49,078 bases of DNA from Bacteroidota bacterium. Its GTDB lineage: Bacteria > Bacteroidota > Ignavibacteria > Ignavibacteriales > Melioribacteraceae. Below, piece after piece: positions 1 to 49,078 of the stretch. Each line of letters starts with the position of its first letter. Position 1 is the stretch's first letter. The stretch is from positions 1 to 49,078 of the forward strand of contig JAHISP010000033.1 in NCBI GenBank assembly GCA_018818165.1, in the 5' to 3' direction. The notes beneath the pieces are model-generated. The model saw only the letters and a program-made list of their open reading frames with translations. It made no database searches and was not told the DNA's origin. The position numbers and the translations under genes were made by a program.

Positions 1-2
1 AA

Positions 3-218
3 TATACAAAAGATGACTTCTATGAATTTGGCATTAAAATTGGAATAACTGAAACAAGAGTTCAGAAATTATTGAGTTTAATAATTTTCGAAAGCAATGA
101 AATAGAAAATTTAATAAACTCCTCTTTTCTTAATAATGAATTGAAAACTATTTATTCCAAAACGATTGATGATAGAATTAAGAGATTAAAATACTCTTAT
201 TCCAAGGATAATGGTTGA
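3..218 (+). CDS. HipA-like kinase toxin, C-terminal fragment (gene starts before the window)
   Basis: An open frame runs from the window edge to a TGA at 216-218 and encodes about 71 residues. It begins YTKDDFYEFGIKIGI and contains a segment like KLLSLIIFESNEIENLI followed by SSFLNNELKTIY. This resembles the all-helical C-terminal tail of HipA-family serine/threonine kinases (toxins of type II HipBA modules), where a 'GI...RA.KLL' helix is followed by 'SFLS..LK..Y'. The kinase core and any HipB antitoxin would lie upstream and cannot be checked. The call rests on family resemblance of a short tail only. The next gene starts 190 bp downstream and appears unrelated. Confidence 0.5.
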   Translation, partial: YTKDDFYEFGIKIGITETRVQKLLSLIIFESNEIENLINSSFLNNELKTIYSKTIDDRIKRLKYSYSKDNG

Positions 219-407
219 TTTATGATAAAAAATAGAAAACGACTAATTGCTATCCAAAACAAATAAAAATTATTGTTTTCACGATAAAATGATTGAAATA
301 GTGGGTAGTTTTATAAGTAAACTTCAAATCATATTTTCAATACTCATTAAAACATTTCAAAACTCTTTTGTATATTAAAGCATTAAAAATTAAATAGAAA
401 GTTTTAT

Positions 408-2063
408 ATGAATATTGAAGAATATAGACGGGCAAAAGAAAAGTATTCTGAGCGCTTACAAAAAACAAAAACAAGCGAATTTAAGTTCACTTCGGTTTCA
501 GGTGAAGAAGTAAATCCGCTTTATTCACCAGATGATTTAAATGATGATAATTTTTTAAGCGATATTAATTTTCCTGGCGAATTTCCTTACACGCGCGGAA
601 TTCACACAAATGGTTACCGTGGTAAAACTTGGACTATGCGTCAGTTTGCTGGTTTTGGTACTCCAGAAGATACTAATGAAAGATTCAAATATTTACTCGC
701 TAATGGGCAAGGTGGATTATCTGTAGCTTTTGATTTACCTACATTAATGGGTTATGATGCTGATGATGCTTTAAGCGATGGTGAAGTTGGTATGTGCGGC
801 GTTGCAATTTCTTCGCTTGAAGATATGGAAATTTTGTTCAACGAAATTCCGCTTGATAAAGTTTCCACATCAATGACTATTAATTCTCCAGCAGCAATGA
901 TTTTTGCATTTTATTTGGCTGTTGCAAAAAAACAAGGAGTTTCATTCGATAAACTTCGTGGAACTTTGCAGAACGATATTCTCAAAGAATATATTGCACA
1001 AAAAGAATATATTTATCCACCCAAACCTTCAATGCGAATTATTACGGATATGATTGAGTATTGCATGAATGAAGTTCCTCAGTGGAATCCAGTTTCTGTT
1101 AGCGGCTATCACATTCGTGAAGCTGGCTCAACCGCTGTGCAAGAGCTTGCTTATACTCTCGCTGATGGATTTGCTTATATAGAAGACGCAATTGAACGTG
1201 GGCTTGATGTGGATGAATTTGCCCCGCGAATTTCGCATTTTTTTAATTCGCATTTGGATTTTTTTGAGGAAATTGCAAAATTCCGCGCTGCTCGTAGAAT
1301 TTACGCTAAACGGATGAAAGATAAATATAGAGCTAAAAATCCCCGCTCATGGTGGTTGCGTTTTCATACTCAAACTGCTGGAGCCACGTTAACGGCTCAA
1401 CAGCCAGAAAATAATATTGTTAGAACTGCAATTCAAGCTTTAGCTGGCGTTTTGGGTGGAACTCAATCGCTGCATACAAATTCTATGGACGAAACTTTAG
1501 CTTTGCCAAGTGAAAAAGCTGTTAAAATTGCATTGCGAACTCAACAGTTAATTGCATACGAAACTGGCGTAATTAATACAGTTGATCCGCTTGGTGGAAG
1601 TTATTACATTGAATCTTTAACCAACAAAATGGAAGAAGATGCCGAAAAAATCTTTGAGGAAATTGATTCATATGGGGGCGTAATTCCCGCAATTGAAGCT
1701 GGTTATTTCCAAAAAGAAATTGCAAATGCAGCATATAAATATCAGCTTGAATTGGAAAGGAAAGAGAAATTTATTGTTGGAGTAAATGAATTTGTTGAAA
1801 ATGATGAAAAAATAGATATTCCAATATTACAAATTTCACCAGATGTTGAAAAAAAACAGAAGGAAAGACTTTCCTCGCTTAAAGCAAGACGCGACAATTC
1901 TAAAGTTGAAGAATCTTTACAAGAAATTAGTGATGCGGCAATTAATGGAAATAATTTAATGCCAGTATTTATTAAAGCGGCAGAAAATTATGTAACTCTT
2001 GGTGAAATGGTTAACGAATTAAAAAAACATTTTGGAACTTATGAAGAAGTTGCAGCTTTCTAA
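408..2063 (+). CDS. methylmalonyl-CoA mutase-family large (catalytic) subunit without B12 domain
   Basis: The 551-residue protein is the substrate-binding TIM-barrel half of an adenosylcobalamin-dependent acyl-CoA mutase. Visible family motifs are GEFPYTRGI (57-65), [16 protein letters not shown] (75-90), [31 protein letters not shown] and [13 protein letters not shown]. The C-terminal cobalamin-binding domain (DxHxxG) is absent and the protein ends at the length of stand-alone large subunits, so a separate B12 subunit must be encoded elsewhere. The usual methylmalonyl-type YPTMY loop is replaced by HTNGY, and the Tyr of the RQY motif is Phe80, as in isobutyryl-CoA-type enzymes. Methylmalonyl-CoA/succinyl-CoA is the default guess, but the substrate is open. 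It heads a three-gene run with gaps of 15 and 3 bp. Confidence 0.88.
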
Positions 2064-2078
2064 CTTAGGCTATTTATT

Positions 2079-2570
2079 ATGAAAAATATAATTATAAGAT
2101 ATTTATTAATTTTCACACTTCTTTTTGTATGGAGTGCATGTTCATCATCAACACCAGAAGTAAAAAAAGTTAATCCCCAAGAAAAGGAGAGTCCAATTTA
2201 TGACAATAATTTGCGAATTAATACTAAGCAGATTTATTGCTGGGTAAACAAAATGCCAGGTGAAAAGGCACGGTTTAATATCACAGGTGAGTTAGTATTT
2301 TTTGATGATTCTGATTATGATATTAATAATATTACAATAAAGAAAATATTAATAATTCAGAATAATAATGTCTTGTATCAATTAACTCCTAAACTTGAAT
2401 CCACTTTTGTCAATAATTCTAAATCAATTTTATTTTCAACTGTAAAAGGAATGTTAGTATCAATTCAACTAGATTCCGAAAAAAGTATAGATGTAAAAGT
2501 TATACTTAGTGATAATAATAACGAAATTGAATATTTTATTAAAAAAGTTAAAATAGAAGAGGCTTATTAG
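2079..2570 (+). CDS. putative lipoprotein of unknown function
   Basis: The 163-residue product starts with a lipoprotein signal peptide: basic MKNIIIR, a hydrophobic stretch, then a lipobox ending WSAC with Cys at about residue 21. After a short Ser/Pro/Lys linker comes a beta-rich segment of about 120 residues (FNITGELVFFDDSDYD, then alternating hydrophobic strands) that looks like an immunoglobulin-like or FxLYD-type fold, although no named family is recognised. It lies 15 bp after the mutase gene and 3 bp before the CorC-like gene, so it is probably co-transcribed with both. Its link to either is unknown. Confidence 0.7.
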   Translation: MKNIIIRYLLIFTLLFVWSACSSSTPEVKKVNPQEKESPIYDNNLRINTKQIYCWVNKMPGEKARFNITGELVFFDDSDYDINNITIKKILIIQNNNVLYQLTPKLESTFVNNSKSILFSTVKGMLVSIQLDSEKSIDVKVILSDNNNEIEYFIKKVKIEEAY

Positions 2571-2573
2571 AAG

Positions 2574-3806
2574 ATGGGAATTGAAATATTTGGGTTAATT
2601 TTATTATTAGTATTAAGTGGATTCTTTTCAGCTTCTGAAATTGCATTTGTTGTATCAAATAAATTAAAAATTGAATTACGTGCTAGAAAAAACGATTATT
2701 CAGCAAAAATTATTTCTTTTTTCAGTGAACGTCAGCAAATATATTTTTCAACTATTTTAATTTCAAATAATATAGTAAATGTTGCATTTTCATCATTAGT
2801 TACATTGTTTTTACTTTCTGCTTTTGGTTTAGGTGAAGTATCTATCTTAGTAATTTCCACTTTGCTTTTATTGATATTTGGTGAACTTATTCCAAAATAT
2901 TTTGCTAGAGAATACCCTGATAAATTTGTTTTATTTTCTGCTATTCCAATAAGATTTGTATCTGTTGTTCTCACTCCATTGGTTTGGGTTACCTCGACTA
3001 TTTCACATTTCATTGTTTCTAGTTCAAATATTAAGGAAGAGAAAATTAGCCACCTTTTTGATAAGGAAGATATTCAATATCTACTTAATGAAAGTATTTC
3101 AAGCTCAACTAAAAATACCATTAATGTAGAGGAGTTCGATTTAATTAACAAAGTTATTGAATTGGGTGAGCAGAAAATATATGAGGTCATGACTCCAAGA
3201 ACTGATATTGTTGGAATTGAAATTGATTCTGATATTTCTGAAGCTATAAAATTGTTTAAGGACTCTGGATATTCCAAAATACTTGTCTATGAAGAGAATA
3301 TGGATAATATTAAAGGATTTATTCATGCTTTGGATATGTTTAAATTTCCTAAAACAATTAGTGAAATTAAACGCGATATTCTTTTTGTACCTGAAACTAA
3401 AAAAAGTTTAGATCTTTTGAACGAACTTCTAGATAAACGCATTTCAATTGCTCTTGTTGTTGATGAATTTGGTGGAACAGAAGGAATTGTTACTACTGAA
3501 GATATTATTGAAGAAATGCTTGGTGAAATAAGAGATGAATATGATGAGGATGAAGAAATTTTCAAGAAGATTGATGACAATTTATTCATCATAAGTGGTA
3601 AATATGAAATTGATAGACTAAACGATGAATATGATTTTCAAATTCCAGAAGGGGAGTACGAAACAATTGCTGGATATATTATAACTGAATTGGGAATGAT
3701 TCCAAGTAAGAAAAAGATTTATCAAATTGGTAATTTTAGTATTGAAATTATTCATTCTTCAAAGCAGCGAATTGAATTAGTAAAGTTAAAAATACTTGAT
3801 ACTTAA
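2574..3806 (+). CDS. CNNM/CorC-family membrane protein (hemolysin C family, divalent-metal transport)
   Basis: The 410-residue protein has the standard order of this family. An N-terminal CNNM (DUF21) membrane domain with about four transmembrane helices opens with LSGFFSASEIAFV and covers roughly 1-160. A CBS pair follows (about 200-325), with VMTPRTDIVGIE opening the first CBS and LVVDEFGGTEGIVTTEDIIEE in the second. A C-terminal CorC/HlyC domain ends the protein (about 340-408; GEYETIAGYI). Related proteins are linked to Mg2+/Co2+ efflux, and some Bacteroidota members are called GldE or hemolysin-like. It overlaps nothing and starts 3 bp after the lipoprotein stop. No gliding genes are adjacent, so GldE is not claimed. 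Confidence 0.88.
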   Translation: MGIEIFGLILLLVLSGFFSASEIAFVVSNKLKIELRARKNDYSAKIISFFSERQQIYFSTILISNNIVNVAFSSLVTLFLLSAFGLGEVSILVISTLLLLIFGELIPKYFAREYPDKFVLFSAIPIRFVSVVLTPLVWVTSTISHFIVSSSNIKEEKISHLFDKEDIQYLLNESISSSTKNTINVEEFDLINKVIELGEQKIYEVMTPRTDIVGIEIDSDISEAIKLFKDSGYSKILVYEENMDNIKGFIHALDMFKFPKTISEIKRDILFVPETKKSLDLLNELLDKRISIALVVDEFGGTEGIVTTEDIIEEMLGEIRDEYDEDEEIFKKIDDNLFIISGKYEIDRLNDEYDFQIPEGEYETIAGYIITELGMIPSKKKIYQIGNFSIEIIHSSKQRIELVKLKILDT

Positions 3807-4066
3807 ATGATATCTTGTTTTTGGTGTCTTTTACTTATACGAATCTTTTATGTTTTCAAGATAAAACTCTCTCAAAATAAATACTTAATAGTTTTAAGTA
3901 TTAACTTTCCTGACCCATTGGTTTTTCAAGTCTTTTTATTTAAGTTGCTAGTCAAGAAATACAGCAGAGTGTTTTTGTGAGGAATGATTTGTTGGGATTT
4001 AATTTAAACTGTTTTTCTTGAGTATTTAAAACGCAATCGTTGTATTTTAATAAATATGAGATAAAT

Positions 4067-4645
4067 ATGAAATCTACAATAGTATTTCAAATGATTTTAC
4101 TTACCATGTTTGGATTTGTTGGAAGTGTTTTGGTAGGATTTATATTTTATAATAGTCTTGTTTTTGCACCCAATCTAATCACATTCCAGTTTGTAACCGT
4201 TGGAATTTCTGGAGCACTTTTCTTTAGTTTATTAAAGTATAAATCAACCAAAGAACAATTGATTGGAATTACAATTATTTTTTTATTGGATTTTGTGCTA
4301 ATCATTGGAAAACCATTTTCAATTTCTTTAATTATCAGAGATATTTTGTATTTGAGCAGTATGTTTTTAGCAATTAAACTCTATTACAAATTTATACAGA
4401 GAAACTCCACAATAAAATATTATTTGAGGACTTTTGCTTTAGTATTTATCTATTGTTTATTAACTGTAGTATTTGGAACCGTGGTTTATCTTATAAATGC
4501 TAAATTTGAATTTCCACTAATTGATTTTCTTCTTGCAATAACAAAGATTTCAATATTAGTTGGGTTTGGAATTGGTATTGGAATAGATTTTTATTTGCAA
4601 AATGAAAATTATATTATGAAGTATCTTAAATTAATAACTGCTTAA
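4067..4645 (+). CDS. small multi-pass membrane protein, unknown function
   Basis: The gene encodes 192 residues starting MKSTIVFQMILL. Five to six hydrophobic segments cover nearly the whole protein (around 5-30, 38-55, 62-80, 85-105, 122-145 and 158-180), with short polar loops and a small charged end. The frame stays open upstream to a TTG at 4040, but the ATG at 4067 places the first membrane helix right after the start and is preferred. No family is recognised. About 260 bp of non-coding DNA precedes it, holding only a weak AT-rich inverted repeat at 3880-3902. The next gene starts 46 bp downstream. Confidence 0.6.
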   Translation: MKSTIVFQMILLTMFGFVGSVLVGFIFYNSLVFAPNLITFQFVTVGISGALFFSLLKYKSTKEQLIGITIIFLLDFVLIIGKPFSISLIIRDILYLSSMFLAIKLYYKFIQRNSTIKYYLRTFALVFIYCLLTVVFGTVVYLINAKFEFPLIDFLLAITKISILVGFGIGIGIDFYLQNENYIMKYLKLITA

Positions 4646-4691
4646 ACAATGCCGCAAGTTATTATGTTCATATTATCAAAAGGAGGATTTA

Positions 4692-5093
4692 GTGTTTTTG
4701 AAAAAGGTTTTAATAGGATTGATTTTAATTTTGCTTTTAACATTTTGTGATTCACCCACAAATAGCATTGTTGGTACAAAAGAAGATATAAAAATTGATA
4801 ATGTTTCTTTTGTAATTGATACAACATATTTGAAATCATCAATTTTCTACGCCAAAGGTAGAGTAACAAATTATGGAAACTCACTTATTGAATCTCCTTG
4901 GTATGTTGAAGCTCAGTTTTATACAGACGCTACATACAAGTTGAAACTTGGAGGTAACTATACAGAAATTGGAGTTCCATTGGAACCTTACCAATCAACA
5001 TTTTGGCTATTAACATTTTCGGCTTCAACTACAGATTTGAACCAATATCCAAATTTTAGAGTTGGTGATTTAAGAGCAATTTATAAAAAATAA
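4692..5093 (+). CDS. small putative lipoprotein with FxLYD-like beta domain
   Basis: The product is 133 residues starting at GTG. A near-perfect Shine-Dalgarno AGGAGG at 4681-4686 lies 5 bp upstream, which fixes the start and is unusually strong for this window. The N-terminus (LKKVLIGLILILLLTFC) is a lipoprotein signal peptide with the lipobox Cys at about residue 19. The rest is a single beta-rich domain (FYAKGRVTNYGNSLIESPWYV, then a strand containing YKLKLGG) typical of small extracytoplasmic domains that describe a 'contribution relative to a reference'. No enzyme motif is visible. It may be co-transcribed with the membrane protein before it. Function unknown. Confidence 0.65.
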   Translation: MFLKKVLIGLILILLLTFCDSPTNSIVGTKEDIKIDNVSFVIDTTYLKSSIFYAKGRVTNYGNSLIESPWYVEAQFYTDATYKLKLGGNYTEIGVPLEPYQSTFWLLTFSASTTDLNQYPNFRVGDLRAIYKK

Positions 5094-5414
5094 TATTTAG
5101 TGATATATTATAAGTATGTCAAAAGTTAGTTAAGTTTTTTTTCTAATATTTAATTTGTACAGTATTTCTTGAAAGAATATAATTGATTTGAATTAATTAC
5201 AAAATGAATCAGCCTATATAATGACTATTCACCGGCATAAAATTAAACAATAGTTTACTTTTTCTATAGAAATATTTAATTAAAATAATCTGCATAAATT
5301 TGTTATATCTTTATAACTATTTAAATATTTTAATTATATTTAATAACATTTTTATTTAAGTTAAATAGGACACATATCAAACAAAAATTTAAAAATAAAG
5401 TAAGTTATTATTTT
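5094..5414. other. non-coding, very AT-rich stretch upstream of the TonB receptor
   Basis: No convincing short gene was found. The stretch is almost pure A/T with scattered poly-A and poly-T runs. Near its 3' end an AGGA at 5367-5370 lies 5 bp before an ATC codon at 5376 that would begin a perfect signal peptide for the following receptor. No classic terminator for the preceding lipoprotein gene and no clear promoter box could be picked out. Confidence 0.5.
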
Positions 5415-7622
5415 TTGTTTCTCCTTCTAATAGCTTTTACTACCCAAACTTTTAGCCAAAATATTGGTAAAATTCGTGGTACTATTACAGATGAGGCAAA
5501 CGGTGAAGTATTAGCATTTGGAAATGTATTGATTGAAGAACTAAATATTGGGGTTTCAACTAATAATAAAGGTTATTATTATATATCTTCACTTCCAGTA
5601 AATACAAATGTAACTTTGATTGTTTCCTATGTGGGATATGAAAGTAAGAAAATAGTCGTTTTTGTTTATCCTAACAAAATCAACAAATTGGATATTCAAT
5701 TATCCTCTTCAAGTGTTGTTTTGCAAACAGTTGAAAAAATTGGTGAAAAAGTAGTTGAGAAAAACGAAACAGATATAGGTCTCCAAAGAATTTCGGGAAG
5801 AGAACTAGAGGCAATGCCAAAAGGAGTTGAAACTGATGTATTTAGATCTTTACAATATGTTCCAGGCGTAAATTTTACTGCTGATATGTCTGCCAGATAT
5901 TATGTTAGAGGGGGAGATAGTAACCAAAATCTTGTTCTTCTTAATGGAGCAAATGTTTACAATTCATTTCACGCAATGGGACTTTTTAGTATCATAGATC
6001 CAGAAATGATTAATACAATGGAATTCTATAAAGGAGGTTATACCGCCGAGTACGGTGGTAGGTTGTCTTCCGTATTAAATCTGATTACTAAAGATGGAAA
6101 TAGAACAAGATATTCAGGAAAAGCCGCAGCAAGTTTTCTTACAGCAAAAGCAGTTGTTGAAGGGCCAATTCCATATGGTTCTTTTATTATTACTGGGCGA
6201 AAAAGTCATAGTACAAGTATTCTTAAAAAGTTTTTTAATAATCAAACTGCACCATTTAATTTTTATGATGCTTCATTTAAAATAAATTTTAGTAACCCAA
6301 ACTTCCTAAGTGGATCAAAGTTCGTAGTTCATGGTTTCTTAAGTGAAGATAAATTAGAATTTGATAATCCACTACGAGAGGATTATAATTGGACTAATAA
6401 CATTTTGGGCTTTTCGTGGTTTCAGGTTTACGATGTTCCGCTTTTTTCAGAGATTAGTTATACTACAAACAATTTTCAAGGTAAAGTTTTTCCAAATCTT
6501 AGTTCAACAAGAGAAAAAGAGAGTAAATTAAGTGAGCATAAAATTGATATGAATTATAACTATATATTTGATAATAAAAATGAAATTTATGGTGGGCTTC
6601 AAATTACAATTTTGAAAACACAGCTATATATGGAAAATTTATTAGGTGCTTATTCTGATATTAATAAAAAAGGTATTAATCTTAGTTTCTTTTTGAAATA
6701 CAAATTATTACAGTATGATGAATTTGGATTAGACCTTGGTTTAAGATATAGTTTAGCAGGTTTAACCAGAGCTGGAACAGGTTTTATTGAACCAAGAATC
6801 TCATTTACTTATACACCTAATCCTGTAATTGCATTTAAAGCCTTCTGGGGTAGGTTCCAACAAGAAATAACTACTATATCAAATGAAAATGAGGTTATTA
6901 ATGTTTTTGAACCATACATCTTAGTTCCTGAATATCTTAAAATACCGAAAGCAGAACATTATAATGCCGGTGTAACATTTTATTTTACTGATAAAATTAG
7001 TTTGGTGAGTGAAGTGTACTATAAAAAATCAATAAATATTACTGAAATAAATTATAATAAAAAATATGCATCAGATCAAGACCTTGTTAGCGGAGAGGCA
7101 GAATCGTATGGTCTTGAACATGACCTAAATTATTCAAATGACATGATGCATATTTCTGTTGGATATACGTTAGCTTATTCATATAAAAAAGTTAATAATT
7201 GGACTTATTACCCTCGATATGATTCACGACATTCTCTTAATTGTGCCCTTGAAGTAAATATTGGAAGTGGATGGAAATCCATGTTAACTTGGACATATAA
7301 ATCAGGCTTACCATACACTCCAATAATAGGTTATTATGAGAAACTGTTTTTTCAACCAGGTGCATTTAATACTAGTATATATAACTATTATTTTCCTTAT
7401 TCAGTGTTAGGTGATAAAAATAGTACACGATTGCCATCTTATCATAGAATGGATATAGGGATATCTAAGATTTTTGACTTAAATTATTTTAGATTATATG
7501 TTGATGCAAGCATTACAAATGTTTATAACAGAAAAAATTTGTTTTATTTCGATAGAAGTACAGGCGAAAGAATCAATATGCTTCCATTTTTTGTCTCTGT
7601 TAATGTAAAGGTAGAAATATGA
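5415..7622 (+). CDS. TonB-dependent outer-membrane receptor with carboxypeptidase-like N-terminal domain
   Basis: At 735 residues from the first conventional start (TTG), this is a SusC/FecA-class outer-membrane transporter. After the signal peptide ending TFSQ comes a CarboxypepD_reg-like domain (IRGTITDEANGEVLAFGNVLI, about 20-95). Next is a plug domain with YVRGGDSNQNLVLLNGANVYN and YKGGYTAEYGGRLSSVLN, then a 22-strand barrel to the C-terminal aromatic strand. The TTG start gives a signal peptide without its basic n-region. Reading upstream in frame to ATC at 5376 adds KQKFKNKVSYYF and completes it. The stop overlaps the next start (ATGA), so the receptor is translationally coupled to the DUF4249-like lipoprotein. 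The substrate cannot be inferred. Confidence 0.88.
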   Translation: MFLLLIAFTTQTFSQNIGKIRGTITDEANGEVLAFGNVLIEELNIGVSTNNKGYYYISSLPVNTNVTLIVSYVGYESKKIVVFVYPNKINKLDIQLSSSSVVLQTVEKIGEKVVEKNETDIGLQRISGRELEAMPKGVETDVFRSLQYVPGVNFTADMSARYYVRGGDSNQNLVLLNGANVYNSFHAMGLFSIIDPEMINTMEFYKGGYTAEYGGRLSSVLNLITKDGNRTRYSGKAAASFLTAKAVVEGPIPYGSFIITGRKSHSTSILKKFFNNQTAPFNFYDASFKINFSNPNFLSGSKFVVHGFLSEDKLEFDNPLREDYNWTNNILGFSWFQVYDVPLFSEISYTTNNFQGKVFPNLSSTREKESKLSEHKIDMNYNYIFDNKNEIYGGLQITILKTQLYMENLLGAYSDINKKGINLSFFLKYKLLQYDEFGLDLGLRYSLAGLTRAGTGFIEPRISFTYTPNPVIAFKAFWGRFQQEITTISNENEVINVFEPYILVPEYLKIPKAEHYNAGVTFYFTDKISLVSEVYYKKSINITEINYNKKYASDQDLVSGEAESYGLEHDLNYSNDMMHISVGYTLAYSYKKVNNWTYYPRYDSRHSLNCALEVNIGSGWKSMLTWTYKSGLPYTPIIGYYEKLFFQPGAFNTSIYNYYFPYSVLGDKNSTRLPSYHRMDIGISKIFDLNYFRLYVDASITNVYNRKNLFYFDRSTGERINMLPFFVSVNVKVEI

Positions 7623-8584
7623 GAATTAAATATTTTATATCTGTAATTCTTATTTTCTCAATATTCATTTCTTGTGATGACAGTTTCAGTCCAAAAGCAC
7701 CTTATGATGAACGATATTCATTAAACTGTATTATCCGTGGTGATACATCTTTTCAAGTGGCTACAACTTATAAAAATTACGACGTTTCCTATATTGATCC
7801 ATACGAGAATAAGGAGGACTCCTTTATAGATGGAGCATTTATTAGGATGTGGAGAGGGAATGATGAGATTTCTATTTTTAAAGACACAACAATGGAAAGA
7901 ACAGATCAATCCAGATTTAAAACAGATATTAAATATTATTACATTAATGGTTTCGTTCCAACTGCAGGTGATTCTTTAGAAATAGAAGCTTTACTACCAA
8001 ATGGTAGAAGGTTACGCTCAAATACTAAAGTTCCAAAAGAAGTGAAGAGGAATGAAATATATAGTGATATGGTGCTTACTCGGTCATTAGTGAATCATCT
8101 GAGAACAAGTTGGGAAATTAAAAATCAAAATCTAGTTTATTTGCCCAAGTTAGTATTATGCTATTATGAAAAAGTAAATGGCGTAAATATTTGGAAAGAA
8201 AAGATTATTCCTTGGAAGAAACTTAAAATTGATAATGAAACCAAATATATTTATCCATCACCCTCAGGTGATTATTTAATAGATTATGATGTAAATATTA
8301 TAAAAGAAGCCATGGAGGATATTTCAAAAAATGATTCTGAAAAAGGGAAATATACAATTATATATTTATGGCTTGAATTATCTATTTTTGATGAAAATCT
8401 TTCAACTTATTTTTTCACTGTCGGTTTGGAGGATAATTCACTTGCAATTGGGCTTGATGAAGGGGATTATAGTAATATTGAGAATGGATTTGGAATATTT
8501 GGCTCATACTTTACTCAAAGATTTAAAATAAGTGTAACAAAAGGCTATGTTAATAGTTTTGGGTATATCTTATATGAAGAATGA
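7619..8584 (+). CDS. DUF4249-type outer-membrane lipoprotein, TonB-receptor partner
   Basis: The 321-residue product has a lipoprotein signal peptide ending FISC (Cys at about 19) followed by a beta-rich body. Features of the DUF4249 family are a strand-rich N-terminal third, a 'GDSLEIEALLPNGRRLRSNTKVP' segment (compare the 'Y.L.V...G....A.T.VP' region of the family), and a C-terminal half with paired aromatic strands. DUF4249 genes usually sit directly behind a TonB-dependent receptor, as here, where the start overlaps the receptor stop by 4 bp. The protein is presumed to be a surface lipoprotein working with the receptor. The family match is by pattern and context, without an alignment. Confidence 0.7.
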   Translation: MRIKYFISVILIFSIFISCDDSFSPKAPYDERYSLNCIIRGDTSFQVATTYKNYDVSYIDPYENKEDSFIDGAFIRMWRGNDEISIFKDTTMERTDQSRFKTDIKYYYINGFVPTAGDSLEIEALLPNGRRLRSNTKVPKEVKRNEIYSDMVLTRSLVNHLRTSWEIKNQNLVYLPKLVLCYYEKVNGVNIWKEKIIPWKKLKIDNETKYIYPSPSGDYLIDYDVNIIKEAMEDISKNDSEKGKYTIIYLWLELSIFDENLSTYFFTVGLEDNSLAIGLDEGDYSNIENGFGIFGSYFTQRFKISVTKGYVNSFGYILYEE

Positions 8585-8591
8585 GCTTAAA

Positions 8592-10064
8592 ATGAAAAAA
8601 AATATATTTATTACAATTAGTGCTTTATTATTTATTTTACTACTTACAAATAGTTGTGAGCAAGATATATCTGTAACTCCACCAATGACACCAGTTCCAT
8701 TGGGCATAGTAATTATTCAATCTGAACCTAAAGGTGCAATGATTTATGAAGATGGTAGGATTTCAGGTTTTGTAACACCAGATACACTTAATTGGTTGGA
8801 AGAAAGAGAATATTATTTTACATTAAAAAAGAAATATCATAAAGATACTTCTTTTGTTCTATCCGCTTTAGTAGATTCAAGTGCAAAGATTTTTATTGAT
8901 TACTATAAAAATCCATCGATGTTGGGAAAAGCCAATTTTTCATCAACTCCTACTAATACAGAGGTATATTTTCAGAACAAACATATAGGCACTACACCAT
9001 TTTTATTGTCAGGTGTTCATCCTGGCGAAAATAATTATGTCTTTAAAAAAGAGAATCATAGAACCGATAGTATTATAGTTCCAGTTTATAGCAGTAGAAC
9101 TGCAACAGCAAAAATAGAATTAACAGATACAACATATTGGGTTGATTATTCTGATAACACATCAGGAATACACGACGTTGTTCTTATTTCAGTTGCAGTT
9201 GATCAAAATGATGTTGTTTGGGTCGGTTCTAAGAATGGCGTATCAAGTTTTGATGGTCGACATTGGCAGTATTACTCCACAGAAAACTCAGGATTAAGTG
9301 GTATGATTATCAATTGTATTAAAGTTGATAAACAAAATAATAAATGGTTTGCAACAGATAATGGTATAAGTAAATTTGATGGTAGTGTCTGGGTTAGCGA
9401 ATCTAAATCAACAAGTTCAACATTCCCGGATAATTGGGTTGAAGATATAGAGTTTTTGGAAGATGGTAGTAAAATTATTGCTACAAAAAATGGTGTAGGA
9501 AAATCATCAGATGATGGGTGGAAAGTTTCAAGATATTCAGCAGATGCTGATTCAAACTGGGTCACAGATATAGCTCTAAACAATGAAAATGATATTTGGA
9601 TAACTCTAAAAACCAAAGGGTTGATGCATTTTGATGGTAATAGGGTCTGGAAGCGATACTTTTCCAATCCAATTAGATATGATGGAGCAACTTTATATAA
9701 TTGTGTTGCAATTGCGGAAGACGCAGTTTGGTTTGGGCATCAAATTCGTTATAATGATCAAAATGATGCAATGACTGGTTTATCTTCGTTTAGAAACGGC
9801 AGATTTGATAAAAAAAGTTATACAGCATTTTGGGGAATAGATGTTTATAATATTGCAATTAAAAACGGTAATGAAAAATGGGTTGCTAGTAGAGAGGGTT
9901 TATATGTTTTTGATAATTATAATATTAGAAAATTTTACATTAAACAAAATACACCATTAAATGCAGATAAAATATATGATGTAGCTTTTGATTCAAAAGG
10001 TGATGCATGGATTGCCACTTATGGCGCTGGTTTATATCATTTTAAGGTTACTCAACTAAAATAA
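8592..10064 (+). CDS. lipoprotein with PEGA repeats and a two-component-regulator-type beta-propeller
   Basis: The ATG at 8592 is chosen because it opens a clean lipoprotein signal peptide (MKKNIFITI...TNSC). The frame also stays open to 8547, which would overlap the previous gene. The 490-residue product has two PEGA-like segments near the N-terminus (IIQSEPKGAMIYEDG and FSSTPTNTEVYFQNKHIGTTPF). At least five Reg_prop-type propeller blades follow, recognisable by VDQNDVVWVGSKNGVSSFDG, VDKQNNKWFATDNGISKFDG and SKGDAWIATYGAGLYHF. Such propellers are normally the sensor half of hybrid histidine kinases, but here no kinase is attached. It closes the receptor operon, so a surface or periplasmic ligand-sensing or binding role is likely. 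Confidence 0.78.
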   Translation: MKKNIFITISALLFILLLTNSCEQDISVTPPMTPVPLGIVIIQSEPKGAMIYEDGRISGFVTPDTLNWLEEREYYFTLKKKYHKDTSFVLSALVDSSAKIFIDYYKNPSMLGKANFSSTPTNTEVYFQNKHIGTTPFLLSGVHPGENNYVFKKENHRTDSIIVPVYSSRTATAKIELTDTTYWVDYSDNTSGIHDVVLISVAVDQNDVVWVGSKNGVSSFDGRHWQYYSTENSGLSGMIINCIKVDKQNNKWFATDNGISKFDGSVWVSESKSTSSTFPDNWVEDIEFLEDGSKIIATKNGVGKSSDDGWKVSRYSADADSNWVTDIALNNENDIWITLKTKGLMHFDGNRVWKRYFSNPIRYDGATLYNCVAIAEDAVWFGHQIRYNDQNDAMTGLSSFRNGRFDKKSYTAFWGIDVYNIAIKNGNEKWVASREGLYVFDNYNIRKFYIKQNTPLNADKIYDVAFDSKGDAWIATYGAGLYHFKVTQLK

Positions 10065-10151
10065 CAAAGCTGTCTCAAAAGTAATCGGATAGCAAAACTA
10101 TAAAGTGGAACTTCAACTAAATAGTGATACTATCAACTTATGAAATCAAAT

Positions 10152-10184
10152 AAAAAACCTCCGAAATTATAAAAATATCGGAGG
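10152..10184 (-). terminator. intrinsic terminator of the large minus-strand gene
   Basis: CCTCCGA at 10158-10164 pairs with TCGGAGG at 10178-10184 around an AT-rich loop. On the minus strand the stem is followed by a run of T (the A-run at 10152-10157), so it terminates the gene ending at 10226. It lies between two convergent genes. Confidence 0.75.
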
Positions 10185-10225
10185 CTTAAATTTCTAAAGA
10201 TGAAAATTATTATGTATCAATTAAA

Positions 10226-13200
10226 CTATTTATATAACAAGTCTAAACCAAGTGTTCCCACTAAATCGCTTAGATAATCATCTGATTTCAAATAATTTAG
10301 CTCTTTCTTAGCATATTCTAATCTATTTTTGATATCTAATTTTTCAACAACTTCTGAGTAATTTTCTTTAACAATAAATGCATTTAAATAGTTAATATGT
10401 CTATTGAATAAATTAATGTCTTTGTGCTGTTTTGCTAAAAGTCTTGATTTATACCAATCACTATTAATTACATAATCTCTATCAAATAATTTCCTTATTT
10501 CAGAATTATCAACATTCATACCTTCATAGCTGCCATCAACCATTATATTTAGGATAGCTTTTAACGGAGGAATTGCAGCATCAATACTTCCATCGTCAAA
10601 ATAAGATTTTGCAACATTTTTATGAGCTTCTACAATATTGTTAATTCCATCAACAAAAATATCTTTTCCTTGAACTTCTGGTTTCAATATATCAGTTATA
10701 AAAACTGCACTAGGATTTTCGAAAACTCTTCCAAAATATGTTTTAACAAATTTATCCGTAATTCTATAACCCAGTCTGCTGGCAAGAACTTTTTGATTGT
10801 CAAATTCGAAGTCTTCAATTTTTTCTAGAAATCCTTCTTTTATTAAATGATTTGGATTTCTTTCGTCCACTGACAAGCGGCTCCACACTTCAGGAATTAA
10901 TAAACTTATGTCGTGATCTATTCTGATATTTCCAATAAATCCAGCAGCAGTTGAAAACGCATTATATCCTGTTAATATATAAGAAAGCAATGCATTATTT
11001 AAATCCGTAACTGCAAAGAGAGCATTAAATGGAGCTTTTGTTAAAGCGCCCTCAGAACCAACGCCAGTAGTTGAAGGCGATTTACCAGTTAAACTGCTAA
11101 TAAAATCCATAAACAATTCAGGCAACTCCTGATAATGAATTGGATTATAAACAGATAATGGACGAATGCCAGGTTCTTTAGGATTATTTCTTCGTCCTGG
11201 TAAAACAGCATTAACAGGATTTAGTACTGGTTTATCTAATGGTATTTTTCTAAAAAATCGTGTTGCTATTTCAGCCACATATTTATCAAACGGATTTTTT
11301 ATATCGGGTCTATTTTGTAAATATCTCACATTTTTAGTTAGTTCACCATCAACAATTCTTGGATGTGATGAAGAGATAAAATATTCATAATCCTTATTCT
11401 TAGCTACATCTTTAATTAAATCTTGCATTGGATTTGAAAATTTATCAAAACCAATTGCGTCTTCAATCATCTCTTTAGCATCAGCAATTGTTAATGGCTC
11501 ATAATTAGAAATAAATGAATTTGGAGATGATAAATCACTTTCTGCTTGTTTATCATATCCTCTGTGTATTGCTTCATCAGGACGTTGGAAAAATCTATAT
11601 TCACAGTTATCAACAAATTTAACACTTTTATTTTTGTAGGAATTATTTAGATATTCTAATTTATTTGATGGAACAGTAGAAGAAACAGTAATATCATCTT
11701 CAACTTGTATTTTTTCAGACGCTACAAAATCCTGTCTTAATTTATAAATTCGCCATGCTCCATTTTTTTCAAATCCAACTCTTAAATAACTAGCTATAAG
11801 TCGTCTGTTGTGGTAAATTAATTCATGACCTAATTTACCATCAACAGTATCCACACTAAAATGTTCTTTCCAATTATCGCCCCATTCTGGTTTGTAAAAA
11901 CGTTTTACAATTAAAACAAATCCTTTAATGTATTGAGGTATTGATTCCAGCCAATTATTATATTCTTCAACATATTCATTTTTGGAAGGTGTTAGTAATT
12001 TAATTACAGAGCCTAATGATCTTTTTTTACTTAGCAATTTTCGTGTTGGTTTATCAACTGTGTAATCAATTTTATTGATAAAACGAGAACTATAATCTTT
12101 GTTAATTATATCTTCTACTAATTTAAAATCCTTATCAAAATCAGCGACAAAAAATGGTCCTGATAGAATAGAATCCGAAATAGATTTTGATATTTCTGAT
12201 TTCCCACCACCAGAAACTGTGCTAGGTTTGTGACAAAGTGTACCTTCCGCAACAGTTCCAACTAAACGCCAAGATGGAGCACCTGGTTTTTTTTCCATAC
12301 GTAATTTATATCCTTCTGGAAGTATATAAACTTTTGTAGGTAGAAGTTTAATCGATTTTTCTTCGCCATCTTTATTCCAAAATACTTTTTGGTTAATAAT
12401 ACTTATTTCAACATTTTCAGGTACATAAATTATGTTTGGAAATGATTTATCCACTCCATAACCATCTTCATGTAACTCCATAATATCGGAATAAAGACTA
12501 ATTACTTGCTCAAATGAATGATTGTTTTTTGGAACGTTCTCATCATTATGAAATGCTTCTGTTTGGCTATATGAAGGAAAAGCTAATGCACCACCTGAAT
12601 GCTCCTCTTCACAATTACCAAAAAGATTTGCAGAATAGCTAATTTGAGTTTTAACTTCTTTTTTCGAATATCCAAAATAATTATCTGCAATAACTGTTAC
12701 AATTACACCTTCGGCTGTTCTTATTGTTAACTTAAATGCCTTGCCATCATTATAAAGTTCATCTTCTTTTTCCCAAAACATTCCGTCTCTAATTTCTCGT
12801 TCAGTAGCTTTTGATTTGTTTGGTAATCCAATTTCTTTTTTTAACACTTTAGTTAAATGTGGGGCAAGAATTATACATCCAGTATGCCCATTCCAATGCT
12901 CTGCATCAAGCGCAGCATCATTTTGAGGTAAAAACGGATTGCCAGCATTTCCAAAAATAGACTCAACAAAATCCAAATTACTTACTAAATTTCCTGGAGT
13001 GAAAAAACGAATCTCCATCGATTTTTCTTTTGCATATCCCTTTACTTCGGGCGATACTTTGGGTCTTAATAAAAGAGATACAAATAGTTCAGCTTTATTC
13101 TCTTCGTTAGAAGTATAGGGAAGTGTTAGTAATTCTTTTGGAGGTTTTAATGCTAACGCAAATAGGTTTGCTGCAACTATTTTGGGAACTGCAATTTTAT

Positions 13201-13681
13201 CATTGGGAATTGGTAAACCACCCTTTGCTATATGAAATACACCTTTTGTTGTTCTTCTATCATTTTGGGGATTATGTAAAATACCTTGTTTTAATCTGAA
13301 TGATGAAATAATATCGGATTCAAATTTATTAGAATCTGGTGATATTGATAGAATTCTTGCAATTCCATGTCTATCTAACTCAAAAGTTGTTTTTGGTAGA
13401 TGTATTTTATCCAGCTCAATAACATCAGAAAAATATTTATTTAAGAAATTTTGTATTCTGTAATCAGCTGGACATAAATATTTTGAAAGAAGTCTTTCTT
13501 TTTCCTGATTATTTGAAATTAAATCTTCAGCTATTTCCAAAAATTTATTGTCATTATTGGAACCATAAATTGGATAACCTTTAGCAGCTAATTTTATATT
13601 TATATATTGAATAAAGTGCTTTTTATTCCCAGATACAGAATTTCCCTCTTTATCAAAACCTAATTTTCTTTTATTTTGCAA
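10226..13681 (-). CDS. probable diphosphate (PPi)-type phosphoenolpyruvate carboxykinase
   Basis: The 1151-residue soluble protein has no signal peptide or membrane segment. The start is TTG, supported by GGAG 8 nt upstream on the minus strand. Length and general look match the roughly 1100-residue PPi-PEPCK family known from Propionibacterium and Entamoeba, unlike the 500-600-residue ATP or GTP enzymes. Visible landmarks are a conserved block YFGYSKKEVKTQISYSAN (about 335-352) followed by CEEEHSGGALAF, reminiscent of the GE.KK...F...SAN region of PEPCKs, and a glycine-rich SGGGKSEISKS (about 490-500) where PEPCKs have their phosphate-binding loop. The reaction would be oxaloacetate + PPi to PEP + Pi + CO2. 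It has its own terminator. If the assignment is wrong, it is a conserved giant protein of unknown function. Confidence 0.55.
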   Translation of the reverse strand: MQNKRKLGFDKEGNSVSGNKKHFIQYINIKLAAKGYPIYGSNNDNKFLEIAEDLISNNQEKERLLSKYLCPADYRIQNFLNKYFSDVIELDKIHLPKTTFELDRHGIARILSISPDSNKFESDIISSFRLKQGILHNPQNDRRTTKGVFHIAKGGLPIPNDKIAVPKIVAANLFALALKPPKELLTLPYTSNEENKAELFVSLLLRPKVSPEVKGYAKEKSMEIRFFTPGNLVSNLDFVESIFGNAGNPFLPQNDAALDAEHWNGHTGCIILAPHLTKVLKKEIGLPNKSKATEREIRDGMFWEKEDELYNDGKAFKLTIRTAEGVIVTVIADNYFGYSKKEVKTQISYSANLFGNCEEEHSGGALAFPSYSQTEAFHNDENVPKNNHSFEQVISLYSDIMELHEDGYGVDKSFPNIIYVPENVEISIINQKVFWNKDGEEKSIKLLPTKVYILPEGYKLRMEKKPGAPSWRLVGTVAEGTLCHKPSTVSGGGKSEISKSISDSILSGPFFVADFDKDFKLVEDIINKDYSSRFINKIDYTVDKPTRKLLSKKRSLGSVIKLLTPSKNEYVEEYNNWLESIPQYIKGFVLIVKRFYKPEWGDNWKEHFSVDTVDGKLGHELIYHNRRLIASYLRVGFEKNGAWRIYKLRQDFVASEKIQVEDDITVSSTVPSNKLEYLNNSYKNKSVKFVDNCEYRFFQRPDEAIHRGYDKQAESDLSSPNSFISNYEPLTIADAKEMIEDAIGFDKFSNPMQDLIKDVAKNKDYEYFISSSHPRIVDGELTKNVRYLQNRPDIKNPFDKYVAEIATRFFRKIPLDKPVLNPVNAVLPGRRNNPKEPGIRPLSVYNPIHYQELPELFMDFISSLTGKSPSTTGVGSEGALTKAPFNALFAVTDLNNALLSYILTGYNAFSTAAGFIGNIRIDHDISLLIPEVWSRLSVDERNPNHLIKEGFLEKIEDFEFDNQKVLASRLGYRITDKFVKTYFGRVFENPSAVFITDILKPEVQGKDIFVDGINNIVEAHKNVAKSYFDDGSIDAAIPPLKAILNIMVDGSYEGMNVDNSEIRKLFDRDYVINSDWYKSRLLAKQHKDINLFNRHINYLNAFIVKENYSEVVEKLDIKNRLEYAKKELNYLKSDDYLSDLVGTLGLDLLYK

Positions 13682-13928
13682 TTTAAAACTCCATTAATTT
13701 CATATGTAAAAATATATATTTTTAATTAAAGAACCATGTTGCTTATAATTTATATATTTCACTAAGAATATATTTACTAATAAATTGGATATTTTAAGAT
13801 TTGCAAGTATATCATGTAAAAACTCGGCTTAAATCAATTTTAATGGTAGACAATAAAGATTTTCACTGTTTTTTTAATTGAAATTTGAGTAAAATATAAA
13901 ATTGAGATAAAAACTAATTGACTTGCAC

Positions 13929-15182
13929 TTATTCAATAAACTGAAGTATTTCGCCAATTGTAACTGGTTCATGTTTATCATCAATATCAATTACAACTAA
14001 AAATCCATAAAGTTGTTTAGTTGAAAAGAAAGCATTCATCAATTTGGCTTGGTCGCTTTTAATGTTTTTTCCATCAGCTTCATTCCAAAGTTCTGTTGCA
14101 GTTATACATCCTTTTGATGGAGTTAAAGGGGCATATGAAAGTCCGTCGTAAAAGGATAAATCATCAACTGAGCCGTGCATTACAATTTTTCTTCTTCCAG
14201 TTAAACCCGCATAATATGATTCATAAATAGGAAGAAACTCTTTCCAACTTTTAGGTAAAAGATTTTTGTAATTGTTAATATTCCAATTATTATTTACAGT
14301 TGAATGATACCACAATTTTGTTGGCACTTCAAATGGAATTCTTGTTAATACAGCGGCTGTTGGGCCCAAAGATGGAGTAGGGGAATTGTAGAACCCAACT
14401 ACAGAAAAAATGCCTTGTGGCGTGTTTCCTTGGCTTAAATAGCCAGGAAGATTTGTAACTGAAAGCGCCAATTGTTGAATATAAAAGATTGAATCATTTT
14501 CGTCTTTAACAAATTCACCATTTGGTTTTTTTATAATTGTAATTCCAGGATAAGTTCTATCCTTTCTTTGCAACGTATAAATAATTGTTTTGCCTTCAAT
14601 AAAATTGTGCGAAAGAATATCTTTTAATGGTGGAGTTTCTAATTCAGAATTCATTAAATAGTAAACAAGAAAATTGATTTGAGGAATTTTCGCCCAAAGG
14701 TCATTCTTTTTGCCAAATCTCTTTTTTGTTTCAGCTATTAGATATTCATTTGTTTTGCTGCCGTTTTTTAAATAGTAATGAACACAATATGAATAAAGAG
14801 TTGGGTCATTTGTAGTAGTAAATAAAGTATCAATTGTCTTTTCAAAATCAGTTGGATAAAGTGTAATGATAATTTCTGCTAATGATCTTTTAAATTTTAT
14901 ACTACCTTTGGGAGCATAATCACAAGCTAATTGAACTGCTTTATAAATATTATCCGATTTAAATAAATACAATCCAACTTCATAGAAAAGATTTTGCCAG
15001 CTTACTTCTGTTTTATGATTAAGCTTTGAGGAAAATGTATTTTCAATTTTATTTAACAAATTCACTCTAAATTCTGCTTTGCTTTCTTTTAATGCAAAAT
15101 TGGATTGAAGTTTTTCGTGGTTGATTTTATTTTGTGGAAACACTGAAACCGTTAGTAGAACAAAAAAGAATAAATATTTCAT
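13929..15182 (-). CDS. exported L,D-transpeptidase-like (YkuD-fold) protein
   Basis: The 417-residue product has a signal peptide (MKYLFFFVLLTVSVFPQ). The middle is helical (about 30-190). The C-terminal part resembles an L,D-transpeptidase: a NTPQGIFSVVG segment (about 253-263) equals the 'TP.G.F' signature, and H336 in VMHGS is followed 23 residues later by SKGC (356-359), matching the catalytic H...S-x-G-C motif with Lys in the position usually held by His or Arg. Such enzymes cross-link peptidoglycan or attach proteins to it through the Cys nucleophile. A TATATTTG-type box on the minus strand at 15210-15217 lies 28 bp upstream. It may be read into the PEPCK-like gene 247 bp downstream. 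Confidence 0.6.
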   Translation of the reverse strand: MKYLFFFVLLTVSVFPQNKINHEKLQSNFALKESKAEFRVNLLNKIENTFSSKLNHKTEVSWQNLFYEVGLYLFKSDNIYKAVQLACDYAPKGSIKFKRSLAEIIITLYPTDFEKTIDTLFTTTNDPTLYSYCVHYYLKNGSKTNEYLIAETKKRFGKKNDLWAKIPQINFLVYYLMNSELETPPLKDILSHNFIEGKTIIYTLQRKDRTYPGITIIKKPNGEFVKDENDSIFYIQQLALSVTNLPGYLSQGNTPQGIFSVVGFYNSPTPSLGPTAAVLTRIPFEVPTKLWYHSTVNNNWNINNYKNLLPKSWKEFLPIYESYYAGLTGRRKIVMHGSVDDLSFYDGLSYAPLTPSKGCITATELWNEADGKNIKSDQAKLMNAFFSTKQLYGFLVVIDIDDKHEPVTIGEILQFIE

Positions 15183-15209
15183 TATTTAACTGTATTATAT
15201 TTGAAAAAG

Positions 15210-15217
15210 CAAATATA
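15210..15217 (-). promoter_or_regulatory. candidate -7 box (TATATTTG) for the L,D-transpeptidase-like gene
   Basis: The minus strand reads TATATTTG, the TAnnTTTG -7 element of Bacteroidota-type housekeeping promoters, 28 bp before the ATG at 15182. A second TATATTTG on the plus strand at 15196-15203 faces it, so the pair forms a short palindrome. No clear -33 TTG was found. Confidence 0.4.
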
Positions 15218-15309
15218 TTGATTTACAAAATTCTTATTGATAAAAATATAATATCTTCACATATTTTACTTTATCTTTTGAATCAAAAAAAAAAGAACTG
15301 TTAGGAAAA

Positions 15310-15897
15310 ATGATTGCAATAATAGATTACGGTATAAATCAAACAACAGAATTAACGAGAGCATTAACTACTATTGGAGTTGATTTTATTGTTACACATA
15401 ATGAAAAAGATATTATTAGTTGTGAAAAAGTAATAATTAGTGATGCTTCTAATTTATCAAAAGCAATTAAAAGGATACATCTTTTTAATCTTTACAGTCT
15501 ATTAAGATTTGTTAAAAAACCAACTCTTGGAATTTCTCTTGGAATGGATTTACTTTGCAACAAATCCAACGATGGAATTTCTTGTCTTGGACTTATTGAA
15601 ACAGATGTTATTAACGACGCAATAAATAATGTTGAACTCAGGCTTCCTGGATTGAAAGAAATAGAAATAATTAAAGAGAATAAATTGTTTGAAAATATCA
15701 CAAATGGAACGGAATTCTATTTTTCTAATAATTACCACGTTGATATTTCTGAATCAACCATTGCCATTGCAAATGGCGAAAGCAAATTTTCTGCTGCAAT
15801 ACAGAAAGGCAATTTTTACGGAGTACAATTTTTGCCGGAATTATCTGGAGAGCAAGGATTACAAATTCTCAAAAACTTTATTCAAAATATCTCTTAA
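15310..15897 (+). CDS. HisH-like class I glutamine amidotransferase with lost catalytic residues
   Basis: The 195-residue protein starts MIAIIDYGINQ, as HisH (glutaminase subunit of imidazole-glycerol-phosphate synthase) does. It keeps the nucleophile-elbow context PTLGISLGMDLL and the C-terminal GVQFLPELSG block. In HisH the elbow reads GICLGMQ and the end block reads GVQFHPE. Here the catalytic Cys is Ser76 and the catalytic His is Leu175; only Glu177 remains. It should therefore not hydrolyse glutamine. No hisF or other histidine gene is near. AGGA sits 3-6 bp before the ATG, and the frame is intact along its normal length, so this looks like a maintained pseudoenzyme rather than debris. 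asnS follows after 71 bp. Confidence 0.72.
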   Translation: MIAIIDYGINQTTELTRALTTIGVDFIVTHNEKDIISCEKVIISDASNLSKAIKRIHLFNLYSLLRFVKKPTLGISLGMDLLCNKSNDGISCLGLIETDVINDAINNVELRLPGLKEIEIIKENKLFENITNGTEFYFSNNYHVDISESTIAIANGESKFSAAIQKGNFYGVQFLPELSGEQGLQILKNFIQNIS

Positions 15898-15968
15898 TTT
15901 TGTTATTACATTACTCATTCTTTATATTTCACAATAACTTATTTTCAAATTAAAAAGAATAAAAAATT

Positions 15969-17270
15969 ATGAAACCAAAAATTTACATCAAAGATTTATC
16001 AGAGCATGAAGGAAAGGAAGTTACTTTAAAAGGATGGCTTTACAACAAACGAGAAAGTGGTAAAAAACTTAAGTTTTTAATTTTACGCGATGGAACTGGA
16101 TATTTGCAATGTATAGTATTTACTGGAAATGTAACTGAAGAAGTTTTTGAAGTTGCAGCACAGCTTCATCAAGAAGCAGCTTTTGAAGTAACAGGAATGG
16201 TAAAAGCTGAACCACGTGCGGTTGGCGGATATGAGCTTGACGCCACCGATGTTAAACTTATTGGCGCTTCTGAAGATTATCCAATTACTCCTAAAGATCA
16301 TGGCGTTGAATTCCTAATTGATAACCGTCATTTATGGCTGCGTTCAAAACGTCAAGTTGCAATTATGAAAATTCGTCACAGAATTGTTAAATCAATTCGC
16401 GATTTTTTTGATGAAAGAGATTTTACATTATTTGACCCCCCAATTATTACTCCAAATGCAAGTGAAGGAACTTCAACACTTTTTGAAATGGAATATTTTG
16501 ATTTAGGTAAAGCATATTTAACTCAATCTGGACAATTATATGCAGAAGCTGGAGCTTTGGCGCTTGGTAAAGTTTATACTTTTGGACCAACTTTCCGTGC
16601 TGAAAAATCTAAAACTCGCCGCCACTTAACCGAGTTCTGGATGGTTGAACCTGAAATGGCTTTCTATAATTTAGATGATGATATGGATTTAGCAGAAGAA
16701 TTTCTTGAATACATTGTTAAATCTGTACTTAAAAATAATAAAGAGGATTTAGAAATTCTTGAGCGCGATATTACTAAATTAGAAAAAATTGAAAGACCTT
16801 TCCCTCGATTGTCATATAGCGATGCAGTGCAAATGTTAAAAGATGAAGGTCACGAATTTCAGTGGGGCGATGATCTTGGTGCAGCTGACGAAACAATTAT
16901 TTCAAGTAAATATGATAAACCAGTAATGGTTCACAGATATCCAGCAGCTATTAAAGCATTTTATATGAAGCGTGATCCAGAAAATGAAAAACTTGCGCTC
17001 GCTGTTGATGTTCTTGCTCCAGAAGGATATGGCGAAATTATTGGTGGAAGTCAGAGAGAAGACGATTACGACTTGTTACTTGGAAGGATTGAAGAACATA
17101 AGTTACCTGTCGATTTTTTTAAATGGTACCTTGATTTAAGAAAATACGGTTCTGTTCCTCACTCTGGTTTTGGACTTGGACTTGAAAGAACAATTACTTG
17201 GATTTGCGGAATTGACCATTTACGTGAAACTATTCCTTTTCCAAGAATGATATATAGAAATACACCTTAA
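15969..17270 (+). CDS. asnS: asparaginyl-tRNA synthetase
   Basis: The 433-residue class IIb aminoacyl-tRNA synthetase has an N-terminal OB-fold anticodon-binding domain ([29 protein letters not shown], about 15-43). The catalytic core shows motif 2 ([21 protein letters not shown], from about 208) and motif 3 ([15 protein letters not shown], around 400). The [14 protein letters not shown] and [11 protein letters not shown] segments and the overall length favour AsnRS over AspRS, which is longer and carries an insertion domain. It charges tRNA-Asn with asparagine in the cytoplasm. It heads a tight run of genes down to about 21073. Confidence 0.95.
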
Positions 17271-17288
17271 ATTGAAATTGGAGATTTA

Positions 17289-18719
17289 ATGAATAAAAGC
17301 TTTTTGGTAATTATTTTTATTGCCATTGTTTCATTTTCTATAGCAAGTACTTCTGTTGCACAGGAAGCTCATAAAGCAAACAGCGCAACAGATACTGAAT
17401 TAGTAAGTGAAACTTCCACACATAATGTAGCGCATGAGTTACCAAATCCATTAATGGTTATTCCATTTGTTATTCTTCTAATCATGATTGCAACGGGCCC
17501 AATTTTATATCCGCATTTTTGGGAACATCAGTATCCCAAAGTATCGGTTTTACTCGGTTCAATTGTTGTGTATTATTATTGGTTTATACTTCATAATACA
17601 CTTAGTTTGCTGCACACTGCTGCTGAATATTTTTCCTTTATTGCACTTTTAGCTTCGCTTTTTTATGCTTCTGGTGGAATAATGATAAAGGTGGATAGAA
17701 AAGCCACTCCATTTCTTAATGTTGCGATTCTTCTTTTTGGCGCTATTATAGCAAATTTGATTGGTACAACTGGCGCATCAATGTTGTTGATTAGACCATT
17801 TATTAAAATTAACCAAGATAGAATTAAACCTTATCTGATAGTATTTTTCATCTTTATAGTTAGCAATATTGGTGGTGCTTTAACTCCAATTGGTGATCCA
17901 CCATTGTTTCTAGGATTTTTACGTGGCATAGATTTCTTTTGGTTCATTGAACATATTTGGTATATTTGGCTGCCCACAATTGCGTTAATTTTAATAATAT
18001 TTTATATTTTTGATTCCAGAAATAAGGAATATAAAGAAGGCCGAGAATATTCTGGGAAAATTGAATTTAAAGGTTCAAAAAATTTAATTTACTTGGCTAT
18101 TATTTTACTAGCAGTTTTTATTGATCCTAATGTAATGAGTTGGGTTCCAAATCTTCAACCATCACCAATTGGTATTCGCGAAATTATTCAGTTTGGAGTT
18201 GTTATTTTAGCAATAAAAACTTCTGATGAGAAAATACTAAAATATAATGAATTTGATGCTGAACCGATTAGAGAAGTGGCATTTTTGTTTATTGGAATAT
18301 TCGCGACAATGATTCCTGCATTGCAATTAATATCTCACGAAGCAAATGTTTTGGGTGACAAATTAACTGTTGGAATGTTCTTCTGGAGCACAGGCTTACT
18401 ATCCGGAGTTTTGGATAATGCACCAACATATTTAAATTTCCTTAGCGCTGCACTTGGTAAATTTGGCTTAGATGTTAACACAGCTGCTGATGTTAAAGAG
18501 TTTATGAATATTGACTATATTTTTCTTCAAGCAATTTCAGTAGCTGCAGTATTCTTTGGTGCAATGACTTACATTGGTAATGGTCCAAACTTTATGGTAA
18601 AATCAATCGTAGAACGCGCTGGTATTGAAATGCCAAGTTTCTTTGCATATGTTTATAGGTATTCGCTACCAATATTAATTCCAGTTTTTATTTTAGTTTG
18701 GTTAGTATTTTATTTTTAG
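17289..18719 (+). CDS. NhaD-type sodium:proton antiporter
   Basis: The 476-residue polytopic protein begins with a hydrophobic leader ending SVAQ and then about twelve transmembrane helices. Characteristic stretches are NLIGTTGASMLLIRPFI, NIGGALTPIGDPPLFLGFLRG (the GDPP motif of this ion-transporter superfamily), GVLDNAPTYLNFL and MTYIGNGPNFMVK. Together they match the NhaD branch of sodium/proton antiporters, found in many Bacteroidota and marine bacteria. It would exchange Na+ for H+ across the inner membrane. GGAG lies 5 bp before the ATG. It follows asnS by 18 bp and precedes the small conserved gene by 8 bp. Confidence 0.88.
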   Translation: MNKSFLVIIFIAIVSFSIASTSVAQEAHKANSATDTELVSETSTHNVAHELPNPLMVIPFVILLIMIATGPILYPHFWEHQYPKVSVLLGSIVVYYYWFILHNTLSLLHTAAEYFSFIALLASLFYASGGIMIKVDRKATPFLNVAILLFGAIIANLIGTTGASMLLIRPFIKINQDRIKPYLIVFFIFIVSNIGGALTPIGDPPLFLGFLRGIDFFWFIEHIWYIWLPTIALILIIFYIFDSRNKEYKEGREYSGKIEFKGSKNLIYLAIILLAVFIDPNVMSWVPNLQPSPIGIREIIQFGVVILAIKTSDEKILKYNEFDAEPIREVAFLFIGIFATMIPALQLISHEANVLGDKLTVGMFFWSTGLLSGVLDNAPTYLNFLSAALGKFGLDVNTAADVKEFMNIDYIFLQAISVAAVFFGAMTYIGNGPNFMVKSIVERAGIEMPSFFAYVYRYSLPILIPVFILVWLVFYF

Positions 18720-18727
18720 GAGAAATT

Positions 18728-19093
18728 ATGAAAACAGTAAAAGAAGTATTAACTGAAGATGGAACAGGATTGCATTATGGTAATCGTGTCTTGCTTCCTT
18801 TTAAAGTAGAAATTTTGAAAATTGTAATTGGTACGCAAATTATTACTGATTTTAGTAAAAATTATGATGGTGCTCATGTTAGAGTAACAGATTTATATAC
18901 TGAAGTATATTTTTATGATTACAAAAACCTTTCTGAACAACTTTCAAAATATGAAGTTATTAAACTAGTTGTTGTTCAAGAAGGTGAGGATATTTTTGAT
19001 TTTGATAATCATGTTCCAATAGAATTGGAAATTCATGGAAAGCACAAACTTTTAATAAAAAAAATTCCAGACGATTTATTATTTTTTGAATAA
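18728..19093 (+). CDS. conserved small protein, unknown function
   Basis: The product is 121 residues. The ATG at 18728 is chosen because AGGAGA lies just upstream and the alternative ATG at 18698 would extend into the antiporter gene. The protein is soluble and acidic, with alternating strands (HVRVTDLYTEVYFYDYKNL and VVVQEGEDIFDFD), no signal peptide, no cysteine pair and no catalytic motif that can be named. It lies 8 bp after the antiporter and 2 bp before the NAD(P)HX repair gene, which points to co-transcription, but the context does not reveal a role. Confidence 0.65.
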   Translation: MKTVKEVLTEDGTGLHYGNRVLLPFKVEILKIVIGTQIITDFSKNYDGAHVRVTDLYTEVYFYDYKNLSEQLSKYEVIKLVVVQEGEDIFDFDNHVPIELEIHGKHKLLIKKIPDDLLFFE

Positions 19094-19095
19094 GT

Positions 19096-20661
19096 ATGAT
19101 ACCATTATTTACTACAATACAAATTCGTAACGCAGACAAATATGCAATTGAACAGTTAAAGATTCCTGGAATTGTTCTAATGGAAAATGCATCTTTATCA
19201 GTTTATAATTCAATAAAGAAAAATTATAATTTAATTAATGAAGTTTCTCAAATAGGAATTATTGCTGGAAAAGGGAATAATGGCGGAGATGCATTTGCAG
19301 TTGCTCGCCATTTTATTAATGATGGATTTATTGTAAATATTCTATTTGTAGGAACTGAAAGTGAATTAAAAGGTGATGCATTAATAAACTTCACTATATG
19401 TAAAGAGCTTTGTAAAGAAGTTAACAACGGTAATGTCATTTTCTATAAATCAAAAAGTGATTTAACTAAAATTAAAAACTCAGATGTAATTATTGATGGA
19501 CTTTTGGGTACTGGTACAAAAGGTGAAATTAGAGAACCTTATAAATCAATTATCGAATTTGTAAATGAATTAAATGCTTATAGAGTCGCAATTGATTTAC
19601 CAAGTGGTTTAAATATTGAAACCGCAACAGGGTCATCAATTTTCAACTCAGATTTAACAATTACGTTAGCCGATTATAAAACTGGACTCTTTTACGGAAA
19701 AGGATATGAGTTTTCTGGAAAAGTAGAAAAAGGTTCAATAGGAATTGGTAAAGAGTATTTTGAAAACCAGATTGTTAAAGAATATTTAATTGAACCAGAA
19801 GATGCTTTGCAAGGTTTACCAAAGAAGAAAAAAACATCTCATAAATATTCAAATGGTAAAGTATTAGCAATTGTTGGCTCTGGAAAATATATTGGAGCGG
19901 CGTCACTTTTAGTGCGCTCTTTATTTCAAGTTGGAACTGGATCTGTTCTTCTTGCGTTTCCTAAATCAATTAGAAATTTAATTTCAACAAATATTGGAGA
20001 AACTGTTTTTGCAGCATATAATGATGAAGGAAAAGAATACTTAACTTCTGCAAATATCTCAGAATTAAAACAGCAACTAGATTGGGCAGATTTAATAACT
20101 ATTGGAAGCGGTCTTGGAAGAGAACCTGAAACAATTAAAGCAATTGCAGAAATTATTATAAAATATAAAGCTAAAAAAATGGTTATTGACGCAGATGCAA
20201 TTTATGCAATAGCTGAATATGGCATTTCCAAATTTGATTTAAGAAATAAAATTTTAACACCACACCATGCTGAATTTTCCCATTTACTTGGAATTACTGT
20301 TACTGAATTGCAATCAAATCTTATTAATTATGGAAAGGAATTTGCCCAAAAGACAAAATCCATTTTAATATTAAAAGGAGCTCCAACAATAATATTTTTA
20401 CCAAATGGCGATTCACTAATAAATTCAGCAGGTAATGTAGGAATGGCAAAATTTGGCTCTGGTGATGTTTTATCTGGAATAATTGCTGGATTGGTATCGT
20501 TTTCATCAGATATGGAACAAACTGTTATTTCGGCTGTTTATTTGCACAGTCTTTCGGCAGACTTGCTTTTATTAAAAGAAACAGAATTTGGAATTACAGC
20601 AACTAAAATTAAGGAAAATATACCAAGTGCGATTAGTTTTTTACGGAATTCAATTATATAA
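19096..20661 (+). CDS. nnr: bifunctional NAD(P)HX epimerase / ADP-dependent NAD(P)HX dehydratase
   Basis: The 521-residue protein repairs hydrated NAD(P)H. The N-terminal YjeF_N (epimerase, NnrE) domain covers about 1-215, with VLMENAS, AGKGNNGGDAFAVARH, VIIDGLLGTGTKGE and VAIDLPSGLN. The C-terminal YjeF_C (dehydratase, NnrD, ribokinase-like) domain covers about 235-521, with TIGSGLGREPET, MVIDADAIYAI, LTPHHAEFSHLLG and the nucleotide-binding GSGDVLSGIIAGL near residue 454. Length and domain order are those of the standard bacterial fusion. It starts 2 bp after the small conserved gene, and its 3' end is overlapped by the VanZ-like gene. Confidence 0.95.
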   Translation: MIPLFTTIQIRNADKYAIEQLKIPGIVLMENASLSVYNSIKKNYNLINEVSQIGIIAGKGNNGGDAFAVARHFINDGFIVNILFVGTESELKGDALINFTICKELCKEVNNGNVIFYKSKSDLTKIKNSDVIIDGLLGTGTKGEIREPYKSIIEFVNELNAYRVAIDLPSGLNIETATGSSIFNSDLTITLADYKTGLFYGKGYEFSGKVEKGSIGIGKEYFENQIVKEYLIEPEDALQGLPKKKKTSHKYSNGKVLAIVGSGKYIGAASLLVRSLFQVGTGSVLLAFPKSIRNLISTNIGETVFAAYNDEGKEYLTSANISELKQQLDWADLITIGSGLGREPETIKAIAEIIIKYKAKKMVIDADAIYAIAEYGISKFDLRNKILTPHHAEFSHLLGITVTELQSNLINYGKEFAQKTKSILILKGAPTIIFLPNGDSLINSAGNVGMAKFGSGDVLSGIIAGLVSFSSDMEQTVISAVYLHSLSADLLLLKETEFGITATKIKENIPSAISFLRNSII

Positions 20662-21073
20662 CCTATTTTTATCTAATAAAAAGAAATATCTATACATACC
20701 ATTAGGGTTATATTGGTTATTAATTTTTATTTTAACAAGTATTCCAGGTAGATCAATGCCAAAAATATTCGGTTTTTCAGATAAAATAAAACATTTTGGC
20801 GCATATTTAGTTTTGGCATTTCTGTTAAACTTTGCATTAATAATTCAAAAAAAATATTCTCTTATAAATAAGTATTCAATAATATTTACATTTTTAATTG
20901 TATTATTTTATGGATTATTTGATGAAGTTCATCAAATATTTATTCCTGGCAGATTCTTTGATTGGTGGGATTTAGTAGCTAATGGAGTAGGAAGTTTGTT
21001 AGGTATTATCTTAGTTAAGGTAATAATTATCTTTAATCAGAAAAAAGATGCAAATTTGTTGAAACTTTCTTAA
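20588..21073 (+). CDS. VanZ-like family membrane protein
   Basis: The longest frame gives 161 residues and overlaps nnr by 74 bp. A GTG at 20627 would shorten the overlap, and the conserved part begins only at about residue 30 (KKYLYIPLGLYWLLIFILTSIPG), so the true start is uncertain. Four hydrophobic helices and the hallmark sequences SDKIKHFGAYLVLAFLL, LYGLFDEVHQIFIPGR and DWWDLVANGVGSLLGI identify the VanZ-like superfamily. The role of these small inner-membrane proteins is mostly unknown; one member affects teicoplanin resistance. It is the last gene of the asnS run. Confidence 0.8.
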   Translation: MELQQLKLRKIYQVRLVFYGIQLYNLFLSNKKKYLYIPLGLYWLLIFILTSIPGRSMPKIFGFSDKIKHFGAYLVLAFLLNFALIIQKKYSLINKYSIIFTFLIVLFYGLFDEVHQIFIPGRFFDWWDLVANGVGSLLGIILVKVIIIFNQKKDANLLKLS

Positions 21074-21101
21074 ACTGTTTGTGTAAAATTGAGTATTGAT
21101 G

Positions 21102-21132
21102 TTGACAATACAGTAATCATTTTTTAATTTTA
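21102..21132 (+). promoter_or_regulatory. candidate promoter for the first tonB gene
   Basis: TTGACA at 21102-21107 is followed after 17 bp by TAATTTTA at 21125-21132, one base from the TAnnTTTG -7 element. The box lies about 30 bp before the GTG start at 21164, in the only non-coding gap between the VanZ-like gene and tonB. Confidence 0.4.
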
Positions 21133-21163
21133 GATTCTAAAATTGTGAAACTAGGAGGTCGTC

Positions 21164-21817
21164 GTGGCTTTAAAGAAAAATCCGAAGGTTGACCTAAAAC
21201 GTAAGTATCAAAGGTATTGGGAAATTAGTTTAATTATCTCTTTAACTATTTTGATTGTTGCGTTTAAGTTCTTCCCTAAATTCGAACAAGAAGTATTAAG
21301 TATAGATGCTCCTCAAGAATTAATTCAGACTGAGGATGTTGAGGCTACTAAACAGGAGACTGCTCCACCGCCTCCACCAAAGCCTCCAATTCCTATTGAA
21401 GCACCAACTGATGATGTTTTGGAAGATGTTGAAATTGAATCTACGGAGCTGGATGTTGATGCAACGGTCTCTGCACCACCACCTCCACCAAAAGTTGAGG
21501 AAGAAGAAGTTGAACCAGTTTTCTTTGTAGCTGTGGAAGAAATGCCATTACCTATTGGCGGAATTGGTGCAATTCAAAGTAAAATTGTATATCCAGAAAT
21601 TGCAAAACGTGCTGGTGTTCAAGGCAGAGTTTATGTTAAAGCTTACGTTGATGAAAACGGAAAAGTTACTAAGGTTGAACTTGTTCATGGAATAGGTGCT
21701 GGTTGTGACGAAGCTGCAATGGAAGCGGTAAACAGCGTTATGTTTAGTCCTGGAAAGCAAAGAGGTAAACCTGTAAAAGTTCAGGTTACTGTTCCAGTAC
21801 TCTTCAAATTACAATAA
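21164..21817 (+). CDS. tonB: TonB energy transducer (first tandem copy)
   Basis: The 217-residue product starts at GTG, with GGAGG about 6 bp upstream. The layout is classic TonB: a short basic cytoplasmic end (MALKKNPKVDLKRKYQR), one membrane anchor (about 21-40), and a periplasmic linker with two proline runs (TAPPPPPKPP and SAPPPPPKVEEEEVEP). A TonB C-terminal domain follows (about 125-217), containing YPEIAKRAGVQGRVYVKAYVDENG and VNSVMFSPGKQRGKPV. It would pass ExbBD-derived energy to TonB-dependent receptors such as the one at 5415-7622. No exbB or exbD is adjacent. It is followed by its own terminator and a paralogue. Confidence 0.9.
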   Translation: MALKKNPKVDLKRKYQRYWEISLIISLTILIVAFKFFPKFEQEVLSIDAPQELIQTEDVEATKQETAPPPPPKPPIPIEAPTDDVLEDVEIESTELDVDATVSAPPPPPKVEEEEVEPVFFVAVEEMPLPIGGIGAIQSKIVYPEIAKRAGVQGRVYVKAYVDENGKVTKVELVHGIGAGCDEAAMEAVNSVMFSPGKQRGKPVKVQVTVPVLFKLQ

Positions 21818-21823
21818 GAATTT

Positions 21824-21856
21824 AAGGCGTCTAAATTAGGCGCCTTTTTTATTTTA
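21824..21856 (+). terminator. intrinsic terminator after the first tonB
   Basis: AAGGCG (21824-21829) pairs with CGCCTT (21841-21846) and is followed by a T-rich tail. It separates the two tonB paralogues into independent transcripts. Confidence 0.8.
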
Positions 21857-21965
21857 TCACGTTTAATTTTTAAAATAATCCAATTGGGAACAAAAAATGC
21901 AATTCTTTGTAGAATCCTAAAAGCTACTTCCATAATCTATTCATCATTTAAAAAGTGAGGTTATA

Positions 21966-22622
21966 ATGGCTTTAAAGAAAAACCCCAAAATTGATATTAA
22001 ACGGAAATACTACAGAGTATTTCAAATAAGTTTAATACTTTCCCTTTCCCTCATGATTTTAGCATTTAAATTTTTTCCAAAAATTGAAAAAGATGCAATT
22101 GCTAGCATCATTCCACAAGTTTTAATTATAGGGGAAGATGTTATCCCAACAAAACTAGATCTAGTAATACCCGAACCTCCAAAACCGCTAATTCCTATTG
22201 AATCTCCAACAGATGATTTATTAGATGATATTGCGATTGAAACATCTATATGGGATGAAAAAGACAATATTGGAATAACGACTCATAAACCTCTAAGTAA
22301 TGATGTAGATGAGGACTTGAATATAATTTTTGTTGCCGTTGAGCAAATGCCGAAACCATTAGGTGGAATTGCAGCAATTCAGAGTAAAATTGTATATCCA
22401 GAAATTGCAAAACGAGCTGGTATTCAAGGCAGAGTGTATGTTAAAGCGTTTGTTGATGAAAATGGGAATGTATTTAATGTTGAATTGCTTAAAGGAATTG
22501 GTGGAGGTTGCGATGAATCGGCTTTAGTGGCTGTTAAAAGCTCAAAGTTTATACCAGGAAAACAACGAGATAAACCTGTTAAGTGTCAAGTAACTATTCC
22601 AATACTATTTAAATTACAATAA
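21966..22622 (+). CDS. TonB paralogue with altered linker (second tandem copy)
   Basis: The 218-residue product is a diverged duplicate of the preceding TonB. The N-terminus (MALKKNPKIDIKRKYYR), the anchor and the C-terminal domain (IQSKIVYPEIAKRAGIQGRV, KFIPGKQRDKPV, ending ILFKLQ) are nearly the same. The linker differs: the proline runs are reduced to PEPPKPLIP, the second run is gone, and acidic segments (DDLLDDIAIE, NDVDEDLN) take their place. A shorter, less rigid linker may reach other receptors or serve another growth condition. It has its own upstream gap (about 150 bp) and terminator. Confidence 0.88.
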   Translation: MALKKNPKIDIKRKYYRVFQISLILSLSLMILAFKFFPKIEKDAIASIIPQVLIIGEDVIPTKLDLVIPEPPKPLIPIESPTDDLLDDIAIETSIWDEKDNIGITTHKPLSNDVDEDLNIIFVAVEQMPKPLGGIAAIQSKIVYPEIAKRAGIQGRVYVKAFVDENGNVFNVELLKGIGGGCDESALVAVKSSKFIPGKQRDKPVKCQVTIPILFKLQ

Positions 22623-22630
22623 AATTTATG

Positions 22631-22655
22631 GCACCTCAATTAGGTGCCTTTTTTA
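22631..22655 (+). terminator. intrinsic terminator after the second tonB paralogue
   Basis: GGCACCT (22631-22637) pairs with AGGTGCC (22643-22649) around a five-base loop and is followed by six T. Confidence 0.85.
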
Positions 22656-22708
22656 TTTCTCACTTATTAAATTACCAAAACCAATCCTAAACTATCTTAA
22701 AGAATAAG

Positions 22709-22716
22709 TATATTTG
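22709..22716 (+). promoter_or_regulatory. candidate -7 box (TATATTTG) of rlmG
   Basis: TATATTTG matches TAnnTTTG and lies 20 bp before the ATG at 22737, in the short gap after the tonB terminator. No clear -33 element was found. Confidence 0.4.
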
Positions 22717-22736
22717 CATTCAATTTTGGAAAAATT

Positions 22737-23834
22737 ATGAATTATCAATATGGTAACAGAGAGTTTAGTATAACACGTTATCCGAGTAGCACAAATAAAT
22801 CACTAACTGCTTGGAACGCTGCGGATGAATATATTCTAAAATACATTGATGAGAATAAAACCAATACAAAAGACATATTAATTTACAATGATCGTTTTGG
22901 CTTTCTCAGTTTATTTTTAAGCGAATCTAAACCAAAAGCAATTATTGAGAGTAAATCTCAAGAAAAAGCAATTAATCAAAATTTAATATCAAACAATGTT
23001 GAATTAAAGAATTTTGAATTTCTGACCCCTTTTCAAGATTTAAAATTATCTGTTGAAACTATTATTATAAAAGTTCCAAAATCAGCAGAATTATTTCGCT
23101 TTTATTTAGAACATTTATCAGAGGTTCTTACAGCAAATTCAGTTGTAATTTGTGGATTTATGACAAAATATTTTACTCCACAAATCCTTGAGATTGCAAA
23201 TAAATACTTTGAATTAGCCGAACAAACTCTGGCATTAAAAAAGTCTAGATTATTGATTTTGAAAAACCCAAAGAAAACAACAAAAGCTTCTATTATTAAT
23301 GAAATAAAATTAAATGATAAAATTTCACTAAAGCAGTATTCTAGTGTGTTTTCATCCAAAAATATTGATTACGCAACTCAATTTTTAATTGATAATATAA
23401 ATCTAAAAGAAACTGATAAAAAAGTGTTGGATTTAGGCTCTGGCAATGGTGTTTTAGCTTGTGTAATAAAAGGGAAGAATGAGAATTGTGAAATTCATTT
23501 GTTAGATGATTCTTTACTTGCTATTGAATCATCAAAATTAAATATCAGTGGTGAAAATATTCATTTCCACTATAATGATAATCTTAAAGAATTTGATGAT
23601 AATTATTTTGATTTTATTGTGTCCAATCCACCATTCCATTTTGAGCACGAAACAAATATTGAAATTGCAATTAGTCTATTTGAAGAAGCGGTTCGTTGTT
23701 TAAAAAGAGATGGGCATTTACAATTGGTGGCAAATAAACACTTAAATTATAAAACTCATCTCATTAAAATATTTGAAAATGTTGAAATTACTGCTGAAAA
23801 TGAAAAGTTTGTGATTTATGATTGTTTTTTTTAG
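22737..23834 (+). CDS. rlmG: 23S rRNA guanine-N2 methyltransferase, RlmG-like
   Basis: The 365-residue protein has the two-domain RlmG/RsmC layout. A degenerate N-terminal methyltransferase-like domain contains LTAWNAADEYIL, LIYNDRFGFLSLFLSE and IIIKVPKSAELF, matching the 'LQAWEAADEYLL...LNDAFGALS...LIKVPK' pattern of E. coli RlmG. A catalytic C-terminal domain has the SAM motif VLDLGSGNGVLACV (about 230) and the NPPFHFEHE active-site motif (about 297), followed by LVANKHLNYKTHLIKIF. RlmG makes m2G1835 in 23S rRNA; RsmC, which modifies 16S rRNA, is the alternative. The N-terminal match favours RlmG. It appears to be monocistronic. Confidence 0.85.
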   Translation: MNYQYGNREFSITRYPSSTNKSLTAWNAADEYILKYIDENKTNTKDILIYNDRFGFLSLFLSESKPKAIIESKSQEKAINQNLISNNVELKNFEFLTPFQDLKLSVETIIIKVPKSAELFRFYLEHLSEVLTANSVVICGFMTKYFTPQILEIANKYFELAEQTLALKKSRLLILKNPKKTTKASIINEIKLNDKISLKQYSSVFSSKNIDYATQFLIDNINLKETDKKVLDLGSGNGVLACVIKGKNENCEIHLLDDSLLAIESSKLNISGENIHFHYNDNLKEFDDNYFDFIVSNPPFHFEHETNIEIAISLFEEAVRCLKRDGHLQLVANKHLNYKTHLIKIFENVEITAENEKFVIYDCFF

Positions 23835-23835
23835 T

Positions 23836-23962
23836 GCACTAAAGTTATAAGTTGAAAATGCGGTAAAGTTCTGAAGTTATAAGTGAGCTAAAGCAAAAAT
23901 ACTTATAATCCCAAAATAATTTTAGTTCACTTTAGGCACTTATAACTTATAACTTATAATTT
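23836..23962. repeat. non-coding inverted/direct repeat built on AAGTTATAAGTG
   Basis: AGTTATAAGT-type words occur on the plus strand near 23846 and 23875 and as complements (ACTTATAACTTATAACTTAT) near 23938-23958. The left block reads AAGTTATAAGTGAGCTAAA and the reverse of the right block reads AAGTTATAAGTGCCTAAAG, with a further GTGAACTAAA match, so the two sides form an imperfect long palindrome between rlmG and the ABC ATPase gene. It could be a folded RNA, an interspersed repeat or an element remnant. Confidence 0.4.
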
Positions 23963-24018
23963 AATTTCTCATTATATTTGTGAGGTCATTTTTAGAATTT
24001 AATCCACTCAGAAATTAT

Positions 24019-24822
24019 TTGTCTTTAGTTCATTTGTCAAATATTGATTTTTGCTACAAAAGCTTACGTAATAATTCCAATTTTGCGTTAAGTAATTTTA
24101 ATTTTACTATTAATGAAGGCGAGTTTATTTCCATTCTTGGTCCAAATGGTTCTGGTAAATCGACGCTAATTAAACTAATTACTGGATATTTAGAACCGCA
24201 AAACGGCAAAATTAAGCTGAATAATAAAAATCTGAATGATTATAAAAGAAAAGATATAGCTAAAATTATTGCATATGTACCACAAATACCAGCGTCAATC
24301 TATCCTTTTTCAATTTATGAAATTGTGGCTATGGGAAGATTTCCATATTTAGATTTCACTGGGTTTGAAAAGAAAAGTGACAAGTTTATTATTGATAATA
24401 TATTAGAATTAATGGAATTAACACATTTGGCAAATAAAGGAATAAATGAAGTTTCTGGAGGCGAAGCACAACGCGCATTTATTGGGCGTGCATTGGTTCA
24501 GCAGCCTAAAATTCTTTTATTAGATGAACCAAATTCACATTTAGATATTAAACATCAAATCTCAATATTTAATTTATTAAGAAAATTAAATATTGAAGAT
24601 GGACTTACGATTATAACTGTTATGCATGATTTAAATTTAACTTCAATATATAGCTCACGAGTTTTGATGCTGAAAAATGGAAAAATATTTTTAGATGGCG
24701 ATGTTAACACTGCTTTGGTGCCGAAAGTTATTAAATATATTTTTGATGTAAATGTTGAAATAAATACAGATGAAAGTAATTCAAGAAGTATATTTATTAA
24801 ACCAGATTTATCATTAAGTTAA
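24019..24822 (+). CDS. FecE/BtuD-type ABC transporter ATPase (iron/cobalamin importer class), orphan
   Basis: The gene encodes an ATP-binding cassette with Walker A GPNGSGKST, Q-loop VPQIPAS, signature VSGGEAQRAFIGRAL, Walker B ILLLDEPNSHLD and the H-loop HDL. The IYPFSIYEIVAMGRFPYL stretch after the Q-loop is typical of importers for siderophores, heme and cobalamin. The longest frame begins at GTG 23980, but a TATATTTG box ends exactly there (23973-23980), so a start at TTG 24019, directly before SLVHLSNIDFCY, is preferred. The permease and binding-protein genes usually adjacent are missing; a membrane DUF218 protein follows after 11 bp. Given the B12-dependent mutase, cobalamin or iron uptake are both possible substrates. 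Confidence 0.82.
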   Translation: MSLVHLSNIDFCYKSLRNNSNFALSNFNFTINEGEFISILGPNGSGKSTLIKLITGYLEPQNGKIKLNNKNLNDYKRKDIAKIIAYVPQIPASIYPFSIYEIVAMGRFPYLDFTGFEKKSDKFIIDNILELMELTHLANKGINEVSGGEAQRAFIGRALVQQPKILLLDEPNSHLDIKHQISIFNLLRKLNIEDGLTIITVMHDLNLTSIYSSRVLMLKNGKIFLDGDVNTALVPKVIKYIFDVNVEINTDESNSRSIFIKPDLSLS

Positions 24823-24833
24823 ATACCAATTAC

Positions 24834-25847
24834 ATGAATAAAAATAACTCGTCTGTATTAATATATCTGTTTTTTGTCTCTTTGCTTGAAATGATTTTAA
24901 CATTTTTAATTAAATATGATTTAAACTCAATTTCCATTAAACAGTTTAATATTTTCTTTATTGGTAATTTGCTTCCCGTATGTATCGAAGTAATATTAGT
25001 TATTTTATTGGTAGCTCAGTTATTTAATACAAAATCAATATTTACTTCACATAAAGTTATATTAGTTGTTTTAACTTCAATTTCCCTCATATTATTATTT
25101 GCTAGTTATTTAGCAAATAAGACTAATTATATATTTCCAGAACAGTACCTTTTTAATTATCCATTTAAGAGAGTTTTTATTGGTGGTAGTTTAATGTTTT
25201 CATTTTTCATTAAACTTTACATAATCATGCTTTTAATCAATCTGTTTTTTAATAGTAGCTTTATCGTTTATCTCAAATCTTTATTTACAACTCTTTTTAT
25301 AGTAATCATTGCTTTTTTAACGATATTTGTTTTTACTACAAAAAACGGTTATAGCGCATTAAAACTAAAACCATCTAAAGAGTCTGTTGGTGTTGTTCTT
25401 GGCGCAGCTGTTTGGAAAGATAAACCAAGCACTTTACTGATTGGAAGAATTAAAAAAGCGGAAGAATTACTTCGGAATAAAAGAATATCAAAAATTCAAT
25501 TAACTGGAAGCAACGCACCCGGCGAAATAAGTGAAGCTAAGGCAGCATATAATTATGGTCTTTCACTTGGCATTAAAAAACACCTAATGTTTATTGAGGA
25601 TAAAACTACAACTACAACTGAGCAAATACAATTTATTAAAGAAACACTAACCAGAAATCAAAATAATTATTCGATACTTATTATCTCCGACCAATTTCAT
25701 TTAACTCGTGTTTTAGAAATCTGTAACTTTTTTGATGTTAAAGCCATGGGAGTTGCATCTGATTATTCGTTAAAATGGGACAAGTTGTTATATTACCGTC
25801 TTAGAGAAAGTATTGCGCTATTGTTTTTCTGGTTATTTGCAATCTAA
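24834..25847 (+). CDS. membrane protein with C-terminal DUF218 (SanA/ElyC/YdcF-like) domain
   Basis: The 337-residue protein has four to five transmembrane helices in its first 170 residues and then a DUF218 domain. Landmarks are VGVVLGAAVWKDKPS, LLRNKRISKIQLTGSN, EDKTTTTTEQIQFIK and IISDQFHLTRVLEI. E. coli relatives (SanA, ElyC, YdcF) act in cell-envelope integrity; the biochemical activity is unsettled. A final hydrophobic stretch (SIALLFFWLFAI) closes the protein. It starts 11 bp after the ABC ATPase stop and is probably co-transcribed with it. Confidence 0.82.
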   Translation: MNKNNSSVLIYLFFVSLLEMILTFLIKYDLNSISIKQFNIFFIGNLLPVCIEVILVILLVAQLFNTKSIFTSHKVILVVLTSISLILLFASYLANKTNYIFPEQYLFNYPFKRVFIGGSLMFSFFIKLYIIMLLINLFFNSSFIVYLKSLFTTLFIVIIAFLTIFVFTTKNGYSALKLKPSKESVGVVLGAAVWKDKPSTLLIGRIKKAEELLRNKRISKIQLTGSNAPGEISEAKAAYNYGLSLGIKKHLMFIEDKTTTTTEQIQFIKETLTRNQNNYSILIISDQFHLTRVLEICNFFDVKAMGVASDYSLKWDKLLYYRLRESIALLFFWLFAI

Positions 25848-25990
25848 AATATTTAGTTATAAATAATTATTATTGAATGGAAAAATTTAATTATTAAGTT
25901 AATAGTCAAATGTGAGTTAACAATTGAGGTTTTATCCATCTATTGTGTGAAATTAAAAAATGAAAATAAATTATAGAATTAAGGAATAAA

Positions 25991-26464
25991 ATGAAGAAAA
26001 AATCACAAAGAAGATTTGCACGCGAAAAAGTTTTGCAAGTCCTTTATGCTTATCAAATAAATGGGGAAGGGTTAACCAAGCACACTGATGCAATTCTTTC
26101 GGATATAAGTTCTGAAGGTGACAGAAATTTTGGACGTAAATTAATAAATTATGTTGTTGCAAATAGTGCCGAACTTAATAAAAAAATTGAAGAAAAAGTC
26201 TCCAATTGGGAAATTGAAAGAATTGCTGTTATTGATAAACTTCTGTTAAAAATGGGAATGGCTGAAATTATGTTTTTCGAAGATATTCCTCCAAAAGTTT
26301 CAATAAATGAAGTAATTGATATTTCAAAGGAATATAGTTCTTTAAATAGTGGAAAATTTATTAATGGAATTCTCGACGCGGTTTTATCAGACTTAAAGAA
26401 TGAGGGTAAATTGAAAAAAATTGGAAGGGGACTAATTGATAAAAACATGACAATTGAGGAATAA
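25991..26464 (+). CDS. nusB: transcription antitermination factor NusB
   Basis: The 157-residue protein has the N-terminal RRFAREKVLQVLYAYQI segment that marks NusB. A helical middle and the conserved INEVIDISKEYSSLNSGKFINGILDAV block at the C-terminal half follow. NusB binds boxA RNA with S10 (NusE) in rRNA antitermination complexes. AAGGA lies 6 bp before the ATG. It stands alone between the DUF218 gene (143 bp upstream) and a strong terminator (23 bp downstream). Confidence 0.95.
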   Translation: MKKKSQRRFAREKVLQVLYAYQINGEGLTKHTDAILSDISSEGDRNFGRKLINYVVANSAELNKKIEEKVSNWEIERIAVIDKLLLKMGMAEIMFFEDIPPKVSINEVIDISKEYSSLNSGKFINGILDAVLSDLKNEGKLKKIGRGLIDKNMTIEE

Positions 26465-26486
26465 TTTGTGATTGCATTAATATTGG

Positions 26487-26524
26487 AAACCTTGGAGGTT
26501 TTTGAAACCTCCAAGGTTTTTCTT
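26487..26524 (+). terminator. strong intrinsic terminator after nusB
   Basis: AAACCTTGGAGGTTT (26487-26501) pairs perfectly with AAACCTCCAAGGTTT (26505-26519) around a three-base loop and runs into TTCTT. A 15-bp perfect stem is long for a terminator. The same palindromic core is familiar as an interspersed element in Bacteroidota, so it may double as a repeat. Confidence 0.8.
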
Positions 26525-26546
26525 AACTGAGTAGAGAAATTTTATA

Positions 26547-27836
26547 ATGAAAGATAGCAACAACAAGTTTAAAATATTCATTTGGGCACTATTCGATTTT
26601 GCCAATACTTCCTATTCAATTGTTGTTGTTACATTTATTTATGCTGTTTATTTCAAAGATGTTGTTGCTCTTGGCAAACCAATTGGTGATTTATACTGGA
26701 GTATTGGAATTAGCATTTCAATGCTGATAAGTGGAATTCTTGCTCCAATACTTGGTGCTATTGCGGATTACTCGGCAGGCAAAAAAAGATTTCTACTTTT
26801 CTTCACTCTACTTTGTATTACTTCAACTTCATTACTCTTTTTTGTGCAAGAAGGTATGATTTTCTGGGGAGTTACACTTTTTATTTTAGCAAATATTGGC
26901 TTTGAATCGGGATTAGTTTTTTATGATTCATTTTTGCCTGAGCTAACTTCACCCAAAAATTATGGACGTGTAAGTGGTTATGGCTTTGCATTTGGATATT
27001 TTGGTTCGCTTGCTAGTCTTGCAATTGCATTTCCATTTATCCAAGCAGAATTGATTCGAGAAACATTCCCAATTTCGGCTTTATTCTTTTTAATATTTGC
27101 CATTCCACTTTTCATCTTCTTAAAAGATACCAGAAGAAAAGTGAAAGTTACAAAATCGTTTATAAATATTGGCTTTAGGCGTGTAAAAAACACATTTTCT
27201 AATCTGCGACAATACAAAAATCTTGCAATGTACTTGCTAGCATTTTTCTTTTACATTGAAGGAGTGAACACCACAATATTTTTTTCTGGAAATTTTGCAC
27301 GCACATCTTTGGGATTTACACTAACCGAATTGGCTTTATTTTTCCTAATTGTTCAAACAACCGCAATTGGTGGTTCGCTATTGTTTGGAATTTTATCTGA
27401 TTCTATTGGACAAAAAAAATCAATTATAATTTCGCTTTACATTTGGATTTTTACAATGGTTCTTGCGTTTATTATTAGCGATGCAAATAATATAGTTCTA
27501 ATTTATCTAGCAAACTTATTTAATTCAGAAATGCACAATTTTCAATCCATGAGTTTTTATGTTGTAGGTTTACTTGCTGGAAGTGTTATGGGTGCAACGC
27601 AATCGACAAGTAGAAGTATGATGACAAAACTAACTCCAATTGAAAAGAAAACAGAATTTTTTGGATTCTATTCGCTATTTGGTAAAAGTTCTGCAATAGT
27701 TGGTCCGCTAGTTTTTGGAATTATCAGCTACGTAACCGAAAGTCAATCTTACGCAATTCTTTCAATTAGTGGCTTTTTTATTGTTGGATTATTTATACTA
27801 AGGTTTGTTGATGATACTAAAGTGAAGCTGAATTAA
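26547..27836 (+). CDS. MFS transporter, UMF1/Atg22-like family
   Basis: The 429-residue protein has about twelve transmembrane helices. The opening WALFDFANTSYSIVVVTFIYAVYFK is the hallmark of the UMF1/Atg22-like group of major facilitators (compare 'WaLYDwANSAfa' in relatives), and GAIADYSAGKKRFL is the loop 2-3 signature. A second half with GILSDSIGQKKSIIISLY and MGATQSTSRSMMTKLTP fits the same family. The yeast relative exports amino acids from the vacuole; bacterial substrates are unknown. Its stop codon overlaps, in antisense, the stop of the convergent metallopeptidase gene. Confidence 0.88.
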   Translation: MKDSNNKFKIFIWALFDFANTSYSIVVVTFIYAVYFKDVVALGKPIGDLYWSIGISISMLISGILAPILGAIADYSAGKKRFLLFFTLLCITSTSLLFFVQEGMIFWGVTLFILANIGFESGLVFYDSFLPELTSPKNYGRVSGYGFAFGYFGSLASLAIAFPFIQAELIRETFPISALFFLIFAIPLFIFLKDTRRKVKVTKSFINIGFRRVKNTFSNLRQYKNLAMYLLAFFFYIEGVNTTIFFSGNFARTSLGFTLTELALFFLIVQTTAIGGSLLFGILSDSIGQKKSIIISLYIWIFTMVLAFIISDANNIVLIYLANLFNSEMHNFQSMSFYVVGLLAGSVMGATQSTSRSMMTKLTPIEKKTEFFGFYSLFGKSSAIVGPLVFGIISYVTESQSYAILSISGFFIVGLFILRFVDDTKVKLN

Positions 27837-28525
27837 AAATCCTTTTTATAACTCCAGCGCAAAAGAAAAAAGATAATTGCTATCGATATTCCCAACCACA
27901 AAATTCCCCAAACAGTTGCAGAAACAGAAGTAAGTGCTGCAATATATTGAGCATCCGATGGACGATAAAGGTTTGTCAAAATATCTTCTTTTATGTCAAT
28001 TGCAACATAAAACATGCTTATCAATCCAAGTAATTTGTATAAAATTGAATTTACAAATTGGGGAAAATATATTGGTGCAATTATAAAAAGCGCTGCAAAA
28101 AGCACGGAAGCAATTTTCCCTAAATTTCCTTCCAAATAGTTGGCGGCAAAAAGAATTAGCAAAACTGCCAAAATGATGGAAAACAATTTTCTAAAATTAA
28201 CAATATGACCCGAAATGTAAAGAAAAACGCCAAATAAAAGACTTCCAAGATAGCCGGCAGAAGCTATAATAAACTTATTTCCACCAATTGTTCTACTTTC
28301 GCCACCAAGTGAATCGGTAATTAGAATTGAATCGAGTCTTCCACCACTTAAAATTGCCGCTATTCCGTGACTCATTTCGTGAGTTAAAACGACAAATAGT
28401 TTTATTGGATATATTATAAAAGAATTCCAAAAGAAGAAGGAAAGAATTAAAAAAGTTAAAACAACTGCATATTCCAACATTATTTTCTGTTTAGCGTTTA
28501 GTCTAAATGATTTTTGTTTAGCCAT
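27833..28525 (-). CDS. M50B-like integral membrane zinc metallopeptidase
   Basis: The gene encodes 230 residues from the ATG at 28525. The frame is open further to a TTG at 28549, but the ATG gives a basic N-terminus followed directly by the first helix. The HEMSH motif (residues 49-53, in VVLTHEMSHGIAAILSGG) supplies two zinc ligands and the catalytic Glu inside a hydrophobic region, as in site-2-protease-like families. A later YVAIDIKEDIL contains a candidate third ligand. The remaining sequence forms six or so membrane helices. The family is often labelled M50B-like peptidase; the substrate is unknown. It converges with the MFS gene, sharing bases of both stop codons. Confidence 0.8.
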   Translation of the reverse strand: MAKQKSFRLNAKQKIMLEYAVVLTFLILSFFFWNSFIIYPIKLFVVLTHEMSHGIAAILSGGRLDSILITDSLGGESRTIGGNKFIIASAGYLGSLLFGVFLYISGHIVNFRKLFSIILAVLLILFAANYLEGNLGKIASVLFAALFIIAPIYFPQFVNSILYKLLGLISMFYVAIDIKEDILTNLYRPSDAQYIAALTSVSATVWGILWLGISIAIIFFLLRWSYKKDF

Positions 28526-28645
28526 AATTTTCAGTTTTTTGAAATGCAATTTATGAAAATATTAATTGCAAAATGGAAAGTAAAATATAGCCATATAATT
28601 ATCGTTCAAAAATCCAATTAAAATGAAACTCAACTTCTTTCTAAC

Positions 28646-28653
28646 TATATTTG
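28646..28653 (+). promoter_or_regulatory. candidate -7 box (TATATTTG) of the YwqK/TonB gene
   Basis: TATATTTG lies 40 bp before the ATG at 28694, in the divergent gap shared with the metallopeptidase gene. No -33 TTG at the expected distance was seen. Confidence 0.35.
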
Positions 28654-28693
28654 CACAATAATTTATACTCTTTTGGAAATCGATAATTAAAAT

Positions 28694-29899
28694 ATGAAAT
28701 CAAAAACACTTCTTATTCTTCTCATTTTACTTTCAATACCTATATTTTCTCAAAGCGGTTTTGTTTACACTTATTATTCAAGCGGAAAAATTGAGGGAGT
28801 TTTGTTTTACGCAAATGAAGTCCTTGAAGGGAAATGCTATTGGTATCACGAAAATGGAAATCTTAAAGCTGAAAAAGTTTACAGCAATGGCAAGCTAAAC
28901 GGATTTTCAAGGGAATTTGATGATACTGGATTAATGAAAGAAGAAATTTCTATTAAAAATGGTGTTCGTGATGGTCTTTCAAAATATTATTATGATAATG
29001 GAGCACTTAAGTCAATTCTAAGTTATGAAAATGGTGTTTTAATAAAACAAGTACACATTGATTACGATTCGCTTTACGTTGCTCCTTTGGAAGCTTACAA
29101 ATATGCTAACACGCAGGATAGAATTAAAGATAATGAGGATTTGTTCCTTTGCGAAGGGGCTGATATGTGTCCAAAACCAGTTGGTGGGATGAATGAAATT
29201 ATTAAGCATCTTGTTTATCCAGAGCACGCAAAATTATATGGACTTGAAGGATTTGTAACTGTTGTTGTTTCAATTGATACTATTGGGATTGTAAAAAAAA
29301 TAGAAGTACTAAACGATTTAGGATTAGGCACAAAAGAAGCTGCAATTGATGCGGTTAAAGCATCAAGATTTTTACCAGGTGAAAAGGATGGAAAAACAGT
29401 TGCAAGCAAAGTTTTATTTAAAATTCCGTTTATGCTTAGTGGCAAAATACTTTATGCAGCTTCAACTCTTAAAGATGATGGAAAGGCAAAACCTATAAAT
29501 CCCAAGTCTCACGAAAACAAAATCCAAAATGAGAAAGTAAATGAAACTGAAAATTTAGAAGTTGATAAAATTGAAACTAAAGTAGAACCTAAATTATTTG
29601 AATGTGATTTGGATGTTTGCGCAAAACCAAAAGCTGGAATTAAGGATATTTTAGATAATTTAATTATGCCATCAGTAGCTAAGCGAAAGGGAATTGAGGG
29701 TGAAGTTATTGTTGAAGCTACAGTTGATATTTATGGAAATGTTCGTGATACAAAAGTTATAAAACAACTTGGGTATGGTTGTGATGATGCTGTAGAAGTA
29801 GCAATTCTTCAAACAAAATTTGAACCTGGTATTTCTGATGGAAAACCTGTCCGCTCAGTTGTGAAAATTAGAGTTCCAATTGTTCAGGAAAAGGAATGA
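28694..29899 (+). CDS. exported YwqK/MORN-repeat protein with two TonB C-terminal domains
   Basis: The 401-residue product has a cleavable-looking signal peptide ending IFSQ rather than a retained TonB anchor. Residues 22-125 hold antitoxin-YwqK/MORN-like repeats (YYSSGKIEGVLFY, YHENGNLKAEKVYSNGKLNG, YYDNGALKSILSYENG). Two TonB_C domains follow: about 152-246 (MCPKPVGGMNEIIKHLVYPE ... FLPGEKDGKTV) and about 305-396 (VCAKPKAGIKDILDNLIMP ... FEPGISDGKPV). They are separated by a Lys/Glu-rich linker. Without an anchor it cannot transduce energy like TonB, so a periplasmic binding or adaptor role is more likely. Confidence 0.8.
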   Translation: MKSKTLLILLILLSIPIFSQSGFVYTYYSSGKIEGVLFYANEVLEGKCYWYHENGNLKAEKVYSNGKLNGFSREFDDTGLMKEEISIKNGVRDGLSKYYYDNGALKSILSYENGVLIKQVHIDYDSLYVAPLEAYKYANTQDRIKDNEDLFLCEGADMCPKPVGGMNEIIKHLVYPEHAKLYGLEGFVTVVVSIDTIGIVKKIEVLNDLGLGTKEAAIDAVKASRFLPGEKDGKTVASKVLFKIPFMLSGKILYAASTLKDDGKAKPINPKSHENKIQNEKVNETENLEVDKIETKVEPKLFECDLDVCAKPKAGIKDILDNLIMPSVAKRKGIEGEVIVEATVDIYGNVRDTKVIKQLGYGCDDAVEVAILQTKFEPGISDGKPVRSVVKIRVPIVQEKE

Positions 29900-29914
29900 T
29901 ACCAACAAATGCCA

Positions 29915-30023
29915 GTCATTGCGAGGAGTTTCATCCCGAAGCAATCTGTTACAATCGCGATCTGTTTGAGTAGAATTATTGAAAGATTGCTTCACCAACA
30001 AAAAGACGTTGGTTCGCAATGAC
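29915..30023. repeat. palindromic interspersed repeat, copy A
   Basis: The unit begins GTCATTGCGAGGAG and ends TTCGCAATGAC. Inner arms GAAGCAATCT and AGATTGCTTC also pair, so it folds on itself around an AT-rich loop of about 35 bp. It is closely similar to copy D at 30593-30701, including the loop. The flank ACAAATG before it recurs before the next unit. Confidence 0.85.
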
Positions 30024-30037
30024 ACCGACAAATGAAA

Positions 30038-30447
30038 GTCATTGTGAGGAATTCCATCCCGAAGCAATCCACCTAAGAAGTATAAATAATATTAGATGGT
30101 AACAAATTGCGTAAAAATGGATATATCTACATAATAACTAACAAAAATAATACGGTACTTTATACAGGTGTTACTTCAAATTTAACAAAAAGAATTTACG
30201 AGCATAAAAATCATCTAGTTGATGGTTTTAGTAAAAAATATAACTTAGAGAAATTAGTTTATTATGAAATATTTGAAGATATAAATTTAGCTATTCAAAG
30301 AGAAAAACAGATTAAGGCTGGTTCAAGAAAGAAAAAAGAGGAATTGATAAAATCAATTAATGAAGAATGGAATGATTTAGCTAATGAATTATTTTAGAAA
30401 TTTCAAAGGATGCTTTATCTAACAAAAAGAGTTGGTTTCGTAATGAC
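30038..30447 (+). mobile_element. putative mobile element: GIY-YIG gene bounded by palindrome halves
   Basis: The left end (30038-30070) begins GTCATTGTGAGG and ends GAAGCAATCC. The right end (30408-30447) begins GGATGCTTTATC and ends TTTCGTAATGAC. These are the two halves of the neighbouring 110-bp palindromic repeats, but here they are separated by about 340 bp that hold a GIY-YIG nuclease gene. The halves therefore act as terminal inverted repeats of a 410-bp element. Copies A, C and D are what such an element would leave without its gene. Confidence 0.6.
30107..30397 (+). CDS. single-domain GIY-YIG endonuclease
   Basis: The gene encodes 96 residues, start TTG (no in-frame ATG is available; one at 30096 is out of frame). 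The GIY-YIG core is visible as GYIYI (Tyr6 and Tyr8) and LYTGV (Tyr19-Thr-Gly21, a common YTG variant). The catalytic Arg29 (NLTKRIYEHK) and the metal-binding Glu66 (IQREKQIKAG) follow, so the active site looks complete. Members of this stand-alone family (YhbQ/URI-like) are common and poorly characterised. It lies inside the two arms of a palindromic repeat, which suggests that the nuclease and the repeat form one element. Confidence 0.88.
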   Translation: MRKNGYIYIITNKNNTVLYTGVTSNLTKRIYEHKNHLVDGFSKKYNLEKLVYYEIFEDINLAIQREKQIKAGSRKKKEELIKSINEEWNDLANELF

Positions 30448-30461
30448 GCGCCAATAAGTCA

Positions 30462-30575
30462 GTCATTGCGAGGAGTTCGTCTTTTTGAACGACGCGGCAA
30501 TCTGTCAAAAGAGTAATAGTTAAAAATCACTACAACTTAGGTAGATTGCTTCAGCAAAAAACGCTTCGCAATGAC
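30462..30575. repeat. palindromic interspersed repeat, copy C
   Basis: The unit starts GTCATTGCGAGGAG and ends GCTTCGCAATGAC, with inner arms CGGCAATCT and AGATTGCTTC. The middle of the left arm carries a different insert (TCTTTTTGAACGACG) and the loop differs from copies A and D, so it is a diverged copy. Confidence 0.8.
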
Positions 30576-30592
30576 GGACAAAAAAAGCGCAA

Positions 30593-30701
30593 GTCTTTGC
30601 GAGGAGTTTTATCCCGAAGCAATCTGTTATATTCGCAATCTATTTGATTAGAAAAAATGAAAGATTGCTTCACCAACAAAAAGACGTTGGTTCGCAATGA
30701 C
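30593..30701. repeat. palindromic interspersed repeat, copy D
   Basis: The unit starts GTCTTTGCGAGGAG and ends GTTCGCAATGAC, with GAAGCAATCT and AGATTGCTTC inside. It matches copy A along its whole length, including the right-arm CACCAACAAAAAGACG and most of the loop. It abuts the 3' end of the minus-strand thioredoxin-like gene and may end its transcript. Confidence 0.85.
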
Positions 30702-30719
30702 GCATAAAAGTACATTTAA

Positions 30720-31325
30720 TTATTCCAATCCCAACAACTTTAAAAATTCTATTTCAAGTGTTTTTCCTCTATCTTTTCCGTACCACAAATGAAGTTTTTC
30801 ATTAAACTCATCTTTAGATAAACCGCTTTCTTTCCATTCTTTTACAAGTTGTTTTGCAACTTCAGGTCTTGGTCCCCATTGAAAAAGTTGATTTCCTTCT
30901 TGGTCAAATCCAATTATTTTTGGAATTGCTCTACCACCGTTTGTAAGAAATCTATCAATTATATCAAGATTATCATCACGATAAATCATTTTGAATTCAA
31001 TATTTTGGCTAGATTCAGTCATCTTAAATAGAAATGGAATATTCTGTGCAGAATCACCACACCAATCTTCGGTGATTATTAACCAAGTTTGCTTTTCGGT
31101 AATTTTGCTTATTGCATTTTTAACTTCGTCACTTGGTTTATAGGTTTTTAAAATTCTGTTAGTTCGTCTTTGATTTAATTTTGTGTATTCGTGCAATTTT
31201 CTATCTAATTCATTCTCAATTGGTTTTTCGGGATCTACTGCGTTTAAATCTGATTGTTTATTGAATTGCTTAAATGAAATACCAATCTCATTTATGTATT
31301 TAAGAAATTCACTTTTTTTGTTCAT
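30720..31325 (-). CDS. thioredoxin-family protein with WCGDS active site
   Basis: The 201-residue cytoplasmic protein (no signal peptide) has a helical N-terminal extension and then a thioredoxin-like fold: WLIITEDWCGDSAQNIPFL (about 81-99) and the cis-Pro region GGRAIPKIIGF. The active site is Cys89-Gly-Asp-Ser92, so only one Cys of the usual pair is present. This is standard for the Thioredoxin_9-type family common in Bacteroidota and Bacillota. Single-Cys members cannot act as ordinary disulfide reductases and may use mixed disulfides or bacillithiol-like thiols. It diverges from the dnaE-like gene, whose start is 89 bp away. Confidence 0.85.
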   Translation of the reverse strand: MNKKSEFLKYINEIGISFKQFNKQSDLNAVDPEKPIENELDRKLHEYTKLNQRRTNRILKTYKPSDEVKNAISKITEKQTWLIITEDWCGDSAQNIPFLFKMTESSQNIEFKMIYRDDNLDIIDRFLTNGGRAIPKIIGFDQEGNQLFQWGPRPEVAKQLVKEWKESGLSKDEFNEKLHLWYGKDRGKTLEIEFLKLLGLE

Positions 31326-31413
31326 TTGTAACCTAAATTCTGTTTTCTATTTTCATTTAAAAATATAAATTATGGTTACAAGATAATAAATTATTTAATC
31401 CCAAAATGTCACT

Positions 31414-33024
31414 ATGTTTACACTTCATGCACATTCAACGTTTTCATTGCTAACTGGAACAATTCCTTACGAGCGGATTATTAAGCTTGCCAAAGAAAAT
31501 GGTTCAAAATACGCTGTTTTGACTGATACAAATAGAATGAATGGGTTAATCCAATTTGCAAAACTTGCTGAGGAAGAGGGAATTAAGTCAATTCTTGGAA
31601 CAGAACTTACTGACCCGCACGATGAATCTTTGTCACTTATTTTGCTTGCAAAAAACGATAAAGGCTATTCGAAACTTTGCAAAATAATAACTACTCGCAA
31701 TTTAAAAGAGAGTTTTACTCTTGCTGGATTATTGCATGAAGATTTATCCGATTTATTTATTATTTGCTCATCAATCGAATTAATAAAATCAAGTTTGGAA
31801 AGAATTGCTGAACTTCCAAATTTTTATACCGAACTAATTGTAACCGAAAATTGGAAACTTAAAACACGAAAATTGTATGAATTATCCCAAAAGCATAAAA
31901 TTAAATTTGTTGCCTCACATCCACTTTATTTTGAAAAACAAGATGATTTTATACTTCACAAAACGGTTTCGGCAATTAGACTAAATAGCACGATTGAAAA
32001 TATTGATAAAAACAAATTGGTGGATGAAGAGTTTTATTTCAAATCGCCAGCAGAATTAAAAGAAACTTGGAAGAAACTTCCAGAAGCATTGCAAAATGTT
32101 GAATTTATAGCTGATAATTGCAGTGTTAATCTAAAATTTGGTGTTTATAAATATCCAAAATTCGATTTACCCGAAGGCGAAACTTCTTATTCAATGTTGT
32201 GGAAATTAGCTTTTGAAGGACTAAAGGAAAAGTACAACCCAATACCAGATGTTGCTATAAAGCGACTTAATAAAGAAATGGAGGTTATAAATAAAGCCAA
32301 TTTTAATGACTATTTTCTAATTGTTTGGGATATTCTTCAAGAAGCTAAACGGCGAGAAATAATTCACGTTGGGCGCGGTTCTGCTGGTGGAAGTCTGGTT
32401 TCGTATTGTTTGGGCATTTCACAAGCTGACCCAATAAAATACAATTTATATTTTGAACGATTTCTAAATGATGCTCGCAAAGACCCGCCTGATATTGATT
32501 TGGACTTTTCTTGGAAGGAACGCGATGAAATTATTAAATATGTTTTTGATAAATATGGCTATTCGCATGTTGCAATGATTTCTACAACTGTTACATTCCG
32601 CGCACGTTCTGCTTTTAGAGAAACCGCTAAAGCTTTTGGAATTTCTGAACATGAAATCTCAAAATATAGCGAGTTCATACCATGGAGTAGCGCAAAAAAT
32701 CTTGGAAACTTAGCGGAGAAATTCCCAGAATCAAAATCGTTGGATTTTTCTGATGAACCTTGGAAATCTATTGTGGAAATTGCGTCAAAACTTGCTGGCT
32801 TTCCGCGACATATTAGCATTCATCCAAGTGGAATTTTAATAACTCCAAAACCAATTACAAACTACGTTGCCCTTGAATACGCAAAAAACAAAGGACTTGG
32901 ATTGATAATTACACAACCCGATATGTATCCCATTGAATACATGGGTTTAATAAAAATAGATTTATTAAGCCAGCGTGCATTAGGTGTTTTGAGAGATACA
33001 ATTGATGCAATTGCGGAAGAATAA
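31414..33024 (+). CDS. DNA polymerase III alpha-like (DnaE/DnaE2 type), truncated after the palm
   Basis: The product has 536 residues, about half the usual 1000-1200. A PHP domain opens it (LHAHSTFSLLTG with the HxH metal pair at 5 and 7). The palm follows with GRGSAGGSLVSY (320-331), PPDIDLDF carrying catalytic Asp362 and Asp364, FPRHISIHPSGI, and MGLIKIDLLSQRAL carrying the third Asp516. The protein stops at 536, about 20 residues later, so fingers, beta-clamp-binding and OB domains are missing. Nothing resembling them is found downstream, and a REP-like palindrome sits 8 bp after the stop. The reading frame itself is clean. It is probably a deletion remnant of an error-prone DnaE2-like polymerase, unless the short form is functional. 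Confidence 0.75.
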   Translation: MFTLHAHSTFSLLTGTIPYERIIKLAKENGSKYAVLTDTNRMNGLIQFAKLAEEEGIKSILGTELTDPHDESLSLILLAKNDKGYSKLCKIITTRNLKESFTLAGLLHEDLSDLFIICSSIELIKSSLERIAELPNFYTELIVTENWKLKTRKLYELSQKHKIKFVASHPLYFEKQDDFILHKTVSAIRLNSTIENIDKNKLVDEEFYFKSPAELKETWKKLPEALQNVEFIADNCSVNLKFGVYKYPKFDLPEGETSYSMLWKLAFEGLKEKYNPIPDVAIKRLNKEMEVINKANFNDYFLIVWDILQEAKRREIIHVGRGSAGGSLVSYCLGISQADPIKYNLYFERFLNDARKDPPDIDLDFSWKERDEIIKYVFDKYGYSHVAMISTTVTFRARSAFRETAKAFGISEHEISKYSEFIPWSSAKNLGNLAEKFPESKSLDFSDEPWKSIVEIASKLAGFPRHISIHPSGILITPKPITNYVALEYAKNKGLGLIITQPDMYPIEYMGLIKIDLLSQRALGVLRDTIDAIAEE

Positions 33025-33031
33025 GAGTACC

Positions 33032-33057
33032 GTAGCACAGATTAGCAATCTGTGTAC
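33032..33057. repeat. REP-like palindrome at the 3' end of the truncated dnaE-like gene
   Basis: GTAGCACAGATT (33032-33043) pairs with AATCTGTGTAC (33047-33057) around a three-base loop. The 'GCACAGATT..AATCTGTG' core resembles short palindromes scattered through Bacteroidota-group genomes. It has no T-tract, so it is not a standard terminator. Confidence 0.55.
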
Positions 33058-33174
33058 ACTAAACTTGATTGATTCTGTTATATTCTGTTGCTGTAGAGGA
33101 TAATTGAGGCTGTTAAAAAACAAAAAGAAGAGCTTCAATCAAATGCTCAAAACCAGAAAACATGATATGCGAAA

Positions 33175-33274
33175 CATTTTATAAATATAAATAGCTTCCT
33201 GGCTTCAAAAGGAGGCATTTTATAAATATAAAAAGCAAGAACAACTGATTGGTGGAGCAATTTATAAACATAAA
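33175..33274 (+). repeat. three short direct repeats, spacing 41-42 bp
   Basis: CATTTTATAAATATAAA occurs at 33175-33191 and 33216-33232, and a variant CAATTTATAAACATAAA at 33258-33274. Intervening sequences differ. No function is known. Confidence 0.5.
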
Positions 33275-33545
33275 CGACAAAGAATATTATTTTTCACTGT
33301 TATCGAGGAACAGTCATCGACAGAAAAGAAATTGCTGAATATGGTAGCTATTATTGAAATAATGAAATATAGGTTCTATATTCTCTCAAGTCTGATAATT
33401 AATCATATTTATATAAAATATATTCAATTATAGTTTAAAATTAATCTTAAAAAACTTAAATTAAAAACCAAAACATTCTAAAATATGAAATGGATAAAAA
33501 TAATTATCAATGATTAAAAAATAAGGATATCACTTAAAAAATATT

Positions 33546-35261
33546 ATGCAAAAAATCTCTAAAATAATGGTATTAATTATATTTTCATTATTTGCATCAT
33601 TTGAAAATACTAGTGCAAGTACAAACGATAGTTTAATTACTAAATTAGAATCTTCCGAAGGAAAAGAAAAAGTTAAAATACTTTTTGAATTATTTCGAGA
33701 AAAAATAAACGAAAATCCGGAACTTGCAAGAAAATATAGTGAAGAAGCATTAAAAATATCAATTGAAGAAAATATAGAGTCTTACATAACCTATTCATAT
33801 TTATATATTGGGTTATCATACTATTTTAAGAACCAGTGGAGAATATCTAATGATTATTATTTAAAAGCTCTACAAACTAACTTTTCAAAATCAAACACAA
33901 AAATAAATGCAAGTCTTGTTAATAACATTGCTCTAAATTATAAATTTTTAAGTGAGTATGAAAAATCGCTTACCTATTTATTTGAAGCTCTTAAAAAATT
34001 TGAATTAGTAAAGGACTCATCTTCAATTGCTATGACAAGGGGAAATATTGGAGTTTTATATATAAAACTTAAAAAGCCGGATGAAAGTATTGAACATTTT
34101 AATTTTTCACTTCCTATACTCACTAAGTTAAAGGACTCAATAAATATTGCAAATACTTACGAAAATTTGTCAGATGCCTTCTTTAAAAGTGGTGAGATTG
34201 AAACAAGTAAGAAATATTTTAATCTTGCTGAAAAAATGATGTTTGAAATAAAAGATAGCATAGGAATTTCGCGTTTATATTATGAATATGGCGAAAATTT
34301 ATTTTCAGTGCATTTTTTTAATGAAGCACTTAGGTATTTTACTAAATCAATAACCTTTTGCGATGAATCTTTAACTCCACACCAATATTATCTTTCCTTA
34401 GAGGGGCAGGGTAAAGCTTCAATCTATTCTGGAAAAATTAACGATGCCGAAAAATTGTTAAAATTAGCCAAAGAAGGTTTTCTAAGAATGGGAGCTACAG
34501 AATCTATTTGGATGAACAATTTGGATTTATCAAAATTATATTCACGTAAAGGTAATTGGGAAAAATTTAATGAATATTTTAATCTTTATGATGAAAAGAG
34601 AAATACACAATTAAGAGAAAAAGAAATAAATACAGTTTCCGAACTTAATCTGATTTATCAAACCGAGAAGAAAAACAGACAAATTGAATTTCAAAACATA
34701 GAGATTGAAAATAAAAATAATAAAATATTACTTCTTTCAATAATTGCTTTTCTTGTTACAGTGGGTTTGTTTGTAGCATTATATTTGTCAAGAAAATTAA
34801 AATTTGCAAATAGAAATCTGATAGAAAAGAACCTTGAATTATCAGAAAGGTGGAATCAACTTCAAAAATTTTATGGCTCTTCTGAATCCGATTTTTCTAA
34901 TAAAACCCAAAACGAACTATTTCACCGAATATATCAATTAATGGTAAATGAGCAAGTTTACACTAAACACGATATTACAGTAGATTACCTCTCAAAACAG
35001 CTAAATAGTAATACAAAATATATATCAAACGCTATTAAAGAAGAAACAGGAATGAATTTTAACACATTCATTAACACGTTCCGGATTGAAGAAGCAAAAA
35101 AAATTCTAAGAGATAGAATTTCTAGTTCGTGGTCTTTAGATGCTGTTGCTGTACAGAGTGGTTTTAATAACACAACTTCCTTTTTCCAAGCATTTAAAAA
35201 AAATACTGGGCTAACTCCTTCTGCTTTTAGAAATGCGCTTGTAACATCCATTTATGAATGA
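33546..35261 (+). CDS. TPR-containing membrane-anchored AraC-family transcriptional regulator
   Basis: The 571-residue protein has a signal-like N-terminus (to about 25). About seven TPR-type helical repeats follow (40-350; for example ASLVNNIALNYKFLSEYEKSLTYL and GNIGVLYIKLKKPDESIEHF). A coiled region leads to one transmembrane helix (about 393-415, LLLSIIAFLVTVGLFVALYL). A cytoplasmic AraC-type double HTH ends the protein (about 475-568, VDYLSKQLNSNTKYISNAIKEETG and VAVQSGFNNTTSFFQAFKKNTGLTPSAF). This layout is known from Bacteroidota one-component regulators that sense periplasmic signals. It lies directly upstream, in the same direction, of the secreted beta-helix genes, which are its most obvious candidate targets. 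Confidence 0.9.
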   Translation: MQKISKIMVLIIFSLFASFENTSASTNDSLITKLESSEGKEKVKILFELFREKINENPELARKYSEEALKISIEENIESYITYSYLYIGLSYYFKNQWRISNDYYLKALQTNFSKSNTKINASLVNNIALNYKFLSEYEKSLTYLFEALKKFELVKDSSSIAMTRGNIGVLYIKLKKPDESIEHFNFSLPILTKLKDSINIANTYENLSDAFFKSGEIETSKKYFNLAEKMMFEIKDSIGISRLYYEYGENLFSVHFFNEALRYFTKSITFCDESLTPHQYYLSLEGQGKASIYSGKINDAEKLLKLAKEGFLRMGATESIWMNNLDLSKLYSRKGNWEKFNEYFNLYDEKRNTQLREKEINTVSELNLIYQTEKKNRQIEFQNIEIENKNNKILLLSIIAFLVTVGLFVALYLSRKLKFANRNLIEKNLELSERWNQLQKFYGSSESDFSNKTQNELFHRIYQLMVNEQVYTKHDITVDYLSKQLNSNTKYISNAIKEETGMNFNTFINTFRIEEAKKILRDRISSSWSLDAVAVQSGFNNTTSFFQAFKKNTGLTPSAFRNALVTSIYE

Positions 35262-35268
35262 TAGTGTC

Positions 35269-35294
35269 AATATTGTGAGTTAAATCACAATATT
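35269..35294. promoter_or_regulatory. perfect palindrome matching a CRP-type operator (TGTGA-N6-TCACA)
   Basis: AATATTGTGA (35269-35278) and TCACAATATT (35285-35294) flank GTTAAA. The inner part is an exact TGTGA-N6-TCACA, the consensus of CRP/FNR-family dimers. It sits 8 bp after the regulator stop and 149 bp before the ATG of the first secreted protein. It could also form an RNA hairpin, but the stem is AT-rich and the downstream T-run is broken. Confidence 0.5.
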
Positions 35295-35442
35295 TCTCTA
35301 TTTTATCTGGATTTTCCTAAAATCTTTAATCCTTTTCCGAAATCTTTAATACTAAAATTTTGTTTTATTTGTCTCAAATATTACAATGGTTTGAGTTTTT
35401 GTTTTATTTATAAAACTAAATAACAAATATGGAGTTCAAAAA

Positions 35443-37515
35443 ATGAAAAAGATAATTTTTGTAGTTTTATTGTGTATTGTATCAAATTCATCTGCTTATA
35501 CAACAATTAATTCTAATATTGCAACTAATACTACATGGACTGCCGGCACTTACTATATCTCAACTTCGATTGATGTAAATAGTGGTATTTTTCTTACAAT
35601 TAATCCTGGTGTTATTGTAAAATTTGCTCATGGTACTCGAATTTATGTACCTGGGACAATTGATGCAAATGGTTCAGATTTAAGTAGCAATTATGTCGTT
35701 TTTACCTCAATTGATGATAATACTTATGGCGAAACAATAACCGGCTCAGATGGAGTTCCAAATCCAGGAGATTGGGAGGGGATTTATGGATATGGAGAAG
35801 GAGGTCATCAGGGAACAATTCAACTTGATTATACAATTTTAAGATATGGTGGTAATGCAAGTGGTCCGGATGGCAATTTATTTTGGAATAGAGGAAGTGG
35901 CTATTTTCGTAATGGAATTTGTGAATATAGTGCTACAAACGGAATTAATGTGAGAGACGTGCATGTTTCTGTCGAAAATAGTTTAATAAGAAACAATTCT
36001 GGAAATGGAGTTTATATTTATGAAAATTTAGTTAATTTAAATATTAATGTTAATAACAATCTCTTTACAAATAATACTGGTTATGCTGCTCATATTGTTG
36101 TTACTGCGTTTAGTAATATTAATAATAATTCCGGTAGTGGCAATGGTGTTAATGGTTTTGCACTTGCCGGTCAAATGAATGGAGATCAAACAATTACTGG
36201 TTATAATAGTAATTTCCCCTTAATTATGGTTGACCAAATTTCTGTTGCACAAAGTAACACACTAACAATTCCTGCTTCTACAATTATAAAAAGCGAAACA
36301 AGCGGATATCTGTGGGTAAGTGGAACAATCATTGTTTCGGGTCAAAGTGATAATGCTGTTGTATTCACTTCTTACAAAGATGATACTTACGGAGGTGATA
36401 CATACAACGATGGTCCAGCATCTACCCCAGTTGCCGGTGATTGGAAAGGTATTTTAGTTACAAATGATGGTAATTACTCTACTACAGGTGGCGTGGGTAC
36501 ATTCAACTATGCTATAATAAGATATGGTGGCAACAGCTCAACAAGTTTTGATGCTAATGTTGGAATTACGGTTTCGGCATTTACATCAACATTTACAGGA
36601 TGTGTAATTGAAAATAGTGCAAATTATGGAATCTATGTTTCTCAAGCGTTTTTAAAACTTCGCTCATCAAGGATTATAAATAATGGGACATATGGAGTTT
36701 TTGGTGTTTCGGGTTATTATTCGGGTGGAATAAACTTAGGAGATTATTCCGCAGACGATGGAAACAATAGGTTAACCGGAAATGGGACTGGTGCAATTTA
36801 TAACAATGGATATACTATTTTAGCAGAAGCTAATTATTGGGGTGTAACCACAGATGGCGAAATATCTGCTCTTATTACCAATGAAACGGGTTCAGTTGAC
36901 TATACTCCTTGGCTTGATAGTGACCCATCTTCTGTGCCTACTCCAGTTGAATTAGCAAGTTTTTCAGCAAAAGCAAATAATAATTCTGTGGAATTGAATT
37001 GGACAACTGCTACAGAAGTAAATAATTATGGATTCTCAGTAGAGCGTAAGTTGTTAGTCGAAAATCGTGAGTGGGAAGAAATTGGCTTTGTTGAAGGACA
37101 TGGAAATAGTAATTCGCCAAAAGAATATTCATTTATTGATGCCGACAATTTAAGCGGAACAATTCAGTACAGACTAAAACAAATAGACATTGATGGAACA
37201 TTTGAATACTCTGAAACAATTGAAGTGGCGATAGATTTAAATACAGGATTTAAACTTTCTCAAAACTATCCAAATCCGTTTAATCCAACAACTAAAATCA
37301 AATATGAAATTGGTGACAAAAGTTTTGTTACATTAAAAGTGTATAACTCAATTGGGCAAGAAGTAGCAACGTTGGTAAATAAACAGCAAGCTCCAGGAAG
37401 CTATGAAGTTGAGTTTAATGCATCTGTAAACAGGAAGATGTCAAGCGGAATATATATTTACCAAATAAAAAGTGGTCAATTTGAGGCAACAAAAAAGTTA
37501 GTACTACTTAAATAG
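35443..37515 (+). CDS. secreted right-handed beta-helix protein with type IX sorting domain
   Basis: The 690-residue protein has a signal peptide (MKKIIFVVLLCIVSNSSA). A large repetitive region (about 20-500) of short Asn/Gly-rich strands follows, with right-handed beta-helix features (NSLIRNNSGNGVYIYENLVN, GCVIENSANYGIYV) and a pair of 'WEGI..GDW' blocks (NPGDWEGIYGYG, VAGDWKGILVTND). Next comes a Fn3-like segment (VELASFSAKANNNSVELNWTTATE). The C-terminal domain from about 603 contains LSQNYPNPFNPTTKIKYEIG and ends GQFEATKKLVLLK, the type IX secretion sorting signal of this lineage. It is presumably exported to the surface, perhaps to bind or break polysaccharide, but no catalytic residues could be assigned. 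Its stop lies 32 bp before the next ATG. Confidence 0.85.
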   Translation: MKKIIFVVLLCIVSNSSAYTTINSNIATNTTWTAGTYYISTSIDVNSGIFLTINPGVIVKFAHGTRIYVPGTIDANGSDLSSNYVVFTSIDDNTYGETITGSDGVPNPGDWEGIYGYGEGGHQGTIQLDYTILRYGGNASGPDGNLFWNRGSGYFRNGICEYSATNGINVRDVHVSVENSLIRNNSGNGVYIYENLVNLNINVNNNLFTNNTGYAAHIVVTAFSNINNNSGSGNGVNGFALAGQMNGDQTITGYNSNFPLIMVDQISVAQSNTLTIPASTIIKSETSGYLWVSGTIIVSGQSDNAVVFTSYKDDTYGGDTYNDGPASTPVAGDWKGILVTNDGNYSTTGGVGTFNYAIIRYGGNSSTSFDANVGITVSAFTSTFTGCVIENSANYGIYVSQAFLKLRSSRIINNGTYGVFGVSGYYSGGINLGDYSADDGNNRLTGNGTGAIYNNGYTILAEANYWGVTTDGEISALITNETGSVDYTPWLDSDPSSVPTPVELASFSAKANNNSVELNWTTATEVNNYGFSVERKLLVENREWEEIGFVEGHGNSNSPKEYSFIDADNLSGTIQYRLKQIDIDGTFEYSETIEVAIDLNTGFKLSQNYPNPFNPTTKIKYEIGDKSFVTLKVYNSIGQEVATLVNKQQAPGSYEVEFNASVNRKMSSGIYIYQIKSGQFEATKKLVLLK

Positions 37516-37547
37516 TGCTAGCAAATAAACTTAAAAGGAAAAAGATC

Positions 37548-40500
37548 ATGAAAAATATTACATTATTTTTTATTCTACTATTATCTTCGGTAATGATAGC
37601 ACAAACTTATTCCTCCAATGGAATAATTAACCCAATACTAAGCGATAGTTCCGATTTACCAACAGGAATTTGGAGTGCAGGTAGCACTGGTGGGCCAGTA
37701 ACATTTGGAACTAATTTTGAAAACAATATCTACTTTACGCAAGGAACATATTTTTATAAAGCAGAAGAAGGTACAAAAAACATTGAAATTCTGGAGCAGA
37801 ATTTTTTGCCAAATACTGCAAAATCATTTAAGATTAACGGTGACAACCTCTATATGATTTTTGATGAGAATTCCTCTTACAAAAACAAAATATCTAAATC
37901 AACAATGTCAAATTTATCATCATCTTCGGCCACTGAATATGGTGAAATCACAAACGGTATAAACAAATTTGAAGAGGTTAACGGATACGTTTATCTGGCT
38001 CACAATAAAAATGGTATTTTAAGCGATAAAATTGTTGGGAAAGACTTTCTAAATAATATTGAAGCGTCATCTCTTTATACAAAAGATTTTCGTGATTTTG
38101 TTGCAAACGAAAATTACATATATTTAATTGCAGATAATGGAACAACCACTCGCACAATTGAAATAGTAGATTTTTCAAACAAATCAAATGTAACAAAAGT
38201 GGGTTCTATTGTTGTTGCTTCGGCTGTTTCGCTAGATTATTCTGATGGATATTTATATGTAGCATGTGACGATAACCAAGGCTTTCAAGTTATTGATGTG
38301 AGTAATCCAACAAATCCAACAAATGTGGGAAATTATAATGGGGGAAATGAATCGTATTTGAAACTGGTAGTAGAGGGCACAAAGGCATATTTAGTTGGGT
38401 ATGTTACTTTAGTGGTTCTTGATATTTCTAATCCAGCGGTACCAAAATATTTGAACTACAAATGGTTATCTGATTTAGGGATTGGCGCAACTGTTCAATT
38501 AACGGATGTAGCAAATGGCAAAATATATTATGTTGATAACGGTCACTTTGGAATTATTGAAACCGATGGTGGAATTAGCCTTGGGCAAAAATATTTATCG
38601 CCAACGACTGTTGAAAAAGTAGTATCCGATGGAAATAATCTTGTAATTTATGATAATTCCAACTTTTATTTTGGCTCATTGGTGGATAATAAATTATCGC
38701 CAGATATTTATGATGAACTTTCTCCATCCATTTTTCCTGAAGATTTTACAATTGATGGTGACTATTTTTACTTATCAGACTACAACAATCTCTATATCCA
38801 TCAAGTTTCCAACTTGTCCAGTACTCCAATTTCCACTTATCCATATTCCGGACAGTACGAAGCATTTAAAGTGGATGGTAATCTTGCAGTAGTTGGTGGA
38901 TTTGTACCAAGTTTTGAAAACTACTTCGAAATTATAGACCTAACTGATAGGTCAAATCCTACAAAAGTTTTTTCTGGTACAAATTTAACTAATGGAACAA
39001 TTAATTCAATTGAGTTTTCCAGCGATAAAAACATACTTTATTTAACAAGCGAGGGGGGTGGAAAAGTTTGGTTTACGATATATGATATAACTGATAAATC
39101 GACACCTTCAAAAATATCAGAAACCCAAATAGAAGTTGGTGCAAATACAAAAATGGGATTAAGTGATTCTACAGTAATATTTTCTATCAACAAATCGAAT
39201 ATCAGTTATGAAACACATTTAATTGCTTATAACATTTCAAATCCCATAAACCCACAGTTGTTGGATGATATTCTTGTTTCATTTAATGAATATAACGATA
39301 TGTTGTTTTTAGAAGATCTAGTTCTCATAAATGTACCTCATGATCAAAAATTATATACTTATACATTTGTAAACAGTACCGGAGTTTTCGTTGCCGGGGA
39401 AGTTCTGGATATAGGTTCAGAACTTGAAAATATGTCTGGTTTTATTGATCACACAGTTCCAGCTAAAACCTTCAAAAAAGCAAATAATCTATTGGGTGAC
39501 GAATATGACTACGGCTATGTTTATGCTTCCGAGAAGAGTGAAGGATATGAAATAATATATTTTGAAAAAAAGAAAAAAGTTGTTACAAATGTAACTTTGC
39601 TAACTAGTGTTAAACCCTCCGAAGCAGCAGATGATGGGTGCAAAGTTTCACCTACAGGTGGTGTGTATAAGAAAGGCACAAATATACAAATGTCAGCAAC
39701 TGCTGTCGAAGGATGGGCTTGGTCTCATTGGTCGGGCGATCTAAGTGGTTCAGCTAACCCATCTAATCTAAAAATGGATGGAAATAAATCAGTAACTGGA
39801 AATTTTAAACCAATATTAGAATTGAGTTTTGGTTCTGATTTTGCAAGAATGATTGGACCACCAAAGAATGATGAAAAAATGTATATCGGGAAGGCATCAT
39901 TAACTGCTTATGGAGTTGATTGGGAACTAAAGCATCTTGATTTTTTAGTAACCACAAAAGTGAAAGCAGAATATGCTGGAGCATTTATAGTGTACGATGG
40001 GAAAACTGTACAAGGTACAATCCATAAAGATGATAATGGATATATGACAGGATTAAACTTTGTTACACCTAAAATAATACCTGAGCTTACCACATTAACT
40101 TTGGAGCTCTACTTCATGTTCGATTTTCCACCGAACGAAAAAGGTTCTCTTGCCCCGCTTGATGAAATAAAAAGAATAGGTGTTTCTATTCATAGAACCC
40201 AAGTATTTTGCGATCCCATAAACGGGATTGAAGGAATTAAAGAACCGCAAGAGACTTTTAATTCAAAAATTCATACCATTGGTTGGATTTGGAATTGGTC
40301 ACTATCACCAGCTGTTCCATTTGAAACGATACAAAAAGCTAATGATGATCCAAAAACACTTGATGGGCATGAAATAACTATTTATGAAGGATATTATAAA
40401 TATGACTATATAACAAATATCACAAAATCGTTAAGTATAAAACCTCATGGAATAGGTGGTGATATTTATATTGAAGGCAATGATGATGCAACCTTTAATA

Positions 40501-43157
40501 TCACTGCTAATGATGTTACAATTACAGGGTTTAATATCAGTAATATAAAAGAAGGTTCAGATGGACTTTCATCTTCATACAGAAATGTTATTGAATCAGA
40601 ATTTAGCAGTGACAAAATAACAATTGAAAACAATAAAATTCTTTGTAATAAATTTCAAAATGGTATTAATATTAAAGGGGCAATACCTAGAACGGATTAT
40701 GGATATAGTTATACTCTAAGTAAAAATACTTTTTTGCAAGTTTCAACTGATGGAAATGCATGTGGAGTTAGAATTCTAAATGGACATAATTACGATATCA
40801 GAGAAAACAATTTTGAGTCTTTAAACAAAGGGATCTCAATTACCAATTGTAATAATGGTAATATATCCTCTAATAGCTTTTTATTAGTTAGTACTTTAAT
40901 AAATAACCAATCTTCAACAGAAACAAGATTTGAGTTCAATGATATACAAAATCTTTCTGATGAAACATCAACTATATATTTACTTAATTCATCCCATAAG
41001 TGTGAAATCTTGCACAATAGTATTAAAGAACACGATTTTAGGGTATTAGCTGTGGAAAGCAATGACCTCAATTTTTTTAGCAATAAGGTAGAAGGCACAA
41101 ATAAGATAGAATTGGAATTGGAGGATACTCATAGAGCCACGATAAAGGGGCAGAATAATATGATTCTAAAGATTTTTAGTGAAAAAGGTCTTTATAGTAC
41201 TGGTCACAATATTCATGGAAATGATAACTGCAAATATATTACCCTAAAGAAAGTAGCAAATAGTAAAATTATTAGTAATACAATAAAAGACAATGAACAA
41301 TATCTTTCTATTAACCCAATAAAAATTGAATCTTGTTCAGATATATCCTTAGAAGAAAATAGGATTTATAGTAGTAACGTAAGCGGAATATATGCAATCT
41401 ATTCTGAAGGTATAAAAATAAAGAATCTAAATTACTTTTATATTAATGCTCCTGCAATAGAGATTATTTCTAGTAGAGGAGAAGCAATAAACACAATAAG
41501 ACAGAATAAAATATTTTCTAACAAAGAAAATACAGGAATTCTTGTAAGCTTCAATTATTGCGACATTGGTATTATCGGAAACGATATTTATGACGCAAAA
41601 ATTGGGATTAATGTTCACAATTCTTCAGGAGGTAATATTGAGTTTAATAATTTATTAAGAAATGGAACTGCTATTCTAACAAAAAATGTTGATGATTTTA
41701 TTATTTCAAGAAACAATATTGAAGAAAGCACTGATGATTTTACTGGAATTCACTTAGAAAGCACGAACGCTATAATTGAAGGTAACAACCTTTTGAAAAA
41801 TAATGGTGCAGCGGTTGGTTTGTTTAATAATTCAATTGCCCAAATAAGGGAAAACAATTTTATTGATAATCCCAACTTGGCAGTATTTAGTGATAATCCG
41901 AATGCTATTGTTAATGTAGATGATAATTATTGGGGAAGTACCGATGAACCATCTTCCGATATTTTTGAAGGAAATATTGAATATAATAATTGGTTAAAAG
42001 CACCTATATCATTAATTGTTAATGTTTCAGAAGATTCTGTTAAAACTGCTTTAGGTAAAACCGATTCAGTTTCAATAGCAATTAATAATTTTGTAGTTGA
42101 CAACGATAATGTTGAAATAAAAATAGTTGATGAAAAAGGCTGGCTTATAAATGGGGGAACACAAACAATAAATCTCAACGATTCTTCTTTTACATTTTAT
42201 AAGTTAATCTACGAAGTTCCTTCCGATGCGGGTAACAGTTTCAACAATAAAGTAACAATCTCGGCAGCATCATTAACCAACACTGAAATGACTGCAGTTG
42301 ATTCATTTTATATTCTAAATTACACACCAGAACTTGCTGCAATTACTGTTAGTCCAGATTCAATATCCGTTGGTCTTGGCGATTCATTGCAATTCAATGT
42401 TTATGGTTTTGATCAATATAAAATTGAGTTTGATGGTGAAGCAAAATATAATTGGAGTTCATCTTCAGGTTCAATTGATTCAGCAGGGTTTTTCATAGCG
42501 GATTCTGTACAAGGAGTTGTTACAATTACTGCAACTGAAACAAATTCAAATATTTCGGCTACTGCAAGTATTAATATCCAACCTCATATAAATTTAGCAG
42601 AAACAATTACAATTTATCCAGATAGTGTAGTTATACCAATAAATGGAACAATACAATTTTATGCTGAAGGAAAAGATGCAAGTGGTTTTGCTGTTGAATT
42701 TAATAAACAATGGAAAGCTGTTGGTGGAACAATAGATAGTGCAGGTTATTTTACTGCCGGAGAAATGGCAGGTGAATACTATGTTACTGTTAAGGATGTA
42801 ATTAGCGGAGCTGAAGCAAATGCAAAAGTAATTGTTGGCACACCAACATCCGTTGAAACTGAAAGAATAGTTCCAAAAGAATATTCGCTAAATCAAAATT
42901 ATCCAAATCCATTTAATCCAAGCACGACAATAAGTTATGGATTACCATTTGAAAGTAAAGTAAAAGTTGAAATATTTAACATACTGGGGCAGAGAGTTGA
43001 TGTAATAACAAATAGAATTGAATCGGCTGGCTTACATTCAATACTTTGGGATGCTTCACATCTTTCAAGCGGAGTTTATATTATTAGAATAAATGCAACA
43101 GCTATTAGTAACAATATAAATTTTAGTAAATCAATTAAAATCATCTTAATGAAGTAA
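37548..43157 (+). CDS. giant secreted mosaic protein (LVIVD, InlB-like, beta-helix, Ig-like, type IX sorting)
   Basis: The ATG at 37548 gives a signal peptide (MKNITLFFILLLSSVMIAQ) and a protein of 1869 residues; the in-frame GTG at 37515 is less likely. About 230-590 carries five LVIVD-type blades (VIDVSNPTNPTNVG, VLDISNPAVPKYLN, IIDLTDRSNPTKV and others). About 682-755 is an InlB-type repeat (CKVSPTGGVYKKG ... WSHWSGDLSGSANP). About 920-1480 is a parallel beta-helix with many 'N.I..N.F' turns. Ig-like/Big2 segments follow (LAAITVSPDSISVGLGDSLQF; TIYPDSVVIPINGTIQF). A type IX C-terminal domain (LNQNYPNPFNPSTTISYG, from about 1780) ends the protein. It probably forms one operon with the 690-residue protein. 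Confidence 0.85.
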   Translation: MKNITLFFILLLSSVMIAQTYSSNGIINPILSDSSDLPTGIWSAGSTGGPVTFGTNFENNIYFTQGTYFYKAEEGTKNIEILEQNFLPNTAKSFKINGDNLYMIFDENSSYKNKISKSTMSNLSSSSATEYGEITNGINKFEEVNGYVYLAHNKNGILSDKIVGKDFLNNIEASSLYTKDFRDFVANENYIYLIADNGTTTRTIEIVDFSNKSNVTKVGSIVVASAVSLDYSDGYLYVACDDNQGFQVIDVSNPTNPTNVGNYNGGNESYLKLVVEGTKAYLVGYVTLVVLDISNPAVPKYLNYKWLSDLGIGATVQLTDVANGKIYYVDNGHFGIIETDGGISLGQKYLSPTTVEKVVSDGNNLVIYDNSNFYFGSLVDNKLSPDIYDELSPSIFPEDFTIDGDYFYLSDYNNLYIHQVSNLSSTPISTYPYSGQYEAFKVDGNLAVVGGFVPSFENYFEIIDLTDRSNPTKVFSGTNLTNGTINSIEFSSDKNILYLTSEGGGKVWFTIYDITDKSTPSKISETQIEVGANTKMGLSDSTVIFSINKSNISYETHLIAYNISNPINPQLLDDILVSFNEYNDMLFLEDLVLINVPHDQKLYTYTFVNSTGVFVAGEVLDIGSELENMSGFIDHTVPAKTFKKANNLLGDEYDYGYVYASEKSEGYEIIYFEKKKKVVTNVTLLTSVKPSEAADDGCKVSPTGGVYKKGTNIQMSATAVEGWAWSHWSGDLSGSANPSNLKMDGNKSVTGNFKPILELSFGSDFARMIGPPKNDEKMYIGKASLTAYGVDWELKHLDFLVTTKVKAEYAGAFIVYDGKTVQGTIHKDDNGYMTGLNFVTPKIIPELTTLTLELYFMFDFPPNEKGSLAPLDEIKRIGVSIHRTQVFCDPINGIEGIKEPQETFNSKIHTIGWIWNWSLSPAVPFETIQKANDDPKTLDGHEITIYEGYYKYDYITNITKSLSIKPHGIGGDIYIEGNDDATFNITANDVTITGFNISNIKEGSDGLSSSYRNVIESEFSSDKITIENNKILCNKFQNGINIKGAIPRTDYGYSYTLSKNTFLQVSTDGNACGVRILNGHNYDIRENNFESLNKGISITNCNNGNISSNSFLLVSTLINNQSSTETRFEFNDIQNLSDETSTIYLLNSSHKCEILHNSIKEHDFRVLAVESNDLNFFSNKVEGTNKIELELEDTHRATIKGQNNMILKIFSEKGLYSTGHNIHGNDNCKYITLKKVANSKIISNTIKDNEQYLSINPIKIESCSDISLEENRIYSSNVSGIYAIYSEGIKIKNLNYFYINAPAIEIISSRGEAINTIRQNKIFSNKENTGILVSFNYCDIGIIGNDIYDAKIGINVHNSSGGNIEFNNLLRNGTAILTKNVDDFIISRNNIEESTDDFTGIHLESTNAIIEGNNLLKNNGAAVGLFNNSIAQIRENNFIDNPNLAVFSDNPNAIVNVDDNYWGSTDEPSSDIFEGNIEYNNWLKAPISLIVNVSEDSVKTALGKTDSVSIAINNFVVDNDNVEIKIVDEKGWLINGGTQTINLNDSSFTFYKLIYEVPSDAGNSFNNKVTISAASLTNTEMTAVDSFYILNYTPELAAITVSPDSISVGLGDSLQFNVYGFDQYKIEFDGEAKYNWSSSSGSIDSAGFFIADSVQGVVTITATETNSNISATASINIQPHINLAETITIYPDSVVIPINGTIQFYAEGKDASGFAVEFNKQWKAVGGTIDSAGYFTAGEMAGEYYVTVKDVISGAEANAKVIVGTPTSVETERIVPKEYSLNQNYPNPFNPSTTISYGLPFESKVKVEIFNILGQRVDVITNRIESAGLHSILWDASHLSSGVYIIRINATAISNNINFSKSIKIILMK

Positions 43158-43527
43158 TCGTATAAAAACAGCCCAATATTCTCATTCTTTTTTATAAGCA
43201 TAGAAATTATTTCTATGCTTATAAAATATCTATGCCTAATATTAGAACATAAATCCCAAAAAGGTCTTTTTATTTATCTTTTTCATCTTTTTTTTATTTA
43301 TGGAAATGAGTAATTTTGTACTTCCAAAATAACAATATTATTCTCTTTTTTGAGAGGAGGAAAATAGGAAATTCCAAATAGTAGTAGAACCGTATAAAAG
43401 TACTGAAACATTTTGCTTATTTTAGCAAGATTTTGCATATAAATTTCAATTATTTGCTGGCAAGATAATTGTTAGCATAAAGTAAATATTTTATTATTAA
43501 TAACTAAATCGAATTGAGGCTAATTTT
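43158..43527. other. non-coding leader region between the secreted-protein operon and PFOR
   Basis: No gene is seen. It contains a perfect 16-bp inverted repeat (43190-43226), a TAATTTTG box at 43311-43318 that fits TAnnTTTG, a purine-rich GAGAGGAGGAAAATAGGAAA near 43350, and a small hairpin TTGCT/AGCAA near 43413-43428. If transcription starts near 43325, the PFOR mRNA has a leader of about 200 nt, long enough for post-transcriptional control. Confidence 0.45.
43190..43226. repeat. perfect 16-bp inverted repeat
   Basis: TTTTATAAGCATAGAA (43190-43205) pairs with TTCTATGCTTATAAAA (43211-43226) around ATTAT. It is the first structure after the secreted-protein operon and may act as a bidirectional end of transcription, although a clear T-tract is lacking. 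Confidence 0.6.
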
Positions 43528-46500
43528 ATGGCTAGAAAAAAAATTATGATTGATGGTAACGATGCTGCTGCTCACGTAGCTTATAAACTCAGTGAAGTTA
43601 TTGCAATCTATCCTATTACACCTTCTTCTGGTATGGGAGAATTATCGGATGCATGGGCTGCTGATGGAAAGAAGAATATTTGGGATACAATTCCCTCAGT
43701 TACTGAAATGCAAAGTGAAGGCGGTGCAGCTGGTGCTGTTCACGGTGCGTTACAAGCTGGTTCATTAACAACTACATTTACTGCTTCTCAAGGCTTATTG
43801 TTGATGATTCCTAACATGTATAAAATTGCTGGTGAATTAACACCTGCGGTTTTCCATGTTTCTGCACGTTCACTTGCCGCACAAGCACTTTCAATTTTTG
43901 GTGATCATTCTGACGTTATGCAAGTTCGCCAAACTGGTTTTGGATTGCTTGCGTCTGGTTCAGTTCAAGAAGTTCAAGATCTTGCAGCTGTTACGCACAA
44001 AGCAACTCTTGAATCACGAATTCCTTTCATCCATTTCTTTGATGGTTTTAGAACTTCGCACGAAATTCAAAAAGTTGAAGAAATTACTGATGAAGATTTA
44101 AAAGCAATGATGGATCAAAAAACAATTTATGCACACAGAAGCCGTGCAATGAATCCTGAAAAACCAGTATTGCGTGGTACTGCACAAAATCCAGACGTAT
44201 TTTTCCAAGGTCGTGAAAGTGTAAATAAATATTACAATGCAACACCAGAAATTGTTCAAAATGCAATGAATAAATTTGCTGAAATTACTGGACGTCAATA
44301 CCATTTGTTTGATTACTATGGTGCTCCTGATGCAACAAGAGTAATAATCATAATGGGTTCTGGTAGTGAAGCTGTTAAAGAGACAATTGCTGCGCTTGAA
44401 GCAAGTGAAGAAAAAGTTGGTGTTTTAGTTGTAAGATTATACAGACCATTTTCAGCGAAAGACTTTATTGCTGCTTTACCAAAAACAGTTAAAAAAATTG
44501 CAGTTTTAGATAGAACTAAAGAGCCAGGCTCAACTGGTGAACCATTATATCTTGATGTTGTTACAACAGTTGCACAAGCAATGGCTTCTGCCGAAAAACC
44601 ATTTGAAGCAATGCCAGTTATTGTTGGCGGACGTTATGGATTATCTTCAAAAGAATTCACTCCAGCAATGGTTAAAGCTGTTTATGACAACTTAAAATTA
44701 GATGTACCTAAAAATAACTTCACTATTGGTATTATTGATGACGTAACATTTACATCTCTTGAATTTGATCCATCATTTATTACTGAAGATAAAAAAGCTA
44801 CAAAATGTATGTTTTATGGTCTTGGTTCTGATGGAACTGTTGGTGCAAATAAAAACTCAATTAAAATTATTGGTGGTGAAACAGATAATTACGCACAAGG
44901 GTATTTTGTGTATGATTCAAAAAAATCTGGTTCTACAACGATATCTCACTTAAGATTTGGTAAAAATCCAATTACTTCTACTTACTTAATTCAAGAAGCG
45001 GATTTTGTTGGTGTTCACTTATTTGAGTTGATGGATTTATTTGATGTATTAGCAAAGTTAAAAGTAGGTGGTACATTCTTATTAAATACTCAATACAGCA
45101 AAGATGAAGTATGGAATAAATTACCAAAACGAGCACAAAGACAAATTATTGAAAAGAAACTTTCATTTTACGTAATTGATGCAGCTAAAGTTGCAAGCGA
45201 AACAGGAATGGGAGCAAGAATTAATACAATTATGCAAACTTGCTTCTTTGCAATTTCTGGAATTCTTCCAAAAGATGAAGCAATTGAAAAGATAAAAGGT
45301 GCAATTAAAAAAACTTATTTATCAAAAGGCGAAGCAGTTGTTGCGAAAAACTATGAAGCTGTTGATCAATCACTAGCTCATCTATACGAAGTTGAATATG
45401 GCACAGAAGTTACAAGTCAAATTACAATTTCTTCTCCAATTCCAGACGCAGCTCCAGATTTCGTTAGAGAAACACTTGGAATGATAATAGCTGGAAATGG
45501 CGATTTAGTTCCAGTAAGCCAAATGCCTGACGATGGTACATATCCAACGGCAACAGCTAAATGGGAAAAACGAAATGTTGGTCTTGAAGTTCCAGTTTGG
45601 GAATCTGATTTATGTATTCAATGTAACAAATGTACATTTGCCTGTCCTCATGCTGCAATAAGAGCAAAACAATACAGTAAAACTGAATTAGAAAATGCTC
45701 CAGAAACATATAAATCAACAACATTGCGAGGTAAAGGTAATGAAGAAGTTGCTTATACCATTCAAGTAGCAGTTGAAGATTGTACAGGTTGTAACCTTTG
45801 CGTTGAAGTTTGTCCAGCAGTTGATAAAGTTGATCCAAACAAAAAAGCAATTAATATGAATCCTCAATTGCCACTACGCAAAACTGAAAGAGAGAATTTT
45901 TCATTCTTCTTAAATATTCCAGAAGCTGATAGAACAACTCTTAAGTTAGATTCTGTTGTTGGAAGCCAATTCTTAGAACCATTATTTGAGTTCTCTGGCG
46001 CGTGTCCTGGTTGTGGTGAAACTCCTTATGTTAAATTAGTATCTCAATTATTTGGTGACAGAGCTATTATTGCAAACGCAACTGGTTGTTCATCAATATA
46101 TGGTGGTAACTTACCAACAACTCCTTGGGCAACAAACAAAGAAGGTCGTGGTCCAGCATGGAATAACTCATTGTTTGAAGACAATGCTGAGTTTGGTTTG
46201 GGTATGAGACTTTCTGTGGATAGAGAAACTGCTTATGCAAAAGAATTGTTAACTAAATTGAAAGATGAAGTTGGTGTTGAATTTGCAGATTCAATTCTTA
46301 ATGCAGATCAAAAAGATGAATTAGGAATTAAGGAACAACGTGCGAGAGTTAGCGAACTTAAAACTAAATTAGAAGCATCTCAAAATCCAATAGCTGCAGA
46401 ATTAATGTCAGTAGTTGATTATTTATTAGTAAAATCAGTTTGGATTATGGGTGGCGATGGCTGGGCATATGATATTGGCTTCGGTGGTCTTGATCACGTA

Positions 46501-47100
46501 TTCGCTTCTGGTGCAAATGTTAATATTCTTGTACTTGATACAGAAGTATATTCAAACACTGGTGGACAAGCATCTAAAGCTACTGGTCTTGGTGCGGTTG
46601 CAAAATTTGCCGCTGCTGGAAAACCTAAAACTAAAAAAGATCTTGGTAAAATAGCAATGGGTTATGGTGATGTTTATGTTGCTCAAGTTGCTATGGGTGC
46701 AAGTGACATGCAAACAGTAAAAGCAATTAAAGAAGCTGAAGCTTATGATGGCGTTTCTATTGTAATTGCTAACAGTCCTTGTATTGCTCATGGTTATGAT
46801 TTGAAATATGGTTTCAAACATCAGAAATTAGCTGTTGATTCTGGTTACTGGCCAATTTACCGTTATAATCCTGATAACATTGCTGAAGGAAAGAATCCAT
46901 TAAAGCTTGATTACAAAGCTCCAAAGGTTCCTGTTGAGGATTATGTTTACACAGAAAACAGATTTAAAATGCTTACTAAAATGGACCCAGAGAGAGCAAA
47001 AGATTTGCTTAAATTAGCGCAAGCAAATGTTGATTCGGTTTGGAGTGAATACAGTAGCATGGCCGCTCGTGATTTCAGCATTAAGAAAGACGAAGAATAA
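43528..47100 (+). CDS. nifJ: pyruvate:ferredoxin (flavodoxin) oxidoreductase, single-chain
   Basis: The 1190-residue protein is the homodimeric, fused PFOR that converts pyruvate and CoA to acetyl-CoA and CO2 while reducing ferredoxin. In order: pyrimidine-binding domain I (YPITPSSGMGELSDAW), domain II, and the gamma-type domain. A two-[4Fe-4S] ferredoxin domain has CIQCNKCTFACP (about 695) and CTGCNLCVEVCP (about 750). The TPP-binding domain has CPGCGETPYVK (about 825) and GDGWAYDIGFGGLDH, with EVYSNTGGQASKA. All iron-sulfur cysteines are present. It is transcribed alone, with a long leader and a strong terminator. It supports an anaerobic or facultative life style. Confidence 0.96.
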   Translation: MARKKIMIDGNDAAAHVAYKLSEVIAIYPITPSSGMGELSDAWAADGKKNIWDTIPSVTEMQSEGGAAGAVHGALQAGSLTTTFTASQGLLLMIPNMYKIAGELTPAVFHVSARSLAAQALSIFGDHSDVMQVRQTGFGLLASGSVQEVQDLAAVTHKATLESRIPFIHFFDGFRTSHEIQKVEEITDEDLKAMMDQKTIYAHRSRAMNPEKPVLRGTAQNPDVFFQGRESVNKYYNATPEIVQNAMNKFAEITGRQYHLFDYYGAPDATRVIIIMGSGSEAVKETIAALEASEEKVGVLVVRLYRPFSAKDFIAALPKTVKKIAVLDRTKEPGSTGEPLYLDVVTTVAQAMASAEKPFEAMPVIVGGRYGLSSKEFTPAMVKAVYDNLKLDVPKNNFTIGIIDDVTFTSLEFDPSFITEDKKATKCMFYGLGSDGTVGANKNSIKIIGGETDNYAQGYFVYDSKKSGSTTISHLRFGKNPITSTYLIQEADFVGVHLFELMDLFDVLAKLKVGGTFLLNTQYSKDEVWNKLPKRAQRQIIEKKLSFYVIDAAKVASETGMGARINTIMQTCFFAISGILPKDEAIEKIKGAIKKTYLSKGEAVVAKNYEAVDQSLAHLYEVEYGTEVTSQITISSPIPDAAPDFVRETLGMIIAGNGDLVPVSQMPDDGTYPTATAKWEKRNVGLEVPVWESDLCIQCNKCTFACPHAAIRAKQYSKTELENAPETYKSTTLRGKGNEEVAYTIQVAVEDCTGCNLCVEVCPAVDKVDPNKKAINMNPQLPLRKTERENFSFFLNIPEADRTTLKLDSVVGSQFLEPLFEFSGACPGCGETPYVKLVSQLFGDRAIIANATGCSSIYGGNLPTTPWATNKEGRGPAWNNSLFEDNAEFGLGMRLSVDRETAYAKELLTKLKDEVGVEFADSILNADQKDELGIKEQRARVSELKTKLEASQNPIAAELMSVVDYLLVKSVWIMGGDGWAYDIGFGGLDHVFASGANVNILVLDTEVYSNTGGQASKATGLGAVAKFAAAGKPKTKKDLGKIAMGYGDVYVAQVAMGASDMQTVKAIKEAEAYDGVSIVIANSPCIAHGYDLKYGFKHQKLAVDSGYWPIYRYNPDNIAEGKNPLKLDYKAPKVPVEDYVYTENRFKMLTKMDPERAKDLLKLAQANVDSVWSEYSSMAARDFSIKKDEE

Positions 47101-47124
47101 AAAGCAAAATAATGCTAATATAAA

Positions 47125-47164
47125 ACAAAGCCATTCCGATTTATCGGAATGGCTTTGTTGTTTT
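47125..47164 (+). terminator. intrinsic terminator after PFOR
   Basis: ACAAAGCCATTCCGAT (47125-47140) pairs perfectly with ATCGGAATGGCTTTGT (47143-47158), followed by TGTTTT. Confidence 0.85.
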
Positions 47165-47331
47165 AAATTCAATTTCAAATTATTAAGACAAGATATTTTT
47201 TAATTAATATTTACCTTAACAATACTATTGCATCTCAAAAATATATTTATTATTATCACACACAAATATGAATAAATATTTGTACCAATAGAAGCCATAC
47301 AAAATTGAGGTGCTACATGAAGAAAACAATA

Positions 47332-47339
47332 CCCCCCCC
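47332..47339 (+). repeat. eight-C homopolymer inside the leader of a secreted-protein gene
   Basis: Eight consecutive C lie 13 bases after an ATG (47317) that has GAGG just upstream. With eight C the frame from that ATG ends at TAA 11 codons in. With seven (or ten) it joins the downstream frame and gives a complete signal peptide. Long C tracts are exceptional in DNA this AT-rich. Confidence 0.8.
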
Positions 47340-47392
47340 ATCTTATTAAAAGAACATTTTTTCAATTCCTATTATGTTTAATATTTATATTA

Positions 47393-48577
47393 TTGCCAAT
47401 TTCAAATCTTCTTTTTGGGCAAGTTGTGATTAAAGAAAGAGTTAAAGTTGAACCGAAGATTGAAAATAAACAATCAAATTTACGTAAGGAAAGCTTACAT
47501 TTACTAGAACTCAAATTAACTTGGAGTGGTAATAGTGATGTTTGTTTAACTGGACAACTATACAAAAGAGATTATTCGAATCCAGCACTTGATGTAGTTT
47601 TATTTGCTTCCGGTGGTTCAGCATCCCTCTCTTCTAATGTTTTCGATGGCATGTATTCTTATTCTATTGGTTTTTCAAATATAAATTCATCAGGTAGAGT
47701 GGCAAGCTTAAAAATCGAAATTTATAGAGATAATGTGCTAATAGAAACAATTAATTCAACAGGGAAAATTCAAAGAACATGGGGAATTTTTTGGGTAAAA
47801 GCACCTCCTTGTGCAAGTCATGCTTGTGATGATAACTATATTTATCAACCACCAACTTTTGAAGTAAACGGCAATTACCCAAATGGATATAATAATTTTA
47901 ACCATTGCGATGATTCTAAAAAACCACAAGGTTATTTTTATGTATTTTTGAATGATATTGAAACGGCTTTTGAACCTTTTACTCTTGATGTTTGTTATAA
48001 TAGTAATAGAGATAAATGGCAAATAAAAGTAGATAATAACATTAAAATAAGAGCAATAACAGATATTTGCATTAATAATTTAGGAAGCAATGTAATTACT
48101 AAAATTGAAGAAGTTGATAATATTAGCAAAGAATTAATATGTGATGCTCTGGTTGCAATAAAAGGGTACAAAAAATATCCTGTTAGTCAGAGTATGGGGT
48201 TTGCAAATTTTGATTTTACTGAAATCTTTTGGGCACATGAACTTGCTCACCAAACAGAATTTGAGACTGAGATGATACCAGTAGCATTAAGCTATAGTAA
48301 TTTTAATAAAAATTTAGCATTGTTTAACCTAAGTTGTAATGATGAAAATGATATTAATGATGTAAAAGAAGAAGCTAATGAATTATTCAATAATGCTCTT
48401 GAGAAATTATTAGAACAATTGCGAATAGAAGTTCATTTTAGATATCCAAGTAATAACCCAGGGCGGACACTGAAGAATGAAAAACAGAACCATCTGAAAG
48501 TTCAATATTTAGTAGATAAATATGAAATAAGAATAAAAAAAAGAATGAAAGAACTTAACATAAATTGTTACAAATAA
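47393..48577 (+). CDS. secreted putative metallopeptidase (HELAH), signal peptide out of frame
   Basis: As read, the frame gives 394 residues from a TTG and begins inside a signal peptide (PISNLLFGQ). The natural start is ATG 47317: with one C removed from the tract at 47332-47339 the product would begin MKKTIPPHLIKRTFFQFLLC and continue into this frame, giving a full signal peptide. The mature protein has a beta-rich N-terminal half, four cysteines in PPCASHACDDNY and nearby, and AHELAHQTEFE at about 281-291, an HExxH zinc motif. A peptidase role is inferred from that motif only. The gene looks either phase-variable or frameshifted. The next exported protein follows 11 bp later. Confidence 0.6.
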   Translation: MPISNLLFGQVVIKERVKVEPKIENKQSNLRKESLHLLELKLTWSGNSDVCLTGQLYKRDYSNPALDVVLFASGGSASLSSNVFDGMYSYSIGFSNINSSGRVASLKIEIYRDNVLIETINSTGKIQRTWGIFWVKAPPCASHACDDNYIYQPPTFEVNGNYPNGYNNFNHCDDSKKPQGYFYVFLNDIETAFEPFTLDVCYNSNRDKWQIKVDNNIKIRAITDICINNLGSNVITKIEEVDNISKELICDALVAIKGYKKYPVSQSMGFANFDFTEIFWAHELAHQTEFETEMIPVALSYSNFNKNLALFNLSCNDENDINDVKEEANELFNNALEKLLEQLRIEVHFRYPSNNPGRTLKNEKQNHLKVQYLVDKYEIRIKKRMKELNINCYK

Positions 48578-48588
48578 GGGAGTATAGG

Positions 48589-49078
48589 ATGAAAATAAAT
48601 ACATATATATTATTACTGTTAGTTATAAGTGGAAATACACTCTTTTCACAGAATATCTTTTCCCCAAAATATGAGAAGGAAGAACTGATACCTCTTATAA
48701 AAGATACAACAGATTTTAATGTAATATTTGATATTATAGGTTATAATTATATTGAAGCAACACCATATTTAGAGATATATTTCAAGAAACAGAGAGATTA
48801 TTTCGTAAAAAATCAATTCTTAAATGCTCTTTTAAATTTTGGTTCACAAAAGACACAACCTTTTGCTTTAGAATATTTTGATAGTGTTAGTAGCATTCAA
48901 AATAATGAGTATAATTACTTTGAGGAACTTATAGAAATCGCTTTTGTTTTATTTGAAGTTCAAGATTATTCAAGAGCAAATGTAATAATTGAACGTGTGG
49001 ATACAGTAACTATTATTAACAATATTGCATATCTTGATATGCTATCGTCATTAACAAAAAGTAGCGAACATGTTGAGT
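48589..49078 (+). CDS. exported protein with helical repeats, N-terminal part (runs off the window)
   Basis: An ATG with GGGAG 6-10 bp upstream opens a frame that remains open to the window end (163 residues visible). The product starts MKINTYILLLLVISGNTLFSQ, a signal peptide, followed by mostly helical sequence (FDIIGYNYIEATPYLEIYFKKQR, IEIAFVLFEVQDYSRANVIIE) reminiscent of TPR or HEAT-type repeats, although no specific family was recognised. It lies 11 bp after the HELAH protein gene, so the two are probably co-transcribed and may act together outside the cell. Confidence 0.75.
   Translation, partial: MKINTYILLLLVISGNTLFSQNIFSPKYEKEELIPLIKDTTDFNVIFDIIGYNYIEATPYLEIYFKKQRDYFVKNQFLNALLNFGSQKTQPFALEYFDSVSSIQNNEYNYFEELIEIAFVLFEVQDYSRANVIIERVDTVTIINNIAYLDMLSSLTKSSEHVE

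Follow-up and report, generated by a model that had tools for sequence, protein, structure and literature searches.

The question raised by this locus was whether a small nuclease gene enclosed by palindromic repeats formed a mobile element of its own. The window, which is the whole stretch of 49,078 nucleotides that was analysed, had been described in a first-pass annotation as carrying palindromes of ~110 bp near a GIY-YIG nuclease gene and a split copy of such a palindrome at 30038-30447. According to that description, the same two arms were pulled apart in the gene unit and behaved as terminal inverted repeats, with a complete, motif-intact gene in the middle. The layout had been likened to REP/RAYT pairs having a nuclease of a different fold, and it had been suggested that the enzyme cut or spread its own palindrome and that the gene-free copies were passive derivatives.

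The palindromes and the split copy were confirmed in the sequence. The intergenic tract 29915-30701 consisted of four tandem units, namely three REP dimers and one REP-gene-REP unit, which were arranged in the order of a dimer, the gene unit and two further dimers and were separated by gaps of 14, 14 and 17 nt (Table 1). The description of the arms was refined: each arm of a dimer was a whole REP hairpin, GTC-ATTGC...GCAAT-C, and the 110-bp palindromes were REP dimers. The reading of the arms as terminal inverted repeats held in part, since two complete CGTC-type REPs described them better. That the same arms were pulled apart around the gene also held, but both were worn (upstream GTCATTGTGA, downstream GTCATTACGA...GCATCC), and therefore neither passed the strict detector described below.

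Table 1. Features of the intergenic tract and its neighbours (positions in the window)
Feature	Position	Strand	Details
Left neighbour, TonB_C protein with MORN_2 repeats	28694-29899	+	also borders the empty site in congener G001
Gene-free REP dimer	29915-30023		REPs 29915-29946 (+) and 29985-30023 (-); fold -38.5 kcal/mol (ViennaRNA)
Upstream REP of the gene unit	30038-30069	+	GTCATTGTGAGGAATTCCATCCCGAAGCAATC; worn, GTG for GCG; repeat family D3
GIY-YIG nuclease gene	30107-30397	+	96 aa, TTG start; residues 71-73 are A-G-S (KAGSRKKK)
Downstream REP of the gene unit	30408-30447	-	GTC end outward; degenerate GTCATTACGAAACC...GATAAAGCATCC
Gene-free REP dimer	30462-30575		REPs 30462-30502 (+) and 30544-30575 (-)
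Gene-free REP dimer	30593-30701		left REP begins GTCTTTGCG; right REP 30663-30701 (-)
Right neighbour, thioredoxin-like protein	30720-31325	-	also borders the empty site in congener G001

The hairpins were searched with a strict detector of the pattern GTC-ATabc-N{2,40}-c'b'a'AT-C. Six matches were obtained in the 49 kb of the window, five of them within 29915-30701, and the sixth, 17 nt long at 40390, was chance-like. In the genome to which the window belongs, the exact 9-mer GTCATTGCG occurred 73 times against 15 times for the reversed control, and 61 strict GTCATTGCGA...GCAATC REPs were counted against 0 for the reversed control. A second, internally deleted copy of the element was found in this genome at C19:40144-40308, where 88 nt of the gene 3' end were left (84% identity), flanked by one intact and one worn REP. 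Two other features of the window were recorded. At 21164-21817 and 21966-22622 there were two tandem genes with repeated DNA (repeat families D1, D5 and D9), each followed, by eye, by a terminator-like hairpin. A frame of 536 aa at 31414-33024 carried PHP and DNA polymerase III alpha NTPase domains and was possibly a split or truncated dnaE.

The REPs of the CGTC superfamily have a CGTC or TGTC tag, a stem of 8-9 bp starting with AT, loops of 4-5 nt and a short tail, and they lie mostly in inverted dimers (PMC3733652). They include dRS3 of Neisseria and RPE-4 and RPE-6 of Rickettsia, and Neisseria, A. lipoferum and S. meliloti were named among their carriers (PMC3733652). The window hairpins probably belong to this superfamily, as they shared the tag, the AT stem start, the short tail and the inverted dimers. 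The GTC head and the AT start were imposed by the detector; the base preceding GTC was C or T in the examples from relatives, and in the window it was A in the plus-strand REPs and T or C in the minus-strand ones. High copy number and inverted dimers, also published traits, were met by the 61 strict copies of the genome and the three dimers of the window. The stems were 8-9 bp long in the ATTCCCGC and ATGCTGAA types, whereas the ATTGCGA types differed from the published REPs in a strict stem of 5 bp and longer loops. A further difference concerned the enzyme. The CGTC-type REPs were stated to "apparently lack a dedicated transposase" (Di Nocera, De Gregorio and Rocco 2013, PMC3733652), whereas a candidate was found here, and one strain each of Neisseria, A. 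lipoferum and S. meliloti had a GIY-YIG gene beside such REPs.

The claim that the gene was complete and motif-intact held as well. The open reading frame was intact, with a translation lacking Met, and it matched PF01541 at E 7e-17 and T5orf172 weakly; PF01797 was not matched in the Pfam search. In the subfamily alignment A2, Y8, Y19, G21 and E66 were invariant and R29 was present in at least 90% of the rows; the superfamily criteria (the GIY/YIG tyrosines, the arginine, the glutamate and the fold) were satisfied. The AlphaFold model had a mean pLDDT of 91.5, and residues 71-73 formed in it the turn joining helix 59-71 and helix 74-84. The closest solved fold found by Foldseek was UPF0213 (1zg2, E 4e-4), and Slx1 (E 0.02 and up) and the UvrC GIY-YIG domains were weaker matches. 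Slx1 is known to cut branched DNA, in keeping with a hairpin or cruciform substrate. The fold and the catalytic motif were shared with the small prokaryotic GIY-YIG proteins (UPF0213 1zg2/1ywl and, as a putative assignment, the Slx1-like non-eukaryotic cluster of PMC1564403). In contrast, palindromic repeats go unmentioned in the parts of PMC1564403 that bear on those proteins, where the roles discussed concern repair, restriction and RNA. Of ten gene pairs compared, five gave dN/dS values of 0.03-0.14, one gave 0.69 (L060/L065, L060 carrying an internal TGA), two had saturated dS and two were identical. It was concluded that the gene was maintained by purifying selection in some pairs.

Relatives of the gene were gathered with the subfamily alignments A1 and then A2 (32 rows). 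The family sample had a match in 57 of 79 genomes at E 1e-10, the phylum sample in at least 89 of 198 genomes at E 1e-20, and the named-genome sample comprised the best 80 of 577 candidate loci; further regions were chosen by hand, partly for being from multi-copy genomes. In total, 251 distinct genes were obtained, 205 of which scored at least 90 bits with A2 and 45 scored 20-90 bits; one weaker match was set aside. The 205 genes comprised orthologues and paralogues and were hence not independent. A gene was considered associated when a strict-detector REP lay within 300 nt of it.

Such a REP was found at 169 of the 205 subfamily genes and on both sides at 126, compared with 3.4 and 0 per 205 in flanks resampled by a first-order Markov process. 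Among the 45 GIY-YIG genes that scored 20-90 bits, almost all of which came from the family of the window, 6 had a REP on any side and 0 on both, and two of these six (L021 and L027) were fragments of the subfamily itself. The REP density fell from 6.5/kb at 0-100 nt to 0.3/kb at 800-1500 nt from the gene. By source, the 205 genes comprised 61 from the family (53 with a REP on any side, 40 on both), 80 from the named genomes (71 and 53) and 64 from the phylum (45 and 33). With A1 scores, the family set gave 51/61 on any side and 43/61 on both at 95 bits or more, 2/15 and 0/15 at 60-95 bits, and 4/29 and 0/29 below 60 bits; the 83 genes in the 80 named loci gave 73/83 and 55/83. The REP-bearing loci came, by our own count from record titles, from at least 15 phylum-level groups, which included Cyanobacteria, Omnitrophota, Planctomycetes, Elusimicrobia, Chloroflexi, Firmicutes, the candidate phyla radiation, WOR-3 and Proteobacteria. 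The pairing of gene and REP was therefore general across phyla.

The REP types varied strongly among genomes (ATTGCGA, ATTCCCGC, ATTTCGA, ATTCTGA, ATGCTGAA and others), so the pairing was not that of one inherited sequence. The nearest REPs pointed tag-outward on both sides in 76/205 genes, and other orientations were seen in the remaining two-sided loci; mixed orientations are expected where dimers and clusters adjoin the gene. A strict REP was absent at 36/205 subfamily genes, and the detector was blind to variants ending in ACC or starting with GTCAC. An alignment of both flanks as inverted repeats was tried as well, in which 17/60 high-scoring genes reached a score of 32 against 2/57 outer-window controls. 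It was replaced by the hairpin detector, since the alignment underestimated the association when the two REPs of one unit differed, as they often did. Up to 10 copies of the subfamily gene were present per genome. At L074 (G009), L080 (G022), L161, L188 and L195, two or three subfamily genes lay in one locus with REPs between or around them, resembling tandem units. In the Azospirillum lipoferum 4B plasmid AZO_p3 (L290), a GIY-YIG gene with REPs separated sufB from sufC in an iron-sulfur operon.

These counts bear on several points of the first-pass annotation. The genes were bounded by the arms above expectation, and the gene-free copies and the REP/RAYT-like layout with a different nuclease fold held beyond this locus, the latter supported by 169/205 genes and by the covariation of protein and REP given below. 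Homologues without arms, which had been named as evidence against the idea, exist as a minority. One alternative was a coincidence, with tolerant intergenic regions collecting REPs and small nuclease genes alike. REPs are indeed intergenic by nature, but the explanation was contradicted by the shuffle, distance and other-GIY-YIG controls as well as by the covariation in specificity, and it was all but ruled out.

Further, the protein columns of a MAFFT alignment, in window numbering, were compared with stem bases n4-n7 of the REP (GTC-A-T-n3-n4-n5-n6-n7) in 169 genes for which a REP had been labelled; where an upstream REP existed, it was the one used. Mutual information with n4 above shuffles peaked at column 72 (0.79 bits, z 46). 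Columns 71, 73 and 76 came next with 0.62, 0.60 and 0.32 bits, and no other column exceeded 0.24. These four columns lie directly behind Glu66. Gly72 occurred with G or A at n4 in 61/63 cases, and a Trp, Lys or Leu at this position was paired with C or T in 97/98; Tyr was split 3 and 3, and Ser occurred with G in 2/2. The triplets AGS, GGS or AGN were accompanied by GCGA in 50/55 cases, NWH by CTGA or CCGA in 16/16, KWN by CCCG in 9/14, and GWL and GKK by CTGA in 13/13. The window conformed to the rule, having AGS with GTCATTG.

The influence of common descent was reduced with 81 disjoint near pairs selected on columns outside 66-80. The n4 base changed in 15/20 pairs when residue 72 changed and in 10/61 when it did not (Fisher p 2.8e-6). 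Column 71 gave p 9e-6 and column 39, which lies outside the segment, p 1e-5; because column 39 scored like column 71, the near-pair test alone could not single out the segment 71-76. On a tree that excluded columns 66-80, an association of Gly72 with a purine at n4 was supported by the Pagel test (LR 83.4, p 3e-17), and Gly72 or not-Gly agreed with purine or pyrimidine n4 at 161/169 tips. It was concluded that residues 71-73 and 76 covaried with the REP stem; a direct contact between them was inferred.

The rule was fixed before a scan of viral contigs; the loci of a plasmid collection had already been seen but were outside the fit. Seven plasmid-collection loci were taken of 32 records with a match, and all five with a strict REP obeyed the rule: N. 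gonorrhoeae (dRS3-type REPs), Rhizobium CIAT894, A. lipoferum, S. meliloti and A. caviae. The records NZ_CP119140.1, NZ_CP119142.1 and NZ_AP026896.1 (Neisseria and Aeromonas; 2.2-4.9 Mb) look like chromosomes filed as plasmids. The viral contigs contained 26 genes of at least 90 bits, some near-identical, 14 of which had a strict REP (9 on both sides); the rule, read from rows, was obeyed in 11/14 and broken by L366, L378 and L384. Altogether the rule held in 16/19 held-out cases. Nine of the 12 viral-contig genes without a strict REP had an inverted REP-like pair of variant form scoring at least 42, with no control run there, and no such pair was found at L374, L376 (with just 36 nt of upstream flank) and L391. 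The corresponding scores of two plasmid-collection loci, Sphingobium L292 and R. tumorigenes L294, were 64 and 15; the reference was the 99th percentile of mismatched flanks in a separate earlier set, equal to 37.

At the level of the 79 genomes, the presence of a Gly72 gene went with a higher number of GTCATTGCGA REPs (median 10 in the 10 genomes with such a gene and 0 in the remaining 69; p 0.001), and the presence of a KW..W gene with a higher number of GTCATTCCCGC REPs (median 4 in 10 genomes and 0 in the rest; p 1.8e-5). When the pairings were swapped, p was 0.13 and 0.07. Kinship among the genomes was not corrected for. One Gly72-type gene (L037 of G078) had been dropped as a duplicate of L124 with an identical centre; its genome, with 81 GTCATTGCGA REPs, was therefore missing from the Gly72 group, which made the Gly72 test conservative. 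The genomes G072, G074, G075 and G034, with a completeness of 97, 96, 77 and 93%, carried 142, 107, 79 and 36 GTCATTGCGA REPs, respectively, and no subfamily gene of at least 90 bits was found in them. Hence, either the gene was lacking from these assemblies, or REPs are able to outlast it or to escape from it.

Signs of movement were sought at the ends of the units and at orthologous sites. The paralogues L048 and L067, located on different contigs of one genome, were 82% alike, the likeness starting at the upstream REP (~10 nt outside GTC) and breaking off precisely where the downstream REP has its outer end. Among pairs of at least 75% identity whose likeness ended near the gene, homology ended within 6 nt of the REP outer end in 8/26 of the 5' ends and 13/40 of the 3' ends, when 1.0 and 1.7 were expected. 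Such a match of boundaries supports joint movement and does not prove it, because REPs of the same type are alike in any case.

At the orthologous site of the congener G001, the TonB and thioredoxin genes were ~180 nt apart compared with 820 nt in the window, and neither a strict REP nor a GIY-YIG gene was present. In G018, the REP-gene-REP unit seen in G024, G026 and G029 was missing from a gene pair (ABC-transporter-like by eye) whose orthology was judged from DNA likeness. In matching stretches of G093 and G088, the REPs of G093 were absent at three intergenic sites, a different REP was found at two, and others were shared. Within ~400 kb of G093, chosen for holding REPs, 37 of the 89 detected REPs were the identical 24-mer GTCATTCCCGCGAAGGCGGGAATC, which was also located on both sides of the G093 gene at C6. 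Thus, the position of the arms varied between relatives, and fixed arms would have counted against the first-pass annotation. The target duplication or exact junction could not be read at the G001, G018 and G093/G088 sites, as the intergenic flanks were too diverged. Orthologous units could also persist long in place, as at L062, L069 and L071 with 81-96% identity. Empty orthologous sites therefore exist; excision and insertion were inferred, and neither cutting nor transposition was observed. The suggestion that the enzyme cuts or spreads its own palindrome remained the unproven part of the annotation, cutting and spreading both being inferred.

It could also be argued that the enzyme has a host function, in which it resolves REP cruciforms or controls its own transcript by binding the REPs at its flanks, these REPs being operator or terminator elements rather than transposon ends. 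The Slx1-like fold among the weaker matches, the purifying selection in 5/10 pairs and the long-stable orthologous units speak for it. However, it was made very unlikely by the patchy presence in 57/79 family genomes (E 1e-10), the multi-copy state with up to 10 genes per genome, the homology often ending at the REP outer ends, and the decayed and deleted copies.

A further alternative was that the CGTC REPs are moved by the RAYT (Y1/HUH) transposases of the same genomes, the GIY-YIG gene being a passenger. Y1_Tnp matches were present in 70/79 family genomes, and RAYTs are linked to GTAG REPs (PMC3116915). Against this, when the 30 best-scoring Y1 loci were sampled, a strict CGTC REP was present at only 2 (0.067/kb), of which L306 neighbours the GIY-YIG element L048. 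No tyrosine transposase gene flanked by CGTC REPs was found by Di Nocera et al. (PMC3733652), and a code linking residues to REPs would not be expected of a passenger. This explanation was considered very improbable.

The strongest rival was a homing parasite. It assumes that the REPs are spread by another agent, that the GIY-YIG enzyme cuts gene-free REP dimers, and that repair copies the gene between the REPs, like a free-standing homing endonuclease. GIY-YIG enzymes are classic homing nucleases (PMC1564403), the gene lies between two REPs at the position of the dimer spacer, and the covariation and the genome-level correlation are explained equally well. However, the inner spacer of the window unit was, by eye, unlike the spacers of the dimers, and the nearest two REPs differed over the first five stem bases in 50/126 two-sided loci. 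The genome contained 61 strict REPs against one gene and one remnant. The rival also leaves the spreader of the REPs unexplained; no other candidate was found, and the sampled Y1 transposase loci were without these REPs apart from the two cases above. A setting of intron, intein or conserved target gene allele was not met either, the gene being intergenic and between REPs, and the NCBIfam group I intron endonuclease model gave 19.5 bits, far under its cut-off of 56.05. We regarded the homing parasite as unlikely.

The reading that we prefer is that the unit is a minimal mobile element of the REPtron type with a GIY-YIG enzyme instead of a RAYT. This was judged likely, with a probability of about 0.7, cutting and movement being inferred. 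In this model, a single gene between two outward-facing CGTC-type REP hairpins would encode a REP-specific GIY-YIG endonuclease. The enzyme would recognise the stem of its own REP type via residues 71-73 and 76, behind the presumed catalytic Glu66, a contact that is inferred. It may then nick or cut the REP, in its hairpin or cruciform state, close to the unpaired GTC tag, as inferred from the UPF0213-, Slx1- and UvrC-like fold, and host repair or replication would copy the unit into new intergenic sites. The REP-gene-REP unit would be the autonomous form, and REP dimers and single REPs its gene-free derivatives, as inferred from the boundaries, the copy numbers and the empty sites. The window copy would be an ageing one, with worn REPs and an intact gene.

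Like REPtrons (REP with RAYT/TnpA-REP) and REPINs (PMC3116915), the proposed element has an enzyme gene near inverted REPs, gene-free REP doublets and an enzyme type matched to the REP type. It differs from them in having a GIY-YIG nuclease instead of an HUH tyrosine transposase and a CGTC instead of a GTAG tag. The REPtron criterion of an enzyme gene flanked by inverted REPs was met (126/205 on both sides; 76/205 tag-outward), and that of a Y1/HUH tyrosine transposase was not (no PF01797 match; 28/30 sampled Y1 loci without such a REP). The element was therefore classed as a different kind with an analogous plan, because its inferred working was REPtron-like but the defining enzyme test failed. 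Free-standing homing endonucleases and the GIY-YIG domain of Penelope are known as selfish uses of this nuclease, and PMC1564403 covers them in part. The selfish use is shared with the proposed element, whereas here the flanking repeats were REP hairpins, and neither an intron or intein nor a conserved target gene or a reverse transcriptase was seen.

Other groups of GIY-YIG genes were also observed. L024 (G002), L028 (G003) and L030 (contig C85 of the genome of the window) belonged to another subfamily and appeared, by eye, to be embedded in other reading frames and bounded by short terminal inverted repeats of the form CCCGTNAGATA...TATCTNACGGG; they might represent a second, unrelated GIY-YIG mobile gene. 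In L029, L111, L105 and L123, as well as in the partly masked L025, GIY-YIG genes were located close behind or beside a tRNA gene, which ARAGORN identified as tRNA-Gly in L029, tRNA-Asn in L105 and L111 and tRNA-Met in L123. At L105 and L111, ~15-20 nt of the tRNA tail were repeated beyond the gene, as if it inserted at tRNA ends. A sister GIY-YIG group (L096, L098, L099 and L102; ..KQIKxWSRAKKEALIKGDF..) had a different, fully palindromic repeat GTCATCCTGAGC...GTCGAAGGATGAC adjoining the gene, and it is conceivable that the pairing of REP and GIY-YIG gene reaches past the tested subfamily to this group.

A bolder reading of the REPtron-type element was also proposed. In it, the entire CGTC REP superfamily of bacteria, including Neisseria dRS3 and the alphaproteobacterial REPs, would be mobilised by dedicated enzymes of the small GIY-YIG subfamily studied here, which would make up an autonomous REP-GIY-REP class with a readable code at residues 71-76 that evolved separately from the RAYT REPtrons. 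We lean towards this broader view, with less confidence than towards the main reading. No paper linking GIY-YIG genes to REPs was found in the open-access literature searched; subscription papers and preprints were largely outside the search, so that absence is unproven.

With the GIY-YIG enzyme, the partner long missing from one of the two major REP classes of bacteria has probably been identified. A candidate enzyme has thus been named for REPs described in 2013 as apparently without a dedicated transposase, a small set of residues tracks the REP sequence, and the question can be tested with one 96-aa protein and short oligonucleotides. If the proposal is true, a second, unrelated enzyme fold would be added to REP biology, many proteins whose annotation stops at GIY-YIG nuclease family would gain a role, and a compact nuclease that reads hairpins by an apparent natural specificity code would be at hand.
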